Shown here in pieces: positions 1-64,000 of a DNA stretch of 64,000 nucleotides. The notes below the pieces were generated by a model. It had not been told where the DNA came from and made no database searches. It was given only the letters and a program-made list of their open reading frames with translations. Numbering within the stretch: position 1 is the stretch's first letter; every line of letters starts with the position of its first letter. Source of the DNA: Desulfomonile tiedjei DSM 6799 (GTDB lineage Bacteria; Desulfobacterota; Desulfomonilia; Desulfomonilales; Desulfomonilaceae); contig NC_018025.1 in the NCBI RefSeq assembly GCF_000266945.1, forward strand, positions 1,860,001 through 1,924,000, written 5' to 3'. The position numbers and the translations under genes were made by a program.

Positions 1-1112
1 TCAACAATTGCCGAGTATGCCTGTGGAACGATCTTTTCTAAGTTGGCCGAGTATTTGGTTACCGCTCCCTTGAATACGGTATGTTTTGTCGGAATCACAA
101 GGACACAGAAACGAATCCCTTGCGACTCAGCTTTGGACTTCATCAAGCGAAATGCGTCCAATGAAAAAGCAAGTCCTCGTTTAATCCAATCGTTCTGCAT
201 GTCCAGCCCACTGAAGACTCTCTTGGTGGAAAACACCGTGCAGTTCGTGCCATCATCAAAAAAGAACGCGTCGTTCGAAAACGAACACAGGAAATTGATG
301 AAACATCTCAGGCCGTTTCCAATCAAACCGCTATCGGGAGTGTCGAGGAAAGCGTATTCAGACATAGCGTACATGGCGCGGATCAGAGCAACCAGTTTCA
401 GTCCGGCGCGGTTCGCGGGCACCACTGCGTTCTCGAAATTCGCTCGTGCCTGTCTTGTCACCCTGGGAACCATATGGAGAAATTCCATCGATTCTTCGAG
501 AGTGCACTGCGTCGGGGGACGCTTCGTCTGCCCTGAAAAATAATGGAAGTCCACCAGGTGAAATGAGTCAAACAAGTCGTTGCCCGTGTAGAACGTTGCG
601 ATCATGACACGAGGCTTCCTTTCGATCGCCTGATCGGAAAGGAGCAGATAGTGAACGGGACCGTATCCCGGACAGGAGACGTTCACCACCTCATGCGAGA
701 AATCCGGGGCCGAATCCGAAGACGGTCGTTCGCACTCCGAGACCAAATTAACCTTGCCCGAGTAGAATTCCGGGACCCGTTGTACGGCAATAAGAGGATC
801 TTCAAAGAATGAACTGAGTATTTCAGGCCACGCTTCACGGGGACTTACTCCCGATCCGTACGTTATGGAATCGCCCAGAGCCAGGAGTTCGGGGCTGCGT
901 CTGAGGTTTGGAGAACTGCTCAATCCAGGGCTGTCAGAAACGAACCGGTATTCGAGATCCGCATCGGGGACGACTTCAGATGGAAAAATAAGACTGTTCA
1001 GTTGGGGAAAAATCCACGTACCTACAGTTAAGACTAGTTCCATTAACAGCAGGCCGAGAAGAATAGCCAAACAAGTATGGGGAAGAGTCTTGCTTTTCTT
1101 GAGCAGCAGCAT
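1..1112 (-). CDS. SGNH/GDSL-type hydrolase, 3' part beyond window
   Basis: This reading frame stays open from an ATG at 1112 to the left edge, giving at least 370 codons, so the C-terminus lies outside the window. An in-frame TAA lies 27 bases upstream of the ATG, which fixes the start. The protein begins with a Lys-rich stretch and one hydrophobic segment (about residues 10-30), which is a signal anchor. It then shows the SGNH block I motif LALGDSITYGSG, followed by a CPGYGPVHY segment and the TGND motif of block III. The block V Asp-x-x-His should lie past the edge. Proteins of this type act as O-acyl esterases or acetyltransferase partners on cell-surface polysaccharide. The substrate cannot be read from the sequence. 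Two short plus-strand frames inside it are shadows. Confidence 0.85.
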   Translation of the reverse strand, partial: MLLLKKSKTLPHTCLAILLGLLLMELVLTVGTWIFPQLNSLIFPSEVVPDADLEYRFVSDSPGLSSSPNLRRSPELLALGDSITYGSGVSPREAWPEILSSFFEDPLIAVQRVPEFYSGKVNLVSECERPSSDSAPDFSHEVVNVSCPGYGPVHYLLLSDQAIERKPRVMIATFYTGNDLFDSFHLVDFHYFSGQTKRPPTQCTLEESMEFLHMVPRVTRQARANFENAVVPANRAGLKLVALIRAMYAMSEYAFLDTPDSGLIGNGLRCFINFLCSFSNDAFFFDDGTNCTVFSTKRVFSGLDMQNDWIKRGLAFSLDAFRLMKSKAESQGIRFCVLVIPTKHTVFKGAVTKYSANLEKIVPQAYSAIV

Positions 1113-1155
1113 CGGGGAGTCCGCAGCGCAAGTCGATTAGTCAGTGCTGATATTA

Positions 1156-1184
1156 TTAATAGCATATAATCGGTATGTTATCAA
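1156..1184 (-). promoter_or_regulatory. Candidate sigma-70 promoter for the SGNH gene
   Basis: Read on the minus strand there is TTGATA (1184-1179), a 17-base spacer and TATTAA (1161-1156) in an AT-rich stretch. This would start transcription about 37 bases before the ATG at 1112. It is assigned by consensus only. Confidence 0.45.
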
Positions 1185-1287
1185 AATTAAAATGAAGTGA
1201 AATGAATAATATGTTCTAACTATCCAGGATATATGAGATATATAAATCTATGAGGCTTCTTTCAGCAACGGAGAAGGGGAGAATTCG

Positions 1288-1497
1288 TCACAACTGCGGT
1301 CTTCCTTCGTAACGGGTCTTGCAGTCGGAAACACAACTCGCGTAGGCTCCCGGATTGAGCACGGGATCGTATGCTACCCTGCATTGCATAATGCAGTTGT
1401 CCATTTCATAATTTGACTGGGTTGTGGCCGGAAAGGCAGCCAAGAGCAAGGTAGCGGCCAGCACTATAAGCAGGACTTTCGCACGGTTGCGTTTCAT
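1288..1497 (-). CDS. Small secreted twin CX3C protein
   Basis: This is a 69-residue protein. The ATG at 1497 is preferred over the longer frame to 1602 because GGAGG lies 6 bases upstream and a clear Sec signal peptide follows (MKRNRAKVLL then a Leu/Ala-rich core ending near FPATTQS). The mature peptide of about 45 residues contains two CX3C motifs (CIMQC and CVSDC) 15 residues apart. That spacing is typical of disulfide-stapled helical hairpins. It lies just downstream of the anti-sigma/STAS pair on the same strand and may be co-transcribed with it. I do not recognise a family. A periplasmic role is inferred from the signal peptide and the paired cysteines. Confidence 0.7.
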   Translation of the reverse strand: MKRNRAKVLLIVLAATLLLAAFPATTQSNYEMDNCIMQCRVAYDPVLNPGAYASCVSDCKTRYEGRPQL

Positions 1498-1598
1498 ACG
1501 TGACCTCCGCTCTTCTTTTCTCGTTTCTGACTGTATCTTAAGGAGAGGTGAAAATTCTGCCTCTACACCTTTATAGATGCAAGATGAGGCGAACCGGA

Positions 1599-2021
1599 TC
1601 ACTTGATCGTGATCGTAAGAATGTTTTTGCCATTTTCTCGCAGATAGTTCATCGAATGCGCAGTTTGCCGCACAAGGTAAATCCCCAGTCCGCCTTCAGT
1701 ACAATCCATAATTGAATCATGGAGTTGTGGCGGCGGAAGTGAGAGCGGGTCGAACGCACAGCCGTCGTCTTCGCATCTGATGGTAACTTCAGACTCCTGC
1801 AAAGAGAGCATCAACTGTATTTCGTGCGCCCATTCGTCCTTGAACGCATATTTGATTACGTTCGTAACCACCTCTTCCAGAATGAGGTTTACACAGTAGA
1901 TAGTCCGCTCCGGAATTTGCCTTGAACGGAGAAAATCCTCCGCGGACGACATTAAACGAGTGAGTTCGTCGAAATTATTCGCCAAACTGAAGTGTATCGT
2001 GTCCATCATTGGATCCCGCAT
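1599..2021 (-). CDS. RsbW/SpoIIAB-like anti-sigma serine kinase
   Basis: This 140-residue protein has a GHKL ATPase fold of the HATPase_c_2 type. The N box is visible as NLILEEVVTNVIKYAF (about residues 45-60), the G1 box as CEDDGCAFDP and the G2 region as GGLGIYLVRQ. Proteins of this family bind a sigma factor or another output protein and phosphorylate a STAS-domain antagonist. The gene follows the STAS gene by 5 bases, so the two form a partner-switching pair. No sigma factor or PP2C phosphatase gene is next to it, so the output partner is encoded elsewhere. The start may be the ATG at 2021 or the Met-Met pair four codons later. Confidence 0.85.
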   Translation of the reverse strand: MRDPMMDTIHFSLANNFDELTRLMSSAEDFLRSRQIPERTIYCVNLILEEVVTNVIKYAFKDEWAHEIQLMLSLQESEVTIRCEDDGCAFDPLSLPPPQLHDSIMDCTEGGLGIYLVRQTAHSMNYLRENGKNILTITIK

Positions 2022-2026
2022 GCATT

Positions 2027-2368
2027 TCAGCCTGCAAGAATCGCCAGGGCCTCCTTCTCGTCATGCGTTACGGGTATGAATTTCGCGGTACCGGAATTCA
2101 GCAGGGTTTCTTCCACCATCGGCTGAGGATTAAGAACCACTAGCTTGTTCCGGGATGACGCAAGCGCTTTGGCAGCGGCAAACAACAAGCGGATTCCAAG
2201 CGATGCGAGATACGTTACAGCGCTCATATCAATGAGCAATGAGGTGTTGTTGACTTCCGCAATGCGTCTGAATTCATCTCCTATTTCGGCTTCGCCCGCG
2301 ACGTCGAGCTTTCCGGACAATGCAATTCGTGTCAGATATGCTTCTTTTTCCGTGACTTTCAGCTCCAT
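2027..2368 (-). CDS. STAS-domain anti-anti-sigma factor
   Basis: This 113-residue protein is a single STAS domain of the SpoIIAA/RsbV type, with the core LLIDMSAVTYLASLGIRLLF. The Ser in YLASLGIR sits at the usual phosphorylation position. The ATG at 2368 is preferred over an upstream in-frame ATG at 2395 because GGAGG lies 6 bases before it. It is the first gene of a pair with the RsbW-like kinase. In the family model, the unphosphorylated protein binds the kinase and frees its target. Confidence 0.85.
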   Translation of the reverse strand: MELKVTEKEAYLTRIALSGKLDVAGEAEIGDEFRRIAEVNNTSLLIDMSAVTYLASLGIRLLFAAAKALASSRNKLVVLNPQPMVEETLLNSGTAKFIPVTHDEKEALAILAG

Positions 2369-2496
2369 GGATTTCCTCCGAATGCTTTTTGCCATGAATA
2401 AACCACAAGTATCGAAGAATATAAAGAGAAAACTATGAGGGAAACATTTCTTGTAAGGTATCCGGGTTCGTTTCTCAATTGCAGTGCGGTGAGAAA

Positions 2497-3264
2497 CTAT
2501 TCTGCAGCGTAGAGGGCGGCCCCCAGAGCACCCATAATCTGAGGATGAGGTGATATCTGAATGGGAACATCGGCATGTTCCTGGAGCATCTCGGCAAGAA
2601 ACGGATTGTGTTCGATGACTCCTCCGGTGAGCACAACCGTATCGGTGAGCGTATCCATCTCCATGATCCGTTTGAGAACGGATCGGAACAAACCCCTTAC
2701 GATGCGGTCGACAGGATAACCGGCTTTGATCTTCTCCAGGACCTCGGTAGCGGAAAACACCGTGCAGTAACTTCCGAGCACGACTTCACCCGTTGCGGTT
2801 CGAGCAAGCCGATCCAATTTATCCAGAGGCAAGCGGAGCCGTAGAGCCATTTCTTCCAGGAAAGCGCCCGTGCCTGCAGCGCATTTCCGGTTCATTTTGA
2901 AACTGACCCTCTGGCCGGATGCATCGAGCTTTATGATCTTATTGTCCTGTCCGCCTATGTCGATAATGGTAATCGGTCCTTGAAAGAAATGCAGGCAACC
3001 TCTACCGTGACACGATATTTCGGTGCGGTCGGAAGTGGCAAACGGCACACTCTTGCGACCGTATCCTGTGGAGACAACGTGCCGCACATCACCGTTATGC
3101 AATCCGGCGCTTTGCAGAGCTGCAGACCACGCTTCCAGAGCTGCGGCTTCGAAATCCGTTCCGGAATATACGACGCGACTGCCTATCATCTGAGACTGAG
3201 CGTCCAGAATGACTGCCTTCGTCGTGCAAGAGCCTACATCTACTCCACCGGTGTACCGAATCAT
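2497..3264 (-). CDS. BadF/HgdC-type ATP-dependent activator (dehydratase reductase)
   Basis: This 255-residue protein belongs to the ASKHA-fold activators of 2-hydroxyacyl-CoA dehydratases. It shows the phosphate-binding loop GVDVGSCTTKAV (residues 7-18), the IDIGGQDNK motif near 102-109 and TGGV near the C-terminus. Cys128 (KCAAGTGAF) and Cys167 (GSYCTVF) match the two cysteines that bridge a [4Fe-4S] cluster across the homodimer of HgdC-type activators. The known role is ATP-driven injection of one low-potential electron into a partner Fe-S protein. The start lies one base after the stop of the partner gene upstream, so the two are translated together. Confidence 0.9.
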   Translation of the reverse strand: MIRYTGGVDVGSCTTKAVILDAQSQMIGSRVVYSGTDFEAAALEAWSAALQSAGLHNGDVRHVVSTGYGRKSVPFATSDRTEISCHGRGCLHFFQGPITIIDIGGQDNKIIKLDASGQRVSFKMNRKCAAGTGAFLEEMALRLRLPLDKLDRLARTATGEVVLGSYCTVFSATEVLEKIKAGYPVDRIVRGLFRSVLKRIMEMDTLTDTVVLTGGVIEHNPFLAEMLQEHADVPIQISPHPQIMGALGAALYAAE

Positions 3265-3265
3265 C

Positions 3266-4504
3266 TCATTTCTTTTCGTCGAGCTGCTCTATGAAAGCCT
3301 CGATATTGGTCTTGGCCTGTTCTTCGGAATAACACCGGAGGTCGTTCAGGTCGCCGTTTATAACGAGAGTGGGAACCTTCAATCGTTGCGTCATTCGCTG
3401 AGGCATGCAATACCTGCTATTGCTGTTGTTCGGACAGGTCTTGGCATCATGGAAAATGACGCCGTCCACGGAAAACTTGGTGATCCACGCATCCATGTAT
3501 GCTTCTTTGTAGGTTTCATCCCGTACGATGAACAGCTCGGTATATGCGCGTGCCATGGATTCCAGCGGCTGAGCAGGGTCGAATGCATCGAAAATCCAGC
3601 TATTGCAGTACGTGGAAGCAACGATATTGGTTTTGAGTGACGTAAACAGCTCACTGAGATCACGAAGCTTGCCCCAAATAGGCATACCATCCCAGTAGAT
3701 TCTATGGCGCTCGCCTTCTATGGCGGCAACTTTGTTCTCAATGCGTTCGTGCAATTCACTCAAGAGAAGTTTGTAATATTCGACTGCCTCCGGCAAACCC
3801 CTGAGCACAACAGCCGGAGCCATGTGAATGCTGGTGTCGAAAAACGTCAACGGCGCCGGAATGGTAGCTCCACATTCAAGCACCTGACGCCACAGGCGGG
3901 TACACTCAAGAGAGAGTCCGACCACTTCACGCAGGCGATCTATATCGAAGCGATTCCCGGACACTTCTTCGAGAATGGGAATCATCTCCTTGAGTTGTGC
4001 GACCAGATCGGCAATGTGATGATCGTCGACGGACTTGATATTTCGGTGGGTGTGCAATCCGACTATCGGCACGTTCCATTCTCTCGCATAGAATGCAAAC
4101 CAATCCTGCACGTCCCGGCACTGATTCGTGTTGTAAACGAGGACGTCCGCCTTCGGAACCGATTCGAGCCCGTACGCTTTTGTGAGGGGAGTTATTCCTT
4201 TGAGATAAGCGCCCACATCCGATGTCAAGTACGAACAGATGTCCGGAGAATAACCGATTGCATTGGCCAGGGGAATGAAGTCGGTTGCCAACCGGGTCGC
4301 GCCCAGGAGAGCACCATGATTCTCAGGATAATATACCTGGAATCCCATTGCATGCAGGAGCTCAGCCGGTCCGACGGAAGTGCACCATGCAATTTTGGGA
4401 CTGCCGTTTTTCTTGGCCGTGTCCAATGACGTGAAATAATCCGCCATGAGTCTCTTCATATGAGATGTTGCAGCAATGGATTTTCGTACTTCTGCCATAT
4501 GCAT
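3266..4504 (-). CDS. Single-subunit 2-hydroxyacyl-CoA dehydratase D-like / double-cubane cluster protein-like
   Basis: This 412-residue protein is of the HgdB/FldB/BcrC family. Candidate cluster ligands include the Cys in IAWCTSVGPAE (near residue 40), the Cys in NTNQCRDVQDWF (near 130), and Cys residues in TCPNNSNSRYCMPQRM near 355. Classical dehydratases and class I benzoyl-CoA reductases use two such subunits, encoded side by side. Here only one is present, with its activator. That arrangement matches the YjiM/YjiL pair of E. coli and the double-cubane cluster protein with its reductase (DCCP/DCCP-R). A homodimeric low-potential reductase is therefore more likely than a classical dehydratase. 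The substrate is unknown. Confidence 0.8.
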   Translation of the reverse strand: MHMAEVRKSIAATSHMKRLMADYFTSLDTAKKNGSPKIAWCTSVGPAELLHAMGFQVYYPENHGALLGATRLATDFIPLANAIGYSPDICSYLTSDVGAYLKGITPLTKAYGLESVPKADVLVYNTNQCRDVQDWFAFYAREWNVPIVGLHTHRNIKSVDDHHIADLVAQLKEMIPILEEVSGNRFDIDRLREVVGLSLECTRLWRQVLECGATIPAPLTFFDTSIHMAPAVVLRGLPEAVEYYKLLLSELHERIENKVAAIEGERHRIYWDGMPIWGKLRDLSELFTSLKTNIVASTYCNSWIFDAFDPAQPLESMARAYTELFIVRDETYKEAYMDAWITKFSVDGVIFHDAKTCPNNSNSRYCMPQRMTQRLKVPTLVINGDLNDLRCYSEEQAKTNIEAFIEQLDEKK

Positions 4505-5008
4505 TCTCCGGGGGCTTGAGTGTTGTCGGTTATTTAAACTAGCGTATCCCGGTGAATTTTACAAGATAGTCCGGGACCGCTTGTAGGTCCATACATAACT
4601 GCATTTCGCCAATAGACTATTTACTGCAACTGAGAGCCAGTCCGAAATTCCTGTAATGGCTGTTGCTAGTCCGGGTGGTCAGGACCAATGCGGATCGGTA
4701 GGGGTCCCGCTAACACGCAGGTGGGTGCCCGGTAGCGCGCGGCGTCCCTGCCGCTCACAATTTATTGATTTATCAACATATCGTCCAGTGGCACGGAGGC
4801 CGGTTGCTCCCAATCGGAATGGCTCTCCTTCATCACTCCTGCGGATTCTCAATAACTGGAAACCGGATCTTCCTGGAAATTCGTACGTCGGCAGAGACGC
4901 CGACGTCTACCGGGGCATGCAGAACATTATTCCTCAGGCATACCATGTATCTACCCGCACCTATTCACGAATACTTGGCTCTTGAATCTTCTTTGTGCGG
5001 CTGAATGT
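4505..5008. other. Intergenic stretch with degenerate repeat sequence
   Basis: About 500 bases without a credible gene. The plus-strand frames here have repeat-like composition (runs such as GTGGGTGCCCGGTAGC and GTGGCACGGAGGCCGG that resemble the cores of families A and C elsewhere in the window). I read it as decayed dispersed-repeat DNA. No clean ends or target duplication were found. Confidence 0.5.
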
Positions 5009-6556
5009 TCACGATCCAAAACGGCGCCATCCTTGCCGGTAATATTTTACCAGGACCTGATCGTCGAGACGATTCGCTGCAATATCCCGAACCGGCTTGT
5101 AGTCTTGCGGAAAGAGAAACAGACTATGTAGAACATCATCATTAAGGAATTTGAGTGGGACGTTCTTTTCCAGTTCGAGCATTCCGGGGTCGAGGCCCCT
5201 TTGTGATGCCATAACGAATCCCCAATCTCCGAAAGACGGTACGTACGCATGGTACGGATAGACATGGAATCGGCCGTTTCCTTCCGGCCCAAGAGGAGTT
5301 TCTTCCCAGGTTTTCACGATGCACCAGAAGGCCTCGGGAGCATAGAAAGGACTGGTCGCCTGAGTGACCGCAATTCCGCCTGCGTTCAAATGCCTGGAAA
5401 GCAGCTTATAGAAACTTTTGGTATAGAGTCGTGCCAAGGAAAGTGTGTTCGGGTCCGGTAAATCCAGAAAAATCACATCCCAGAATTCCTCGGATTCCTC
5501 AAGGAATTTTCCTGCATCCTGAATGTGTACCTTCACTCTCGGGTCTGAAAGCGCATTATTCGACAAGCCTGCGAGCAAAGGTTTTTCACGGAACAGACCG
5601 ATGACCTCGGGATCGAGATCGACCAGATCGATGCTCTTTATGTGCGAATACTTGAGCAGTTCCCGCACAGCCATTCCGTCTCCGCCTCCGAGCACCAGAG
5701 CACGGGCGGCTCCGGGTAATGCAGACATTGCGGGATGGATGAGAGCTTCATGATAGCGGTGCTCGTCAACACTGGAGAATTGCAGACCGCCATCGATGAA
5801 CATTCGTACATCGCTGTGCCATTTGGTGATTACGATCCTCTGGTACGGTGTCTGTCGCACAAGGATGATATTATCCTGATACAGAGCGTTTTCCGTGAAT
5901 GATGTGAATGCTCCGGAGCCGATAAAGCCGACTGTCAGTATCGCTGCACAAATTCCCGCAGCAACTGCAAGAGCACGCTTCTTCTTGAGCATGTGCCCCA
6001 TGACCCGAATGGCGACTGCTGAAACTCCCACGTTTACGAGCCCGAACAGGAAGCTGGTCCGGAGTATGCCCAAATGAGGGACCAGCAAGAGCGGAAATGC
6101 GCAGGACGCGATCAGGGCACCGATATAGTCCAGAGCCAAAACATTGGAAACCGTGAGTCGAAGAGCTTCGTGGCTGCGCAGGATCCGAATGAGCAGGGGA
6201 ATTTCCATGCCCACCAGCGTTCCCGTTACGGTCAAGACACAAATCAGAACAGGAAGATACGATGAGAGGAAAGAAAACGTCAGCAGCAGCACTGCCGCAG
6301 ACAATCCGCCCGAAAGCCCGATCCCGATTTGGATGGCCACGAATGCATCGGAAAGACGGGTTTCCACATAACGGGTCAGGTAGGACCCGAGTCCCATTGC
6401 CGAAAGGAATACTCCAATGACTATGGAGAACTGGGTTATGGAACCGCCCAGGAGATAACTGGAGAGCGAGGCAGCTATAAGCTCATATACCAAGCCGCAC
6501 ACTGCAACAATGAACACCGCGGCAAGGAGAAATACTCCCGGAAAGCGAGGGGCCAT
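5009..6556 (-). CDS. Membrane-anchored spermidine-synthase-like protein
   Basis: This 515-residue protein has about seven membrane segments in residues 1-220 and a spermidine/spermine synthase-type Rossmann domain from about 230 on. The S-adenosyl ligand motif GGGDG lies at 291-295, and the DLPDPN active-site-like motif near 366. Soluble SpeE proteins are about 290 residues, so this is a fusion of an N-terminal transporter-like domain to an aminopropyltransferase-like domain. It is 12 bases downstream of a DUF350 gene, and DUF350/DUF4178/aminopropyltransferase-like genes are known to cluster. The reaction and acceptor are not known. A role at the membrane with DUF350 is inferred. Confidence 0.8.
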   Translation of the reverse strand: MAPRFPGVFLLAAVFIVAVCGLVYELIAASLSSYLLGGSITQFSIVIGVFLSAMGLGSYLTRYVETRLSDAFVAIQIGIGLSGGLSAAVLLLTFSFLSSYLPVLICVLTVTGTLVGMEIPLLIRILRSHEALRLTVSNVLALDYIGALIASCAFPLLLVPHLGILRTSFLFGLVNVGVSAVAIRVMGHMLKKKRALAVAAGICAAILTVGFIGSGAFTSFTENALYQDNIILVRQTPYQRIVITKWHSDVRMFIDGGLQFSSVDEHRYHEALIHPAMSALPGAARALVLGGGDGMAVRELLKYSHIKSIDLVDLDPEVIGLFREKPLLAGLSNNALSDPRVKVHIQDAGKFLEESEEFWDVIFLDLPDPNTLSLARLYTKSFYKLLSRHLNAGGIAVTQATSPFYAPEAFWCIVKTWEETPLGPEGNGRFHVYPYHAYVPSFGDWGFVMASQRGLDPGMLELEKNVPLKFLNDDVLHSLFLFPQDYKPVRDIAANRLDDQVLVKYYRQGWRRFGS

Positions 6557-6568
6557 AATGTTTGTTCG

Positions 6569-6793
6569 CTACCTTATCGCTGCCTGGATAATGATTGCCA
6601 GAGAGATAAATACCGATCCCATGATGATTGCCAGCGCAGTATTCTGATCCTGCTCGATTTCCTTTTGAATGGAAAACGGGGTTACTTTATCCATAATCCA
6701 GAGCGCTGCAACGAACACCAGAAGTCCGATGATGCTGTAAATTACTGTGCTGAGCATCGCCAAAGGTTTCAAATCGTGCCAGAATTGTTCCAT
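6569..6793 (-). CDS. DUF350 (YjfL-like) membrane protein
   Basis: This 74-residue protein has two hydrophobic helices (about residues 15-37 and 52-73) separated by a charged loop with QKEIEQDQNTALAI, which is the signature of a DUF350 unit. A GGGGAGATGAGAA ribosome site precedes the ATG. It is directly followed by the spermidine-synthase-like gene with a 12-base gap. A single DUF350 unit must oligomerise if it forms a channel-like structure. Confidence 0.85.
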   Translation of the reverse strand: MEQFWHDLKPLAMLSTVIYSIIGLLVFVAALWIMDKVTPFSIQKEIEQDQNTALAIIMGSVFISLAIIIQAAIR

Positions 6794-6902
6794 TTCTCAT
6801 CTCCCCGAAGGGTCTTCCGTTTTTCTTGGAGAGTTCACATGAACTTCCTGTCTGGGTATCGTCAAAGACCGGAATGAAAAAGTCACAAAGAAAAATTCTT
6901 TA

Positions 6903-7041
6903 ATACCGATTCGCTTTACTTTTCATAATCTGGGAGGCAGGAAGTATCCTTCGCTCCAGACGACGCAAAGCCGTCTAATCACTCCGCTCAGGACACCCCC
7001 AGCCTTCCGCTATCTCACGTGCCCAACTGCGAAATGGCATA
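6903..7041. repeat. Dispersed repeat family E, copy 1
   Basis: A repeat of about 135 bp starting ATACCGATTCGC and ending in the inverted form GCGAAATGGCAT. The body contains the paired segments GTATCCTTCGCTCC and CGTCTAATCACTCCGC. Other copies are at 22063, 29124 and 44919. It contains no coding frame and looks like a MITE. Confidence 0.75.
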
Positions 7042-7066
7042 ATCCCATTTTGCATTCAGAAGAGGA

Positions 7067-7226
7067 AATTGGGGGACCTCTTGTAAGAATGCCCCCCAAA
7101 TCCCCTCGAAAAACTTTTGCCATTCGCCGGAACCTGAATTTCCAAGGAGAAATTCAGGTTCCGGCGAGTGTTGAAAGTTCTTGAGGAGGGGTTCGGGGAG
7201 GAACTTCTTTCAAGAAGTTCCTCCCC
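7067..7226. repeat. Structured repeat family F, copy 1
   Basis: This copy has hairpin A (TTGGGGGAC..GCCCCCCAA), a long stem around a central hairpin (GCCGGAACCTGAATTTC with its complement), and hairpin D (7195-7226, GGGGAGGAACTTC with a perfect complement). It begins about 16 bases past the stop of the small secreted gene at 7242, so it would act as its transcript end. Confidence 0.8.
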
Positions 7227-7241
7227 GATTTCTCTTCTTCG

Positions 7242-7454
7242 TCACTTGCCTCCGCGGTAGCCGCCACCTGCATGGGTTCGTCCCAGAAAATAAGCGAATC
7301 CCGCTCCTGGATGCCTTGTGGAGCCTTCTCTCAAACTGACCGGTTTCTTCAGGTCCGCGGGAAGAAACCAGCCATGAAAGCCTGCTCCATATGCGACCAC
7401 TGTTGAAGACAGGAGAAGCGTTCCTATCACTATTTTTGTAAGCAGACCCGCCAT
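7242..7454 (-). CDS. Small secreted protein of the DUF4178/DUF350 cluster
   Basis: This 70-residue protein has an N-terminal signal peptide (MAGLLTKIVIGTLLLSSTVV, cleavage likely after AYGA). The mature part is short and Gly-rich and ends in GGGYRGGK. A GAGAGGA ribosome site lies about 9 bases before the ATG. It lies between the DUF4178 and DUF350 genes on the same strand, with family F repeats on both sides. I do not recognise a family. An overlapping frame (7210-7521) has no signal peptide and is judged a shadow. Confidence 0.6.
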   Translation of the reverse strand: MAGLLTKIVIGTLLLSSTVVAYGAGFHGWFLPADLKKPVSLREGSTRHPGAGFAYFLGRTHAGGGYRGGK

Positions 7455-7566
7455 AACGGTGTGGTCCTCTCATTCCATTCTTGCATTGAGAAAGCAACTT
7501 TCTGTGTTCGTAGCAAACCAAGCTGCGATCAAGTTAACGCCTACACAAAGCTCACTCAAGAAAATG

Positions 7567-7680
7567 TTGTCATTCGCCGGAACCTGAATTTCCAAGGAGA
7601 AATTCAGGTTCCGGCGAGTGTTGAAAGTTCTTGAGAAGAAGTCGGGGAGGAACTTCTTACAAGAAGTTCCTCCCGACTTC
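7567..7680. repeat. Structured repeat family F, copy 2 (lacks hairpin A)
   Basis: It shares the central hairpin GCCGGAACCTGAATTTC and its complement with copy 1, followed by hairpin D (GGGAGGAACTTCTT with its complement). The left hairpin A is missing. It abuts the stop codon of the DUF4178 gene at 7684. Confidence 0.8.
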
Positions 7681-7683
7681 TTC

Positions 7684-9597
7684 TCAGTCATCATCGTCAT
7701 CTTCCGCCACTTGCTGCCATCGTCTGGCTTCGAAAATGAGCCTTCCCAAGGGCTCGGCAAAAGTCATCAGACCGGCAAGAATCAGCGGAATGAAGAAATA
7801 CCACGAAATCGTAACATCTGAATACAAAGAAATCTGGATAGGCTCTTTCATGGGAGGACCATTGATACCGCTTCCTCCTGTGGCATGAACGAGCAACTTG
7901 TATGTTCCCGCTTTCTTGATTTTGAAATAGCTGCTGAAATTGGACGATCCCTCGGACCAGGATCCGTCTGAGTCAGTCCCATAGTAGTAACTGGCGTCCC
8001 CTGAGAATTCGGAGACTACGCTTTCTCCAGCGTTAACAACCGCGAAATCCAGAGCAAGCCAGGAATTCTTCAAAGGGGCATGGCCTGCCAGTCGCAAGAT
8101 AGTTCCATCCTGTTTGATCGCAAAAGGTTGAGTCAGGTGTTCTTTGGAATACTGATCGTACGTTATTTTCTCGTGGAGCACCGCAGTCTTTTTCTCACTC
8201 GTGCAACTGTAGGTCAACAGAAGCACGTTAAGGATCAGGAAAACACATGCAATCTTCCAGAGACCTACCAGCGATGCATAGGGAATGTAAGGCTGGCAGG
8301 AGTACACTCCACCTCGGGAGGGAATCCTCCGCCCTTTCGGTACTGCGGCCTGCATTTCTTCAGGACTGACGTACCTCCCTCGGAACAGCTCGATTTCTCT
8401 ACCGGTTTTTTCGCGGTCTATGCACTCGGGTGGCTTTACCAGATGCACATAATGGGTGGATTCTCCGACAACGGCTCGCCACGGGAGCGCTCCGTCCACC
8501 CATTTCAGGGACTGAGTGCCTTGCTCGTAGAATTTGAAGGTATCCTGACCGACTCTGACTTTCTGCTTGGGTTTAATTCCGGGAGGAATTGCCACGCTAC
8601 CGTGAAACGGTGAACTCAACGTAAAATGGCCCCGTTCCTCCGAAAGCCATAGATAGCCCGCATCGGGATTGTACAGGACGTATTCGAAAGTACGATAATG
8701 TTTTGTGCCTTCTTGCTCGTCATAGAGCAGTCTGCCCATGACCTCGTACTGTACTTTGTCAAAAGTAAGAGGTGTTCCCACGGGAAAAGTAAAGAGTGGC
8801 TCAGGATCTTCATTTTTTCCCACCACTTTGGCTTGCGCTTCGGTGAGATCCAGCCCGGCTCCGCATGCCTCACAAACCACCATTTCTGTAGTAGAGACTC
8901 GCGCACCTTCGTACGGCTTTCCGCAGGATGGGCATCGAATAATCAGGCCGACTCTGCTTTCAGGAGCAGTCTTGTCTTCAGGGCTCGACTTGGCTGATTT
9001 CAGCTCGAGGATGCGTCCGATGAAAGCTCTGGGAGCACCTGTTCCGGCATCATATTCCAGGCCGAAAGAAAAGCTGCCGTCCTGTCCTGCTCCATCGGCA
9101 TAACGATAAGTTTCACCGATCTCCACCTGAAAGGGAATCTCTCCTTCTCCGCCGATACACCGTGCTTCCCCGATTTCTTCCACTACCCCGATCTTGGGGC
9201 CCAGGGCGATTTCCATTCCGGGCTTTAGATCGTCAAAAGGAGGAACAGGTCCGGTGAGAGTAAATGGTTTTTCCAGAAAGAGCTCGCCTTCATCCTCGCT
9301 TAGCCACAGGATCGACCCGTCCTGCATCTCAACGTACCACTCGTTCCAGGTTCCAGTGTCGTGGGCGTATACGAGCCGGCCGAGTACCCGAAAGGATTCC
9401 TTCTTGAGTTTCCCCGATGCACCCACCTTGAATCGGGCTGAGAGAGGCAGATCCAACGATTTGTTACCTGCGCGCAAAGCCGATTCGTCATCCCAGTAGA
9501 TCGCGGTCCGGCAATAATCGCAGATCTTCATCAGGATTCCGGGATTCGTAACCAGGTGTGCGGCTCCGCACGATGGGCAGTGAAATCGTCTTTCCAT
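7684..9597 (-). CDS. Zinc-ribbon protein with two DUF4178 domains and membrane anchors
   Basis: This 637-residue protein starts with a zinc ribbon (CPSCG and CDYC, residues 8-31) and a DUF4178 unit (about 50-190, with WYVEMQDGSILWLSEDEGE). It then repeats the plan with a second ribbon (CPSCG and CEACG, about 220-246) and a second DUF4178 (about 265-410, with EYVLYNPDAGYLWLSEERG). A membrane segment follows near 450 (ACVFLILNVLLLTY), then a beta-rich region and a last membrane segment near 605-625. The internal duplication is plain in the sequence. It leads the cluster with DUF350 and the spermidine-synthase-like gene. The function of DUF4178 is unknown, and the C-terminus is Asp-rich. Confidence 0.85.
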   Translation of the reverse strand: MERRFHCPSCGAAHLVTNPGILMKICDYCRTAIYWDDESALRAGNKSLDLPLSARFKVGASGKLKKESFRVLGRLVYAHDTGTWNEWYVEMQDGSILWLSEDEGELFLEKPFTLTGPVPPFDDLKPGMEIALGPKIGVVEEIGEARCIGGEGEIPFQVEIGETYRYADGAGQDGSFSFGLEYDAGTGAPRAFIGRILELKSAKSSPEDKTAPESRVGLIIRCPSCGKPYEGARVSTTEMVVCEACGAGLDLTEAQAKVVGKNEDPEPLFTFPVGTPLTFDKVQYEVMGRLLYDEQEGTKHYRTFEYVLYNPDAGYLWLSEERGHFTLSSPFHGSVAIPPGIKPKQKVRVGQDTFKFYEQGTQSLKWVDGALPWRAVVGESTHYVHLVKPPECIDREKTGREIELFRGRYVSPEEMQAAVPKGRRIPSRGGVYSCQPYIPYASLVGLWKIACVFLILNVLLLTYSCTSEKKTAVLHEKITYDQYSKEHLTQPFAIKQDGTILRLAGHAPLKNSWLALDFAVVNAGESVVSEFSGDASYYYGTDSDGSWSEGSSNFSSYFKIKKAGTYKLLVHATGGSGINGPPMKEPIQISLYSDVTISWYFFIPLILAGLMTFAEPLGRLIFEARRWQQVAEDDDDD

Positions 9598-9655
9598 GTT
9601 CCGTAGAGTGCTACCTGTTTCTGACCGTGATTTTCGGGACCATAGGCGTTAACCG

Positions 9656-10462
9656 CTAATCTTTATCCAGCTCCTGGGCTCGGTTTGTGGCCGCTTCGAT
9701 GACGTCCATGAGGATTCCCCGTAATCCGGCCCGTTCCATCTCCTGCAATCCGGCAATGGTTGTTCCGCCAGGAGACGTGATCCGATCTTTCAGCTCGCTG
9801 AAGGACGCACCGGTTTCCGCCATTTTTGCGGAACCCAGGAAGGTTTGCACTGTCAAAGCCCGCGCGGTAACCCGATCGAGTCCCATACGGACAGCTCCGT
9901 CGGTAAATGCCTCCATGATCGGAAAAAGGTACCCCGGCCCGCTTCCTGAAAGGGCTGTCACCACGTTCATGTACTTTTCGTCCACCGCAACTGCGACTCC
10001 GACGGCAGAGAACAGATCCAGAGCGACGTCCATATCTTTCTGATCCGCTCCTCCGGCTTTGCACAGTGCTGCTGCACCGAATCCCACCATTGCGGGTGCA
10101 TTCGGCATCACTCGGATGACGCGAGCGCGCTGGGAAAGACGCGAAAGCATAGTTCGGGTAGATATCCCTGCGGCTATGGAAATCACGAGTTTCGTTTCGC
10201 CGATATGTGACGCAAGCTCATCCAGCACAGCGGGCATGATTTGCGGTTTGATCGCTACAATGAGTATCTCGGTATCGGTTGTCGCAACATCAGTCAATGT
10301 TGTTACCGGCACCACGCCGAACTCGTTCTTGAGCACGCTTAACCGGGTTTGGTCCACGTCAAAGACTCGAATGTGTTCACCCAAAGATTTGCCCGATGAC
10401 ACAAATCCTCTAATAAGGGCGAAACCCATGTTTCCTGCGCCGATTACACCGATATGTTGCAA
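9656..10462 (-). CDS. proC: Pyrroline-5-carboxylate reductase
   Basis: This 268-residue protein reduces pyrroline-5-carboxylate to proline with NAD(P)H. The Rossmann motif GVIGAGNMGFALIRGF is at residues 4-19. The C-terminal dimer domain carries SGSGPGYLFPIMEA and ELKDRITSPGGTTIAGLQ, the family signature. Length is normal. The start codon is TTG at 10462, with GGAGAG just upstream. It is divergent from yedF, with a perfect AT-rich palindrome in the shared intergenic region. Confidence 0.95.
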   Translation of the reverse strand: MQHIGVIGAGNMGFALIRGFVSSGKSLGEHIRVFDVDQTRLSVLKNEFGVVPVTTLTDVATTDTEILIVAIKPQIMPAVLDELASHIGETKLVISIAAGISTRTMLSRLSQRARVIRVMPNAPAMVGFGAAALCKAGGADQKDMDVALDLFSAVGVAVAVDEKYMNVVTALSGSGPGYLFPIMEAFTDGAVRMGLDRVTARALTVQTFLGSAKMAETGASFSELKDRITSPGGTTIAGLQEMERAGLRGILMDVIEAATNRAQELDKD

Positions 10463-10500
10463 CCTACTCTCCTTAGCTTGATAATAGTAAAAGGTATGAG

Positions 10501-10515
10501 CTATATTAAATATAG
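10501..10515. promoter_or_regulatory. Perfect 15-bp AT-rich palindrome between proC and yedF
   Basis: CTATATT-A-AATATAG lies in the 160-base divergent intergenic region. It could be an operator or overlap a -10 element. The perfect symmetry is directly visible; regulation is inference. Confidence 0.4.
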
Positions 10516-10621
10516 GAAAAGCCGCGGTTTGCCCGCGTGCCGATTATAGTAGCACGGAAGCGCCCCGGCCCGACAGAAAAAATCCTTTTCTCATCAGAGC
10601 GGGTGGCCCCAGGAGGTTTGA

Positions 10622-11254
10622 ATGGGTGAAGTACAAACGGTTGATTGCCGCGGTCTCTCATGTCCTCAACCCGTGTTGGAGACAAGGAAGGCTCTTGAAG
10701 AATCGGTTGCCTCCCAACTGAGAATTCTCGTGGACAATATTACGTCCCGTGAAAACGTGAAGAGATTTGCCTCGAGCCAGGGTTTGGGCGTTCAGGTACG
10801 TGAGATGGGGGCTGACGAATTCGAGTTACTGTTGGAACGAGTTCAGGATACGGCATCTCCCGAAAATAAGCCCACGGAATCGCAATCTTCTCCAGTGGAG
10901 CAAGAATCCCTGAACGGCAAGAACGTAGTGTACGTGGGCAACGACTGCATGGGCCGCGGCGACGATGAACTCGGTCGAAAGCTCATTCGCGGATTCCTGC
11001 GCACGTTGATCGATGTCGCACCTGTTCCATGGAAAATCATCTTCATTAATGCGGGAGTGAAACTGACGACACTGGACGAAGAGGCTGTTGAAGCTATTTC
11101 CGTCCTGGCAGACAGAGGCGTTGAGATTCTCTCTTGCGGGACTTGTCTCGAACACTTCGGCCTTGTGGATCGACTCAAAGTGGGACGCGTTACCAACATG
11201 TTCGAGGTAATCGAATCTCTCAACGGCGCGACAAAGGTGATTTCTCCGGATTGA
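10622..11254 (+). CDS. yedF: Selenium-metabolism-associated protein YedF (TusA + DsrE-like)
   Basis: This 210-residue protein has an N-terminal TusA-like domain with the CPQP motif (Cys14) in DCRGLSCPQPVLETR, a linker near 75-100, and a C-terminal DsrE-like domain with ILSCGTCLEHFG. This two-domain form is the YedF-like protein found in genomes that use selenium. It is thought to handle persulfide or selenide sulfur-group transfer, although the exact reaction is not established. AGGAGG precedes the ATG. A selenoprotein gene in this same window (29339-29566) agrees with a selenium trait. Confidence 0.9.
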   Translation: MGEVQTVDCRGLSCPQPVLETRKALEESVASQLRILVDNITSRENVKRFASSQGLGVQVREMGADEFELLLERVQDTASPENKPTESQSSPVEQESLNGKNVVYVGNDCMGRGDDELGRKLIRGFLRTLIDVAPVPWKIIFINAGVKLTTLDEEAVEAISVLADRGVEILSCGTCLEHFGLVDRLKVGRVTNMFEVIESLNGATKVISPD

Positions 11255-11335
11255 TACCTTTTGTCATCAAAGCAAAAAACCGGGAAAACCCATACGGGAA
11301 CTTGAGGGAGAGGCTTTTTACAGATGGATTATGTC

Positions 11336-11880
11336 ATTAGCTCCGCGAATTTGCCACCTTTGCGTTGGGGCACCACTTGGCTCAAAGTTCGAAAGTCCCG
11401 AAGGGACGAACCATGAGTAGCCACGGGTGCAAGAAACTGTCTCAAAAGTCGTAATCTATCCTGGATCGTGGCACGAACTTCTCATCATCTTCACGGCCTG
11501 ACTGTAGGGGAGCCCCTCGTGGGTGCCCGGTAAAGACCGGCCTCCGTGCCGGTCATTGCGGGAGGGCAGGCACGAGACCTGCCCCTACAGGGATGATGAA
11601 TCGTGGCACGATTTTTGTGCATTCGAGAATTTTGAGACAGTTTCGCAAACCCGTGGGTAACGGCGTGCCACAGCATAAAGGCTAGGACCCTGGAAGGGTC
11701 CGCCATTGAGTTCATCCGAGTTCAAGTTGAACGATAGTGGACCCCGCTAGGGTCCTCACTGGTCGGTTTGGCTACAATTCTTTCCATGGGTTCCACCCAT
11801 GGCTACATTTGGATCGCCCCGTTGGGGCTCCGGCCGGCACGCCTCAGCCATATGAGCGCCAATAGCGGAGCGAAAGGAAC
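11336..11880. repeat. Multi-hairpin repeat family B, copy 1, interrupted by MITE A
   Basis: It shares with 26036-26290 the blocks GAAGGGACGAACCATGAG, the hairpin CCACGGGT/ACCCGTGG, GGACCC..GGGTCC, CCATGGGT..ACCCATGG and GGATCGCCCC. A family A element lies in the CCACGGGT hairpin. No coding frame is believable here, although several accidental frames exist. Confidence 0.75.
11433..11644. mobile_element. MITE family A, copy 1, with GCAA target duplication
   Basis: A 212-bp element with perfect 15-bp terminal inverted repeats GAAACTGTCTCAAAA. It is flanked by GCAA on both sides. Removing the element and one GCAA restores CCACGGGT-GCAA-ACCCGTGG, whose uninterrupted homologue is at about 26119-26137. 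There is no transposase inside, so it is non-autonomous. Confidence 0.85.
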
Positions 11881-11966
11881 AATCCGTTATAGAAAAAACC
11901 ATCGCACTCCTTCCTAAAATCGCAATTCTTCGGTTGTCGATTTTCGACATTCGATGGCTTGATGGG

Positions 11967-12800
11967 CTACAATTCTATTTCGAGACCTTCGTATGCGGCT
12001 TGACTATTAGGGAATTTTTGCTGGGCTTTACGTTCGATTTCCTCGACGAGATCGTCGCTGTTTCCGTGATGAAAGAGAATCAGGCGCTTCACTCTGGCTG
12101 CAACAGCTAATTCCACGGCTGCTTCCCATGTGCTGTGTCCCCACGATTGTCGTGAGATATCATCCCACAGTCCGAGATACTGCTCTGGCGTAAACATACT
12201 GTCGTAAATCAGAATGTCCGCATCCGCTGCAAGCTTCAGCATTTCGGGGTGTATGCCTTCCATGTGTTCGGTGTCGCTCGCATAGACCACGGTTTTCGAG
12301 CAGAATTCAAGGCGGTATCCGAAGCTGCCGCCGGGATGATTGAGCCGCTCGGCTTGTACAAGCGCACCGTCGATCGAGACTTGTTCTCCCGGATCCAGAT
12401 TGTGGAAAGTCAGCATTGCAGCCAGTTCATCCAACCGAACCGGAAAATTGGGATAGTCCATCTGTTCTCGCATGATCCGATGTATCGTGGAACTCAAGTC
12501 TTTTCCGCCGTACAGATGGAACTCGTTTCCATTGGTGAAAGCCGGGGCAAAGAAGGGAAATCCTTGAACATGGTCCCAATGCAGGTGAGAAAAGAAAATG
12601 TGGCCGCAAATTTTTCGCGGAGTGGTTCTGAAGCTTTTGCACATAGCTTCGCCGAGTTCCCGTATTCCGGTTCCCGCGTCAAAGATGATCAGGGTCTTGT
12701 CGCAACGAACCTCGACGCATGCAGTATTGCCGCCAAATTTCAGTGTGGTAGGCCCGGGACGGGGCAAGCTGCCGTGAACTCCCCAAAATTTGATAAACAT
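11967..12800 (-). CDS. MBL-fold metallo-hydrolase
   Basis: This 277-residue protein is a metallo-beta-lactamase-fold hydrolase. The metal-binding motif HLHWDH (in FFSHLHWDHVQGF) lies near residues 72-77. Later ligands are seen in ERLNHPGGSFGYRL, YASDTEHMEG and FHHGNSDD. The overall pattern resembles the RNase Z-like or PhnP-like branch, where a WGVHGSLPRPG start is common. It is usually annotated only as an MBL hydrolase. The substrate is not deducible. A GGAAAGGG ribosome site precedes the ATG. It is divergent from dnaK. Confidence 0.85.
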   Translation of the reverse strand: MFIKFWGVHGSLPRPGPTTLKFGGNTACVEVRCDKTLIIFDAGTGIRELGEAMCKSFRTTPRKICGHIFFSHLHWDHVQGFPFFAPAFTNGNEFHLYGGKDLSSTIHRIMREQMDYPNFPVRLDELAAMLTFHNLDPGEQVSIDGALVQAERLNHPGGSFGYRLEFCSKTVVYASDTEHMEGIHPEMLKLAADADILIYDSMFTPEQYLGLWDDISRQSWGHSTWEAAVELAVAARVKRLILFHHGNSDDLVEEIERKAQQKFPNSQAAYEGLEIEL

Positions 12801-12931
12801 AGCCCTTTCCGTTGGAGCATATAGTTACCGAATGGAGTTTATCCAAGCGCAAAAACTATCCTATTATTGCAGAGGTGAGGAGGGTAAGTCAATCATTGCC
12901 TGATTATTTGATACAGTTTATCTCCAGTCGG

Positions 12932-12959
12932 TTGACACGGGGTAGGGGATGCTTATCTG
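12932..12959 (+). promoter_or_regulatory. Sigma-70 promoter of dnaK
   Basis: TTGACA (12932-12937), a 16-base spacer and TATCTG (12954-12959). GTGGAGGTAAACTCATA then leads into the ATG at 13004. No CIRCE inverted repeat was seen upstream, so HrcA control is not supported here. Confidence 0.6.
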
Positions 12960-13003
12960 AGAAATAACCTGAACGGTTAAATTCCCGTGGAGGTAAACTC
13001 ATA

Positions 13004-14917
13004 ATGTCCAAACCCATTGGCATAGATCTTGGCACGACAAATTCAGTCGTCGCTGTTACGGTGGGAAAATCACCGGAAGTAATAGTAAATGAAGAAGGCT
13101 CCAGGCTAACGCCCTCGGTAGTGGCTTTTACTGACAAAGGAGAACGGTTGGTCGGGCAATTGGCAAAACGGCAGGCAGTCACCAATCCGAAAAACACAAT
13201 CTCCTCCATCAAGCGATTCATGGGCAGACGCTATGATGAAGTGCAGCAAGAGCTAAAAACCATCACGTACGATGTCACTCCCGGTTCTGAAGGGGATGTG
13301 AGGATAAAAGCGCAGGGAAAAACTTATTCTCCACCGGAAATTTCCGCGATGATTCTTCAGAAGCTCAAAAAAGCTGCGGAAGATTATCTCGGTGAAAAAG
13401 TAACTGACGCGGTTATCACGGTTCCCGCGTATTTCAACGATGCGCAACGTCAGGCTACAAAAGATGCAGGCCGTATTGCGGGTCTCAAGGTATTGAGGAT
13501 CATCAACGAACCTACAGCCGCGGCTCTGGCATACGGACTCGACAAGAAGAAGAACGAGCAAATTGCAGTGTACGATTTCGGCGGCGGAACGTTCGATATT
13601 TCCATTCTGGAAGTCGGAGAAGGTGTAGTTGAAGTCAAATCTACCAACGGAGACACTCATCTCGGTGGGGACGATCTGGACTTGCGTATCATCCAGTGGT
13701 TGGTGGATGAATTTAAAAAGGATCAGGGAATTGACCTCGGCCGCGATCCCATGGCAATGCAGAGGCTCAAAGAAGCTGCGGAAAAAGCAAAGATAGAATT
13801 GTCCTCAACCATGGAGACCGATGTCAATCTGCCTTTCGTCACGGCTGATGCTTCAGGTCCAAAGCACCTGAATGTAAAACTGACGCGGGCCAAATTCGAA
13901 TCGCTGGTTCAAGACCTGATCGAGAGAACCATGGAGCCCTGCAGGCGTGCAATTCAGGATGCAGGCATTTCTGCCCGCGATATAGATGAGGTCGTTCTGG
14001 TGGGCGGTTCCACGAGAATCCCCATGGTCGTGGAAAAGGTAAAAGGATTCTTCGGAAAAGAGCCACATAAAGGGGTTAATCCGGATGAGGTAGTGGCATT
14101 GGGCGCAGCGGTTCAGGCTGGGGTCCTTTCAGGAGAGGTTTCCGACGTACTGTTGCTCGATGTTACCCCGCTTTCACTGGGTATCGAGACACTCGGCGGT
14201 GTCATGACGAGACTCATAGACCGTAATACAACGGTTCCAACTCGAAAAACCGAGATCTTCTCCACAGCAGCGGACGGTCAGGACAGTGTTGAGGTCCATG
14301 TGGTCCAGGGTGAGCGCGAAATGGCAGCGGACAACAGAACCCTGGGGAGATTCCATTTGACCGGAATCCCGCCTGCTCCACGAGGTGTCCCTCAGATCGA
14401 GGTTACCTTCGACATCGACGCCAATGGCATAGTGAATGTATCGGCCCTGGACAAGGGAACCGGGCGGAAGCAGGACATTACCATTACCGCTTCCAGTGGG
14501 CTCTCTGAAGACGAAATTCAGAGGATGGTCCGTGAGGCTGAGAGGAATTCCGCAGAGGACAGGCGTAAACGCGAAATGGTGGATGTCCGCAATCAACTGG
14601 ATTCTCTTACGTACAGTGTGGAGCGATTACTGAAAGAGAACCGAGACAGGCTGCGATCTGAGGATATCTCTGCAGCGGAATCCGCTCTGCAGCAGGCGCG
14701 TGACGCCATGAATTCCGGCGACATGGAACGTATGCGCTCCGCTATGGATGTCCTGAACAGCGCATCTCATCAGGTTGCTCAAAACCTGTACGGTCAAACT
14801 GCCTATGGCCAGCAAGGAGCCCCAGGTGAAGGCGCACCATTCGAGGGCGGTGCGGGGCAAGCCAGACCAGCAGGACAAGACCAGGATTATGTCGACGCAG
14901 AATGGCGCCAGACCTAA
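13004..14917 (+). CDS. dnaK: Molecular chaperone DnaK (Hsp70)
   Basis: This 637-residue ATP-driven cytosolic chaperone is complete. The nucleotide domain carries [14 protein letters not shown] (residues 5-18), [14 protein letters not shown] and [11 protein letters not shown]. The linker and substrate domain begin near [19 protein letters not shown] (about residue 385). The C-terminus is a lid plus a Gly/Ala/Gln-rich tail ending [10 protein letters not shown], close to the usual acidic tail. No grpE, dnaJ or hrcA is adjacent, so this is a stand-alone copy. A family F structured repeat follows the stop codon. Confidence 0.97.
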
Positions 14918-14945
14918 TACTAGTGTGCTTTCAAAGCAGTAATAT

Positions 14946-15107
14946 CCGGGAACCTTTTTTGTAAAAAAGGATCCCGAACCCTCCAAAAAACTTTTAGCAC
15001 TCGCCCAAGCCCATAGTTTTTCGATAGAAAAACCGTGGGCTTGGGCGAATATTAAAAGTTCTTGGGAAGGGTCTGGGAAACACTTCTTACAAGAAGGGTT
15101 TCCCAGA
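14946..15107. repeat. Structured repeat family F, copy 3
   Basis: Hairpin A (14947-14976, CGGGAACCTTTTTT/AAAAAAGGATCCCG), outer arms AACTTTTAGCACTCGCCC and GGGCGAATATTAAAAGTT, a central hairpin of different sequence from copies 1 and 2 (AAGCCCA..TTTTTC with its complement), and hairpin D (15073-15106). It lies between the convergent dnaK and AMACR-like genes and could terminate both. Confidence 0.8.
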
Positions 15108-15152
15108 TTTTATCTCTTTGAATGCAAACCAGTATAACGCTATCCGCATGCC

Positions 15153-16304
15153 CTAAATTACCCCTTTTGACCGCAATTCCAGCAGGTCTTTCTCTTGTAA
15201 GCCCAATTTTCCCAAAATTTCTTGATTATTCTGACCCAAATCAGGGGCGGGACAATCCTCCGGAACGGGAGATTCCGAGAGCTTCAGCGGACAGGCAAGA
15301 ACAGGGTGTCCTTGCGGTGACGTGTTCACCATATTCCGTGCACGGACAAGCGGCGACTCCACGGCCTCGTTCAAGGTAAGGACCGGTTCGCAACACGCGT
15401 CCGCATCTTTGAGGATTTCGAGCCATTCTTCTCTGGTACGGGATGCAAAAAGGGCAGCGACTTCCGACACCACATTTTCTCCTGCATACTGGCCATTCAA
15501 AAGATCGGGTCTTCCCGCAGCCTGGCAAAAATTCACCCAGAATTTGGGTTCGATTGCCCCCAGAGACATGTACTGTCCATCGCTCGTTCTGTACAGGCCA
15601 TAGCAGGGGAATCGTCCGTTCAGCAGCATTTTCCCCGGCAAAGGAGTCTCCATACCCGTGCCCACTCCTGCAAATACCATGGTCGCGAGAGAAAGAGAGC
15701 CATCGAACATAGCAGTGTCCACGAACTGGCCGCGACCGGTTCGTTCACGCTGGATTACTGCCGCAAGAAGCCCCACGAGTCCGAACAGCGCTCCTCCGGC
15801 AAGATCCGCAATCTGTACGCCGGGAACCACAGGTTGGCCGTCTCTGGTTCCGGTCATGCCGATAATACCTGCAAGCGACAGATAATTCAGGTCATGTCCT
15901 GCACGCAGACGGTTCGGGCCGTTATGGCCGTAACCGGTAATGGAAACGTGAATCAACCGGGGATTGCGTGCGCTCGTATCAGAATATCCCAGACCGAGGC
16001 GTTCCATGGTTCCGGGTCTGAATCCCTCCACCAGCGTATCGTAATGGTCCAGAAGATCGAGAAAGATGCGCTTGCCTTCCGGATGCTTCAGGTTCAGGCT
16101 CACACTCTTCTTGTTCCGGTTCACTGCCGCAAAATAGGGTGACTCCTGACCTCCACTCCCGAGCGCCCGGGCGTAGTCTCCACCTACGGGATTCTCAATC
16201 TTTACGATTTCCGCGCCAAGCATGGCCAAAAGCCATGTCATGTACGGACCCGGAAGATTCATGCTCAAATCCAGAACCTTCAACCCCGAAAGCGCTTGCA
16301 CCAT
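15153..16304 (-). CDS. CaiB/BaiF family, alpha-methylacyl-CoA racemase-like
   Basis: This 383-residue protein belongs to the class III CoA-transferase fold. Three residues place it with the alpha-methylacyl-CoA racemase branch: His137 in AGHDLNYLSL, Asp167 in QIADLAGG and Glu252 in GAIEPKF. These align with the racemase catalytic His, Asp and Glu. It would interconvert 2R and 2S branched acyl-CoA esters so that the adjacent LCAD-type dehydrogenase can act. A CoA-transferase activity cannot be excluded from sequence alone. A family F repeat separates it from the dehydrogenase gene upstream. Confidence 0.85.
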   Translation of the reverse strand: MVQALSGLKVLDLSMNLPGPYMTWLLAMLGAEIVKIENPVGGDYARALGSGGQESPYFAAVNRNKKSVSLNLKHPEGKRIFLDLLDHYDTLVEGFRPGTMERLGLGYSDTSARNPRLIHVSITGYGHNGPNRLRAGHDLNYLSLAGIIGMTGTRDGQPVVPGVQIADLAGGALFGLVGLLAAVIQRERTGRGQFVDTAMFDGSLSLATMVFAGVGTGMETPLPGKMLLNGRFPCYGLYRTSDGQYMSLGAIEPKFWVNFCQAAGRPDLLNGQYAGENVVSEVAALFASRTREEWLEILKDADACCEPVLTLNEAVESPLVRARNMVNTSPQGHPVLACPLKLSESPVPEDCPAPDLGQNNQEILGKLGLQEKDLLELRSKGVI

Positions 16305-16338
16305 ATTCCACCACCTGATGCGCTTTCAAAGGGGCAAA

Positions 16339-16505
16339 TCTGGGGAACCTTTTTTGTAAAAAAGGTTCCCCAGACCCTTCCAAAAAACTTTTAACACTGG
16401 CCTAATTCCCGGTTTTTCCGCTGGAAAAAGCGGGAATTAGGCGAATGCTAAAAGTTCTTGGGATGGGGCTCGGGGAAACACTTCTTACAAGAAGGGTTTC
16501 CCCGG
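16339..16505. repeat. Structured repeat family F, copy 4
   Basis: Hairpin A (CTGGGGAACCTTTTTT with its complement), arms CAAAAAACTTTTAACACT and GCTAAAAGTTCTTGGGA, a new central hairpin (CTAATTCCCG..CGGGAATTAG) and hairpin D (GGGGAAACACTTCTT/AAGAAGGGTTTCCCC). It lies 38 bases past the acyl-CoA dehydrogenase stop. Stem sequences differ from other copies but pairing is kept. Confidence 0.8.
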
Positions 16506-16542
16506 TTTTACCTCTTTGATTGCGAATGCGAGGGCCGGATTG

Positions 16543-17685
16543 CTACAGGCCCATTCGTTTTGCCACGATAGTCTTCATGATTTCGTTTGTCCCTGCGAAG
16601 ATCGAGAAGACTCGGATATCTCGCCATGCTCGTGCTACGGGGTATTCTTCGCAGTATCCGTATCCACCGTGGAGTTGGAGACAGCCGTCGATAATCCGTG
16701 TTGCGGCTTCTGTTATCCAGTATTTTGCCATAGAGACTTCAGTTACCACATCTTTTTTCTCCATGTGGTCTACAATCAGTTTGTCGAGAAACGTCCTGGC
16801 CAGCTTCAATTCCGTTGCCATTTCCACAAGCTTGAACTGAGTATTCTGAAATTTGGAGATTGGTTTGCCGAAGGCCGATCGTTCACCGCAGTACTTGACG
16901 GTAAGCTGAAAAATATTCTCGGCTGAGGCAAGCGCTCCGACACTGCACACAAGCCGTTCTTGCTGGAGCTTCTCCATAAGCATGACAAATCCGGAGCCTT
17001 TCTGGCCGAGTCGCTGGGATTTGTGGACTCTGCAATCGCTGAAGTAGAGCTCCGCTGTATCCTGACTGTGCCATCCGATCTTTTTGAGTCTCCGTCCTTT
17101 TTCAAATCCCGGAGTTCCGGCTTCAACCACGTACAAATCTATGGCCCGGTGAGGGTTATCTACCTTCGGATCTCTCACTGCAAGCACGACCAGGTCCGCA
17201 TTTATCCCGCTGCTGATAAAAGTCTTCTGACCGTTGATGATTACATGATCGCCATCTTCAACGGCGGTAGTGCGGATGCCTGCGAGATCGCTTCCCGCAT
17301 TGGGTTCCGTCATCGCGACGGCAGTGATGATGTCGCCCGATATACAACTTGGAAGATACTTGTGTTTTAACTCCTCCGAAGCATACGACAGGATATACGG
17401 GACTACGATATCGCTATGGAGCCCGGTGAGCAGGCCGAAAAAATTGCTCCGGGCCAGCTCTTCCATGAGAATGACGGAATAGAGGAAGTCTACGCCCATT
17501 CCGCCGTATTCTTCGGGGACCTGCATGCATAGGAATCCCTGTTCGCCCATCTTTTTCCAGACGCTTTTGGGAACGATTCCAGCCTCTTCCCATTCCTCCA
17601 CATGTGGTACGACTTCCTTCTCGAAAAAGCGGGCAACGGCTTCCTTGAATATCCGGTGTTCTTCCGTGTAGTTAATTATTTCCAC
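16543..17685 (-). CDS. Acyl-CoA dehydrogenase, LCAD-type catalytic glutamate
   Basis: This 380-residue flavoenzyme oxidises acyl-CoA to enoyl-CoA and passes electrons to an electron-transfer flavoprotein. The family motifs AMTEPNAGSDLAG (near 125-136) and QLHGGYGYCEEYPVAR are present. The usual C-terminal YEGT base is replaced by IFAGTNEIM. A Glu at 256 (ALASAENIF) aligns with the catalytic Glu of long-chain and isovaleryl-CoA dehydrogenases, so the enzyme is likely active on long or branched substrates. The start overlaps the end of the TetR gene by 14 bases, showing translational coupling. Confidence 0.93.
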   Translation of the reverse strand: MEIINYTEEHRIFKEAVARFFEKEVVPHVEEWEEAGIVPKSVWKKMGEQGFLCMQVPEEYGGMGVDFLYSVILMEELARSNFFGLLTGLHSDIVVPYILSYASEELKHKYLPSCISGDIITAVAMTEPNAGSDLAGIRTTAVEDGDHVIINGQKTFISSGINADLVVLAVRDPKVDNPHRAIDLYVVEAGTPGFEKGRRLKKIGWHSQDTAELYFSDCRVHKSQRLGQKGSGFVMLMEKLQQERLVCSVGALASAENIFQLTVKYCGERSAFGKPISKFQNTQFKLVEMATELKLARTFLDKLIVDHMEKKDVVTEVSMAKYWITEAATRIIDGCLQLHGGYGYCEEYPVARAWRDIRVFSIFAGTNEIMKTIVAKRMGL

Positions 17686-18358
17686 TTTCGACTCCTTTTT
17701 TCGGCCGCGATTTGGGCGGGTCCTTGCGGGCCGCTATACCGTGGAAAATCAGTTCGCAAAGCTCTTCCGTGAGTTCGTCCGGAGAGATCTCCTTGTTGAA
17801 AATGATGCCGGGTAAACAGAGGTGCTCCACACCTCCCAGGACAATCTGCCTGATGCTCAGAGGCGAGAGATCATTGCGGATTTCTCCGTTATCGATACCT
17901 TCCTGAATTACATCAAGGGATATTTTAGAGTATCGTTTCACCGACTCGTAAGCGTCGCTCTTGAAATAATCCGGGTAATTACGGACCTCAAGGAGTAGTA
18001 TTTTTGCGAAAACCCGATTCGTGGAATACATATTTATGTGAGACCACATCAGCTTGCGGAGCTTGTTCAAAGATCCCTTGATTCCCTTCAGATCCATTTC
18101 AGCTCGAGAAATGTAAAACTCCAGGTATTCGCCGAGCACCTGATGAAGCAGATCTCTCTTATCTTTAAAATACTTGTAAATAAGCGCTTCCGTGACACAA
18201 GCGGTCTTGGCAATTTCTGCAGTGGTTATTGCATTGAACTCCTTTTCTTCAAGGAGCAGTTTCAGAGCCTCCGCGATCTTGGTCCGACCGGGAGGAAAGA
18301 GCTTGCGCTGTTTCTTTCGGATTGTGCTTTCCGTTCGTAAGGATGTGACCGTTTTCAT
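17672..18358 (-). CDS. TetR-family transcriptional regulator
   Basis: This 228-residue protein has an N-terminal TetR helix-turn-helix (about residues 27-75, with ITTAEIAKTACVTEALIYKYFKDKRDL) and a helical ligand-binding domain. It sits inside the acyl-CoA catabolic block between the FadB-like and dehydrogenase genes and overlaps the latter. The likely role is acyl-CoA-responsive repression of this cluster, by analogy with FadR/PsrA-type TetR proteins. The ligand is not known. Confidence 0.9.
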   Translation of the reverse strand: MKTVTSLRTESTIRKKQRKLFPPGRTKIAEALKLLLEEKEFNAITTAEIAKTACVTEALIYKYFKDKRDLLHQVLGEYLEFYISRAEMDLKGIKGSLNKLRKLMWSHINMYSTNRVFAKILLLEVRNYPDYFKSDAYESVKRYSKISLDVIQEGIDNGEIRNDLSPLSIRQIVLGGVEHLCLPGIIFNKEISPDELTEELCELIFHGIAARKDPPKSRPKKGVESGNN

Positions 18359-18412
18359 GGGCTTACTCTAAGACGCTTTGAATGTGATTTTTTGTCCGGA
18401 TGGACGTGAATC

Positions 18413-18439
18413 GGAGAAGCTCTTTCGAAGAGCCTCTCC
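18413..18439 (-). terminator. Hairpin after the fadB-like gene
   Basis: GGAGAAGCTCTT and AAGAGCCTCTCC pair in 11 of 12 positions around a TCG loop, 9 bases past the FadB-like stop. There is no strong U run on the minus strand, so it may be an RNA-stabilising hairpin. Confidence 0.5.
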
Positions 18440-18447
18440 TGTATCGG

Positions 18448-20547
18448 TCAGATCAATGCGGTCTCGAGACCGCACGCGATGAGACGGTCGAATTCGGGCG
18501 CAGGCTTCAACTGCGGCATAAGATACTTTGCTGAAAGCTCTTCCAAACGGGCTTTTACGTTGCTCACGCCTTTCAAGCTCACGTACCTCGCGGGTCCGTG
18601 CCAGCAGTCAGGAAAGCCGATTCCCAATACCGCCCCTAAATCCATGCTGTAAAAGTCCTTGAGCACGCCTTCGCTCATGCACCAGAAGGCTTCATTCACC
18701 ATTCCCAGCAGGAGAATGTCTTTGACATCCTCATCGGAAGGTAGAGGAAAACCCTCGGCATATGCAATGTGCTGAAGGATCGATTCATCTCGAAGCATCC
18801 TTTTTGAGTCCAGATAGAAACAAGGCTTGCCTGCTCCCGTGCAACCCGCCTCATACAGACGGCCGAGCGACTCGGGAAGCTCTAATCTACCCTTGAATTT
18901 CCGAGCAAGGAAGTTCCCCGCGTGGTAAATGACGTTGCCACCCGCTGTTCCGTAGATGTGCAAAGGTCCCTGGGGGAATCCTGCCTGCAATGCAAGCATA
19001 TCGACATCCCAGGGAGAAACCCCTAATTCAACCAGTCTGATCCCGTTATTTACGAAAGTGCCGAAAGTCCTGCTCGTATAGAATCCCGGCCCGTCACCCA
19101 TGAGAATGACCGTCTTTCCGATTGCCCTTCCCACAGTGACTACCGTGGCCACTGCGGCTTGACTGGAATTCTTCCCCTGGATGACTTCCAGAAGGGGCAT
19201 GAGCGGAACCGGCGAGAAGAAATGCATTCCCACCACCTGCTCAGGTCTGATCGCTCCTTCCGAGATCTCGGCCATAGGAATGGTAGATGTGTTCGATGCG
19301 AATATGGCATCCGGGTTGACAGCCTGCACATGAGCGAGAATCCGTTTCTTGAGATCCGGATCCTCAAATACGCATTCGATGATGAGCGGGATGCCTTTCA
19401 AGTCCGAATAATCAACGGTCCACGAAATATTCGATAATACCGCATCTTTTCGTGCACGAGCCCACCTTCCGCGAATCACGAGATCTTCAAGTGTCTCACT
19501 GAGGTTTTCTACGGCAGCTTTTACCCTGGTTTCGTCAACATCTATCAACAGAGTCCTTATTCCCTTATCTGCGGCTATCTGAGCTATGCCCAATCCCATG
19601 AGGCCTGCGCCGATCACCGCAATGCGGTCCACGGGTACTGCTTTGGAGGCATCAACTCTGGCAAGTTTGGGGCCGAGGCTGGTTGCGAGAAAGAACAAAT
19701 CGATCTTGTTGCGGCTGTTCTCGTGGAACAGTAAAGGCACGAATAGATCCACTTCTTTCTTCACCGCATCATCGAACGAAAGTGTCAGCCCTGCTTCGAG
19801 AGCATCAATGGCTGCAATGAGATACGGTCTGTACGGGCTGATAGTATAACGGAATCGGGCACTGTTGAGGATCGCCTGTTTTTCTTCCAATCCTGGTGCA
19901 TCGGGCTCGACGTAATCGGGATCATAATTGCGGTTGATCGCACCCGAGTGCGTCGCGGTCCACTCCGTCGCTTTTTGCATCAGATCGGCCGGCGAGCATA
20001 CGGTGAATGCTCCCGATGCTGCCAACGCCTCCACTGGAACAACCCGAGCGGTGGTAATCATGTCCACAGCGGTTTTGAAACCAACGACTCGCTTCAGCGT
20101 CTGCGTGCCACCACCTGCAGGAAAGAGTCCCACGCTCACTTCAGGCAGTCCCATCTTCGATCCCGGTGTGGCAAAAATATGATCGCAGGCCCACAACAGC
20201 AGCTCGAAACCGCCACCCAGTGCTGACTGATTGTTCAGAGCAGCCACTACGGGAAATGGGCTTTCTGCAAGATCGGCAAGAGCATCCTGATATCTCCGGA
20301 CTGTCAGCCGAGCGGTTTGAGGAGTGGCATCAGTGATGATTTCCTTCAGATTTGCTCCATCGAGGAAGCTCTTCTTCTTTGCCGAAACAATGACGACTCC
20401 ATTCACGGCATCTTTTTGCGCCCGTGCGGAAGCTTTTTCGAGATCGGTTATGAATTGCAGCCCAATGGTGTTTACCGGGCCGGCCGTATCTATGACAAAA
20501 GTGGCCACACGAGTGGCCTGATCCAAATGGTATGCGACTTCAGGCAT
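18448..20547 (-). CDS. fadB: Fused enoyl-CoA hydratase / 3-hydroxyacyl-CoA dehydrogenase
   Basis: This protein of about 699 residues carries out two beta-oxidation steps. The N-terminal crotonase domain (about 1-190) has SALGGGFELLLWACDH and GLPEVSVGLFPAGGGTQ. The NAD-binding dehydrogenase domain starts at RIAVIGAGLMGLGIAQIAA (about residue 310), followed by two C-terminal 3HCDH regions. The ATG at 20547 is chosen because GGGGAG lies 7 bases before it. The longer frame would overlap the thiolase gene. The thiolase stop is 14 bases upstream, so the two form a fadAB-type pair. Confidence 0.95.
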   Translation of the reverse strand: MPEVAYHLDQATRVATFVIDTAGPVNTIGLQFITDLEKASARAQKDAVNGVVIVSAKKKSFLDGANLKEIITDATPQTARLTVRRYQDALADLAESPFPVVAALNNQSALGGGFELLLWACDHIFATPGSKMGLPEVSVGLFPAGGGTQTLKRVVGFKTAVDMITTARVVPVEALAASGAFTVCSPADLMQKATEWTATHSGAINRNYDPDYVEPDAPGLEEKQAILNSARFRYTISPYRPYLIAAIDALEAGLTLSFDDAVKKEVDLFVPLLFHENSRNKIDLFFLATSLGPKLARVDASKAVPVDRIAVIGAGLMGLGIAQIAADKGIRTLLIDVDETRVKAAVENLSETLEDLVIRGRWARARKDAVLSNISWTVDYSDLKGIPLIIECVFEDPDLKKRILAHVQAVNPDAIFASNTSTIPMAEISEGAIRPEQVVGMHFFSPVPLMPLLEVIQGKNSSQAAVATVVTVGRAIGKTVILMGDGPGFYTSRTFGTFVNNGIRLVELGVSPWDVDMLALQAGFPQGPLHIYGTAGGNVIYHAGNFLARKFKGRLELPESLGRLYEAGCTGAGKPCFYLDSKRMLRDESILQHIAYAEGFPLPSDEDVKDILLLGMVNEAFWCMSEGVLKDFYSMDLGAVLGIGFPDCWHGPARYVSLKGVSNVKARLEELSAKYLMPQLKPAPEFDRLIACGLETALI

Positions 20548-20561
20548 GTCAATACTCCCCT

Positions 20562-21755
20562 TTAAACCCTTATGAGGGCAGCCTCGCCCTGGGTGAGGCC
20601 GCCGCAAATCGCCGCAACCCCCATTCCTCCGCCCCTGCGACGGAGTTCATACATCATGGTCATGGTAATTCTGAGTCCCGAGGCTCCCACCGGGTGGCCT
20701 ATGGCGATCGCTCCACCATTTACGTTCGTCTTTTTGAGAAGATCGTACCACTTGTCCACATCGTTCCGAGCTAGTATCTTCGTGCTTACCAGAGGCATGG
20801 CCGCAAAAGCTTCGTTGATTTCGATGAGATCGATCGTATCGAGATCCACGCCTGCCCTGGTCAGGACCTTTTTGATGGTCAATGCTGGTATCCAGGAGAT
20901 ACCATAGGGCATGTCCGTTTCTCCGGCCATTTCTACAATGGTTGCCAATGGAGTCAATCCGAGTTTCTGTGCCCTGGTCTCGGTCATGACCACCATGGCA
21001 GATGCGCCGTCATTCAAGCCGGGAGCATTTCCCGCTGTGGTCGTCCTGGCCCCGAATACGGGAGGAAGCTGTTCAATGGCTGCAAGATTTCCGTTCGGCC
21101 GGGGAAATTCATCCAGTTCAAACCTGAATTTCTCCTTTCCCTTGGAGACCATCATGGGAGCGATTTCGTCCGCGAATTTTCCCTGTTCCTGAGCTTTTAG
21201 CCATTTGAGGTGGGATGCCATCGCCCAGCTATCCAGCATACGTTTCGGGACCTCGTATTTGGCAGCGCCGTCGGAAGCATCGACAGCCACGGAATTGTAA
21301 CCGGGATAACTGATAGGGAAAATCTGGTCCTTCAGTTTAACTTCACCAATGCGAATTCCCGCCCTGAGTTGCCGTGACATGTGAGGCACCAGGCTCATGG
21401 ATTCGACGCCTATCACCAGGGCGGAAGAAACTTCACCCAGACGGAGCGCCCATAAAGCCATGCGAAGGGCAGTAAGCGGCGAGCAACATGCCGTATCCAG
21501 CGTGATGGTGAATTTGTCTATCCCGAGCTTCAGGGCCATTTGCCTGCCGGTTACCGAACCTGTTTCGAATGCGGCAGGAATGCAGTTCCCGACGAACACC
21601 TGATCGATTTCCGCCTTGAGATCCTTTCCCTGAGCATTCAGAGCAGCCTGGGCTGCATGCACTCCGAGATCCAGCGGCTCAGTGCCGGAAAGCGAGCCCA
21701 GGTATTTTCCGAAAGGAGTTCTCTTTGCCCCTACAATGACGAATTTTTCTGTCAT
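20562..21755 (-). CDS. fadA: Acetyl-CoA acyltransferase (thiolase)
   Basis: This protein of about 397 residues cleaves 3-ketoacyl-CoA with CoA or performs the reverse condensation. The acyl-accepting Cys lies in LDTACCSPLTALRMAL (near residue 90). The His motif GGAIAIGHPVGASG and the Cys motif ICGGLTQGEA are near the C-terminus. The ATG at 21755 is preferred over 21806 because GGGAGGT lies a few bases upstream and the family start (EKFVIVGAKRTPFGK) follows. It is the first gene of the block that continues with fadB, tetR and the dehydrogenase. Confidence 0.95.
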   Translation of the reverse strand: MTEKFVIVGAKRTPFGKYLGSLSGTEPLDLGVHAAQAALNAQGKDLKAEIDQVFVGNCIPAAFETGSVTGRQMALKLGIDKFTITLDTACCSPLTALRMALWALRLGEVSSALVIGVESMSLVPHMSRQLRAGIRIGEVKLKDQIFPISYPGYNSVAVDASDGAAKYEVPKRMLDSWAMASHLKWLKAQEQGKFADEIAPMMVSKGKEKFRFELDEFPRPNGNLAAIEQLPPVFGARTTTAGNAPGLNDGASAMVVMTETRAQKLGLTPLATIVEMAGETDMPYGISWIPALTIKKVLTRAGVDLDTIDLIEINEAFAAMPLVSTKILARNDVDKWYDLLKKTNVNGGAIAIGHPVGASGLRITMTMMYELRRRGGGMGVAAICGGLTQGEAALIRV

Positions 21756-21874
21756 AAATGACCTCCCACCGGGAGCGCTCGAGAGCAACCGGTAAATGTG
21801 ACCCACTCAGAAAAAGAGGTTTAATTAAGAAGGATTCTTACTATGCTGCCAACAGACTAATCCCAAAATGGTAA

Positions 21875-21906
21875 GTGATCATCACCCACCATCGGACCTT
21901 TGTCAA
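21875..21906 (-). promoter_or_regulatory. Candidate promoter with overlapping palindrome for the beta-oxidation operon
   Basis: On the minus strand a perfect -35 TTGACA (21906-21901) is followed by a 17-base spacer and GATGAT (21883-21878). The palindrome GTGAT-C-ATCAC (21875-21885) covers the -10 element and is a possible site for the operon's TetR protein. The start site would be about 115 bases before the thiolase ATG. Confidence 0.45.
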
Positions 21907-22176
21907 GAAAATTGTACGAAGAGAAATTGGGCGCGGTCGGCCACGGGACTGTCATATCATAAGGGTGCAGGAAGCGTTAAGAATAAATGTCGGATTTCGG
22001 TAACCCTTCCATTATAGAGACATTTGCCGAGAGATTCGCTCTTTGCTCGGATGATTTCTCTTATACCGATTCGCTTTTCTTTTCACAATCTGGGAAGGCT
22101 CGAGGTATCCTTCGCTCCGGACGCAAAGCCGTCTAATCACTCCACTCAGGACACCCCAGCCTTCGCTGAGTTGTAG

Positions 22177-22588
22177 CGATTGCCAGGAATTCTGACGTTT
22201 ATCCCGTGCTCCCGTACAAGATACTAGCAGGGACCGGCGTCCCGAAACTGTTTCAAAAGTCGAAATCTATCTCAGATCGTGGCACGAAATTCTCATCATC
22301 TTCACGGCCTGATTGTAGCTCACGTAGGATGTGATGAGCGAAGCGAATCGCATCGGTCGCGAAAGACCTCGACTGATGCGATTCCCGTTGGTCATCGCAT
22401 CCTACATTGGCCACGCTGTCAGTTTATAGAGATGGATAATCGTGGCACGATTTGTGTGCATTCGAGAATTTTGAGACACTTTCTCCCTGCCGGTCCATTC
22501 TATCGATATCATTGATTATGTCGAATATGTGCCGGCACGGAGGCACGGCACCCACCAATACCCCATCTTCAATCGGACACTGGTCTTG
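22177..22588. repeat. Palindromic repeat family C, split by MITE A
   Basis: The left half (GATTGCCAGGAATTCTGACG to GGACCGGCGTCCC) and right half (TCCCTGCCGGTCCATTC to CTTGGCAATTG) join into a standard C element, as at 32337. Its ends GATTGCCA and TGGCAATT are inverted. Confidence 0.75.
22244..22483. mobile_element. MITE family A, copy 2, with TCCC target duplication
   Basis: The ends are GAAACTGTTTCAAAA and TTTTGAGACACTTTC, with TCCC at 22240-22243 and again at 22484-22487. The empty site GGCGTCCCTGCC is visible at about 32395. The core differs from other copies: it carries the inverted pair GTAGGATGTGATGAGCGAAG and CATCGCATCCTAC instead of the GTAGGGGCG..CCCCTAC core. Confidence 0.85.
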
Positions 22589-22662
22589 GCAATTGATATA
22601 TGTGCATCACTGCGAAATGGTATTACGGCCTCAATGAGACGTGTCTCGACTGCAAGTCCATA

Positions 22663-23088
22663 TTACTGGAGAGATGCATTGTTCCACGTGTCTTCCGCTC
22701 GTGCGATCTTGATGTCAATGACGGGTGTATCGTCCAACGCTTCCAACGGGCTCACCAGAAATCTGGTGGTGGACTCCATTTTGACAATGGTCACCGGATG
22801 TAGGCCGATAGGATTCGGACGCGCAGGCGATCGTGTCGCGAATACCCCTTTCAAGGGCTTGTTCTTATTTTTCTGAGGGTGGACCCGTAACACGGAACGG
22901 TCTGCCAGATGCATCCAGGTGAACAAGACAATTTCCGATCCCGCCTGCAATCCATCGGTAGCATCCGTGAATTCCGGATCAAGTTCGATCCAGGCTTCAG
23001 GTGCTCCCTCGGAACCCTGGTTCGGACACTGACTCAATTCCTTGAGCGAAGATCGCACCTTTCCTATCGGCCGTACGATAAATGTCAT
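22663..23088 (-). CDS. trmO: TrmO-type tRNA t6A37 N6-methyltransferase
   Basis: This 141-residue protein is a single TsaA/TrmO (YaeB/VirR-type) beta-barrel domain. It carries the family hallmark RSPARPNPIGLHPV (about residues 86-99) and FTWMHLADRS. Members methylate N6-threonylcarbamoyladenosine at tRNA position 37 using S-adenosylmethionine. E. coli TrmO is about 235 residues, so this is a minimal single-domain form. Minimal forms may act on other substrates, so the exact target is less certain than the family. Confidence 0.85.
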   Translation of the reverse strand: MTFIVRPIGKVRSSLKELSQCPNQGSEGAPEAWIELDPEFTDATDGLQAGSEIVLFTWMHLADRSVLRVHPQKNKNKPLKGVFATRSPARPNPIGLHPVTIVKMESTTRFLVSPLEALDDTPVIDIKIARAEDTWNNASLQ

Positions 23089-23133
23089 GCAATCGCCTTT
23101 CCAAATTGTTTTGCTGAGGGTTACCGGGATAGG

Positions 23134-24318
23134 CTACTCGAATCGCATGGCAGTCACTGAATCCAGACGACTCGCGCGCACCGATGGATACAGGCCGGAA
23201 ACAATCCCGAGGCACATGGTAAAGAGCAGTCCTCCTGCTACACTCGTGAACAGTATTTGAAGCGAGATATCAACCCCTATGGGATCCTTCAGGAGATACA
23301 CAGATACGATCCCTACCAGCACGCCTATTGCGCCCGCGAACATACTGATCAGGCCCGATTCGGTAAGGAATTGCAGGAGTATGAGTTCCTCCTTGGCACC
23401 CAGTGCCTTTCTGAGGCCGATCTCTTTTGTTCGGTCCTGCACCGCGGCAAGCATGACATTCATAATTCCGAGCCCGCCCAGAACCAGCGTCACCCCCAAT
23501 GCAGCCCAGATAAATAGCTTCACCAGGTACACGGTAGACTTGACCTTTTCAATCCTCTTCGGAAAATAGACAATGCGCATTGCGTTCTCGTAACCTTTAT
23601 GGTTGTTGTTTAGAACGTCCTGCACCTCCAACCGAACTCGATCCACATCATTCCAGTTGCTTACCCTGACGTAGATATTGTGAATGGAGGAAACGCCCTG
23701 GAATAAGCTTTGAGCTGTAGTAATGGGGATAAATACTCCTCTCCGAATATCCGTGTGCTGTATTCCTCCGAGTGTACCGATCACTTTGAAGCTCAAATTA
23801 CCTAATCGGATGACCTGTCCCACCGGATCGACATTCTTGAACAGATATTTGACCACATCCTGTCCGAGCACCACCACCGGTTTACGCCCTACAACATCCG
23901 AGGGGCCGATCAGTCTCCCGCTTTGTAGGCGACAGGTCTGAGTCATCCAGTACTCGTGATTTATGCCGAATAGTCCTGGTCCCCATTGAGTCGTCTGAAA
24001 ATATGCCTCGACTTTGGGAAGTGTAACCACAGGCGCAACGGCAATAACGTCATTGAGTTGTTTAAGATTATTTACATCCGAATTGACGAATTCGCCGGGA
24101 TGAAATTCCAGGTCGTTCTTGTACTCCGCTTTTATAACAGTAGCTTCACCTAGCAATTCCAGGTGCTCACCCATCTTCTTCTCAACCGAGTCCCCCATTG
24201 TCTGTATCAGGATGAACCCAGCCGTGCCGAAGGCTATTCCTGCAATGACCGCTTTGTACCGCCTCCTGTTACGCAGTACCAGACGCCAGCACATGGTCAT
24301 CAAGTCATCAATTCTCAA
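23134..24318 (-). CDS. MacB/FtsX-type ABC transporter permease
   Basis: This 394-residue protein has a first membrane helix (about 18-40), a large extracytoplasmic MacB_PCD domain (about 45-265), and three C-terminal FtsX helices beginning at LFIWAALGVTLVLGGLGIMNVM. The conserved cytoplasmic motif VQDRTKEIGLRKALGAK that contacts the ATPase is present. The start is TTG at 24318 with GGAG upstream. No ATPase gene is adjacent inside the window, because the upstream neighbour runs on the opposite strand. It is therefore either an orphan or served in trans. Confidence 0.88.
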   Translation of the reverse strand: MRIDDLMTMCWRLVLRNRRRYKAVIAGIAFGTAGFILIQTMGDSVEKKMGEHLELLGEATVIKAEYKNDLEFHPGEFVNSDVNNLKQLNDVIAVAPVVTLPKVEAYFQTTQWGPGLFGINHEYWMTQTCRLQSGRLIGPSDVVGRKPVVVLGQDVVKYLFKNVDPVGQVIRLGNLSFKVIGTLGGIQHTDIRRGVFIPITTAQSLFQGVSSIHNIYVRVSNWNDVDRVRLEVQDVLNNNHKGYENAMRIVYFPKRIEKVKSTVYLVKLFIWAALGVTLVLGGLGIMNVMLAAVQDRTKEIGLRKALGAKEELILLQFLTESGLISMFAGAIGVLVGIVSVYLLKDPIGVDISLQILFTSVAGGLLFTMCLGIVSGLYPSVRASRLDSVTAMRFE

Positions 24319-24469
24319 CGTACATGCTCCAAACGCGAAATCCTTAATTATCTCTCAGAGTATAGCATCGCCACACGAGGCGCTCAACTGTGTAAAGAGT
24401 CGAAGCACTCACTCAAACTTCAACCGATAGGAAAAAAGCGGCCAAATTGAAATTATTCGCCTTCCCGAA

Positions 24470-25996
24470 TTGCCGGTGGTAAAGTGCTCTTTTCCAAGAA
24501 GGCGGTCAATATTGCACACAGATAGAGATTCGATCACGGCGACAGTTTCGAGCAGTTCGCCTCAAAAAAGCATTATGCAGCGATTTGCCCACCTGCTTTC
24601 GGCCCAAGGTATCGAGGCAGTCACAAGCATGGTGTTCTTTTTGTACCTTGCCCGGCTGGACGCGTCGGTTTTCGGAGAGGTCATGTACGCCATGGCTGCC
24701 GGAAGCATCGTGATGAAAGTCGTGCAATTCGGGCTGTATTATCCGCTCGTATCGGATCTCGGGTCCGCAAGTCCGGGAGAAGAACCGGAAATACTCAATC
24801 GCGTAAACGTGATCAAGTTTCTCCTCCTGGTCCCTTCAATGGTGGTAATTTTTGGGATTGTGTTTTACCGCGGTTTTTCTTTGCAGATGGGGCTCGTCAT
24901 TGTTTTCGTGTGTCTCGGATTCGCCTTGGAAGCGTTTGCAGAGACGTTTTTTGCCGATTTTCGTGTTCGAGGACTCCAGGACAGGGAAGCGCGGGCTCGT
25001 ATTACTTCATCCGTCGTATCTTATGGATTCGGATTCGGCACTGCAGCATTGGGGTTCAGTCCCATTGTCGTAAGTCTTTTCAAGCTGATTTCTGCAGGCA
25101 TCCGAACCTGGTACGGCGCGGCTGATTACCTGAAGGATTATTCTGCCAGGATTGTTTCCATTCCGAATTGGCCCATGGTCTGGAAGGTGTTCAGCGCTGC
25201 TTCTGTTTTCGCTGTGATCGAGATTCTTGGGATTATTTACAATAAAACCAACATCTTTTTCCTTGAAGAGGCAGCGGGCGTAAAGGGCGTCGCTCTGTAC
25301 AGCGCAACATGGAATCTGGTTGACCCTGTTTCAATCCTTGCGAGCGAGCAATTCCTTGGCTGGGTCATTTTCCCGCTTCTGGCAACCCTCTGGTGGAAAC
25401 GCAGGCAAAGTGTCGACAAACTCGTGCGAAGCAATGCTCAATGGTTGATGGCTCTCGCGTTTCCCATCATGTTCGTTCTCCATACGGAAAGCGGACTGAT
25501 GATCGGTCTCGTGTACGGTCAGGGCTACGAACAGGCAATCTGGATGCAGCAGTACCTTGTGTGGACGATCCTCATCTCTTTCGAGAATAACCTGTTTTCG
25601 TATGTAATGATGGTTGCGGGAGCAGCCAAGACGCTCCTGATATTTACTATTGCAGCAACCTTGTTGAACCTGGTTTTCAATCTCGTTCTGGTTGCGCCTC
25701 TCGGGTTGGAGGGCGCTTGTCTGGTAATCATTCTCACGAAGCTGTCAATGATGGTGTTTACGTTCTTATACTGCCAGATCCGCTTCCGTTTTTTCGGGTG
25801 GAAAGATTTCTTATTTCCCCTTTTGCTGGGTATTGCAAGTGTGGTTGTTTTTGTAGGCTTGGAACCCGTTGTCACGCTGCACCCGGCAGTTGCGATCACT
25901 CTCGCACTGTACTCCGGCGCGGTCTTCGTGCTCGGACCCCGTTTTATGGGGAGATTGCCCGCGAAAAAACCGGCATCCAATACCGATTCACCCTAA
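24470..25996 (+). CDS. Polysaccharide flippase (Wzx/MATE-like)
   Basis: This protein of up to 508 residues has 12 or more hydrophobic helices spread over its length and the layout of the polysaccharide biosynthesis flippases (MVFFLYLARLDASVFGEVMYAMAAGS near the N-terminus). Such proteins move lipid-linked oligosaccharides across the inner membrane. The start is uncertain. TTG at 24470 opens the frame, TTG at 24512 has AAGGCGG upstream, and ATG at 24575 begins right before the first helix. It stands alone here, with the polysaccharide genes at 32641-35858 as possible partners. Confidence 0.8.
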   Translation: MPVVKCSFPRRRSILHTDRDSITATVSSSSPQKSIMQRFAHLLSAQGIEAVTSMVFFLYLARLDASVFGEVMYAMAAGSIVMKVVQFGLYYPLVSDLGSASPGEEPEILNRVNVIKFLLLVPSMVVIFGIVFYRGFSLQMGLVIVFVCLGFALEAFAETFFADFRVRGLQDREARARITSSVVSYGFGFGTAALGFSPIVVSLFKLISAGIRTWYGAADYLKDYSARIVSIPNWPMVWKVFSAASVFAVIEILGIIYNKTNIFFLEEAAGVKGVALYSATWNLVDPVSILASEQFLGWVIFPLLATLWWKRRQSVDKLVRSNAQWLMALAFPIMFVLHTESGLMIGLVYGQGYEQAIWMQQYLVWTILISFENNLFSYVMMVAGAAKTLLIFTIAATLLNLVFNLVLVAPLGLEGACLVIILTKLSMMVFTFLYCQIRFRFFGWKDFLFPLLLGIASVVVFVGLEPVVTLHPAVAITLALYSGAVFVLGPRFMGRLPAKKPASNTDSP

Positions 25997-26035
25997 AGAA
26001 ATTGGATTTGGGAACTTCCTGTAAATAGATTGTGC

Positions 26036-26290
26036 CGTTAGCTCAGCAGATTCCCGGCTTTGCGTTTAGCGCCGCTCCGGCTCAAGGCGCAAGGTCCTGA
26101 AGGGACGAACCATGAGTAGCCACGGGTGCAACCCGTGGGCAGCGATGCCACATCATGAGGGCTTGGACCCCGCCAGGGTCCTCACGGCTTGATCTTGTGA
26201 TAATTGTTTCCATGGGTTTCACCCATGGCTACCATTTGGATCGCCCCCTTGGCGCTCCGGCCGGCACGTCTCAGCCACACGAGCGAGTAA
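26036..26290. repeat. Multi-hairpin repeat family B, copy 2 (uninterrupted)
   Basis: A repeat of about 250 bases with the series of hairpins CCACGGGT/ACCCGTGG, GGACCC/GGGTCC and CCATGGGT/ACCCATGG. It is the uninterrupted counterpart of the copy at 11336 and gives the empty site for MITE A copy 1. It fills the gap between the convergent flippase and dgt genes. Confidence 0.75.
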
Positions 26291-26297
26291 CCACACT

Positions 26298-27464
26298 CTA
26301 ATATTCGTACGGCAGGAAGAGCTTCCTGTGCTCGTCGAGGGCGAAACGATCCGTCATTCCGGCTATATAATCGCAGACAATCCGTTCCGGCCGGACTGGT
26401 TCGGATGCGATCCTCTCCTGAACGGGAGGCGGGAGTTGAGAAGGGCGCCTCACATATTCCTGGAACAAATCTCTCAATAATCTATTGGCCTTATATTGCA
26501 TCCTCATTATTTTGTGATGCGTGTAGAACCTGCTGTGCAGGAATTTGTTGAGCTGTTCTTTCCAGAGCTGCATTTCAGTTGAAAAAACTGCCGTAGGGCT
26601 GTCAGCAGCCGTAATCTCCCCGGAGGTTCGGTAATTATTGGAACTGAGACGTTCTTCCGTTTCCTTCACCAGATCCCGGATCAACATGTCGATCAAAAAT
26701 CGCGTGCATTGATAACGAAAGGTATTTTTATCCAGGCAGGGATACCGCTCTTTGAGAATGAGTGTCACCCTGTTCCATATGTCCAGTTCGGCCAGGTCGG
26801 ATTCGTCAAAAAAACCCGATCGAAGCCCGTCTTCGATATCGTGACAATTGTAGGCGATCTCGTCCGCTAGATTGACGATCTGAGCCTCAAGTGAAGGACT
26901 CGGTTCAGCCATGAATTCTGCAATCAACTCCTGAGGAGCGCGGTCGTATACCGTGGAATGCCGTATGATACCCGCTCTGGTTTCGTACGTGAGATTGAGC
27001 CCCGGAAATTCCGGGTATCGTGCCTCGAGATAATCGACCACTCTCAGCGATTGGCTGTTATGCTCGAATCCGCCGCTATCCTTCATTAGTTCGTGAAGGG
27101 AATGCTCTCCTGCATGGCCGAACGGAGTGTGCCCCAAATCGTGCGCCAGAGCGATTGCATGGGTCAAATCTTCATTTGCCCCCAGATATTGCGCGATGCT
27201 CCGTGCGATCTGGGCAACTTCCAGAGTGTGTGTCAAGCGGGTGCGATAGTGATCGCCTTCGTAGTACGCAAAAACCTGTGTTTTATATTCCAGGCGTCTG
27301 AAGGCTTTTGAGTGAATAATTCTGTCGCGATCCCGCTGGAATGCGGTGCGATATGGGCATTCTTCCTCAGGATGCACGCGACCCCGATTATTTTCGGACA
27401 GCGATGCATATCCGGCAAGGAAAGATCTTTCTCTCTGTTCCTGTACGGCGCGTTTTATAATCAT
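26298..27464 (-). CDS. dgt: dGTPase-like deoxynucleoside triphosphate triphosphohydrolase
   Basis: This 388-residue HD-domain enzyme hydrolyses dNTPs to deoxynucleosides and triphosphate. The metal-binding His is in RTRLTHTLEVAQIAR (near residue 77) and the HD pair in LAHDLGHTPFGHAGE (near 108). The start MIIKRAVQEQRERSFLAGYA, with downstream RGRVHPEEECPYRTAFQRDRDRIIHSKAFRRLEYKTQVF, is the classic bacterial dNTPase type 2 start. Length is normal. The upstream zinc-ribbon gene runs in the same direction. Confidence 0.93.
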   Translation of the reverse strand: MIIKRAVQEQRERSFLAGYASLSENNRGRVHPEEECPYRTAFQRDRDRIIHSKAFRRLEYKTQVFAYYEGDHYRTRLTHTLEVAQIARSIAQYLGANEDLTHAIALAHDLGHTPFGHAGEHSLHELMKDSGGFEHNSQSLRVVDYLEARYPEFPGLNLTYETRAGIIRHSTVYDRAPQELIAEFMAEPSPSLEAQIVNLADEIAYNCHDIEDGLRSGFFDESDLAELDIWNRVTLILKERYPCLDKNTFRYQCTRFLIDMLIRDLVKETEERLSSNNYRTSGEITAADSPTAVFSTEMQLWKEQLNKFLHSRFYTHHKIMRMQYKANRLLRDLFQEYVRRPSQLPPPVQERIASEPVRPERIVCDYIAGMTDRFALDEHRKLFLPYEY

Positions 27465-27503
27465 AGTGGCATCTGCTTCCAGTATTAGCAGCCGGTTGTT
27501 TTT

Positions 27504-27971
27504 CTATCTCGGACGGGCTGGGTTTATGTCTTGAGGAGCATTTTCTTCCCATTGAGGCAACCCGCTGCCCGGTCGCTGGGATGCCGGGCCAGGCAGGATG
27601 ATGTTCACAATGAGAGCAAAAAGGATAATGACGCCCAATGAGGCAGCTATCCAAAACGCAAGCCTTCTCCAGCTATTGGACGATTTGTTCGAAGTCTGGC
27701 TACCTGACAATTTCCCATTCCTCCGTTCGGAAGGAAAACGGAACTCGTGAAACGCATCTGAAGGAATTGTGAGGTCATCCGCCGGCTGAGCGTAAATCGG
27801 CTCCGGGTCCGAGCGTAGGATTGTCTTGTCTTCCGCTGTGATTCCGCTGTTCTCGTGGTAGGGCTGTACCGTGCCGCAGTGAGGGCACCGTAGTTTCACC
27901 TTTTCTCCCGGCGGAATACGGCTTTGGTCGACTCTCATTTTTTTCTGACATGCAGAGCACTGGACTATCAT
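27504..27971 (-). CDS. Zinc-ribbon membrane protein
   Basis: This 155-residue protein has an N-terminal MJ0042-type zinc ribbon (CSAC at 5-8 and CPHC near 29-32 in QSRIPPGEKVKLRCPHCG). A polar linker follows, then one membrane helix (about 107-128) and a short C-terminal tail rich in Pro. This organisation is common in Desulfobacterota and Myxococcota proteins of unknown role, where a cytoplasmic ribbon is tethered to the membrane. It lies 39 bases upstream of dgt on the same strand. Confidence 0.75.
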   Translation of the reverse strand: MIVQCSACQKKMRVDQSRIPPGEKVKLRCPHCGTVQPYHENSGITAEDKTILRSDPEPIYAQPADDLTIPSDAFHEFRFPSERRNGKLSGSQTSNKSSNSWRRLAFWIAASLGVIILFALIVNIILPGPASQRPGSGLPQWEENAPQDINPARPR

Positions 27972-28146
27972 ATGTGAAACCGTGTGCCTCCAATCACTCT
28001 CGAATGCCTCCGTACGCTGGAGATGGGAAAAAACACGTTCACAAAGAACGTTAGCTCAGAATGTTATCAGGTAATAGTCTTTTTTCAAGACACAGGAAGA
28101 GTCCGCATAAGACTTCCAAGCTGTTCTGCATTCAGTAGAGTAATAT

Positions 28147-28308
28147 TGGAGGGATCTTCTCTGTAAAAGATCATCCCTCCAAACCCTTCCACAAGATTTT
28201 TTTCATTGCCGGAACCGGAATTTCCCTCAGGGAAATTCGAGTTCCGGCAGTGTAAAAAGTTCTTGAGGCGGGGTTCGGGGAGGAACTTCTTACAAGAAGT
28301 TCCTCCCC
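28147..28308. repeat. Structured repeat family F, copy 5
   Basis: Hairpin A (GGAGGGATCTTCTCT..AGATCATCCCTCC), a central hairpin (GCCGGAAC..GTTCCGGC) and hairpin D (28277-28308, GGGGAGGAACTTCTT/AAGAAGTTCCTCCCC). It starts 10 bases past the stop of the EI24 gene, where it would act as a terminator. Confidence 0.8.
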
Positions 28309-28317
28309 GATTTGCTT

Positions 28318-29109
28318 TTACTCGATCCCGGAGCGGGGCTGTTGAGGACCTTTGAGTTCCAGGAACAGGAGCGTTCCTCCGACGGCAGCAGCAGGAATGA
28401 AGAACAGGTTAATAAACGGAATAGAAGCTGTTATCAGATTTCCCAGGCCGAATCCGATGATAGTGCCAAGGCGCGACCTGAAAAACTTCTTCTTCGCACT
28501 CCAGGAGAAACGGTATCTGTCCATCGGATATCCGAGATATTCGTAGGCCAGCATGTACGCGGAAAGCAGCCATCCACACGCGGAAAAGAGAAATCCGCCA
28601 ACTCCGGGAATGAGGAGAAAGAACAGGCAAGCGACGAGCAGAATGAGATAAAGCGCCAGTAGTTTAAAGGAGTGGGCGATAGCTCGACTTGAATCTTTGA
28701 TGAGGCCGATTACGGAAAATGGAGTATCGGTATAATTGCCGGTGACGAGCTCCTCTGTCTTCTGAGAAAGAAGATCGTTGAAGGGTGCCGAAAGAGCCGA
28801 GGCTACACGTGCGAAAAAGAAGAAAAAGAGCACTGTCAATACAATGGTAAGAACAAAAACTACCACGTAATAGAGCGCACGCCAGTACCATTCTTCGGAG
28901 GGAAGAACCCCGAGCATTCTGCCGAGTCCAAAATAGAGAAGCACGTATGCAATGCCCATAATGATGAGGCTAATGACCAGAGGAGCTGCCGCGTACTTCC
29001 ACAGCTGCCGATTCCTTTTCAAAAATAGCGCTCCTCTCAGCACATAGAGCGGTGCCGGAGTGAATCTATTTGCCAGACTTTCTGATGGTTGAATAGTCTC
29101 TCGGCTCAT
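28318..29109 (-). CDS. EI24/CysZ-like membrane protein
   Basis: This 263-residue protein has about five to six hydrophobic segments, beginning with ApLYVLRGALFLKRNRQLW and the helix that follows. The layout and the GRMLGVLP and ALSAPFNDLLSQKTEE segments match the EI24 domain (Pfam EI24, related to CysZ). CysZ imports sulfate, but distant EI24 proteins have no proven substrate. The C-terminus ends in a charged tail. A family F repeat follows the stop and a family E repeat precedes the start. Confidence 0.8.
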   Translation of the reverse strand: MSRETIQPSESLANRFTPAPLYVLRGALFLKRNRQLWKYAAAPLVISLIIMGIAYVLLYFGLGRMLGVLPSEEWYWRALYYVVVFVLTIVLTVLFFFFFARVASALSAPFNDLLSQKTEELVTGNYTDTPFSVIGLIKDSSRAIAHSFKLLALYLILLVACLFFLLIPGVGGFLFSACGWLLSAYMLAYEYLGYPMDRYRFSWSAKKKFFRSRLGTIIGFGLGNLITASIPFINLFFIPAAAVGGTLLFLELKGPQQPRSGIE

Positions 29110-29123
29110 TTAGGCTTCATCTC

Positions 29124-29257
29124 ATACCGATTCGCTTTTTTCATAGTCTGGGAGGCTGGAGGTATCCTTCGCTCCGGAGGACGCAAAGCCGTCTAATCAC
29201 TCCGCTCCAGGATACTCCAGCCTTCGCTATCATATGTGCATAACTGTGAAATCGTAT
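29124..29257. repeat. Dispersed repeat family E, copy 3
   Basis: Starts ATACCGATTCGC and ends GTGAAATCGTAT (inverted end). It has the same body as the copies at 6903 and 44919 and lies between the EI24 gene and the selenoprotein gene. Confidence 0.75.
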
Positions 29258-29288
29258 CAAATGGCGGTTTGCATTTCAATAATGTGCA

Positions 29289-29320
29289 GGGAGGAACTTC
29301 TCAAACGAAACCTCTCCCCC
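29289..29320 (-). terminator. Hairpin-D-like terminator after the selenoprotein gene
   Basis: GGGAGGAACTTCTC and GAAACCTCTCCCCC form an imperfect stem 19 bases past the stop codon. The sequence resembles hairpin D of family F. Confidence 0.45.
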
Positions 29321-29338
29321 AATTTGTATCTTGAAGTA

Positions 29339-29566
29339 TCATATCGTTTTCTTGATGAGTTCCACTATTTCATTGTCCTCTGGAAATCGATGTCTTTCGT
29401 GTTTCGAGAAAATCGTTTTCCCCTTGTACTCCACATCGAAGATTCCCCCGCTGGATCTGATCAACTCCGAGGTAATACCGAGTTTTTCTTCCAGATCCTT
29501 CGCCAGACCGGCGGCTCGCGGCTGGTAGTTTCACATACCGCAATATGTTATCTTGCATTTCTCCAT
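29339..29566 (-). CDS. SelW-like (Rdx family) selenoprotein with in-frame UGA
   Basis: This 75-residue protein is missed by standard gene calling because codon 12 is TGA (29533-29531). Read as selenocysteine, the frame is continuous from ATG at 29566 to TGA at 29341-29339. It gives MEKCKITYCGMUNYQPRAAG, then segments LAKDLEEKLGI, SSGGIFDVEYKGKTIFSKH and RFPEDNEIVELIKKTI. This is the SelT/SelW/SelH-type thioredoxin-like redox protein with the CxxU motif at residues 9-12. All the conserved blocks of the family (GGxFEV, SK, FPE) follow after the UGA. GGAGG lies 12 bases upstream of the ATG, a rather long spacing. A redox role is inferred. Confidence 0.88.
29505..29533 (-). promoter_or_regulatory. 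Candidate bacterial SECIS element after the UGA codon
   Basis: Just after the UGA the mRNA can fold as a short stem GCC/GGC whose apical loop contains GGUCU (29509-29505), 21 bases past the UGA. E. coli fdhF presents a GGUCU loop at a similar distance (about 18 bases) for SelB. Outer pairing (CC..GG) is weak, so the structure should be checked by folding. Confidence 0.55.
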
Positions 29567-29712
29567 TTTATGTACTGGCCTCCTTCTTGTTAAACGGTCA
29601 CGCTAGGTTCCGAGAGTTCATCTTCGGAACCTTCCCCGCAACTATATGATCGGGTACCGATAGAAAATATTCTGTCATCTTTTATAGAAACCAATTCACG
29701 TTAGCAACCGGT

Positions 29713-31206
29713 TTATCGATAATCGAGCACATCCAATTTTAAGTTGCCCACCATTTTCAGTATAGCTTGCGCACTTTCACTATGATTTCGAGAGGCAATC
29801 TTAATGTGCGTGGGATCTGCCGGAACTTGGTTGAGTGTGGGGTCCACCGCGAGCCAGCCGTCAACGAATGATTCAGCCCAGGCATGATAGAGAAATCCGA
29901 CGTCTTCAGAGTAGACGATACCTGTTGCGATGCGAGTCGGTATGTGCAGAGACCGGGCCAGTGCTGCGTATAGATTTGCATGAGCCTGGCATTCGCCTTC
30001 CCGGCTTCTCAGCACAGCAATTGCCGTGAAGGAATCCTGCATCTTACTTTCAATATTTTCTGCAGTCCATTTCACCAGTTTACGAATCTTTTCGTACTGA
30101 GTATCGGATCGTTCGACTATTTCCCTGGCTTGAGAGACAATTTCCGGATGATCTGACTGAATGACCATGGTGGGATTGAGATCGTCCGGTGAAAAGGAGT
30201 CTGCAGCATGGCGCTTGTCCCTGGTGCGATCCGGTTCCACATGGACGGTAATCTCGAATCCGCTCCTACCGGTATCGCTGTCAGGCACAATTATATCCTG
30301 CCGATGATCCCGAGCGAGAAGATTGCTATCAATACCGGATATACCCGCTTTCAGGTAACGCAGTTTTCCTGCGTGGGGAATAGTCTTAGCGACCTTTATC
30401 CGGCTCACGTCCAGGATCAGGTCCTTCCCTGAAGTTTTTTTTTCCAGGAATTTCCGAGCGGAGGACTCATCTTCGAGCACCGTGATGAGCGATCCGTCTA
30501 CTCCTTTTTCCAACACCGTCAATCCCTTGTTGTTCAACCAGGACAGGACAAGACCTCGTCCACAGTGATTCTTTATCTTCCAAACGGCACCATTCGGTCC
30601 AGGATCTCCAGGAACCGTATTTATCTCCTGCTGGACAGTCTCAAGCTCCTGCCCCTCGGCATTGAAAATGCCGAACGAGTACTTTTCGCCGTCCCTGAGA
30701 CCTCTTATGATAGGCATGAGGGAAATTGCGCTAGAGTGATGGATTTTTCCTTCAACCTTATATGCACGGCTGTGTTTTTCTCCATCCACCTCGATATCCA
30801 CGCGGAATTCTTTACCTTCAAGCTTGCCGATCATGTGCATGTCCTTACCATTTATGCGCACCTTGGAATCGATGGACAGAAGCGCAAGATCGGGCATGAC
30901 CCGCACTTTTTCATTCAGGACGATTTCGTTTGTCTTTTTCAGTGCAGTAAGCCGCGTGACCGAATCGCTATGAATGATGAAATTCTTACCATCCGGCTCG
31001 ATCTTGAAATGGCTGTATCCGATTCTATCTTCTTTGAAATACGTGCCGTACCAGGCTTCTTTGAAAGGTATTTTATCGAGACTTTTGCATCCCTGTACAA
31101 GAAGTGTTTTATCCCCGGGAACATCCGAAGGCGAATTCACCATGCAGGATGAAATCATGAGTGCAGCAGCGAAGATGAATACCGGTAAGACTCGTTGTCG
31201 TATCAT
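29713..31206 (-). CDS. Transglutaminase-like lipoprotein
   Basis: This 497-residue protein begins with a lipoprotein signal peptide (MIRQRVLPVF, hydrophobic core, then ISSC as the lipobox, Cys21). After a long N-terminal region, a transglutaminase-like cysteine protease domain lies near residues 375-475. The triad is Cys in REGECQAHANLY, His in FLYHAWAESFVDGW and Asp in AVDPTLNQ. Such exported proteins act on peptides or cross-links at the cell surface. The substrate is unknown. There is no partner gene on the same strand. Confidence 0.85.
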   Translation of the reverse strand: MIRQRVLPVFIFAAALMISSCMVNSPSDVPGDKTLLVQGCKSLDKIPFKEAWYGTYFKEDRIGYSHFKIEPDGKNFIIHSDSVTRLTALKKTNEIVLNEKVRVMPDLALLSIDSKVRINGKDMHMIGKLEGKEFRVDIEVDGEKHSRAYKVEGKIHHSSAISLMPIIRGLRDGEKYSFGIFNAEGQELETVQQEINTVPGDPGPNGAVWKIKNHCGRGLVLSWLNNKGLTVLEKGVDGSLITVLEDESSARKFLEKKTSGKDLILDVSRIKVAKTIPHAGKLRYLKAGISGIDSNLLARDHRQDIIVPDSDTGRSGFEITVHVEPDRTRDKRHAADSFSPDDLNPTMVIQSDHPEIVSQAREIVERSDTQYEKIRKLVKWTAENIESKMQDSFTAIAVLRSREGECQAHANLYAALARSLHIPTRIATGIVYSEDVGFLYHAWAESFVDGWLAVDPTLNQVPADPTHIKIASRNHSESAQAILKMVGNLKLDVLDYR

Positions 31207-31383
31207 GGCATGTCCTTCGGGGAATCAGTATACTGTGCCCCGCCGTTGCTTGCAACGAAGCGCCTGGAAAAAGACCATATATTCCTTGATTCGCCGTCTC
31301 CTCATGTGGCATGTTTGCGAGACTCGATGCATTGATATATCGTGGGAAGATTCGTTCAATCCCGTGAAGTGAGTGGAAAACGA

Positions 31384-32286
31384 ATGAAGCTGGATTCGAT
31401 GTGCGACAATAGTTCAATTCCTCAAGAGTATTTTGCTCGAAACAGCAATCGACGCCATGCGATAAGATTGTTCCTCGGTGATTGCCTTTCGGGAATGGAA
31501 CAGATTCTCGAGCCCGGGAGCGTCGATCTTATAGTTACTTCTCCACCCTACAATATTGGGGTCCAGTACGGATCGTATAACGACAAAATCCCGCGTGAAG
31601 CATATCTAAAATGGATGGGAGATTGGGGGAAACTGGTCAAGCGAGTGTTGTCGCCAGAGGGTTCGCTGTTCTTGAACATCGGGTCCAAACCGTCCGATCC
31701 GTGGGTTCCATTCGAGGTTGCCACAACATTGAAGGAATCTCTTGTCTTGCAGAATGTCATTCACTGGATCAAATCCATTTACATTGAGAACGAAAGCTAC
31801 GGAAAATCGACATCCATCAATGTGGGTCATTTCAAACCCATCAACAGCAAGCGGTTCATAAACGATGCGCACGAATACATATTTCATTTCACTCTTGACG
31901 GCAATGTCGCTTTGGACCGACTCAGCATAGGGGTTCCGTACAAAGACACATCCAATGTGGAACGCTGGAAATCTGCAGGCCAAGGGGTTCGATGTCGGGG
32001 TAACAACTGGTATATACCGTACCCGACCATTCAGCATCGCGTTCATGACCGGCCGCATCCTGCGAGTTTCCCTCCGGAACTTGTCGAGATGTGTATCAAG
32101 GTGCATGGAGCGAACAGGATTCAGTTAGTATTGGATCCGTTTCTCGGCATCGGCAATACAGCAATTGCTTGCATGCGCATGGGCGTCGGAATGTACGGGT
32201 TCGAAATAGATGAAGAGTATCTCGCTGTTGCCAAGACTCGATTGATCGAGGCTTCCTCTCAGACGGTTCTGCAATTAGAAAAGTGA
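31384..32286 (+). CDS. Orphan DNA methyltransferase, beta class, TSPPY
   Basis: This protein has about 300 residues from ATG 31384; a GTG at 31342 is an alternative in-frame start. Motif IV is TSPPYN (in DLIVTSPPYNIGVQYG, about residue 55) and precedes motif I (DPFLGIGNTAIACMRMG near the C-terminus), which is the beta-class order. TSPPY is typical of N4-cytosine methyltransferases, though N6-adenine cannot be excluded. No restriction endonuclease or specificity subunit is near, so it is a solitary enzyme with a regulatory or protective role. Confidence 0.88.
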   Translation: MKLDSMCDNSSIPQEYFARNSNRRHAIRLFLGDCLSGMEQILEPGSVDLIVTSPPYNIGVQYGSYNDKIPREAYLKWMGDWGKLVKRVLSPEGSLFLNIGSKPSDPWVPFEVATTLKESLVLQNVIHWIKSIYIENESYGKSTSINVGHFKPINSKRFINDAHEYIFHFTLDGNVALDRLSIGVPYKDTSNVERWKSAGQGVRCRGNNWYIPYPTIQHRVHDRPHPASFPPELVEMCIKVHGANRIQLVLDPFLGIGNTAIACMRMGVGMYGFEIDEEYLAVAKTRLIEASSQTVLQLEK

Positions 32287-32336
32287 ATACCGGCTTTTCT
32301 TCTGTACGAGGTCAATAAGGTTTTGCAGTTATAGTC

Positions 32337-32512
32337 AGTGCCAAAAATTCTGTCGTTTATCCCTCGTGTGAATTACAGGATATTGGTAGGGACCGGCGTC
32401 CCTGCCGGTCCATTCTATCGATATCATTGATCATATTGAAGATGTGCCGGCACGGAGGCACGGCACCTACCAATATTCCTACTCCTCAATCGGTCACTAA
32501 TTTTCGCAACTG
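32337..32512. repeat. Palindromic repeat family C, intact copy (C1)
   Basis: It runs from AGTGCCAAAAATTCTGTC to AATTTTCGCAACTG. Outer arms ATATTGGTAGG and CCTACCAATAT pair. Inside is the hairpin GGACCGGC/GCCGGTCC with loop GTCCCT, which is the site hit by MITE A in other copies. It is nearly identical to the copy at 35905. Confidence 0.8.
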
Positions 32513-32585
32513 CTTAAGATAGTTCTCACCTACAGGGCAGGTCCGTGGCACCCGAAATTGTCATTCGGCCCGGATACAAGGGTGC

Positions 32586-32611
32586 CACTGACCTGCGAAG
32601 CCAGGTCAGTG
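32586..32611 (-). terminator. Hairpin after the polysaccharide operon
   Basis: CACTGACCTG and CAGGTCAGTG form a perfect 10-bp stem with a 6-base loop, 29 bases past the glycosyltransferase stop. A second perfect stem GTGGCACCC/GGGTGCCAC (about 32550-32588) overlaps it by three bases, so only one can form at a time. Confidence 0.55.
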
Positions 32612-32640
32612 CAGTTAACATCTTGAAATGCAAAATGGTG

Positions 32641-33729
32641 TCACTTGCTTCTCCGCTGCAATGCTTCCAGGAACACCTCTTGTGTCCTGCTCACCATAGC
32701 ATTGAGGGAGTGACGGGCCACAGCTCTCTCACGACCTGCCTGTCCCATCGATCTCGCTTTGTCAGGATTCGCAAGCAGACTCACCAGCGCATCGGCAAGA
32801 CCTCGAGGATCGCCGGGGTTCACCAATAGTCCGGTGCGGCCTTCCTCTATGAGTTCAGGGATACCGCCAACCCGAGTGCCCACAATGGGAAGTCCCATTG
32901 CCATGGCTTCTATGACGACATTCGGTGAAGCTTCACTCGCGGAAGGCAACGTGAAGACTGAGGCATTCCGCAAAGCAGGCCTGATATCCGATTGGGCGGG
33001 CACGAGCCGAACCCGATTCTGAAGCGAGTATGCCTCGATCCGTTGCGCAACATCTGCTTTGAGAGACCCGTTCCCCATGATTACGAATGTTGCGTCAGGA
33101 ACTTCTTCAGCAGCCAATCGGAATCCCTCGAGAAGGTTGAGCGGGTCCTTTTCGGCAACGAGTCTTCCTATGAAGAGGACAGATCCCACTTTAGTGGGTC
33201 CATCCCCGTCCGGCTCGAAATAATCGGTATCCACGGCATTGGGGATCACCGCAATCCGCGAAGGGTCCACGGAAAAACGTTGTACCATTACCTTCTTTAG
33301 CATCTCCGCATTACAGATAATGGTATCTGAAAACCGCCACAACAATTGTTCATGCTGCCTGGGTAAAAGACTGCGGTAACCGGATACGATTACAGGAACG
33401 CGAAGAATGCGTCCGAAGACCCGTCCCCATATGTTCGGCACGACAGTTAACGTGTACAGGATGTGCGGGCGTTTTTGCAGAAGCCTTGCTGCCAGGTTCG
33501 CAAGAGCACGGGGAGTCACCCATGAGTCTTCAGACATGTGGTGAATGGGTATACCCGTTTCCTGAGCTGCCGGGAGCATATCTTTGCCGCCGCGCAGCAC
33601 CCAGAGTTCGGGTTCGAAGACATTCAGATCGAGATGCTTCAGGAGATGGACAGCATAGCGCTGTGTGCCGCCGAATTCCAGATCCTGCAGCAACACCGCA
33701 AGCTTAATGGGGGATTGATGCGAGTGCAT
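32641..33729 (-). CDS. Glycosyltransferase family 4
   Basis: This 362-residue GT-B enzyme has an N-terminal acceptor domain (LEFGGTQRYAVHLLKHLD) and a C-terminal nucleotide-sugar domain. SVLFIGRLVAEKDPLNLLEGF, PSASEASPNVVIEAMAMGLP and VGGIPELIEEGRTGLLV mark the donor site. It transfers a sugar during surface polysaccharide or lipid glycan assembly. It is the third gene of a three-gene minus-strand operon with a deacetylase (3 bases upstream) and an SGNH hydrolase. Confidence 0.93.
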   Translation of the reverse strand: MHSHQSPIKLAVLLQDLEFGGTQRYAVHLLKHLDLNVFEPELWVLRGGKDMLPAAQETGIPIHHMSEDSWVTPRALANLAARLLQKRPHILYTLTVVPNIWGRVFGRILRVPVIVSGYRSLLPRQHEQLLWRFSDTIICNAEMLKKVMVQRFSVDPSRIAVIPNAVDTDYFEPDGDGPTKVGSVLFIGRLVAEKDPLNLLEGFRLAAEEVPDATFVIMGNGSLKADVAQRIEAYSLQNRVRLVPAQSDIRPALRNASVFTLPSASEASPNVVIEAMAMGLPIVGTRVGGIPELIEEGRTGLLVNPGDPRGLADALVSLLANPDKARSMGQAGRERAVARHSLNAMVSRTQEVFLEALQRRSK

Positions 33730-33732
33730 GTT

Positions 33733-34701
33733 TCAATGCTCGACAATGTCCCGAGCACGAGGAGAGGCGAACAGCCTACCAAGCTCGGACAAGGTTATGG
33801 ATTCGAGAGAATAGGTCTGATGCAGCCATGCAAAAAAACGGTCAAGCTTATCCAGGAAACGATCCACGTCTTCAGTGGTCCGGTGTTGGGGACATCCCCC
33901 GGGAATGAGTTCCGAAGAATGAAAGAACACTGTCAGGACTCGACCTCCTCGCATCTTATGGAGTCGCACCGCAAGCTTCAACCTGTTCAAGCCCGTCCAT
34001 AACGGCTGAGCCGGCAATGACAGCAGATTCGCTGCCATCCACGAGATACGGCGTTCTATCCGAGCGTTCGTCTTTATACTATCCAGGACAGAGCCAAGAG
34101 TACTTGTTACCGGCAAAATGGTCAAAGGTGCTTCCAGGATTTCGGAATTTCCCGGGCGACGAGGATCTGAAGGGTCGGGGAAATAGGGATCGATCGGAAC
34201 CGATAAATGATCCGGACCTCCATAATACCTTCGCATGGGAGCAATGCTGCTGTCCACAAGCATGCCTGCTTTTCGAAGGACGGAAAACATCTTCGGCCCG
34301 AGATTGAATCTGCCCATCCTGAAGGAGGTAGCAACAATTCCCATTTCCCGGATCGATTCCAAGAGCGTCTGCAGCTTTGCAGTCAAGAGATGCTCCGGCA
34401 TGAGTTCAGACGGAACAGGTTGCGGATATGGAAGCTCCTCAAAAGGTGGTGTATTCCAGTGATGCAGATGAGCGCCTATTTCACCGTGCCACGTGTCGCA
34501 CAGATTGACGAGGAGTCCTTGAAGGTTTTTGTTGCTTGCAACAGCATGGGTCACCAGGAGAGTAGGGTGGATGTTCCATCTTTGAAACACCCGGTTCAAA
34601 CAGGGAAGCGCCTGCACGTTCTCCACCGGGACGTCTCGTGCAGCATAGGAATTACTGAACAGCCCTTCTTCTTCAACGTCTATGGTGACAACGAGTTTCA
34701 T
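33733..34701 (-). CDS. Polysaccharide deacetylase-like protein
   Basis: This 322-residue protein has the NodB-homology plan. The metal and base Asp residues lie in VVTIDVEEEGLF (residues 3-14), and a likely metal pair of His residues in GEIGAHLHHWNTPPFEE (about 95-111). Later segments SFRMGRFNLGPKM and HSSELIPGGCPQHRTTEDVDRFLDKLDRF match the WalW-like or PuuE-like branch. It would remove N- or O-acetyl groups from surface glycans. It overlaps the SGNH gene upstream by 4 bases and is followed by the glycosyltransferase. Confidence 0.85.
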   Translation of the reverse strand: MKLVVTIDVEEEGLFSNSYAARDVPVENVQALPCLNRVFQRWNIHPTLLVTHAVASNKNLQGLLVNLCDTWHGEIGAHLHHWNTPPFEELPYPQPVPSELMPEHLLTAKLQTLLESIREMGIVATSFRMGRFNLGPKMFSVLRKAGMLVDSSIAPMRRYYGGPDHLSVPIDPYFPDPSDPRRPGNSEILEAPLTILPVTSTLGSVLDSIKTNARIERRISWMAANLLSLPAQPLWTGLNRLKLAVRLHKMRGGRVLTVFFHSSELIPGGCPQHRTTEDVDRFLDKLDRFFAWLHQTYSLESITLSELGRLFASPRARDIVEH

Positions 34702-35858
34702 CTGTCGGCAATGGAATCCGGAAGATCGAGCTGAAGCTTCTCTTTGAGGACCGTTGTCATGAAGTCTGCTACTGCAAGCCGGCCGTCATCGGTAAGGTGA
34801 ACGCCGTCAGGCTGATAGCAAGGAACCTGGCGATCGCACAGGATTCGTCTGAAATTAACAAAATACTCTTTGTTTGCGAGCCTCTCCGCAAGCTTGTTGT
34901 ATGGCAGCGTGAAATTGTTGCGCACAGTGGCCCATCGTTCATCGTCAAGGATGAGATTCTTCTCTCCAGCTTTTACGAATGGTGCAACAGTACAGTCCTC
35001 AACCCAGAGCGTAGGCTGCCAGAACAGGATGAACCGGGACCCGTACGCTGATGCGAGCTTATTTATATAGTCATACCGTTTTTCCACTGCATCCATCATA
35101 CTCGCGAATTCGGGTGAATCCACATTCACTGGCACAGCGACCTGCATAATCTTGTCGTAAAGCTCTTTGGTAAATGAAGCATATACCGCCGCATTCAACG
35201 GCTTGAGCAATCCGAACCAGCTCTGGTAGTAGCTCTCAATGAGCGCACGGACACGCCGGTAACCGTGATGTGCCTGCGGGTCTCTGTGTTCGAGAAAATA
35301 CTTCACATCATTGGCGCCGTCAAAAAAGATGATCACGTCCGGCGGTTCGAGGTTGATCAGCATCTTCTGCAGATACTTGGTCTCCAGCAGAGAGTTGAAC
35401 GAGTTCACACCACAGTTGTATACCGAGAAATGCAATCCGTTCCTGTTGGAATTGAGCAGCATTGAAACACAACTGGGAATGGTCCTGTCACTCAGAGGCG
35501 TGGCTCCTCTCATGGTGGAACCGCCGAAAGCCCAAACTCGACGATTCTTCTCCGGATCTTCGGACATCGAATTGTACGCTGTAGGGCGAAGACCGTGAGG
35601 CTGCAAGAATAGAGTATAAGCATCGTACACAGCTCTGCTGCCCTCTCTCGCATGGCCGTACAGAATGTAGTTGCTTCCGACAATGGCAAGAAAACTGAGA
35701 ACCTCCAAGGCTACTACAGAGATCAGAAGCCATTTAAGAACCCGGAACAACCCTCGAAATACTCTCTTCAAACTTCTACCTCTAGAAACGCTCAAAACAT
35801 TCATAATACCATGAATATGGGATGCAGTGCGAGAAAACTGTTGTCGGCCTGTATCCAT
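34698..35858 (-). CDS. SGNH hydrolase-type acyltransferase/esterase
   Basis: This protein of up to 386 residues has an N-terminal membrane anchor (LISVVALEVLSFLAIVGSNYILY), then SGNH blocks. Ser is in WAFGGSTMRG, Gly in VYNCGVNSFNSL, Asn in FFDGANDVKYF, and the Asp/His pair in CYQPDGVHLTDDGR near the C-terminus. All four blocks are present, so it is likely active in O-acylation or de-acylation of polysaccharide. A start at 35807 (MNVLSVSRGRS) is also possible. It resembles the edge gene at 1-1112 in layout and leads the polysaccharide operon. Confidence 0.88.
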   Translation of the reverse strand: MDTGRQQFSRTASHIHGIMNVLSVSRGRSLKRVFRGLFRVLKWLLISVVALEVLSFLAIVGSNYILYGHAREGSRAVYDAYTLFLQPHGLRPTAYNSMSEDPEKNRRVWAFGGSTMRGATPLSDRTIPSCVSMLLNSNRNGLHFSVYNCGVNSFNSLLETKYLQKMLINLEPPDVIIFFDGANDVKYFLEHRDPQAHHGYRRVRALIESYYQSWFGLLKPLNAAVYASFTKELYDKIMQVAVPVNVDSPEFASMMDAVEKRYDYINKLASAYGSRFILFWQPTLWVEDCTVAPFVKAGEKNLILDDERWATVRNNFTLPYNKLAERLANKEYFVNFRRILCDRQVPCYQPDGVHLTDDGRLAVADFMTTVLKEKLQLDLPDSIADR

Positions 35859-35904
35859 CGGGTTATTCGACTAAGAAATCGTGTGCCCTATGGGGGTTAT
35901 AGTC

Positions 35905-36079
35905 AGTGCCAAAAATTCTGTCGTTTATCCCTCGTGTGAATTACAGGATATTGGTAGGGACCGGCGTTCCTGCCGGTCCATTCTATCGATATCATTGATC
36001 ATATTTAAGATGTGCCGACACGAGGCACGGCACCTACCAATCTTCCTAATCTTCAATCGGTCCCTAATTTTGGCAACTG
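35905..36079. repeat. Palindromic repeat family C, intact copy (C2)
   Basis: It has the same orientation as C1 at 32337 and is identical over more than 60 bases at the left end, with scattered changes further right. C1 and C2 are direct repeats that flank the 3.3-kb polysaccharide module. Confidence 0.8.
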
Positions 36080-36254
36080 ATATGATATGGCTCATGACAT
36101 GCACTGGCCGTGAAGGTTACGTAGGGTGCCGGTGAGCACAGCAAACCGCATCAATCGAGTCAACGACCGGTTTCCAAAAACTAATTAGTTCAGATTACAG
36201 ATCCTGTAAACGTGATGTATGTAAATTGATAGATGAGAATTAATTGAAAATTAA

Positions 36255-36284
36255 TTGACTTTATTAAATAAAATTGGATATAAT
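36255..36284 (+). promoter_or_regulatory. Sigma-70 promoter for the small secreted protein gene
   Basis: TTGACT (36255-36260), an 18-base AT-rich spacer and a perfect TATAAT (36279-36284). The start site would be about 28 bases before the ATG at 36319. Confidence 0.7.
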
Positions 36285-36318
36285 TCAGAAAAATTTCCAA
36301 CTGCGGAAAGAGACTGCC

Positions 36319-36585
36319 ATGAAAAAATCGGTAATCCTTCTCGTGATTTTGATTCTCGCCACTGCTTCGACGGCTTTGTGTGAACCTCTGAACCCGTATC
36401 TGCCAATGAACGCGGTTGCTGCGGAGCCTATGGACCCTTATAATCTCAATGAAATTCCCATGTGTTCGGAAAAACTCTACTTGCCGTGCCCTTCACCTAT
36501 ACCGTTTTCCGCACAATTTCCCGATATTCCTCCTTTACAGGTGGCTTTCCGGGGTGTTTTCGGCTGCCCGGTACCGGTGCCCTAG
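36319..36585 (+). CDS. Small secreted proline-rich protein
   Basis: This 88-residue protein begins at ATG 36319, with GCGGAAAGAG upstream. It has a clear signal peptide (MKKSVILLVILILATASTA, cleavage likely after TALC or just before EPLNP). The mature part is Pro-rich (NPYLPMN, MDPYNLNE, CPSPIPF, FPDIPPL) with three Cys. It is flanked by a strong promoter and a strong terminator, so it is a single-gene unit. I do not recognise a family. Confidence 0.65.
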   Translation: MKKSVILLVILILATASTALCEPLNPYLPMNAVAAEPMDPYNLNEIPMCSEKLYLPCPSPIPFSAQFPDIPPLQVAFRGVFGCPVPVP

Positions 36586-36608
36586 TTTCGATCGATCTGT
36601 ACCATCCG

Positions 36609-36633
36609 AGCCGGTGCTCATGACCGGCTTTTC
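36609..36633 (+). terminator. Intrinsic terminator of the small secreted gene
   Basis: AGCCGGT (36609-36615) and ACCGGCT (36623-36629) pair around a 7-base loop and run into TTTTCT, 24 bases past the stop codon. Confidence 0.7.
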
Positions 36634-36670
36634 TCGCGTCCGGCAATGCGTTTCGTCAAGCAAGCGGGCT

Positions 36671-36699
36671 TTGACACTTACAGGCCCAAATGTTACAGT
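36671..36699 (+). promoter_or_regulatory. Sigma-70 promoter for the HdrD-like gene
   Basis: TTGACA (36671-36676), a 17-base spacer and TACAGT (36694-36699), about 130 bases before the ATG at 36830. Confidence 0.6.
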
Positions 36700-36829
36700 G
36701 AGGGACGTTTATCCTATTCTGCAGGCAAGAAAGTAATTGGGGCGAATTTTGTACAAGTGATCTCCAGAAGGTTACTCTCTTGAAAGCGGAACGGTATTCC
36801 TTTATCAAGGTTTTCTCAGGGGAAACAGT

Positions 36830-38059
36830 ATGACTACGTGTGAAGAACAAATAGCCTGCGGTGATTCCGCACAGTCGTCGACTCAAGACAGCGCGAACAT
36901 TCAATCCTGTTTAACCTGTGGCGAATGCGTTTCACGATGCTTTCTTACGGACGGCTACCCCGACATGAACCCCAGAAAGCTGGTTCGCAAGGTTGTGACG
37001 GGTAAAGTCGAAGAAATGGCAGACTCGGAATTCATCTGGGCGTGCACCATGTGCGGAAGGTGTACAACCGATTGCCGCGAAAACCTGGACATGGAAGAGA
37101 TAGTCGGCCAGCTTCGATATAACGCGCTTACCCGCGGCAAAGCTCCGGCTCGACTGCTCGAAGGAATTGAAAAAGCCCTGGAATTCGGCAACAACACCGG
37201 CGTGGATGCAGAAGAATTCGTTGAAATGGCTGAGTGGATGGCCGAAGAAATGGCTGACGAAATGGAAGACGTGGAAGAAGGCGAAATTGAAGTGCCTTTT
37301 GACGTTGAAGGCGCAGAGATGCTCTATGTCCCGAATCCTCGCGAGTACACGTCCAACCCGGCTCAATTCCAAACGTACTTGAAATTCTTTAGATTCACGA
37401 ACACGAACTGGACGCTTTCGTCCCGGGTCTTCGATATAACCAACTGGGGCTACTATGTGGGAGATCGAAAGTTTGCCACGCAGCTCGTCCGCAATCTGGT
37501 GGAAGAAGCTGAGCGACTCAAAGTAAAGACACTGTTGTCCACAGAATGCGGTCACGGATTCAAGATTCTTCGCAAAGATGCAGAGAGCTGGTTGGGCAGA
37601 AAACCTGAAATCGAGGTAATTTCTATTGTCGAACTTGCCCACCGCTATTTGAAAGAGGGAAGGCTGCCTGTAAAAGCCGGCTCTGTCCGGGAAACCGTCA
37701 CGTATCACGACCCGTGCAACGTAGGCCGAAAGCTCGGTATTTATGAAGAGCCTAGAGAGTTGATTGCCTCGGTGGCCGATAATTTCGTAGAAGTCTGGCC
37801 CAACAGGAAGTATTCGATTTGCTGCGGCGGTGGCGGGAGTGTTAAACAGAACCCCCAGATGGGAACCAAAAGACTCGAGCACGCCCAGATGAAACGCGAT
37901 CAGATACTCAAGACGGGCGCAGACGTTGTGGTTACCAGTTGTCAAAGTTGTCTCAGCCAGCTCGGTGACCTGCAGGAACGGTACGAAATGCCGGTCAAGG
38001 TCAAGTCCCTGATCGAATTCCTTGTCGAAGCCATAGAGAACGGTGCAGATGACGATTAA
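36830..38059 (+). CDS. HdrD/GlpC-like Fe-S oxidoreductase
   Basis: This 409-residue protein has two N-terminal [4Fe-4S] motifs (Cys27/30/33/37 and Cys72/75/78/82). A strongly acidic linker follows at about 135-165 (EEMADEMEDVEEGE), then a CCG-type domain in the C-terminal half. The second CCG unit is intact (ICCGGGGSV near 331 and TSCQSCLSQL near 369). The first is reduced to TECGHGF. Members transfer electrons between Fe-S carriers and disulfide or quinone partners. No HdrA/B/C gene is adjacent, so the partner is unknown. AGGGGA precedes the ATG. Confidence 0.88.
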   Translation: MTTCEEQIACGDSAQSSTQDSANIQSCLTCGECVSRCFLTDGYPDMNPRKLVRKVVTGKVEEMADSEFIWACTMCGRCTTDCRENLDMEEIVGQLRYNALTRGKAPARLLEGIEKALEFGNNTGVDAEEFVEMAEWMAEEMADEMEDVEEGEIEVPFDVEGAEMLYVPNPREYTSNPAQFQTYLKFFRFTNTNWTLSSRVFDITNWGYYVGDRKFATQLVRNLVEEAERLKVKTLLSTECGHGFKILRKDAESWLGRKPEIEVISIVELAHRYLKEGRLPVKAGSVRETVTYHDPCNVGRKLGIYEEPRELIASVADNFVEVWPNRKYSICCGGGGSVKQNPQMGTKRLEHAQMKRDQILKTGADVVVTSCQSCLSQLGDLQERYEMPVKVKSLIEFLVEAIENGADDD

Positions 38060-38228
38060 CAATAAGCTTTGACTGGTAGAAACTGCTTTTCCAAGGATTG
38101 TTCGCTGCTTTCAATTCTCTGACCGCGGTTTGTGCTGCATTGTGGAGCGGAAGCCATCCCGTTCCTTTTGGTTGCATCACGGATTAATTTCAATAATACA
38201 TCAGTAATGGAGTGCTTTTCTGAAGGCC

Positions 38229-39101
38229 ATGTCAACGCCTGTGAACGTCAAAAAGACTTTCAGGGAAAAAGGGCTCACGCCAAAGAAATGGATGGGCCAG
38301 AATCTCCTCGTGGACAAGCTCTACCTGTCGAAGATCGTTCAGGCTGCACGAGTCAATCCAGGTGAATCGATTGTTGAAATAGGAGCAGGACTGGGAGTAT
38401 TGACCGAAGCGCTCCTTGCCCGCGGAGCAAAGGTGTGGGCTCTGGAAGTGGATTCCGGTTTCTATAAAGTGCTCCAGGAGAAATTTGAAGGTAATCCGGA
38501 TGTGGAACTCATCCATGCGGATGCGCTCAAATACGATTTTAGATCTCTGGCCCAGAGAATCGGGGTGCTCAGAGTAGTGGCGAACCTTCCGTATAATATT
38601 TCGAGTCGACTCCTCTTTCGATTTCACGAGCACAGAAACCTCTTTGCTTCCCTTCACATTCTCCTGCAAAAGGAAGTTGCGGAACGGCTCGTATCCGACC
38701 CTGGAACCAAGGATTACGGCGTTCTGACGGTGCTCCTCGGGACAAGCGCCAGCATCGAGATACTCTTCGATATTCCCGGCAAAGCATTCTACCCGGCTCC
38801 GGATGTAGTTTCATCCTTTGTCAAAGTGGAATTTCCCGAGCATGCCCCCGTGCCGGTTCGGGACCCGCAGCTTTTGAACATCCTGACAAAGGCCTCCTTT
38901 ACCGGACGGCGCAAGACATTGAGGAACACGTTACGGAATCCGGCTCTTTTCGGGATCTCCATGGACGAAGTGGTCGATGCTGCAAGTGATGCTGCGATAG
39001 ACCTGAACCGGAGAGGAGAAACCTTGTCTCCAGCCGAATTCGGCCGTTTCGCGGATGCTCTCGTCAAAAGGCGAGAAAGCAGGACAGCCAGTGAAAAATA
39101 A
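38229..39101 (+). CDS. rsmA: 16S rRNA dimethyladenosine transferase
   Basis: This 290-residue protein dimethylates two adjacent adenosines near the 3' end of 16S rRNA. It starts MSTPVNVKKTFREKGLTPKK with the GQNLLVD motif. The S-adenosylmethionine motif EIGAGLGVLTEAL lies near 55-67, and the NLPYNISSRLL catalytic motif near 120-130. The C-terminal helical domain has FTGRRKTLRNTL. Length is normal. It lies 170 bases after the HdrD-like gene on the same strand. Confidence 0.96.
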   Translation: MSTPVNVKKTFREKGLTPKKWMGQNLLVDKLYLSKIVQAARVNPGESIVEIGAGLGVLTEALLARGAKVWALEVDSGFYKVLQEKFEGNPDVELIHADALKYDFRSLAQRIGVLRVVANLPYNISSRLLFRFHEHRNLFASLHILLQKEVAERLVSDPGTKDYGVLTVLLGTSASIEILFDIPGKAFYPAPDVVSSFVKVEFPEHAPVPVRDPQLLNILTKASFTGRRKTLRNTLRNPALFGISMDEVVDAASDAAIDLNRRGETLSPAEFGRFADALVKRRESRTASEK

Positions 39102-39275
39102 GGGACATTGCTCTGACGAATTTTCTCAATTCCTTCGGGATGTTAAACCACCAGCGACAAATTGACTTCCATGTTTGCTGCAGTTAAACTGTACATGTAA
39201 TTGACAATTTTGACCGCTAAAGGACAATTTTGAAGAGAAACCGGTTGGAAAACAATTTTCGAGAGGAGAAGTCTT

Positions 39276-39527
39276 ATGAACACGATCCAGCCAGGTGATC
39301 AGGTAGTCAGCATGGGGCCGGACAGGGAATCAATCGAAGTACATACGGTGGTCAGTGTTCTGCCCGGTGGATTGCAGGTTGATGGTACTTCCGGCAAAAT
39401 CTCTAAGACGGAATTGAGGGCCTACAAAGAGAGCATTGTGAATCAGATACGAGAAAAAGAGAGCGAACTCAAATCGATCAAACAGGATATCAGATCTCTC
39501 TATGAATCACTCGGCCGCGTAGAATAA
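39276..39527 (+). CDS. Small protein with KOW-like start and coiled coil
   Basis: This 83-residue protein has a short beta-rich first half (GDQVVSMGPDRESIEVHTVVSV) and a charged helical second half (ESIVNQIREKESELKSIKQDIRSLYESL) with heptad spacing. GAGGAGAAG precedes the ATG. Upstream are two copies of GACAATTTTGA about 20 bases apart (near 39202 and 39223), of unknown role. I do not recognise a family. Confidence 0.6.
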   Translation: MNTIQPGDQVVSMGPDRESIEVHTVVSVLPGGLQVDGTSGKISKTELRAYKESIVNQIREKESELKSIKQDIRSLYESLGRVE

Positions 39528-39579
39528 ATGATCCAGGGCGGGCAGTATTCCGGTTCATGAGGGGAACCTGTATGAAAGT

Positions 39580-40344
39580 TCACTTATCTTTCTTTTCGAG
39601 ATCGGGAAATGCCTCTTTTTGCCTTGTTTCCCAATCATCAGGTGCGTACAAGATGGCATAATTGGAAACTCCCAGAGGAGATCTCCAATATTCGATGAAT
39701 GCTCGCACCTCTTCTTTCGGCTCGATGACTCCGAAATGGCTTTCGAGAAGAACATCGGCCTGCAAGCGCAAGAGCCTTGTCAATGAATTCACGTACTGCT
39801 CTTCATTGGAGAGTAACTCCGAATGGAGCGGACCGTGGATATCCTGCCCGAAAAGAATAAGCTGACCGTCAATTTCAGTCGTATACGCAACCGAACCCGG
39901 AGAGTGACCGGGGCAATGAATCGCCGTCACTGTACCGTTGCCGATGGAAAGGGTTGATTCTTGATCCTGCAATCTGATGTCAACGGTAAGTGGTTCCAGG
40001 CAGGCTCCATACCAGGCAGCGCCGGTCACATGGTTATCTCCTGTTTGCAGATATATCGCATCCAATTCATGAGCTACGATTTTGCAGCCATATTCGTCTC
40101 TTATGGCCTTAGCTCCGCCGGCATGATCGAAGTGGCAATGAGTCAGGAGAAGGTATTCTATTTGAGCATTCGATTCGAGGCATTCCGCAATGTTCTTTCG
40201 TAATTTCGAGTGACCTCGACCGCTTCCGGCATCAATGAGGGCTGCTTTATCGCCGAAGCGCACGAGGAAGATGCCCGCATCCGATGGATCGGTCAACTCC
40301 ATTCCGCCCACTTGCCAGAGATTATTCCTGACTTTTATGCTCAA
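39580..40344 (-). CDS. MBL-fold hydrolase, paralogue 1
   Basis: This protein of about 254 residues has the zinc motif HCHFDHAGG (near 62-70) followed by HCPGHSPGSVAY and FGQDIHGPLH. The start is TTG at 40344, with GGAG 5 bases upstream. It lines up with the GTG start of the paralogue at 41507 (SIKVRNNLWQVGG against PIKIKDNLWQVGG). The longer frame to 40398 would run into a mobile element. It has a 24-residue C-terminal extension relative to the paralogue. The substrate is unknown; a thioester- or lactone-hydrolase type is possible. Confidence 0.85.
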   Translation of the reverse strand: MSIKVRNNLWQVGGMELTDPSDAGIFLVRFGDKAALIDAGSGRGHSKLRKNIAECLESNAQIEYLLLTHCHFDHAGGAKAIRDEYGCKIVAHELDAIYLQTGDNHVTGAAWYGACLEPLTVDIRLQDQESTLSIGNGTVTAIHCPGHSPGSVAYTTEIDGQLILFGQDIHGPLHSELLSNEEQYVNSLTRLLRLQADVLLESHFGVIEPKEEVRAFIEYWRSPLGVSNYAILYAPDDWETRQKEAFPDLEKKDK

Positions 40345-40385
40345 CCTGACTCCTATAGAATTTGGGCACATGCTTAGACGCTTAG

Positions 40386-40598
40386 GAGGCTGTCTCAAAA
40401 GTCGAAACTTATCCCAGATCGTGGCACGAAGTTTTCATCATCTTTCCGGCCTGATTGTAGGGGCGCCTCTCGTGGGTGCCCGGTAGTGACCGGCCTCCGT
40501 GCCGGTCATTGCAGGAGGGTAGGCACGAGACCTGCCCCTACAGGGACGGATGAATCGTGGCACGATTTGTGTGCATTCGAGAATTCTGAGACAGTCTC
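40386..40598. mobile_element. MITE family A, copy 3, with CTTAG target duplication
   Basis: The ends GAGGCTGTCTCAAAA and TTCTGAGACAGTCTC are flanked by CTTAG at 40381-40385 and 40599-40603. Removing the element gives GCTTAGACG-CTTAG-GTCTTAGGTG, an imperfect hairpin with the duplicated bases in its loop. It lies between the two MBL paralogues. Confidence 0.8.
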
Positions 40599-40660
40599 CT
40601 TAGGTCTTAGGTGCGCCTGCCTAGCATCGGAACCGCCCATTCAGCAATTCCATTAAATGC

Positions 40661-40765
40661 TGTCATTGCGAGCGAAGCGAAGCAATCGCCTGAAATTAGC
40701 CGGTTGAGTCAGGAGATCGTCTCGCAAAACGCGGGATGGTGCACTCCTCGCAACGTCAGGTTTTA
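40661..40765. repeat. Short dispersed repeat with TGTCATTGCGAGCGAAG motif
   Basis: TGTCATTGCGAGCGAAGCGA followed by AGCAATCG and a CTCCTCGCAA-type right arm. This kind of repeat is common in many bacterial genomes. A second copy is at 56211-56265. Confidence 0.55.
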
Positions 40766-40814
40766 AGGGCCTCTCTGGCGCCCGAGGACCCGAAGATTCT
40801 CCATGTCGTTGTCA

Positions 40815-41507
40815 TCAACAGCGACATGGTTGCGGAGCCGGGGTAATACAATTCTGAATGAATTCGTCAACCTCTCGCCTTGGCTCGATAATACCGAAAT
40901 GGCCCTCGAGAAGAAGATCGGCATTCAAGTTTGCCACTCTTTCCAGTGAAGCCAGGTACTTTTCTTCATCGGACAGCAGTTCCGAATGGAGCGGACCGGC
41001 GAGGTCTTGCCCGAAAAGAATGAGCTGACCGTCAAGGTACGTTGTGTACACGACCGAACCCGGAGAGTGACCCGGGCAATGGATGGCTGTAACAGTACCA
41101 TTACCGATAGACAGAGTCGATTCTTCTCCCTGCAATTTGATGTCGATGGAGAACGGTTTGAAGTGCGCCTTGTGCCGAGCTGCTCCGGTTACACGGTTAT
41201 CGCCGGATTCCATATAAACCGCATCCAACTCATGAGCCACGATTTTGCAACCATATTCATCTCTTACGGCTTCAGCCCCACCAGTATGATCGAAATGGCA
41301 ATGCGTCAGCAGGAGGTATTCGAGTTGCCCATTCGATCCCAAGCATCCAGCGATGTTTTTAGTGAGCTGCGAATGATCTCGTCCGCTTCCGGCATCGATA
41401 AGGGCTGCTTTGTCGTCAAAGAGCACGAGGTAGACCGCGGCGTCGGAGGGATCGGTCAGCCCTCGTCCGCCCACTTGCCACAGATTATCCTTGATTTTTA
41501 TGGGCAC
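40815..41507 (-). CDS. MBL-fold hydrolase, paralogue 2
   Basis: This 230-residue protein is closely similar to the 39580 gene over its full length (DNLWQVGGRGLTDPSDAAVYLV, THCHFDHTGGAEAVRDEYG, HCPGHSPGSVVYTT). The start codon is GTG at 41507 with AGGAGGT upstream. Both genes run on the minus strand, separated by a MITE and a short repeat. The tandem pair looks like a local duplication, with the left copy extended at its C-terminus. The function is not known beyond the MBL fold. Confidence 0.85.
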   Translation of the reverse strand: MPIKIKDNLWQVGGRGLTDPSDAAVYLVLFDDKAALIDAGSGRDHSQLTKNIAGCLGSNGQLEYLLLTHCHFDHTGGAEAVRDEYGCKIVAHELDAVYMESGDNRVTGAARHKAHFKPFSIDIKLQGEESTLSIGNGTVTAIHCPGHSPGSVVYTTYLDGQLILFGQDLAGPLHSELLSDEEKYLASLERVANLNADLLLEGHFGIIEPRREVDEFIQNCITPAPQPCRC

Positions 41508-41558
41508 TCCGACCTCCTGTGTGTCGCATGAAGAGTTTCCTTCGGTTTGTGCCGATTT

Positions 41559-41650
41559 ATACCGATTTGCTTTCAGAGTTAGACGAAAATCCCTTCTAAC
41601 CCCCCTTTATTAAAGGGGGGAATGGGGGGATTTTAAACGCAAATTCGTAT
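41559..41650. repeat. Repeat family G, copy 1
   Basis: 92 bases from ATACCGATTTGC to GCAAATTCGTAT, with an inner CCCCCCTTTA/TAAAGGGGGG stem. It lies about 75 bases past the bamC-like stop. An inverted near-identical copy is at 44303. Confidence 0.75.
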
Positions 41651-41727
41651 TGCATCAGACGGCATAGGATTTCTTGGCCTCATGAATGACTTCTTCACTG
41701 CAATATTGCACTTTTTCGGTCGCCTGT

Positions 41728-42273
41728 TCAGTCTTTCTTTGAGAGAGAAATCCGGGAAACAGTATCCATGACCTTGTCCAATCCGTATTTGTTGATCATG
41801 GCCTCAATTCCTATCTCTACGTCCTCCAGCTTCACTTCTTCTTCCACTTCCTCTTCTCTCTCTTCGTAGATCAGGACATTATTGAGGCACTTCTCAACAC
41901 ACTTCGGTTTTTCCAGAGCGGGATCGCTTTCACACATGTCGCATTTCAGAGGGAGACCTGAATCGGGTTCCTTGAAAAAATCCCTGGAAGGACAGGAAGC
42001 CCTGCAAAAGGAACACTCATCGTATTCTTTTCCGTCAATCAGGTATTTGTCTCTGCCCATGCATTCGGCCGGAGCATACTCACCTGCGAATACCGGAAGC
42101 CAGATATTTTTTAGTCGATGACTGATCACCTGAATACGAGCCCTTGCCGGATTAATGCTGCTGTATTTCGGTGTGGCGTGATACGCGGAGCAAATGATCT
42201 CACATGCACGGCAGCCGTTGCATTTATCAGCATCAATCTTGATGGTCTTAATTTTCTTCGTTATTTTCGCCAT
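41728..42273 (-). CDS. bamC: BamC-like Fe-S electron-transfer subunit
   Basis: This 181-residue protein has several [4Fe-4S] motifs: CNGCRACEIICS (residues 17-28), CSFCRASCPS, CDMCESD and CVEKCLNN. The layout matches ferredoxin-like subunits of the AOR family, and in particular BamC of class II benzoyl-CoA reductase. A Glu-rich segment (YEEREEEVEEEVKLEDVE) follows. The start lies inside the bamB-like gene (26-base overlap), so translation is coupled. It would feed electrons to the BamB-like active-site subunit. Confidence 0.85.
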   Translation of the reverse strand: MAKITKKIKTIKIDADKCNGCRACEIICSAYHATPKYSSINPARARIQVISHRLKNIWLPVFAGEYAPAECMGRDKYLIDGKEYDECSFCRASCPSRDFFKEPDSGLPLKCDMCESDPALEKPKCVEKCLNNVLIYEEREEEVEEEVKLEDVEIGIEAMINKYGLDKVMDTVSRISLSKKD

Positions 42274-44233
42274 CTTTTAAGATTCCTCTCTTCTCTAAAT
42301 CTTCAGCAACATAGCCCAGATCCAGTTCAATCAATCTCTCTTTTGTCGGAACACCATTCATGTTCCATCCCTTGAATTTGTAGTACGTAGACAAGAGTTC
42401 TTCTTCCAGTTCCGGGAATCTCCTCTTCCAATGGTCTTCAGGCGGCTTCTCATCTGCCCTTCTCATGCCTCGCCTGTTGTTGAATGCTCTGTGCAGATTT
42501 CTGCTTCTATTCACTATTTTCTTCAATCCGGCTTCATCCACATCCATACCGCTCGCTGCGGAGATAAGTTTCGGGTAATTGTGTATATGATACGGAGGCT
42601 TCAGGCAAAACGACCCCATGCCGGCACATATTCCCAGGGCATCGTCAATGTTGTGCAGCATTTCCATCCAATCCACAATTTCACTGCACATTTGCGGAGT
42701 CGGGAAATAAGGTATCGATTTATCTCCCCTTGGCTCCCACTCAAGAACATATTGTTTGAATCTGTCGTCCGGAACCTGAATCCAATCCCTTACAAAGGCT
42801 TCCCTCTGTTCTCTCGTGGGAAAAGCTGCCTGTGGGAAATTCCCTTCGATTTGGGTGATGCTTATCTTCTCGTTGGTGGAATACATAAGGTAGTAGATAG
42901 GATCCAACATTCCCAGTTTGAGAGGCAATTGCTCGTGCTTCTTGATAGTATTATGATCGAATTTCTCCGCTCCTTTGCCGATCTTTCTGGCTGCATAGTA
43001 AACGCCGTCTGCTAGAATGTCTCCAATTCCTTCCCTGTGGGCAACTCTGTCAAGCAACCAGAAAAATCGTCCTTCTTTGTCGGAGGGACATCCTTCAAAG
43101 TCCTTATCGGTCAGAATGCCTGCTTCATAGAGTTCAACGGCAAACGCCAGTATTTGTGGCGTCGAGAATGAGTCCACTCCATATTCAGTGGCTCGTTGAA
43201 GGATCCTGAAGTTAAAGTTGAGGTCATCCACATAGGAAGCCATGGCATACGTTAGCTTGCCGAAGCATTTCATCATGTATCTCGAACCGCTATCAGGGGA
43301 TGCAACCAGTGCTCCGCATTGTTGCGGACAATTAAAGCAGCTTATCAGGCGTTGAATAGCGGTCAATTGAGCATTCGTCCAATTCGCTTCATTGTCCTTG
43401 CTCCAGAAATCTCTCCTCCGAGTACGAGCATTGCCCCACATGAAATTTTCAGTATGCCACTTCTCATCGGTGTGCTTCATCTCCTGGGGGGATCCGATGC
43501 CGGACAAAATGGTCATCACATCCGGGATGGGGTTCGTATTCCGAAAGTTTATATATTCGGTGACTTCGTCCATGAGGGACATGAATTCCGCACCGCGGGC
43601 AAGATAGACATCCTTGGTGCCGCGAACGGCGATTGCCTTGATGTTCTTATCCCCCATCACGGCTCCTCCGCCGAGCCTACTGGCACTGGACCTACTTTGC
43701 TCAATGGAGGCAGTAAAGACACGGTTTTCACCTGCCAGCCCGATGGCGGCCACCTGAGCCTTAGGTTGTTTCAACTCCTCTCGTATGAGATCCTGGGTCT
43801 CAAGAGCGCCCTTACCCTTCAAATGCGTGGCATCCCGAATTTCTACCTTGTCATTGTGTATCCACAAATAAACGAGCTTCGGGGATTTGTTGCGAATGAC
43901 AATCTTGTCATATCCGGCATATTTCAACTCTGCAGAAAAGAATCCCCCCATCATGGGATACGCCAGTAGTCCCGACTGCGGTGAGATGAAAGTAAAAAGA
44001 GTACGGTTAGCGCTATAAGCCGGAGTGCCGTTGAGAAGACCAGTGCTGACTGTCAGAATATTCTCATCATCAAATGCTTCAGTCTCAGGGGGAACACGAT
44101 CCCAGTGCAATTTTACGCTGGTACCCAGACCCCCAAGATGAAGTTCCGTTAATTTCGGGTCTGTTTCTACCCGTTCGATGTTTCCTCTCGCTAGATCAAT
44201 TTCTAAATGGTATCCCGTCTCTGCGTACCTCAT
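42248..44233 (-). CDS. bamB: BamB-like tungsten benzoyl-CoA reductase catalytic subunit (AOR family)
   Basis: This 661-residue member of the aldehyde ferredoxin oxidoreductase family starts MRYAETGYHLEIDLARGNIE, as BamB of Geobacter does as far as I remember. Glu251 and His260 (QEMKHTDEKWHTEN) and Cys323 (MMKCFGK) fall at or within one residue of the tungsten-site residues described for BamB. CFNCPQQCG (299-307) supplies cluster cysteines. BamB reduces benzoyl-CoA to a cyclic dienoyl-CoA in anaerobes. Only BamB and BamC are here; BamDEFGHI are not in the window. GAGGAG precedes the ATG. Confidence 0.85.
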   Translation of the reverse strand: MRYAETGYHLEIDLARGNIERVETDPKLTELHLGGLGTSVKLHWDRVPPETEAFDDENILTVSTGLLNGTPAYSANRTLFTFISPQSGLLAYPMMGGFFSAELKYAGYDKIVIRNKSPKLVYLWIHNDKVEIRDATHLKGKGALETQDLIREELKQPKAQVAAIGLAGENRVFTASIEQSRSSASRLGGGAVMGDKNIKAIAVRGTKDVYLARGAEFMSLMDEVTEYINFRNTNPIPDVMTILSGIGSPQEMKHTDEKWHTENFMWGNARTRRRDFWSKDNEANWTNAQLTAIQRLISCFNCPQQCGALVASPDSGSRYMMKCFGKLTYAMASYVDDLNFNFRILQRATEYGVDSFSTPQILAFAVELYEAGILTDKDFEGCPSDKEGRFFWLLDRVAHREGIGDILADGVYYAARKIGKGAEKFDHNTIKKHEQLPLKLGMLDPIYYLMYSTNEKISITQIEGNFPQAAFPTREQREAFVRDWIQVPDDRFKQYVLEWEPRGDKSIPYFPTPQMCSEIVDWMEMLHNIDDALGICAGMGSFCLKPPYHIHNYPKLISAASGMDVDEAGLKKIVNRSRNLHRAFNNRRGMRRADEKPPEDHWKRRFPELEEELLSTYYKFKGWNMNGVPTKERLIELDLGYVAEDLEKRGILKDGENNEEN

Positions 44234-44302
44234 CTTACTTTACTCCTCACAGTCGACTTGCGATATGCCTCATCGGTGCTTCTGCAACCAAAGAAGCGAC
44301 TC

Positions 44303-44392
44303 ATACCAATTTGCACTCAAAATCCCCCCATTCCCCCCTTTAATAAAGGGGGGTTAGGGGATTTTCGTCTAACACTGAAAGCAAATCGGTAT
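44303..44392. repeat. Repeat family G, copy 2 (inverted relative to copy 1)
   Basis: It is the reverse complement of copy 1 with a few changes (ATACCAATTTGC on the left, GCAAATCGGTAT on the right). It lies between the bamB start and its candidate promoter, so it would be in the transcript leader. Confidence 0.75.
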
Positions 44393-44557
44393 CATCTCGA
44401 GTTCTATGCTGGTCGAATAACGCCGCTTAAATAGTTTTCCGGTCGAGGCGTTCCTGATTACGTGCTGTATCGGCAATGACATCGACGTCTTTTCTTCATC
44501 GAACGGATCGGAACAGCCGAGTGGTCTGCCATCCTGAGGTCAATTCCATGAAGCTGA

Positions 44558-44617
44558 TTATGTCTCGCATGACATAAGCCATAATACGAATATCACTTAT
44601 ATAAAAAAGTTTGTCAA
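44558..44617 (-). promoter_or_regulatory. bamBC promoter and operator
   Basis: On the minus strand: TTGACA (44617-44612), a 17-base spacer, GATATT (44594-44589), then the perfect inverted repeat TTATGTC-N6-GACATAA (44558-44577) just after the expected start site. A dimeric repressor could block transcription there. The leader to bamB would be about 350 bases. Confidence 0.55.
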
Positions 44618-44759
44618 GGGTTTTTGCTTTTGTCACGAATTTTGCGTTGATAATCGATGTTCTTGAACTGACGGCCAGTCCAAATCAGATGCACCATTGA
44701 AGCACGTTCTATCCGGTCCCTGTTGCGTCATTCATTACTTCCATGGGTAATTTTGCTGA

Positions 44760-44917
44760 ATGTAACAATTGCCAGCATTGATGTCCGATTGAGGCTAGAG
44801 GCCGGCATATCCGAAATATGATCAATGATATCGATAGAATGGATCGGCAGGGACGTCGGCACCCGCTAATATCTTGTATTCGAGTGGGGTAAACGTCAGA
44901 ATTTTTGGTAATCGACT
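44760..44917. repeat. Palindromic repeat family C, inverted copy
   Basis: The reverse complement contains CCAAAAATTCTGACGTTTA and GATATCATTGATCATATTTC, as in other C copies. It ends right before a family E element. Confidence 0.65.
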
Positions 44918-44918
44918 T

Positions 44919-45053
44919 ATACCGATTCGCTTTTGTTTTTTGTAATCTGGCAGGCTTGAGGTATCCTTCGCCCCGGACGACGCAAGGCCGTCTAATCACT
45001 CCGCTCAGAACACCTCAGCCTTCGCCATCTTATACGCATAATTGCAAAATTAT
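44919..45053. repeat. Dispersed repeat family E, copy 4
   Basis: ATACCGATTCGCTTTTG to TTGCAAAATTATT, with the same body as copies 1 and 3. The right end is more diverged than in other copies. Confidence 0.7.
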
Positions 45054-45214
45054 TAAACATCAGGTACCAAGCTTCCTCACTGCGCGTATATCAAAACCTT
45101 GCCAACTATCATGTGAGTTCTGTTCGGTTTTCGGACGAGATGTAATGATGGTCGTAAATACGCGAAGCTACTCGAATGGAGTTTTCAGCGCAGTGCGCAG
45201 AGGTCCGTGTCGTT

Positions 45215-45529
45215 AGAGCGATTGTCAAAAGTTCCGACGTTTATTCCACGCCCGAATACTACCTATTAAATGGAGACCGACCTCTCGGGGGAGAGACTGT
45301 CTCAAAATTCTCGAATGCACAACAAATCGTGCCACGATTCGCCATCTTCGTAGGAGTAGGCCTAGTGCATACCCTTATTTGGGAGGACACGAGGCGCGCT
45401 CCTAAATCAGGCCAGCAGGACCATGAGAACTTCGTGCTACGATTCAGGACAAATTTCGACTTCTGAGACAACCTCGAGATGCCGGCCGCCACCATGATCC
45501 GGTAGCGGTCGGCCTGCGTGCCGGCCAGA
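45215..45529. repeat. Degenerate family C copy split by MITE A, copy 4
   Basis: The left half (GATTGTCAAAAGTTCCGACG) is a decayed C start. A family A element in inverse orientation (45293-45475, GAGACTGTCTCAAAA to TTCTGAGACAACCTC) interrupts it. The target duplication is not clear (GGGA against GAGA). Confidence 0.5.
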
Positions 45530-47404
45530 TCAGGTTGATACGAGCGAACTCGTGTTAATCTGCGATTCCCACTCGCTGAAGATAAGGATTAGCCATAATT
45601 TGTGTGCATTATCGGCTTTTCCTGCCAGATGTTCCGACCAGATTTTCTCGACCTGTCCTCTCCTGAAGACCGTGTGACGCCCTCCCAAAAGTCGATCCTC
45701 GGCCCATTTCCGGAGATCGGTTTTGAACCATTGCCCCAGAGGCACTTGAAATCCGTACTTCGATCTTTCGAGGATTTCAGACGGTACCAGGCCCCGGGCT
45801 GCCTGCTTGAGGATCTTCTTGGTCTGTCGATAACCCATCTTGAATCCGAGGGGCATTCTGCAGGCGAGTTCAACGACGCGGTAATCCAGCAAAGGGCTTC
45901 TCACCTCCAGGCTGTGGGCCATGCTCATGCGATCCACCTTGGTAAGAATGTCTTCTGCCATGTAGGTCTGTATATCCGTGAACATCATGCGGGTTACAGG
46001 GTCCAGACCTGTCCATTGTCTGGCTGCTTGCAACACCGAATCAGAATCCGCGTGATAATCCATTCCCGTAAGGAGCCGTGCTTCAGATAACGTGAACGTC
46101 TGCGGAATAACCGCAAGAGGATTCTCTCGCATTCGCCGGGATGCGGCCACAAACAGCTTCATCTTCTTCGTAATGCTCGTCCCGTAATAATCCGTTGTTG
46201 CAGGCAATAACCGCACAAAAGGTTCGATGCACCGCTCTCTCAAGAGAGACGGGACCAAATCGTATATCGTCTGCAACCGCCGCGCGACGTATCGTTCGTA
46301 CCCCCCGAAGAGCTCGTCTCCGCCGTCTCCGGAAAGAGCCACCGTAACGTGCTCTCGAGTGTGCTGCGACAAATACCAGGTGGGAATTGCTGAAGAATCT
46401 CCGAACGGCTCCCCGAAATGGCGCACCACTTCAGGGAATATGTCCTGAATTGTGTAGTTCACTGCCCGTTCGGTGTGGTCCGTTCCGATGGAACGGGCAG
46501 CAAGCTTTGACCATTTCGATTCGTCGTGGGTTGTTCCCGGAAAAGATATGCTGAACGTTTTCACCGTTCGGAAGCTATTCCGGGCCATGAGGGAAGTAAT
46601 AAGCGTGGAGTCGATGCCGCCGCTCAGAAACGATCCGAGCGGTACGTCGGAGATGAGTCTTCTACTGACCGCATCATCGAGCAATCCTCGTAATTCTTCG
46701 ACGGTGCTGCCGTAATTCAAGCCATGCTGCGGCTCGGGAGGTTCCCAGTATTTCTCGATCGTCAATCCGTTCTTGTCGAAGACTGCCATGTGGCCAGGAG
46801 GCAACTTTTGCACCCCCGCAAAGATCGTGTGCGGCGCGGGTATGAAATCATAGAGGAGATATTCGAGCAGCGCCTGATGCGAGAGTTCCTGAGGGACTGC
46901 TCTGTCCCGGGTCAAGGCCTGGAGCTCCGAGGCAAAACTCAGCCTGTTCTTTTGCAGAGAATAATATAAGGGTTTCTTCCCCAGCCGATCACGTACGATA
47001 ATCAGTTTCTTGCGTACATCGTCCCACAGAGCAAAGCTGAACATGCCATTCAATGTTCCGGGAAGATCCTCTGGATTGTCGAGATACAATTCAAGAATGA
47101 CTTCAGTGTCCGAGCGTGTCCTGAATGTACGTCCTCTTTTGAGTAGCCCTTCTCGAAGCTCTTGAAAATTGTAAATTTCCCCATTAAAAACCAGAGCGGC
47201 ACGCCCATCCACGGAGAGCATCGGCTGTTTTGCAGCATCGGTCAAATCGAGAATCGAAAGCCTCCGGTGCCCCAGAACACATGCATCGAATGTGCAGGTC
47301 CCACCCATATCGGGACCGCGATGCGTCATATCGTTGCACATGGCCTCAACCACAGAAACATCCGGGGTTTTTGAAAAATCGACAATACCGCAAATACCGC
47401 ACAT
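45530..47404 (-). CDS. asnB: Glutamine-hydrolysing asparagine synthase
   Basis: This 624-residue protein starts with the nucleophile Cys2 (MCGICGIVDFS) of a class II glutaminase domain (residues 1-210) and continues with the synthase domain, whose ATP loop SFLSGGIDSTL lies near 262. Downstream motifs SLSGDGGDELFGGY and LEVRSPLLDYRVVELA are intact. It makes asparagine from aspartate or amidates another carboxylate. AsnB-like enzymes are also common in exopolysaccharide loci, so the substrate is not certain. GAGGAG precedes the ATG. Confidence 0.93.
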   Translation of the reverse strand: MCGICGIVDFSKTPDVSVVEAMCNDMTHRGPDMGGTCTFDACVLGHRRLSILDLTDAAKQPMLSVDGRAALVFNGEIYNFQELREGLLKRGRTFRTRSDTEVILELYLDNPEDLPGTLNGMFSFALWDDVRKKLIIVRDRLGKKPLYYSLQKNRLSFASELQALTRDRAVPQELSHQALLEYLLYDFIPAPHTIFAGVQKLPPGHMAVFDKNGLTIEKYWEPPEPQHGLNYGSTVEELRGLLDDAVSRRLISDVPLGSFLSGGIDSTLITSLMARNSFRTVKTFSISFPGTTHDESKWSKLAARSIGTDHTERAVNYTIQDIFPEVVRHFGEPFGDSSAIPTWYLSQHTREHVTVALSGDGGDELFGGYERYVARRLQTIYDLVPSLLRERCIEPFVRLLPATTDYYGTSITKKMKLFVAASRRMRENPLAVIPQTFTLSEARLLTGMDYHADSDSVLQAARQWTGLDPVTRMMFTDIQTYMAEDILTKVDRMSMAHSLEVRSPLLDYRVVELACRMPLGFKMGYRQTKKILKQAARGLVPSEILERSKYGFQVPLGQWFKTDLRKWAEDRLLGGRHTVFRRGQVEKIWSEHLAGKADNAHKLWLILIFSEWESQINTSSLVST

Positions 47405-47499
47405 TCGGGGCGCTCCTCGCTACTTATGGTCAGAGGTGACCCAGTATACTGCATTCCGTGCCGAGTATGCAGTACCGGGTTGCTTCCCACGAACGCATG

Positions 47500-47930
47500 G
47501 TTTACAGCCAAAACTTCTGATGTTTGTCCCACGCCTAATACAAGATAGATAATAAGTGGGGACCGATATCCCAGTGTCCCGAAAGTGACTCAAAAATCGA
47601 AATTTGTCCCAGATCGTGGCACGAAGTTCTCATCATCTTCACGGCCTGATTGTAGGGGCGCCCCTCGTGGGTGCTCGGTGGTGACCGGCCTCAGTGCCGG
47701 TCATTCCGGGAAGGGCAGGCATCCCGCGTGTTCGCGGGACCCCTACGAGGATGATGAATCGTGGCACGATCTTTGCGTATTCGAGAATTTTGAGACAGTC
47801 TCTCCCTCCCGGCCCATTCTATCGATATCATCGATCATATTGAAGATGTGTCGGCACGGAGGCCGGCACCCACCAATACTCTTATCCTTAATCGAACACT
47901 CATTTCGGCAATTCCTATAAAAGCAGCTTC
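47500..47930. repeat. Family C copy split by MITE A, copy 5
   Basis: The left half (CCAAAACTTCTGATGTTTG) and right half (TCCCTCCCGGCCCATTC to TTCGGCAATTC) flank a family A element at 47581-47802. It is the third C copy hit at the same point. Confidence 0.65.
47581..47802. mobile_element. MITE family A, copy 5, with TCCC target duplication
   Basis: GAAAGTGACTCAAAA on the left and TTTTGAGACAGTCTC on the right, with TCCC at 47577-47580 and 47803-47806. The core contains the GTAGGGGCGCCCC type palindrome. Confidence 0.75.
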
Positions 47931-48029
47931 CAAAGGCACTGCCAAACATCGGCACGAAATCCGGTTGTGAGGATATCCGGGAGAGGGTATCCTACACAGG
48001 AAACCACTGTAATGAACTAGGATCCATAC

Positions 48030-49790
48030 ATGGAACGAATGTCGCACATACCGGATACTGTCAGGGCACTCATCGACGCAATTCACAATCCTATTATTGC
48101 AATCGATGCTCAGGGAACAATCGCGATGTGCAACAGCGCCGCAGAAAGCATGCTCGGTCATACCCGGGAACAGGTCTATGGCAAACGATTGGATTCCTAT
48201 CTTGAAACTTCGGAACTTCACCGGATTCTGGAAACCGGCCAGGGAGAATTGGTCAGAAGACTCTCCATAGGATCCAAGGCGTACGTGTCAAACCGAACAC
48301 CCGTGAGAATCAACGGAGAAACCATCGGTGCCGTGGCAGTTCTTCAGGATATTTCAGAGCTTGAGGCAATCTCCAGCGAACTGGAGCATACAAGGCTCAT
48401 CTCGGAGCAGCTCAATGCAATCATAGAATCGTCTTTTGACGGGATCTACGTCACCGACGGCCAGGCCCGCACGCTCAAGGTCAATGCGGCCTATGAGCGC
48501 ATAACCGGCCTCAGACGTGAAGACGTACTGGGCCGCACCATGATGGATTTGGTAAAAGAAGGGTTTTACGATGAATCGGTAACTATACGCGTTCTGGAAA
48601 CCGGTAAACCGCAATCCATTCTCCAGACTATAAAGACCGGCAAGACCGTGATGGTCACTGGAACACCGTTTCTTGACAAAGAAGGCAAAACCATGCTCGT
48701 GGTGACGAATGTGCGAGACGTGACTGAGTTGAATCTCCTCCAGAAAAAATTGGAAAATATGCATAAGTTGCAGTCTGAAGCCAAAATAGAGCTGGAACAG
48801 CTCAAAGAATCCCGCAGAGGAGGCGTTCGGCTATCATTAAGGTCCAAGAGCATGCAGGAAATTCTGCAATTAGGTCTGAGATTGTCTCACGTGGATTCAA
48901 CTGTGCTCGTGGAAGGAGAATCAGGAGTCGGCAAGGAAGTCTTCGCTGACATTATTCACAATAGCGGCCCCAGACAAGGGAACCCCTTTATCAAGATCAG
49001 TTGCGGAGCAATACCGGACCAACTGCTGGAATCCGAACTCTTCGGGTATGTTTCCGGCGCTTTCACCGGAGCAAGGAAGCAAGGCAAAGCCGGGTTATTC
49101 GAGGTGGCGGACGGCGGGACTATATTCCTGGACGAAATAGGAGAAATGCCCCTCGGTCTTCAGGTCAAGCTCCTGAGGGTGCTTCAGGAAAGAACCATCA
49201 CAAGAGTAGGTGATACGGTCCCCATCAAAGTGGACGTGCGCGTAATTGCCGCAACCAACAGGAATCTTGCTGGAATGGCTCAAGTAGGACAGTTCAGAAA
49301 AGACCTCTACTACAGACTAAACGTTGTGCCGGTACGGATTCCGCCTTTAAGAGAGAGAAAGGAAGACATAATTGACCTGGTCTATCGTTTCCTGGATTCC
49401 TGTAACAAGAGGTACGGATTCAGCAAACAGATCGATCGGGAAGTGCTGAACGTTCTCATGGATTATGAATGGCCCGGTAATGTGCGAGAGTTGGAGAATG
49501 TCATGGAACAGATGGTGGTTGTCACTCAAGGAGAAGTGATCACGATGGATGACCTGCCCTCGCAGTTGAAACGAGCCATGGAAGGAACACAAGTATTGCC
49601 CGTGGAGGACAAACCCCTGAAAACGGTTCTGGAGGAAGTGGAACGTCGTTCTCTCGAACTGGCGTATCGAAAACATAAGACCACGCGCGCTGTTGCCAAG
49701 ATACTGGGGATAAATCAATCGACTGTTGTCCGCAAAATGCGTCAGTACGGGATACGCCCCATCGGCATTGCTCAGGGAGATGCTCTGTGA
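48030..49790 (+). CDS. Sigma-54-dependent activator with two PAS domains
   Basis: This 586-residue regulator has two PAS domains (about 10-115 and 130-235), a short coiled linker, and a sigma-54 AAA+ domain. Walker A is GESGVGKE near 293, GAFTGA is at 343-348 and Walker [13 protein letters not shown] is near 361. It ends with a Fis-type helix-turn-helix ([21 protein letters not shown]). It is followed, about 260 bases later, by a good -24/-12 promoter and the transporter/dehydratase operon, so it most likely activates that operon. A ligand for the PAS domains cannot be read from the sequence. Confidence 0.93.
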
Positions 49791-49840
49791 TGCAGGACTG
49801 CATCTATAGATGCTGCTATGCATCAATCTCTCATTCGCGT

Positions 49841-50065
49841 TCAGATACCCGGTTCCCACTCTAGGACTATTCCGCGATGCAGAAATGCATCAAACGCAAA
49901 GACCAACACCCCGCTGAGTTCACCACGCATATTCTCACCCATTCGCACACTGTCTTCGATTGAACGGCTCCCAACCGTGACCGCGTGCTGTTTTTTCCGG
50001 ATTGCCTCAGGACCCATGCCTGCAACGCGAGCTTGACACAGTTCGGCACACTTGTTGCTTCTCAA
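49841..50065 (-). other. Doubtful 74-codon frame in the regulator-operon gap
   Basis: An open frame with the stretch GPEAIRKKQHAVTVGSRSIE looks protein-like in composition, but it has no clear ribosome site and overlaps the sigma-54 promoter at 50044. I keep it only as a possible gene or gene remnant. The rest of the 450-base gap shows nothing else. Confidence 0.2.
50044..50059 (+). promoter_or_regulatory. Sigma-54 promoter of the 4-hydroxybutyrate operon
   Basis: CGGCAC-ACTTG-TTGC follows the TGGCAC-N5-TTGC pattern exactly in GG and GC spacing (GG at 50045-50046, GC at 50057-50058), with one mismatch at the first base. The start site would be about 50070, about 170 bases before the transporter ATG. 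Confidence 0.65.
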
Positions 50066-50241
50066 ATGAGCGCGATGTTCAATTTGCTGCAGACTTCGGA
50101 CCGTCTGTAGACCTTGTAATTCAAACCGAGAGCTCTCGATTACGACTTACCCGTTAGTACCATGTGCGCTGAACGGGCAATTCTCAAGTCGCGCGGACCC
50201 TTGAGATAAAAGGAGAATCATTCCCAAAAAGGAGAAGTCTC

Positions 50242-51696
50242 ATGAGCTGGTTAGGCCCAATACACGAACGAAAGGTAGGCGAGCAACAGCCGTACATACC
50301 TTTTGGCCCCTTCCATATCAGGTTGCCCTTCGTTCACTATCGATTCGAAGTAGCGGATTTTGTTCAGGGTCTGGTCATGTGCGCCGTCTGCCTGGGCATA
50401 ATCCCTATTCTCCAGGAATATCTGGGAATGCCGTTTGAAATAGCGATCACCATCGTGATCCTGAACGGTTTTCTTTATTGCTGGCATGCCCATCTGGGAG
50501 ATCCTGTGGTTCCCGGTTGGATCACACCGGCCATCCCCTTGTTACTGCTATGGCTGAAGACGTTTCCCGAGGGTGTTCCCCGTATGCATGCCCTTATTGC
50601 ATTCGAGTTCGAGTTGGGCCTTTTCGCTCTCTTCCTTGGGATGACCGGCCTGGCGAGACGATTTGTCGATCTCGTCCCTGATGCGTTGAAAGCGGGAATC
50701 CTGATCGGCGCCGGAATAGCGGCCATCAGGCTGGTATTCGAAACAGGTGGAAGATTTGACAAATACCCCTGGACCATTACCATCGCGATCGGTTTTGCAT
50801 TCTTCATCCTGTTTTCCAACTTTTTCAAGAGCCTTCGGCCCAAGCATAAGATTTTCAAGTTCGTGTCGGATTTGGGGCTTCTTCCTGCGCTCCTTCTGGC
50901 AATCCCCATCGCGCCGCTTCTTGGAGAGCTTCCGTGGCCGACGATCCAATGGGGATTCACTGTCCCAGATTTTTACACCCTGTTCACCGAATGGACACCT
51001 TTTTCCAGCAGGATCGGCTTTCCCCCAATTGAGCTGTATCTCGCTTGTGCCCCTCTGGTTGCCGCCACCTATATCGTCCTGTTCGGAGACCTCATCCAGG
51101 TTGAAGCACTCGTGGATGAAGCGCGAGTGTTCCGTCACGGTGACGAGAATGTACATTTTGATGCAAACCGTAACAACATCATCGTGGGAATGAGAAATGT
51201 GGGAATGTCAATGTTCGGACCCGACTTGTCTATGTGCGGCCCCATTTGGGCAGCCATGCAGGTGGTGGAATGCGAACGTTACAAACACGGGCGCGAGGCA
51301 ATGGACAGTCTGTTCGGCGGGGTAGCATCATTCCGACTAGGCACATTTTTCGCCTATTTCCTCATGCCAATCGTGAGTCTCGTAAAGCCAATTCTTCCCA
51401 TTGCACTGTCCTTAACTATGTTGGTTCAAGGCTACGTGTCTGTCCGCATCGGAGTCCTCAAGGCTCGCACTTACAATGACCTTGGAGTGGCGGGCGTAGT
51501 AGGCGCTGTGCTCATTTCCCGCGGCGCAGCGTATGCATTTGGAGTTGGCATAATTCTTTGTCTGCTGATCTACGGTCGAGACTTTTTCCGTAGATGGCAA
51601 GCGTACAACAAAGTTGACGATCCTGTATTCAACAGCACCATCGATATAGAGGAACCTAAGCCTGAACCAGAGTCGCTTAAGGTGGCCGCTGGTTGA
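50242..51696 (+). CDS. Polytopic membrane transporter of the NCS2/SulP-like fold
   Basis: This 484-residue protein has about 12-14 hydrophobic helices. Its layout resembles NCS2 (uracil/xanthine permease) and SulP-type carriers, with an internal two-fold repeat. The N-terminus has HIRLPFVHYRFEVADFVQG, and later GWITPAIPLLLLWLK and FGPDLSMCGPIWAAMQVVE. It is the first gene after a sigma-54 promoter and precedes the 4-hydroxybutyryl-CoA dehydratase gene by 22 bases. Import of 4-hydroxybutyrate or a related acid is inferred from position only. AAAGGAG precedes the ATG. Confidence 0.7.
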   Translation: MSWLGPIHERKVGEQQPYIPFGPFHIRLPFVHYRFEVADFVQGLVMCAVCLGIIPILQEYLGMPFEIAITIVILNGFLYCWHAHLGDPVVPGWITPAIPLLLLWLKTFPEGVPRMHALIAFEFELGLFALFLGMTGLARRFVDLVPDALKAGILIGAGIAAIRLVFETGGRFDKYPWTITIAIGFAFFILFSNFFKSLRPKHKIFKFVSDLGLLPALLLAIPIAPLLGELPWPTIQWGFTVPDFYTLFTEWTPFSSRIGFPPIELYLACAPLVAATYIVLFGDLIQVEALVDEARVFRHGDENVHFDANRNNIIVGMRNVGMSMFGPDLSMCGPIWAAMQVVECERYKHGREAMDSLFGGVASFRLGTFFAYFLMPIVSLVKPILPIALSLTMLVQGYVSVRIGVLKARTYNDLGVAGVVGAVLISRGAAYAFGVGIILCLLIYGRDFFRRWQAYNKVDDPVFNSTIDIEEPKPEPESLKVAAG

Positions 51697-51718
51697 TCAG
51701 GATAGAGGAGAAACGACA

Positions 51719-53167
51719 ATGGCTCTTAAGACCGGAGTACAATACGAAGAGAGTCTCCGTAAACTAAATCTGAAAGTGTATTTGTTGGGCGAGTTGGTCT
51801 CGAATCCGGTAGACCACCCCATGATCAGACCGTCAATGAATTCAGTGAAAATGACATACTCGCTGGCGGAGGACCCTCAGCATGAAGATCTCATGACAGC
51901 GACATCTCATCTTACCGGCCAAAAGGTAAATCGCTTCTGTCATCTGCATCAGAGTACGGAGGACCTTATAAAGAAGGTGAAGATGCAGAGACTTCTCGGG
52001 CAAAAAACGGGCTCCTGCTTTCAACGCTGCGTAGGCATGGATGCAATTAATGCCGTAGACAGCACGACGTTCGAGATGGACGAAAAACTCGGGACCGAGT
52101 ACCACAAGCGTTTTTTGGCATTTTTGAACATGATGCAGGAACAGGACCTCACTGTCGATGGTGCTATGACCGATCCGAAAGGGGATCGCGGATTAGCTCC
52201 AAGCAAACAAGCCGATCCGGATATGTACGTGCATGTGGTGGAGAAGAAACCTGACGGGATAGTCGTCCGGGGTGCCAAGGCTCACCAGACAGGCGCCATA
52301 AACTCCCACTGGATTCTCGTCATGCCCACCATTTCCATGCAGAAAGACGACGCGGATTATGCCGTCTGTTTTGCTGCTCCCGCCGATGCGGAAGGCATTT
52401 TCTACATTTACGGCAGACAATCATGCGACACCAGGAAACTCGAAGGCGGTGAAATCGACGTAGGAAACAAGCAATTCGGGGGACATGAGGCTCTCATGGT
52501 ATTCGAGGACGTGTTCATCCCCTGGGAAAATGTGTTTATGTGCGGAGAGCATGAATTCAGCGGAATGCTTGTCGAACGATTCGCAGGATATCACCGGCAG
52601 AGTTACGGGGGCTGCAAAGTGGGTGTCGGCGACGTTCTCATCGGTGCCGCGGCTCTGGCGGCCGACTACAATGGAGCGGCAAAAGCTTCGCACATCAAAG
52701 ACAAGCTCATAGAAATGGTCCATCTCAACGAAACGCTCTATGCGTGCGGAATAGCCTGTTCATCAGAAGGCCGGAGAACTCCGTCCGGTACGTACCTCAT
52801 CAACCTTCTGCTTGCCAATGTGTGTAAACAAAACGTCACACGTCTTCCGTACGAAATTGCCAGGTTGGCTGAAGACATTGCAGGAGGCTTAATGGTGACC
52901 ATGGCATCAGAGCGCGATCTCAAGCACCCGGAAGTCGGGAAAGTCATTGAAAAGTACTTTCAGGGAGTAGCTTCAGTCCCGACCGAGCACCGCATGCGCA
53001 TTTTGCGACTCATCGAGAACATGACCCTGGGTACGGCCGCGGTAGGGTACAGAACCGAATCCATGCATGGTGCAGGATCGCCTCAGGCACAACGCATAAT
53101 GATTTCGCGGCAAGGCAACCTGGAGCAGAAGAAAAATCTGGCCAAGGAACTTGCGGGGATCAGATGA
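51719..53167 (+). CDS. abfD: 4-hydroxybutyryl-CoA dehydratase / vinylacetyl-CoA isomerase
   Basis: This 482-residue flavin and Fe-S enzyme converts 4-hydroxybutyryl-CoA to crotonyl-CoA. The [4Fe-4S] ligands of Clostridium AbfD (Cys99, Cys103, His292, Cys299) are matched by Cys100 and Cys104 in GSCFQRCVGMD and by His292 and Cys299 in YHRQSYGGCKVG. This separates it from the plain flavin hydroxylases of the same superfamily, which lack those residues. GAGGAG precedes the ATG. The crotonyl-CoA product feeds beta-oxidation genes like those at 18448-21755. Confidence 0.95.
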   Translation: MALKTGVQYEESLRKLNLKVYLLGELVSNPVDHPMIRPSMNSVKMTYSLAEDPQHEDLMTATSHLTGQKVNRFCHLHQSTEDLIKKVKMQRLLGQKTGSCFQRCVGMDAINAVDSTTFEMDEKLGTEYHKRFLAFLNMMQEQDLTVDGAMTDPKGDRGLAPSKQADPDMYVHVVEKKPDGIVVRGAKAHQTGAINSHWILVMPTISMQKDDADYAVCFAAPADAEGIFYIYGRQSCDTRKLEGGEIDVGNKQFGGHEALMVFEDVFIPWENVFMCGEHEFSGMLVERFAGYHRQSYGGCKVGVGDVLIGAAALAADYNGAAKASHIKDKLIEMVHLNETLYACGIACSSEGRRTPSGTYLINLLLANVCKQNVTRLPYEIARLAEDIAGGLMVTMASERDLKHPEVGKVIEKYFQGVASVPTEHRMRILRLIENMTLGTAAVGYRTESMHGAGSPQAQRIMISRQGNLEQKKNLAKELAGIR

Positions 53168-53224
53168 TTGATCCGACCGAAGAGGTGAGTAACGAATAAT
53201 CGAGAATCGCAGGGTCTGACAGCT

Positions 53225-53551
53225 TTGAGATCGGTCGGCATCAAATACTGCGGGGGATGCAACCCCCAAATCGAGCGCTCTGAAATTGTAGACCGCTTGA
53301 CACGACTATTTCCTGAAGACTGGCTCCTGGAAAGAGGTGAGCCTGCCGATCGATGGGACATTGTGATTCTCGTTTGCGGGTGCCCCGTAGCCTGTCTTGA
53401 CCGACCGGAAACACGGGGCCTCGCACGAAATTACATCCTGATAAGCGGTTCCATGGTGGATTTCCGTCCTGTACCAAAGGAAAGACTCGTGGCAGTGACC
53501 GTACAGAGATTGCAGGAACTCGTTTCCTGCGGAAAAGGAGAATTTCCGTGA
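53225..53551 (+). CDS. Small Cys-rich protein between dehydratase and CoA-transferase
   Basis: This 108-residue protein starts at TTG 53225 (MRSVGIKYCGGCNPQIER) with a weak upstream ribosome site. It contains CGGC at residues 9-12 and a second cluster, CGCPVAC, near 51-57. Its end overlaps the CoA-transferase start by 4 bases (GTGA), so it is clearly part of the operon. I do not recognise a characterised function. A metal- or cluster-binding helper of the dehydratase, or a thiol carrier, are the options its cysteines suggest. Confidence 0.75.
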   Translation: MRSVGIKYCGGCNPQIERSEIVDRLTRLFPEDWLLERGEPADRWDIVILVCGCPVACLDRPETRGLARNYILISGSMVDFRPVPKERLVAVTVQRLQELVSCGKGEFP

Positions 53552-54900
53552 ATTGGAAATCTTATTATAACCAGCGCACATTCCCCGCCCGTGAGGCGGT
53601 CAAAGCAATAAAATCGGGAGATAGAGTCGTTCATGCTCATGCATGCGGAGAACCAGCATGTCTGGTCAACGCAATGGTGGATCGTGCAGACGAGCTGCGA
53701 GACGTAGAGATCGTTCACATGGTCTCCATGGGAAAGGCAAAATATTGTCAGCCCGAGTATGCGACTTCGTTCCGGCACAATGCTCTCTTTGTCGGTAACA
53801 CCAGTAGACAGGCAGTGAACGAGGGACGAGGTGATTATACGTGCTGCTATTTTTCCGAAATTCCGCTCCTGTTTCGAAACGGTCTTTTACCTGTCGATGT
53901 GGCCCTTATAGCAGTCTCACCCCCGGATAAACTCGGTTTTGTTTGTCTCGGCATATCGGTGGACTACACAAAGCAGGCGGCATTGAGTGCCAAGACGGTA
54001 ATAGCGGCCGTTAATCCCAATATGCCGAGGATCGGAGGCGATTCGTATCTTCACGTCACAGATATTGACTATTTCGTGCCTACGGAAGAGCCGCTTATCG
54101 AATTACAGCCTCCTGCTCTCGGAGATCTTGAAAGAGCCATCGGAAGCAATGTGGCAAGTCTCATCAAAGACGGAGACTGCCTGCAACTCGGTATTGGAGC
54201 ACTGCCCGATGCGGTACTCAGCTTTTTGGGAGAAAAAACCGATCTGGGTATCCATTCGGAGATGATCTCCGATGGAGTGATGAAGCTCGTGGAAGCAGGT
54301 GTCGTAACCTGCAAGAGAAAGAATTTTAGGCCCAGAAAAGCAGTCATAACATTTGCCATGGGAACACGGGGATTCTACGAATGGCTGAATGACAACGCCT
54401 TAATGGAATCCTATCCTGTAGATTTCACGAACGATCCATCCATTATCGCTCAGAACGATAACATGGTGTCCATAAATTCGGCAATTTCTGTAGACCTCCA
54501 GGGTCAAGTGGCTGCAGATACGCTCGGCTCGAAACAATTCAGCGGAGTTGGCGGTCAGGTGGACTTCGTTAGGGGCGCAAACCGTTCCAAAGGCGGCAGG
54601 AGCATTATCGCGATGCCATCCACTGCTGCCAAAGGGAAGGCTTCCCGTATCGTAGCAGCTCTCGACCGCGGTCAGGCTGTCACCACTCCCAGAAATGACG
54701 TGGCTTACGTCGTCACCGAAAACGGGGTAGCCGCTCTCAAAGGCAAAACCATTCGACAGCGTGCAGAGGCGCTTATAGCAATAGCGGCTCCGGAATTTCA
54801 AGACCGACTCAGGGAGGAATTCTTTGAAGTGTACGGATTGAGAGGCCCAACAATCCAGGTTTCTGTTCAAGTGGCTGCCGGCTCGGCTGGCGCAGCGTGA
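53548..54900 (+). CDS. abfT: 4-hydroxybutyrate CoA-transferase
   Basis: This 450-residue protein of the acetyl-CoA hydrolase/transferase family transfers CoA from acetyl-CoA to 4-hydroxybutyrate. Glu238 (LGIHSEMISDG) falls at the catalytic glutamate position of Clostridium AbfT. The glycine-rich CoA loops GIGALPDAVLSFL and QFSGVGGQVDFVRGA are present. The start is GTG at 53548, overlapping the small Cys-rich gene. With the dehydratase it forms a complete route from 4-hydroxybutyrate to crotonyl-CoA. Confidence 0.92.
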   Translation: MNWKSYYNQRTFPAREAVKAIKSGDRVVHAHACGEPACLVNAMVDRADELRDVEIVHMVSMGKAKYCQPEYATSFRHNALFVGNTSRQAVNEGRGDYTCCYFSEIPLLFRNGLLPVDVALIAVSPPDKLGFVCLGISVDYTKQAALSAKTVIAAVNPNMPRIGGDSYLHVTDIDYFVPTEEPLIELQPPALGDLERAIGSNVASLIKDGDCLQLGIGALPDAVLSFLGEKTDLGIHSEMISDGVMKLVEAGVVTCKRKNFRPRKAVITFAMGTRGFYEWLNDNALMESYPVDFTNDPSIIAQNDNMVSINSAISVDLQGQVAADTLGSKQFSGVGGQVDFVRGANRSKGGRSIIAMPSTAAKGKASRIVAALDRGQAVTTPRNDVAYVVTENGVAALKGKTIRQRAEALIAIAAPEFQDRLREEFFEVYGLRGPTIQVSVQVAAGSAGAA

Positions 54901-55050
54901 CGGAGCCTGGAATTCTGCAATTTGACGAACGCAGATTATCGGTATATCAACCCCGCACCGGAGGAAGAAGAAACCTGGACTATCATCCCGCGTAGGCGCT
55001 AAGTTAGGGTCACGCTGCTTAGAAGGGCACTTCGGAGTGTCAAGAAGACC

Positions 55051-55145
55051 ACCAATGTCCCCCTTTTTTAAAGGGGGATTCAGGGGGATTTTAGGGATTT
55101 AGATCAAAATCCTCCCTTGGCCCCCTCTTTATAAAAGAGGGGAAA
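55051..55145. repeat. Short repeat with CCCCCTTTTTTAAAGGGGG stems
   Basis: Two AT-centred stems (CCCCCTTTTTTAAAGGGGG and CCCCTCTTTATAAAAGAGGGG) in the 318-base gap before the Tat-exported hydrolase. The body resembles family G but has no ATACCGATT ends. Confidence 0.5.
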
Positions 55146-55218
55146 TACTCTGGTAAGTTAGCGCATATATCATCAGCCGGTGCGGAATTGTTACGAGATA
55201 AAAAAAGGAGGAACCGTA

Positions 55219-56130
55219 ATGGCAGCCGAGATTTCTCGCAGGCATTTTTTTAAGTTCGCCGGTGCAACCGCTCTGGCATGCGGTGCAGTCAATGCAGAGG
55301 ATCTATTCGGCCACGTACCGTCAGCTTCCGCCGCGGTACTGGAAGTGAAGGCGAAAGCCTTCAAGTGCGGAATTCTCAAGACCCAGACACAGTATATGCT
55401 CAAGGATACCAGGGTCGGCACTCCAATGGACATTCCTGTGACCTTCTTCGTCATCAGTCACGGAAAGGATTGGGTTGCTTTTGATACGGGGAATAACGCT
55501 ATGGTCGCGAAAGACCCGGTCGCATATTGGGGAGAAGCCGTGACCAAGGCATATTATCCCGTGATGAAGGACTACGAGGAATTTCAGGTTCAAGTCCAGA
55601 AAATCGGACTCAAACCAAAGGATTTCAAGGCAGTGATATTGAGTCACGGGCATCTGGATCATGCTGGCGCCATTGACAATTTCAAAGGTACAGATGTCCC
55701 CATTTACCTTCAGGGAAAAGAACTGGAAATAATCAAGAAGGCAGTGGCAACCGGTGAAAGATCGGCCTACATTCCGGCTGACTTCGCGGCGATCGATCAG
55801 CTCAATATCAAGCCAGTTGACGGTCTCTTCGACGTGTTCGGGGATCAGACGGTAATCGCGTTTCCGACTCCGGGCCACACCGATGGGCATCAGTCCCTGT
55901 TCGTGAAGCAGACAAACGGGAAAGCCTTGATTCTCGCTGCAGACGCCATGTACACAATAGAGAACATGCGAGATGCAATCCCTCCGGGATTGGCAATGAA
56001 TATTCCCACAGCAACACAGGGTCTGTACGTATTCAAAGTGATGAGCTATATCGGTGCTTCTGTGGTTCCTTCACACGATCCTGGCTATTGGGAGACGAAG
56101 GCGCTTTCGCCCAAGGATTTTGAAGCCTGA
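55219..56130 (+). CDS. Tat-exported MBL-fold lactonase-like hydrolase
   Basis: This protein of about 303 residues begins with a twin-arginine signal (SRRHFFKFAGATALACGAVN). The ATG at 55219 has AAAGGAGG upstream and is preferred over 55180. The MBL metal motif HGHLDHAG lies in ILSHGHLDHAGAID (about residues 140-150). Later ligands appear in PTPGHTDGHQS, LAADAMY and PSHDPGYW. It resembles N-acyl homoserine lactonases (AiiA type) but could act on other lactones. Folding before export fits a cofactor-containing metalloenzyme. It stands alone downstream of abfT. Confidence 0.88.
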   Translation: MAAEISRRHFFKFAGATALACGAVNAEDLFGHVPSASAAVLEVKAKAFKCGILKTQTQYMLKDTRVGTPMDIPVTFFVISHGKDWVAFDTGNNAMVAKDPVAYWGEAVTKAYYPVMKDYEEFQVQVQKIGLKPKDFKAVILSHGHLDHAGAIDNFKGTDVPIYLQGKELEIIKKAVATGERSAYIPADFAAIDQLNIKPVDGLFDVFGDQTVIAFPTPGHTDGHQSLFVKQTNGKALILAADAMYTIENMRDAIPPGLAMNIPTATQGLYVFKVMSYIGASVVPSHDPGYWETKALSPKDFEA

Positions 56131-56210
56131 GGCTGGAATGTGCAGTCGTGGAAGGGCGTTGATGCTCTGATGAGAGCAAGATGAAGTTGTTCCCTATATT
56201 CCGGGGGCGT

Positions 56211-56265
56211 TTGTCAGGCCACTCTCCCGCGAGGTGTGGGATCGCTTCGCTCCTCGCAATGACAA
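56211..56265. repeat. Short dispersed repeat, second copy of the TTGCGAG-type family
   Basis: TTGTCA and TGACAA form inverted ends, with GGATCGCTTCGCTCCTCGCAA inside, related in inverse orientation to 40661. The gap 56131-56632 also holds the hairpin at 56300 and no credible gene. Confidence 0.5.
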
Positions 56266-56299
56266 GCAGTAGGACTATTTTGCATTCAAGATGCTTACT

Positions 56300-56326
56300 G
56301 CACGGACCTGGCGGACAGGTCCGTGC
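56300..56326. terminator. Perfect 11-bp hairpin in the abf/mreB gap
   Basis: GCACGGACCTG and CAGGTCCGTGC pair perfectly around GCGGA. It could end transcripts coming from either side, but no T run follows. Confidence 0.4.
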
Positions 56327-56632
56327 TTCCGCCTTAATGAGAACTATCTGACTGCAGGTCGGTATACATTCGTTGCTGAACGGTGGATTCCTCTGCTGCT
56401 CCCGCGGGAGACTCCGGCCCCCGCCAGCAAGGTCAAGTATCATATCTTCATCTTATAGTGCCAAAATTGAGGCCCGATTGCACAAAGAACAATGCGTAGC
56501 GGCGGGCCTCCGTGCTGTGGTGGGTGGGCAGAGATGAATTACCGGGCTATTTTCTTCCGTCCCTACGGGACGAAGAGGTGGGAAGCAAAGTTTCCGCTTA
56601 TGAACTCTTCCCTCGCTCTTCTTGCCCGGAGA

Positions 56633-57664
56633 CTACGCGATTGATATTTCTCTTAAGAGGTCCAGATCCTGCAGCATCATTCCTGCTCCTCGGGCAACGG
56701 TAGTCAGCGGATTATCCGGAACGATCACCGGAACTCCAATTTCGCGCCTGACTCGGATATCGAGATTTCTGAGTAATGCACCGCCACCGGTCAGAACGAT
56801 TCCCGTATCGATGATATCAGCCGCGAGTTCCGGGGGACACTGTTCCATGGCAACTTTTACGCTATCCACGATGGAATTCACCGAATCCATGATCGCGTGG
56901 GTGATGTCCCCGGAATTGATGGTGATCGTTTTCGGAATTCCGTCCATCAGGTCTCGTCCTTTGACGTCCACTTCCTCGATATCATCATCGGGGTAGGCTC
57001 TTCCTACCAGGATCTTTATCTGTTCTGCCGTAGAGGGACCGATCAAAATGCTGTAATGCTTTCGAATGAAATTCAGGATATCCATGTCCAGCTTGTCTCC
57101 GGCTATCTTGCTGGAACTGCTGTACACCACTCCGGTAAGTGAAATAATTGCCACTTCCGTGGTGCCGCCGCCAATATCCACAATCATGTTGCTCATGGGT
57201 TCGGTTATGGGAAGACCTGCCCCGAGCGCTGCAGCCATGGCCTCTTCTACGATGTAGACTTCATGAGCACCGGCATTCAGTGTGGAATCCCGAACCGCAC
57301 GCCGTTCGACGGGGGTGACTCCGGAGGGTACGGAAATGATGACACGCGGTCGAACAAATGCTTTTCGGCCGTGAACTTTCTGAATAAAAAACTTCAACAT
57401 GAGGCTAGCCATCTCAAAATTCGCGATGACTCCCTCCCGCAGCGGGCGAAATACCTCAATGGAACCGGGGACCCGGCCGATCATCTTCTTGGCGTCTTCG
57501 CCGATCCATACCTCGGATCTGCGCTTGTCTTTTTTCCGCAAGGCTACGACGGAAGGTTCGTTGAGAACGATTCCTTTGCCTTGTGCATAGACCAGCGTAT
57601 TAGCCGTGCCAAGATCAATGGCAAGGTTCTTGGATATTTTTGAGGCGAAAAAATTAACGAGCAT
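56633..57664 (-). CDS. mreB: Rod shape-determining protein MreB
   Basis: This 343-residue bacterial actin homologue guides lateral wall synthesis. The start is ATG at 57664 (MLVNFFASKISKNLAIDLGT) rather than 57730. The nucleotide loops AIDLGTANTLVY, VDIGGGTTEVAI and LTGGGALLRNLD are intact. Length is normal. No mreC or mreD is adjacent in the window. It follows the SurA-like gene by 119 bases on the same strand. Confidence 0.96.
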   Translation of the reverse strand: MLVNFFASKISKNLAIDLGTANTLVYAQGKGIVLNEPSVVALRKKDKRRSEVWIGEDAKKMIGRVPGSIEVFRPLREGVIANFEMASLMLKFFIQKVHGRKAFVRPRVIISVPSGVTPVERRAVRDSTLNAGAHEVYIVEEAMAAALGAGLPITEPMSNMIVDIGGGTTEVAIISLTGVVYSSSSKIAGDKLDMDILNFIRKHYSILIGPSTAEQIKILVGRAYPDDDIEEVDVKGRDLMDGIPKTITINSGDITHAIMDSVNSIVDSVKVAMEQCPPELAADIIDTGIVLTGGGALLRNLDIRVRREIGVPVIVPDNPLTTVARGAGMMLQDLDLLREISIA

Positions 57665-57783
57665 GAGCCGCCAAGAAGACCGTTCTACCGTTGTCGATAT
57701 CGGATTTGAGCGTCGAAATCCGGGAAACAACCCGGAATGGGAAATGCCTTTGCAAGGACAAGAAACCCTGAATAAGGAATGTA

Positions 57784-59022
57784 CTAGATTTTGACTTCAA
57801 TGATAGAATTTTTCCTTAATTCGTCGAGCCATTCTTTCATCCTGGCCTGAATTTTCTCCGTCCGGATCAACTCTATGACTTTTCTGCGAACTTTACGATA
57901 TTCCTTTTCTTCTTCCGGAGTCAGTATTCCGAGAGATTTCTCGTTACCCTTGACTTCCTCTTCCTTCTCGTCAGGTTTTTCGGCTGTATCGGGAGTATTT
58001 TTCTTTTTGACATTTTCCCGTTGTTTGTTCAATTGCTCTTCCAACTGCTTTCGTTCTTTCTCGGGAATATTCTCAACCTTCTTCACCCTGTTCTTTGAGT
58101 CCGCAATGTAGAAGATTACGACTGCATCGGGAGAAGTCAGCGGAGGAATCAGATCTCCGTCCTTAAAACGTTGAAGCATTTTCTGGAGCGCGGGTACCAT
58201 GTTCTTGGTATCCATGAACCCAAGATCGCCTCCAGATGAAGCCAGATGATCCTTGGAATACCTCTTGGCGAGCTGAGCGAAATCCGCGCCGGTCATGGCT
58301 TCTTTGTAGATTTCTCTGGCCTGAGCCATTGCTCTTTCCATATCCGCCCTTTTATGGCCTGGGGGAAGCTTCAGGGTAATCTGTCTCAGTCTTACCTGTC
58401 CGCCAACATAAATCTCTCTGGTTTTCGGGATCTCCGGTTGCTTCGCCTCTGTTTGCGGGCGAGCAGGGGTCATACTCTCAATGAGCTTGTTGTGAAGATC
58501 GTCGATCTCACCTTTATGGTTCTTGAAAAACTGCTGAGCATCTTCCTCGCTAAGAGGAACCTTTTGTGCCACTTCCGCGGAAATAAGCCGGTTGAGGGTT
58601 AACTGACGCCGCATAAGTTTCCGATATTCAGGGTAAGACATTCCTATGCCGCTCAGATGAAGCACAAACTGATCTTCCGAGAGGTTATTCCGTTTTCGTA
58701 TGGATTCCAGCGATGCGTCGAGTATCCTGTCCTCGATCTTGAGACCCTTTTTCTTCGCCTCTTGCTCCAGGAGGTGTATTATTATCAATTCTTCAAGGAT
58801 TTCACGTTCAGTAGGCCATTTTCCCGGTGGCACGACACCCAGAGGAAGACTGAGAAAGCTCCGCATGAGAGGTTGTTTGTGTTTCTTGACGTCGGATTCC
58901 AGTATGACCTCGCCATTCACCACAGCCGCCACTCTGTCGGACCCTATTTCCGTTGCGGCTGATATCTTCGTGAGTGAAAAAATAAGAAAACAACCTAGTA
59001 AAAAGAAGAGTGCTCGTTTCAT
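57784..59022 (-). CDS. SurA-like peptidyl-prolyl cis-trans isomerase
   Basis: This protein of about 412 residues begins with a signal peptide (MKRALFFLLGCFLIFSLTKIS) and a SurA N-terminal chaperone region (VAAVVNGEVILESDVKKH). One parvulin domain follows (about 195-310, with RQITLKLPPGHKRAD, FAQLAKRYSKDHLASSGGDLGFMD and FKDGDLIPPLTSPDAVVIFYIAD). A highly charged insert (about 315-365) separates it from a final helix. It would fold outer-membrane proteins in the periplasm. ATG 59022, with GAGGA upstream, is preferred over 59058. Confidence 0.9.
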   Translation of the reverse strand: MKRALFFLLGCFLIFSLTKISAATEIGSDRVAAVVNGEVILESDVKKHKQPLMRSFLSLPLGVVPPGKWPTEREILEELIIIHLLEQEAKKKGLKIEDRILDASLESIRKRNNLSEDQFVLHLSGIGMSYPEYRKLMRRQLTLNRLISAEVAQKVPLSEEDAQQFFKNHKGEIDDLHNKLIESMTPARPQTEAKQPEIPKTREIYVGGQVRLRQITLKLPPGHKRADMERAMAQAREIYKEAMTGADFAQLAKRYSKDHLASSGGDLGFMDTKNMVPALQKMLQRFKDGDLIPPLTSPDAVVIFYIADSKNRVKKVENIPEKERKQLEEQLNKQRENVKKKNTPDTAEKPDEKEEEVKGNEKSLGILTPEEEKEYRKVRRKVIELIRTEKIQARMKEWLDELRKNSIIEVKI

Positions 59023-59213
59023 GTACCACGGTCCTCGATGAGCCCGGGTAGTCCTCACAAAGATTCTTGCAACGGAGCTGCAAACCCGGGTTCAGCTATT
59101 TTGGAGCAGAGCGTTTCATGTCGGGAGAATTGTTACGAAAAAAAGAAACGGGTTCCTCCTCGCACAAAACCCAAAACGGTAATTAAATAATAGAGAACTT
59201 GATATTTTTCAAG

Positions 59214-62200
59214 TCATGATCTTCTTCTGATCCGAACGGTCGCCCTGAAGTGCTCCTTATCGGATTTTTCACCGTCCGTAGACTCTGGACGGTTATGATC
59301 GAGCCGGCTGAATAATTCTTGGCATTTCTTGATTCGCGTGTCGGGATTGGTCTTCCCGATTCGGTACTTCAGGCGATCTCCGGGCATGATTTTGACGAGA
59401 TGATCTGCCTGCGCCCATTGCACGAGAGTTTCCGGGCGAATCGGAGTATCCGGATCGAACGTAAGTACGAGATCTTGACCATTGTAATCGAGTCTCAGGA
59501 TTCGAATTTCTTTCATCGCGAGCCGAATTCTCATGACTTGAATCAAATGGTGCACCTGAATGGGAGGCTTGCCGTAGAGATCGAAGATTTCTTCTTCCGT
59601 GTCCTCTATCTCTGAATTGGTTTCCGCTTTTGAAAGTCTCTTATAAAGATTCATACGCTGTTGCGTGTCAGGCACGTAATCGTCCGGGATGTACACTTCC
59701 ATCTTCAGGTGTATTTCTGGATCGATTCTAGGCGCGGATTCCTCTCCCTTGAGTTCCTGTATCGCGTCTTCCAGAAGATCCAGGTACATCTCGTAGCCCA
59801 CGAGAGAGACATGCCCGGATTGTGAAGTACCCAGAATATTGCCTGCTCCTCGAATCTCCATGTCTCGCATGGCAATTCTGAATCCCTGACCGAGACTCGA
59901 ATATTCCTGCATTACTGACAAACGTTTTACCGCATCGGGAGTTATCATGGTTTCAGGAGGGGTAAGCAGGTACGCGTATGCGCGCACGTGGGATCTTCCT
60001 ACACGGCCCCGCAATTGATACAAATCTGCAAGTCCGAAGGTATCGGATCGCTCGATGACGATAGTGTTCGCAGTGGGAATGTCCAATCCCGATTCTATGA
60101 TGCTCGTACAGACGAGAATATTGTACTTGCCCGTAAGAAAGTCCACCATTACCTGTTCCAGTTCCCGTTCCGCCATTTGCCCGTGAGCTATGCAGAATCT
60201 TCCCTCAGGAACGAGCTTTTGCAGCGCGGCAGTCCTTCGGGCTATGCTCTGGACCCGGTTATGCACATAGAAAACCTGGCCGCCTCTGTTCAACTCTTTG
60301 AGGAGCGCTTCTCTGACCACTTCTTCGGACTGACGCATCACATATGTCCTGATGGACTGTCGATTCGTCGGAGGGGTCTCGATGACGGATAAATCCCGGA
60401 TTCCTGTAAGAGAAAGATTGAGAGTACGGGGTATGGGGGTCGCTGTGAGTGTAAGAACATCAACGTGCGCTTTGTATTTTTTGACTCGCTCCTTATGCGC
60501 GACGCCGAAACGTTGTTCTTCATCGACCACAAGGAGCCCCAGATCTTTGAAAACAACGTCTTTCTGCAGTAAGCGGTGGGTTCCGACAACCAGATCGACT
60601 TTGCCCTGTTCGACTTGCCGCAGCGTTTCCTTTTGTTCAGCGTTGGAACGAAACCTGGAAAGCACGTCTACAATGAAGGGATATCCTCTGAATCGTTTCT
60701 TGAACGTATCGAAATGTTGTTGAGCCAGGACCGTTGTGGGCACGAGAACAGCAACTTGCCTGCCATCCATTATTGCCCGAAAAGCTGCTCTTAGAGCCAC
60801 TTCTGTTTTTCCGTACCCTACGTCGCCGCACACCAGCCGGTCCATAGGCATGTCCGTGTCCATGGATTCCATGACATCTTGAATTGCCCGGGCCTGATCC
60901 GGAGTTTCCTCAAAATCGAACGATGCTTCGAATGCGGCGAAATTTTCATCCGGCGGAGAATAAGCGGATCTTCTGGTCACTTGACGTTTGGCATAGATTT
61001 CGAGCAACTCCCCGGCCATTTCCTTAATGGACTTCTTGATCCTGGCCTTTATCTTGACCCAGCCTTTACCGCCAAGCTTATCGATGCGCGGAGGTTCTTC
61101 GGAACCTGCAATATACTTCTGAATTACTTGCAGTCGCTCGACCGGATGATACAGGAGATCTCCCCCTGCATATTCGATGAGCATTACCTCGCCTACAACT
61201 CCGTCAAATTCTTTGCGGACGAGGCCACGGTAAATTCCTATTCCATAATCCTCATGGACCACCGGCTCGCCTTCAGCCAGATCCATCAATGAGGAAATCA
61301 GCGTGCCCCGGGCCCGCTTCTTTGGCACCGACCTGACTCTGGAACCGAAAATCTCTTCTTCACACAGGACGATCCGGTGAGCCTGATCCAGCTTGAATCC
61401 GGAAGAACAAGCGCCGACATACAGCCGTATTCCCGGAGTGGGCTCTGCATCGAAATTGACGGGCTCAAATCCGGTTCCGCGGTAATCGATATTGAGACCG
61501 TACGGTTCCAGCAGTTTCAGGAGCCGGTGAGCTTGTCCTTGTGTATGGCTGACCAGGAATAGTTCATATCCGTCATCTCGCCAGGATTCCATGCGTTTGA
61601 CAAGCTTTGCCATTCCGCTGTCATAACCTTTTGACTGGAGAAGTTCGGATCTGACATTGTCATTGGATTGGGCATTGAGCCTGAAAGAAACCGCCCCCGG
61701 CTCGTGTATCTCGAGGGGAGAAACGGTCACCGTGCGAAACCGCTGTATTCGTTGAAAAAAATCTTCCTGTGTGAGATATACCCGATCGGGATCCGGGACC
61801 GGATATCCATCTTCTGCCGCATTCTCCCAACCGTGCCTGATTTCCTCCTCAAAGTCCTCAAATGCACGCCCCAGAATGTCTTCATTCGGGAGCACAAGAG
61901 TACTATCCGAGGGGACATAGTCCAGGAGCGTTTCCAGCGCGGGGAAGAAATAGGGGATGTAAAACTCTGCGCCCGGAAAGCGTATGCCATGGCGAAAATC
62001 ATCGATGAGACGCTGTCTTACACGCTTTTCCGTGCCTCTGTCTTCGCAGGCCTGTAATAGTCGCTGCAAACCTTCGTCTCTGGTTTCAGTATCAGGCACG
62101 AGCATGTGAACAGGAGCGACAAGAACCTGTCGAACATCGTCCCGTGAACGTTGATTCGTGGGATCGAAAAACCGCATGGACTCGATCAGGTCGCCGCTCT

Positions 62201-62816
62201 GCTCGATACGAATCGGATAAGGATACAAAGGGGAGTACAAATCTATAATGAAACCGCGTACAGAGAAGTCTCCCGCATCTTCCACGAGGGGGACCCGGTT
62301 GTAACCGGCTGCAACCAGACGTTCCAACAATTCGTCGCGGTCTATCTCGCTGCCCAAGGCGATCGTAAACGACGCTCGATCGAATGCACGCGCGGGTATG
62401 AGCTTGCGAATCAATGCATCCAGGCCGACCACCACTACCCTGGGTGGTTCGGGTTCTCTCAGCCTGAAGAGGGTGGACATCCGTTCGACCCACGACTCGT
62501 TTTCCAGTGCCGCATGGGTAAACGGGAGCATGTCCGAGGAAGGATAGCGCATCACCTTGTCGGTAAGAGGATATCTGTATTCCTCGTCTTCACCGAGAAA
62601 AAATCGAATATCCGAGGCAACACTGAGGGCCGCTCCTCCGTCGGGCATCACGACGATTATTGTCCTGAAGCTTTTCCTCGTAGCCGCAGCTATAAGGAAT
62701 GCAGGAGCCGAGCCCACTAAGCCATAGACCCCGCCGTTATCGGCGGATTTCGTCAGAAAATTTACTGCCTCTTCAAAAGAAGAAGATTGTGTCGAAGGGA
62801 ATGGGTCAGTTTTCAT
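59214..62816 (-). CDS. mfd: Transcription-repair coupling factor
   Basis: This protein of about 1200 residues frees stalled RNA polymerase and recruits UvrA. The UvrB-homology domain lies at the N-terminus. The RNA-polymerase-interaction domain starts near EGEPVVHEDYGIGIYRGLV (about 515). The RecG-type helicase has Walker A GDVGYGKTEVA (about 670) and DEEQRFGV. The C-terminal TRCF domain has IRIRLAMKEIRILRL. ATG 62816 is my choice; 62846 is also possible. Length is slightly above the E. coli protein. Confidence 0.96.
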   Translation of the reverse strand: MKTDPFPSTQSSSFEEAVNFLTKSADNGGVYGLVGSAPAFLIAAATRKSFRTIIVVMPDGGAALSVASDIRFFLGEDEEYRYPLTDKVMRYPSSDMLPFTHAALENESWVERMSTLFRLREPEPPRVVVVGLDALIRKLIPARAFDRASFTIALGSEIDRDELLERLVAAGYNRVPLVEDAGDFSVRGFIIDLYSPLYPYPIRIEQSGDLIESMRFFDPTNQRSRDDVRQVLVAPVHMLVPDTETRDEGLQRLLQACEDRGTEKRVRQRLIDDFRHGIRFPGAEFYIPYFFPALETLLDYVPSDSTLVLPNEDILGRAFEDFEEEIRHGWENAAEDGYPVPDPDRVYLTQEDFFQRIQRFRTVTVSPLEIHEPGAVSFRLNAQSNDNVRSELLQSKGYDSGMAKLVKRMESWRDDGYELFLVSHTQGQAHRLLKLLEPYGLNIDYRGTGFEPVNFDAEPTPGIRLYVGACSSGFKLDQAHRIVLCEEEIFGSRVRSVPKKRARGTLISSLMDLAEGEPVVHEDYGIGIYRGLVRKEFDGVVGEVMLIEYAGGDLLYHPVERLQVIQKYIAGSEEPPRIDKLGGKGWVKIKARIKKSIKEMAGELLEIYAKRQVTRRSAYSPPDENFAAFEASFDFEETPDQARAIQDVMESMDTDMPMDRLVCGDVGYGKTEVALRAAFRAIMDGRQVAVLVPTTVLAQQHFDTFKKRFRGYPFIVDVLSRFRSNAEQKETLRQVEQGKVDLVVGTHRLLQKDVVFKDLGLLVVDEEQRFGVAHKERVKKYKAHVDVLTLTATPIPRTLNLSLTGIRDLSVIETPPTNRQSIRTYVMRQSEEVVREALLKELNRGGQVFYVHNRVQSIARRTAALQKLVPEGRFCIAHGQMAERELEQVMVDFLTGKYNILVCTSIIESGLDIPTANTIVIERSDTFGLADLYQLRGRVGRSHVRAYAYLLTPPETMITPDAVKRLSVMQEYSSLGQGFRIAMRDMEIRGAGNILGTSQSGHVSLVGYEMYLDLLEDAIQELKGEESAPRIDPEIHLKMEVYIPDDYVPDTQQRMNLYKRLSKAETNSEIEDTEEEIFDLYGKPPIQVHHLIQVMRIRLAMKEIRILRLDYNGQDLVLTFDPDTPIRPETLVQWAQADHLVKIMPGDRLKYRIGKTNPDTRIKKCQELFSRLDHNRPESTDGEKSDKEHFRATVRIRRRS

Positions 62817-63200
62817 GAGTTCCAATTGGACTCCGGCGTATAGCAAAATTCGACAGTATTTGCGATCGATCGTTTCTCATTCGATGCACGCGCGAACTTT
62901 TCAGAATAACTCGATTTCATGTTCCCGATCAAGCGCTTTGCGGTCCGGTACATCGTCTGCATATCGGGTTTCGGCTGGTTCAAGGCTGTACAGAGGCTTT
63001 CAAAGCCTGAGAAAGGATTGCATTGACTTGCGACTCTTAATCGGCTATCCATTTAGGTTATTCCGTTTCGGCCACTCGTCTCGAGTGTGACAACAAAGCC
63101 GTATATTCCACCGTCAGGTCTGAGCCGTTGTTGGCACGGCAGAACGCATGCGTTCGGAAGACTGTGACACGCATACGATCAAGAAGCGAGGTGTTTGACT
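62817..63200. other. Divergent intergenic region between mfd and the TPR gene
   Basis: About 380 bases with no credible gene. It contains the perfect palindrome GAACGCATGCGTTC (63142-63155) and a possible promoter for the TPR gene, TTGACT (63024-63029) with a 17-base spacer and TATCCA. Neither is certain. Confidence 0.4.
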
Positions 63201-63905
63201 TTGGCTGATAAGAAAATCACGCGCAAGGAGCTTCTTAAAGAACCGGATGAGTTCCTCACGCTCTCTACAAAAATAATCCGTCATGCCAGACTGAACCCGC
63301 GGATGTACGGAGCGGCATTTGCCGCGCTCATAGTTATTGTTCTCGCAGTGCTGGGGTGGTTTGCCTATAGTCACCAGCAGGAGGTCAGGAGTCACGAGCT
63401 GTTCGAACAGGCCTACACATCGTACGAGCAACTGACAAACCAGAGTTCTCCGACTCCGGAACAGTCGGACAAAGCTTTTCAAGAATTCGATCGTATCGCC
63501 AAAGAATACCCCTCCCGTACCGGCGGCGAAATGGCGCTGCTCTATTCAGCCCATGTTTTGTACAAGAAGCAAGACTACAAGGACGCTCTTGAACGATATA
63601 GCCGACTTCAAAGCTCGAGTCTCGTGCAACACGGATTGGGACCGCTGGTTACCTATCATCTGGCAATGACACGCATGGCGATGAAGGAATACGATCAAGC
63701 TCTTGCTCTCTTTGACCAACTCTCGAAAGACACGCTTTCTCCATATCGTCGAGAAGCATATTCTTCTATTGCCAAGACCTACGAACTGATGGGCAAGAAC
63801 AAAGAAGCAGTTCAAGCATACAAACAGTACCTGAAAATGTTTCCTGAAGCTCCGGACGCCTCTTTTGTGAAGACCCGGATTATGGATCTTTCGGCCAAAG
63901 GGTAA
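63201..63905 (+). CDS. Membrane-anchored TPR protein (YfgM-like)
   Basis: This protein of about 234 residues has a short cytoplasmic start, one membrane helix (about residues 35-57, AAFAALIVIVLAVLGWFAY) and a helical region with TPR-type repeats (AYTSYEQL, EFDRIAKEYPSRTGGEMALLY, VLYKKQDYKDALERYSRL, TYELMGKNKEAVQAYKQYL). It resembles YfgM, which links the Sec translocon to periplasmic chaperones. I choose the TTG at 63201 because GAGGTG then lies at proper spacing; the TTG at 63195 is too close to it. Confidence 0.8.
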   Translation: MADKKITRKELLKEPDEFLTLSTKIIRHARLNPRMYGAAFAALIVIVLAVLGWFAYSHQQEVRSHELFEQAYTSYEQLTNQSSPTPEQSDKAFQEFDRIAKEYPSRTGGEMALLYSAHVLYKKQDYKDALERYSRLQSSSLVQHGLGPLVTYHLAMTRMAMKEYDQALALFDQLSKDTLSPYRREAYSSIAKTYELMGKNKEAVQAYKQYLKMFPEAPDASFVKTRIMDLSAKG

Positions 63906-63907
63906 GC

Positions 63908-63934
63908 CCGAGGAGGAATTCCTCCCCTCGGGTC
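63908..63934. terminator. Bidirectional terminator-like hairpin
   Basis: CCCGAGG and CCTCGGG enclose the palindrome AGGAATTCCT, 3 bases past the TPR gene stop and about 10 bases past the converging partial gene's stop. Confidence 0.5.
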
Positions 63935-63943
63935 GGAACCTCT

Positions 63944-64000
63944 TCACAGGCGCTGAATAAAGACATCTGCTTCCATAACCCACACTTCGAACTCATTGTC
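63944..64000 (-). CDS. C-terminal end of a gene running in from the right edge
   Basis: The last 18 codons read NEFEVWVMEADVFIQRL and end in TGA at 63944. The frame is open to the window edge and converges on the TPR gene with a shared hairpin between. Too little is visible to name a family. Confidence 0.5.
   Translation of the reverse strand, partial: DNEFEVWVMEADVFIQRL

Follow-up and report, generated by a model that had tools for sequence, protein, structure and literature searches.

Does a short minus-strand frame that looks broken under the standard code encode a selenoprotein, its in-frame TGA being decoded as selenocysteine? The frame lies in a window of 64,000 nucleotides, the whole stretch of DNA that was analyzed, within the 6,500,104-base chromosome of Desulfomonile tiedjei DSM 6799. 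A first-pass annotation of this window had proposed a gene of 75 codons that is continuous only if this TGA is read through as selenocysteine, and translation confirmed both its coordinates and its motif YCGMUNYQPRA (Table 1). On the minus strand, an ATG and 10 further codons precede the TGA of codon 12, which is followed by 63 codons and a TGA stop at 29341-29339. With the internal TGA translated as U, the product reads MEKCKITYCGMUNYQPRAAGLAKDLEEKLGITSELIRSSGGIFDVEYKGKTIFSKHERHRFPEDNEIVELIKKTI. Considering the open frame, the match to the Rdx family, the conservation of the UGA, a covarying hairpin and the whole selenocysteine machinery, we consider it highly likely that the locus is a bona fide SelW-like selenoprotein gene.

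Table 1. Features of the selW-like locus, its surroundings in the window and the related tRNA-Cys/selB pair elsewhere in the genome
Feature	Position	Strand	Remarks
selW-like gene	29339..29566	-	75 codons and a TGA stop; member of the Rdx family; residues 9-12 form CxxU
Codon 12 (in-frame TGA), predicted to encode selenocysteine	29531..29533	-	translation; TGA in 93/99 aligned homologous frames
Shine-Dalgarno-like AAGGAGG, 5' of the ATG	29579..29585	-	long 12-nt spacing; sequence, by eye
Apical hairpin of the predicted bacterial SECIS, CGCC-GGUCU-GGCG	29501..29513	-	core pairs kept and covarying in homologues
Possible lower SECIS helix, CCAG 29525-29522 / CUGG 29494-29491	29491..29525	-	weakly conserved in relatives
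Transglutaminase-like lipoprotein, upstream neighbour	29713..31206	-	adjacent to the selW-like gene at 12 loci of the class
CysZ-like membrane protein, downstream neighbour	28318..29109	-	kept in 6 loci of the class
YedF, selenium-metabolism-associated sulfurtransferase-like protein	10622..11254	+	TIGR03527 221.7 bits, cut-off 110; next to proC
tRNA-Cys(GCA) and second selB (selC*/selB* kind)	G000:C1:3562734-3564838 (L003 1283-3387)		outside the window

Profile searches with the TGA translated as U revealed that the readthrough protein matches the Pfam family Rdx (PF10262) with 69 bits against a cut-off of 22.6 (E 4e-19). The match covers residues 4-73 of 75 and thus spans the UGA, in agreement with the earlier claim that the other blocks of the Rdx family follow 3' of this codon. 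The protein also exceeds the cut-offs of TIGR02174 (54.8 against 34.2 bits) and NF041051 (90.5 against 88 bits), and a genome-wide Rdx search recovers the same locus with "1 TGA" inside. The CxxU motif, C9-G-M-U12, comes after the first strand of the fold; Cys9 and residue 12 are invariant in 38 aligned sequences. Alternatively, the true gene content might consist of two separate short genes, or of an unrelated open reading frame in a different frame or on the opposite strand. Standard-code frames are indeed present, one encoding 62 residues (29370-29558, minus strand) and the other 119 residues (29234-29593, plus strand). However, the 62-residue frame yields no match in Pfam, even with the threshold relaxed to E 1, against 4e-19 for the readthrough frame, and the piece after the UGA taken by itself misses the first strand of the fold as well as Cys9, so that a gene content of this kind appears scarcely credible.

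For the full-length readthrough product, an AlphaFold model built from the alignment of 38 sequences gave a mean pLDDT of 92.2. It shows the order strand-helix-strand-strand-strand-helix, with a short helical turn after strand 4, and places the CxxU motif on the loop after strand 1. The top 21 matches among PDB structures are bacterial SelW-related proteins with TM scores of 0.8-0.9, followed by human MIEN1 and mouse SelW; the leading solved ones are 2OBK, 2FA8, 2P0G, 2OJL, 2OKA and 3DEX. A sequence search of the PDB returned the same set of proteins. By both profile match and predicted model, the full-length product is an Rdx/SelW-family thioredoxin-like protein.

Sequence analysis of the homologues revealed that codon 12 is TGA in 93 of 99 aligned homologous frames, TGT (Cys) in four and GGA (Gly) in two, the last two being one locus fetched twice, a tandem copy in the genome G353. 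At this position the aligned homologues thus encode Sec (UGA) or Cys, bar that single degenerate Gly copy, and the tally agrees with the reported scarcity of Cys forms of SelW-like selenoproteins among users of selenocysteine (Zhang et al. 2006, PMC1794560). Exactly one in-frame TGA is found in all 16 Rdx matches of a sample of the class and in 53 of the 58 matches of a phylum sample of 395 genomes. Furthermore, TGA occupies this codon in all 34 additional loci on GTDB contigs, whose sources include Desulfobacterota, Acidobacteriota, Gemmatimonadetes and Planctomycetota. In comparisons with eight relatives from the family, differences 3' of the UGA are rarest at codon position 2 and commonest at position 3 (for example, 20, 9 and 35 at the three positions). 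No copy was detectable in the sole same-genus genome searched, which is 86% complete, and the plasmid collection yielded three distant Rdx matches only.

The locus might instead be a pseudogene or the product of a sequencing error, in which an old Cys-type Rdx gene had its TGT or TGC codon turned into a TGA that is not read through. A change from TGT to TGA takes one substitution, and a degenerate tandem copy, that with GGA in G353, is known from another genome. However, the recurrence of TGA at codon 12 in homologous frames from many phyla argues against a pseudogene, as do the coding constraint that persists 3' of the TGA and the covarying hairpin described below; we hold such an origin to be very improbable.

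Two arrangements in other genomes were observed along the way. On contig 134 of G353 (8334-9113, L116), two SelW-like genes stand in tandem, the first with UGA and the second with GGA and a damaged hairpin; in the second, a duplicate, the redox residue is gone. In G113 (L114) and G145 (L112), each of which has two selB genes, a Cys-type (TGT) Rdx protein is encoded in place of the Sec form.

The GGUCU loop to which the first-pass annotation had pointed does start 21 nucleotides past the UGA (29509-29505), and it is closed by a stem of CGCC (29513-29510) and GGCG (29504-29501). Its four core GC pairs and the loop sequence are as in E. coli fdhF; the fifth pair is C-A in this copy, against C-G in 87 of 89 sequences. 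Folding of this sequence alone gave z-scores of -0.14 to +0.7, similar to those of shuffled sequences, a search of Rfam found no match at the hairpin, and the four core pairs in this copy alone have P = 0.14 under synonymous resampling. A scan of the window returned 41 TGA-readthrough frames with some hairpin of this type, the selW-like frame among them; the hairpin criterion by itself is not selective. Since neither single-sequence folding nor Rfam gives support, the case for a SECIS element is built on the homologues.

Among 89 distinct homologues, all four core pairs are kept in 81, against a mean of 10.9 and a maximum of 23 in 500 synonymous codon resamplings that preserve the protein sequence. 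After thinning to less than 80% identity, they are kept in 48 of 53 sequences (null mean 6.6, maximum 13). The core pairs form in 92-100% of the 89 sequences, with paired changes: the wobble pair 20-32 occurs as CG, TA, GC, AT and TG, pair 21-31 as GC and TA, and pair 23-29 as CG, TA, GC and AT. The loop GU is present in 71 sequences, against 10.8 expected, and little of the pairing survives when the 3' side of the stem is shifted by 1-3 bases. The copies with Cys or Gly, which are few and distant, all lack at least one of the four core pairs. On this comparative evidence the hairpin is strongly conserved, with paired substitutions across the 89 sequences; the proposed SECIS is thus borne out by covariation and left without backing by the fold of the single sequence.

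The genome has the complete machinery for selenocysteine that the annotation had named. Genome profile searches identified one selA (599 bits), selB at 5619382-5621259 (404.5 bits), selD (367.6 bits) and a tRNA-Sec gene (selC) with anticodon UCA at 3200382-3200475 (69.5 bits), which ARAGORN calls tRNA-SeC tca. The frame of selD itself contains one in-frame TGA (L149 2670-2672; G000:C1 about 3873169), so SelD is probably a selenoprotein here as well. We considered the co-occurrence of SelB as a further line of evidence and dropped it: SelB is found in 48 of the 52 genomes with the UGA gene and in 353 of the 395 genomes of the phylum, and therefore its presence does not discriminate within the phylum.

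The surroundings of the gene tell less. YedF is encoded in the same window, as had been noted earlier, and its value as support is small: it lies 18 kb from the selW-like gene, which gives no case for an operon. The conserved neighbours were tried as a clue to function and set aside, given that the transglutaminase-like and CysZ-like genes are kept in close relatives only, a pattern that points to vertical inheritance rather than function. Between the selW-like and CysZ-like genes there is a palindromic REP-like element of about 76 bases (window 29150-29225), with at least 40 genome copies at 91-100% identity among the matches listed and 189 candidates.

These observations, combined with established knowledge of SelB, suggest how codon 12 might be decoded. 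SelB, together with GTP and Sec-tRNASec(UCA), would bind the CGCC-GGUCU-GGCG hairpin. Selenocysteine would then be delivered at the UGA, and translation would continue to the stop codon at the end of the frame. In the resulting thioredoxin-like protein of 75 residues, Cys9-Gly-Met-Sec12 would act as a thiol/selenol redox centre, a role proposed for Cys9 and Sec12 by analogy with the family. The most probable activity of this SelW-like protein would be a reduction linked to thiols or to glutathione; both the CxxU motif and a SelW-glutathione interaction have been noted before (PMC1088965). When Sec-tRNA is lacking, translation would end after 11 residues.

The genome has, besides this machinery, a second selB (3562952-3564838; 291 bits, above the cut-off), which begins about 220 bases past the start of a tRNA-Cys(GCA) gene directly upstream and in which the final winged-helix segment is still recognizable. 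This tRNA-Cys, 92 nucleotides in length, scores as tRNA-Sec (51.9 bits) and has an 8-bp acceptor stem, U73 and a T stem of 4 bp with a bulged A. Such tRNA-Cys genes (selC*) with selB* have been described in Syntrophobacterales and Desulfobacterales (PMC7609411), and tRNASec-like tRNA-Cys has been reported to insert Cys at Sec UGA codons (PMC11415595; Vargas-Rodriguez et al. 2018, by its title as cited in PMC8762117). Given that the genome has an arrangement reported to recode UGA as Cys, codon 12 might be read in two ways, as Sec by SelB and tRNASec and as Cys by SelB* and tRNA-Cys(GCA) under shortage of selenium. The genus-mate G011 has the same pair of tRNA-Cys and second selB (L147 574-665), in keeping with such dual decoding. 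However, nothing ties the selC*/selB* pair to the selW-like gene, and G011 is the only other family genome, among those searched, in which a second selB passes the cut-off. Most of the remaining family genomes searched have the same UGA gene with just one selB above that score, so the ordinary SelB suffices there. We regard dual decoding as unlikely, though it deserves more weight than the other alternatives. If it occurred, the organism would make selenium and sulfur forms of SelW according to its selenium supply.

In a more distant member of the class, G032, a tRNA-SeC (UCA) gene is located just 5' of a partial-scoring second selB (contig 135, L148 261-352); this tRNA-SeC may represent either a normal selC or a modified form of the selC* arrangement.

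In summary, decoding of codon 12 as selenocysteine by the ordinary SelB is the reading that we favour, and a gene that looks broken under the standard code is confirmed as real. The work also yields a SECIS alignment for bacterial SelW-like genes in which the element is widely shared and covaries. The locus would make a clean reporter, since the gene is short, has a single UGA and lies in a genome that combines the Sec machinery with tRNASec-like Cys machinery; the identity of residue 12 across selenium supplies would reveal whether Cys recoding occurs in nature. Its novelty had been overstated in the first-pass annotation: SelW-like selenoproteins are a known bacterial family, for which the curated NCBI model NF041051 scores this protein over its cut-off. 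The gene is almost certainly a real but ordinary new example of them.

Reports of SelW-like selenoproteins in bacteria date from 2005-06 and extend to Deltaproteobacteria; the examples include Geobacter sulfurreducens, Desulfotalea psychrophila and Alkaliphilus (Zhang et al. 2005, PMC1088965; Zhang et al. 2006, PMC1794560). The present gene has in common with them the Rdx family, the CxxU motif, the occurrence in anaerobic Deltaproteobacteria, a UGA with a bacterial SECIS just 3' of it whose small apical loop contains G, and the scarcity of Cys forms among Sec users. Only the organism differs, apart from the fifth stem pair, which is missing here and conserved in nearly all of the relatives collected. 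In Epsilonproteobacteria, SelW genes have been missed in annotation (Campylobacter SelW, PMC4607533), and full-length translation past the UGA has been demonstrated for C. jejuni SelW by Ribo-seq and proteomics (PMC11955535). Campylobacter SelW belongs to a different phylum and its readthrough is experimental, whereas the copy here is known from sequence. The solved SelW-related proteins 2FA8, 2OBK, 2P0G, 2OJL and 3DEX share the fold of the model (TM about 0.8-0.9), and mouse SelW (2NPB) has the same fold as well, with a TM score of 0.70; identity to the 75-residue protein is 21-31% in this set, and the SECIS element of eukaryotic SelW genes is of a different type than the bacterial one (PMC1088965). 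As for the second selB and tRNA-Cys(GCA) of this genome, they share the features described for the selC*/tRNA-ReC and selB* system, so far as Mukai 2017 and Vargas-Rodriguez 2018 are represented in PMC7609411 and PMC8762117; the pair is encoded elsewhere in the genome than selW, to which its link is hypothetical.
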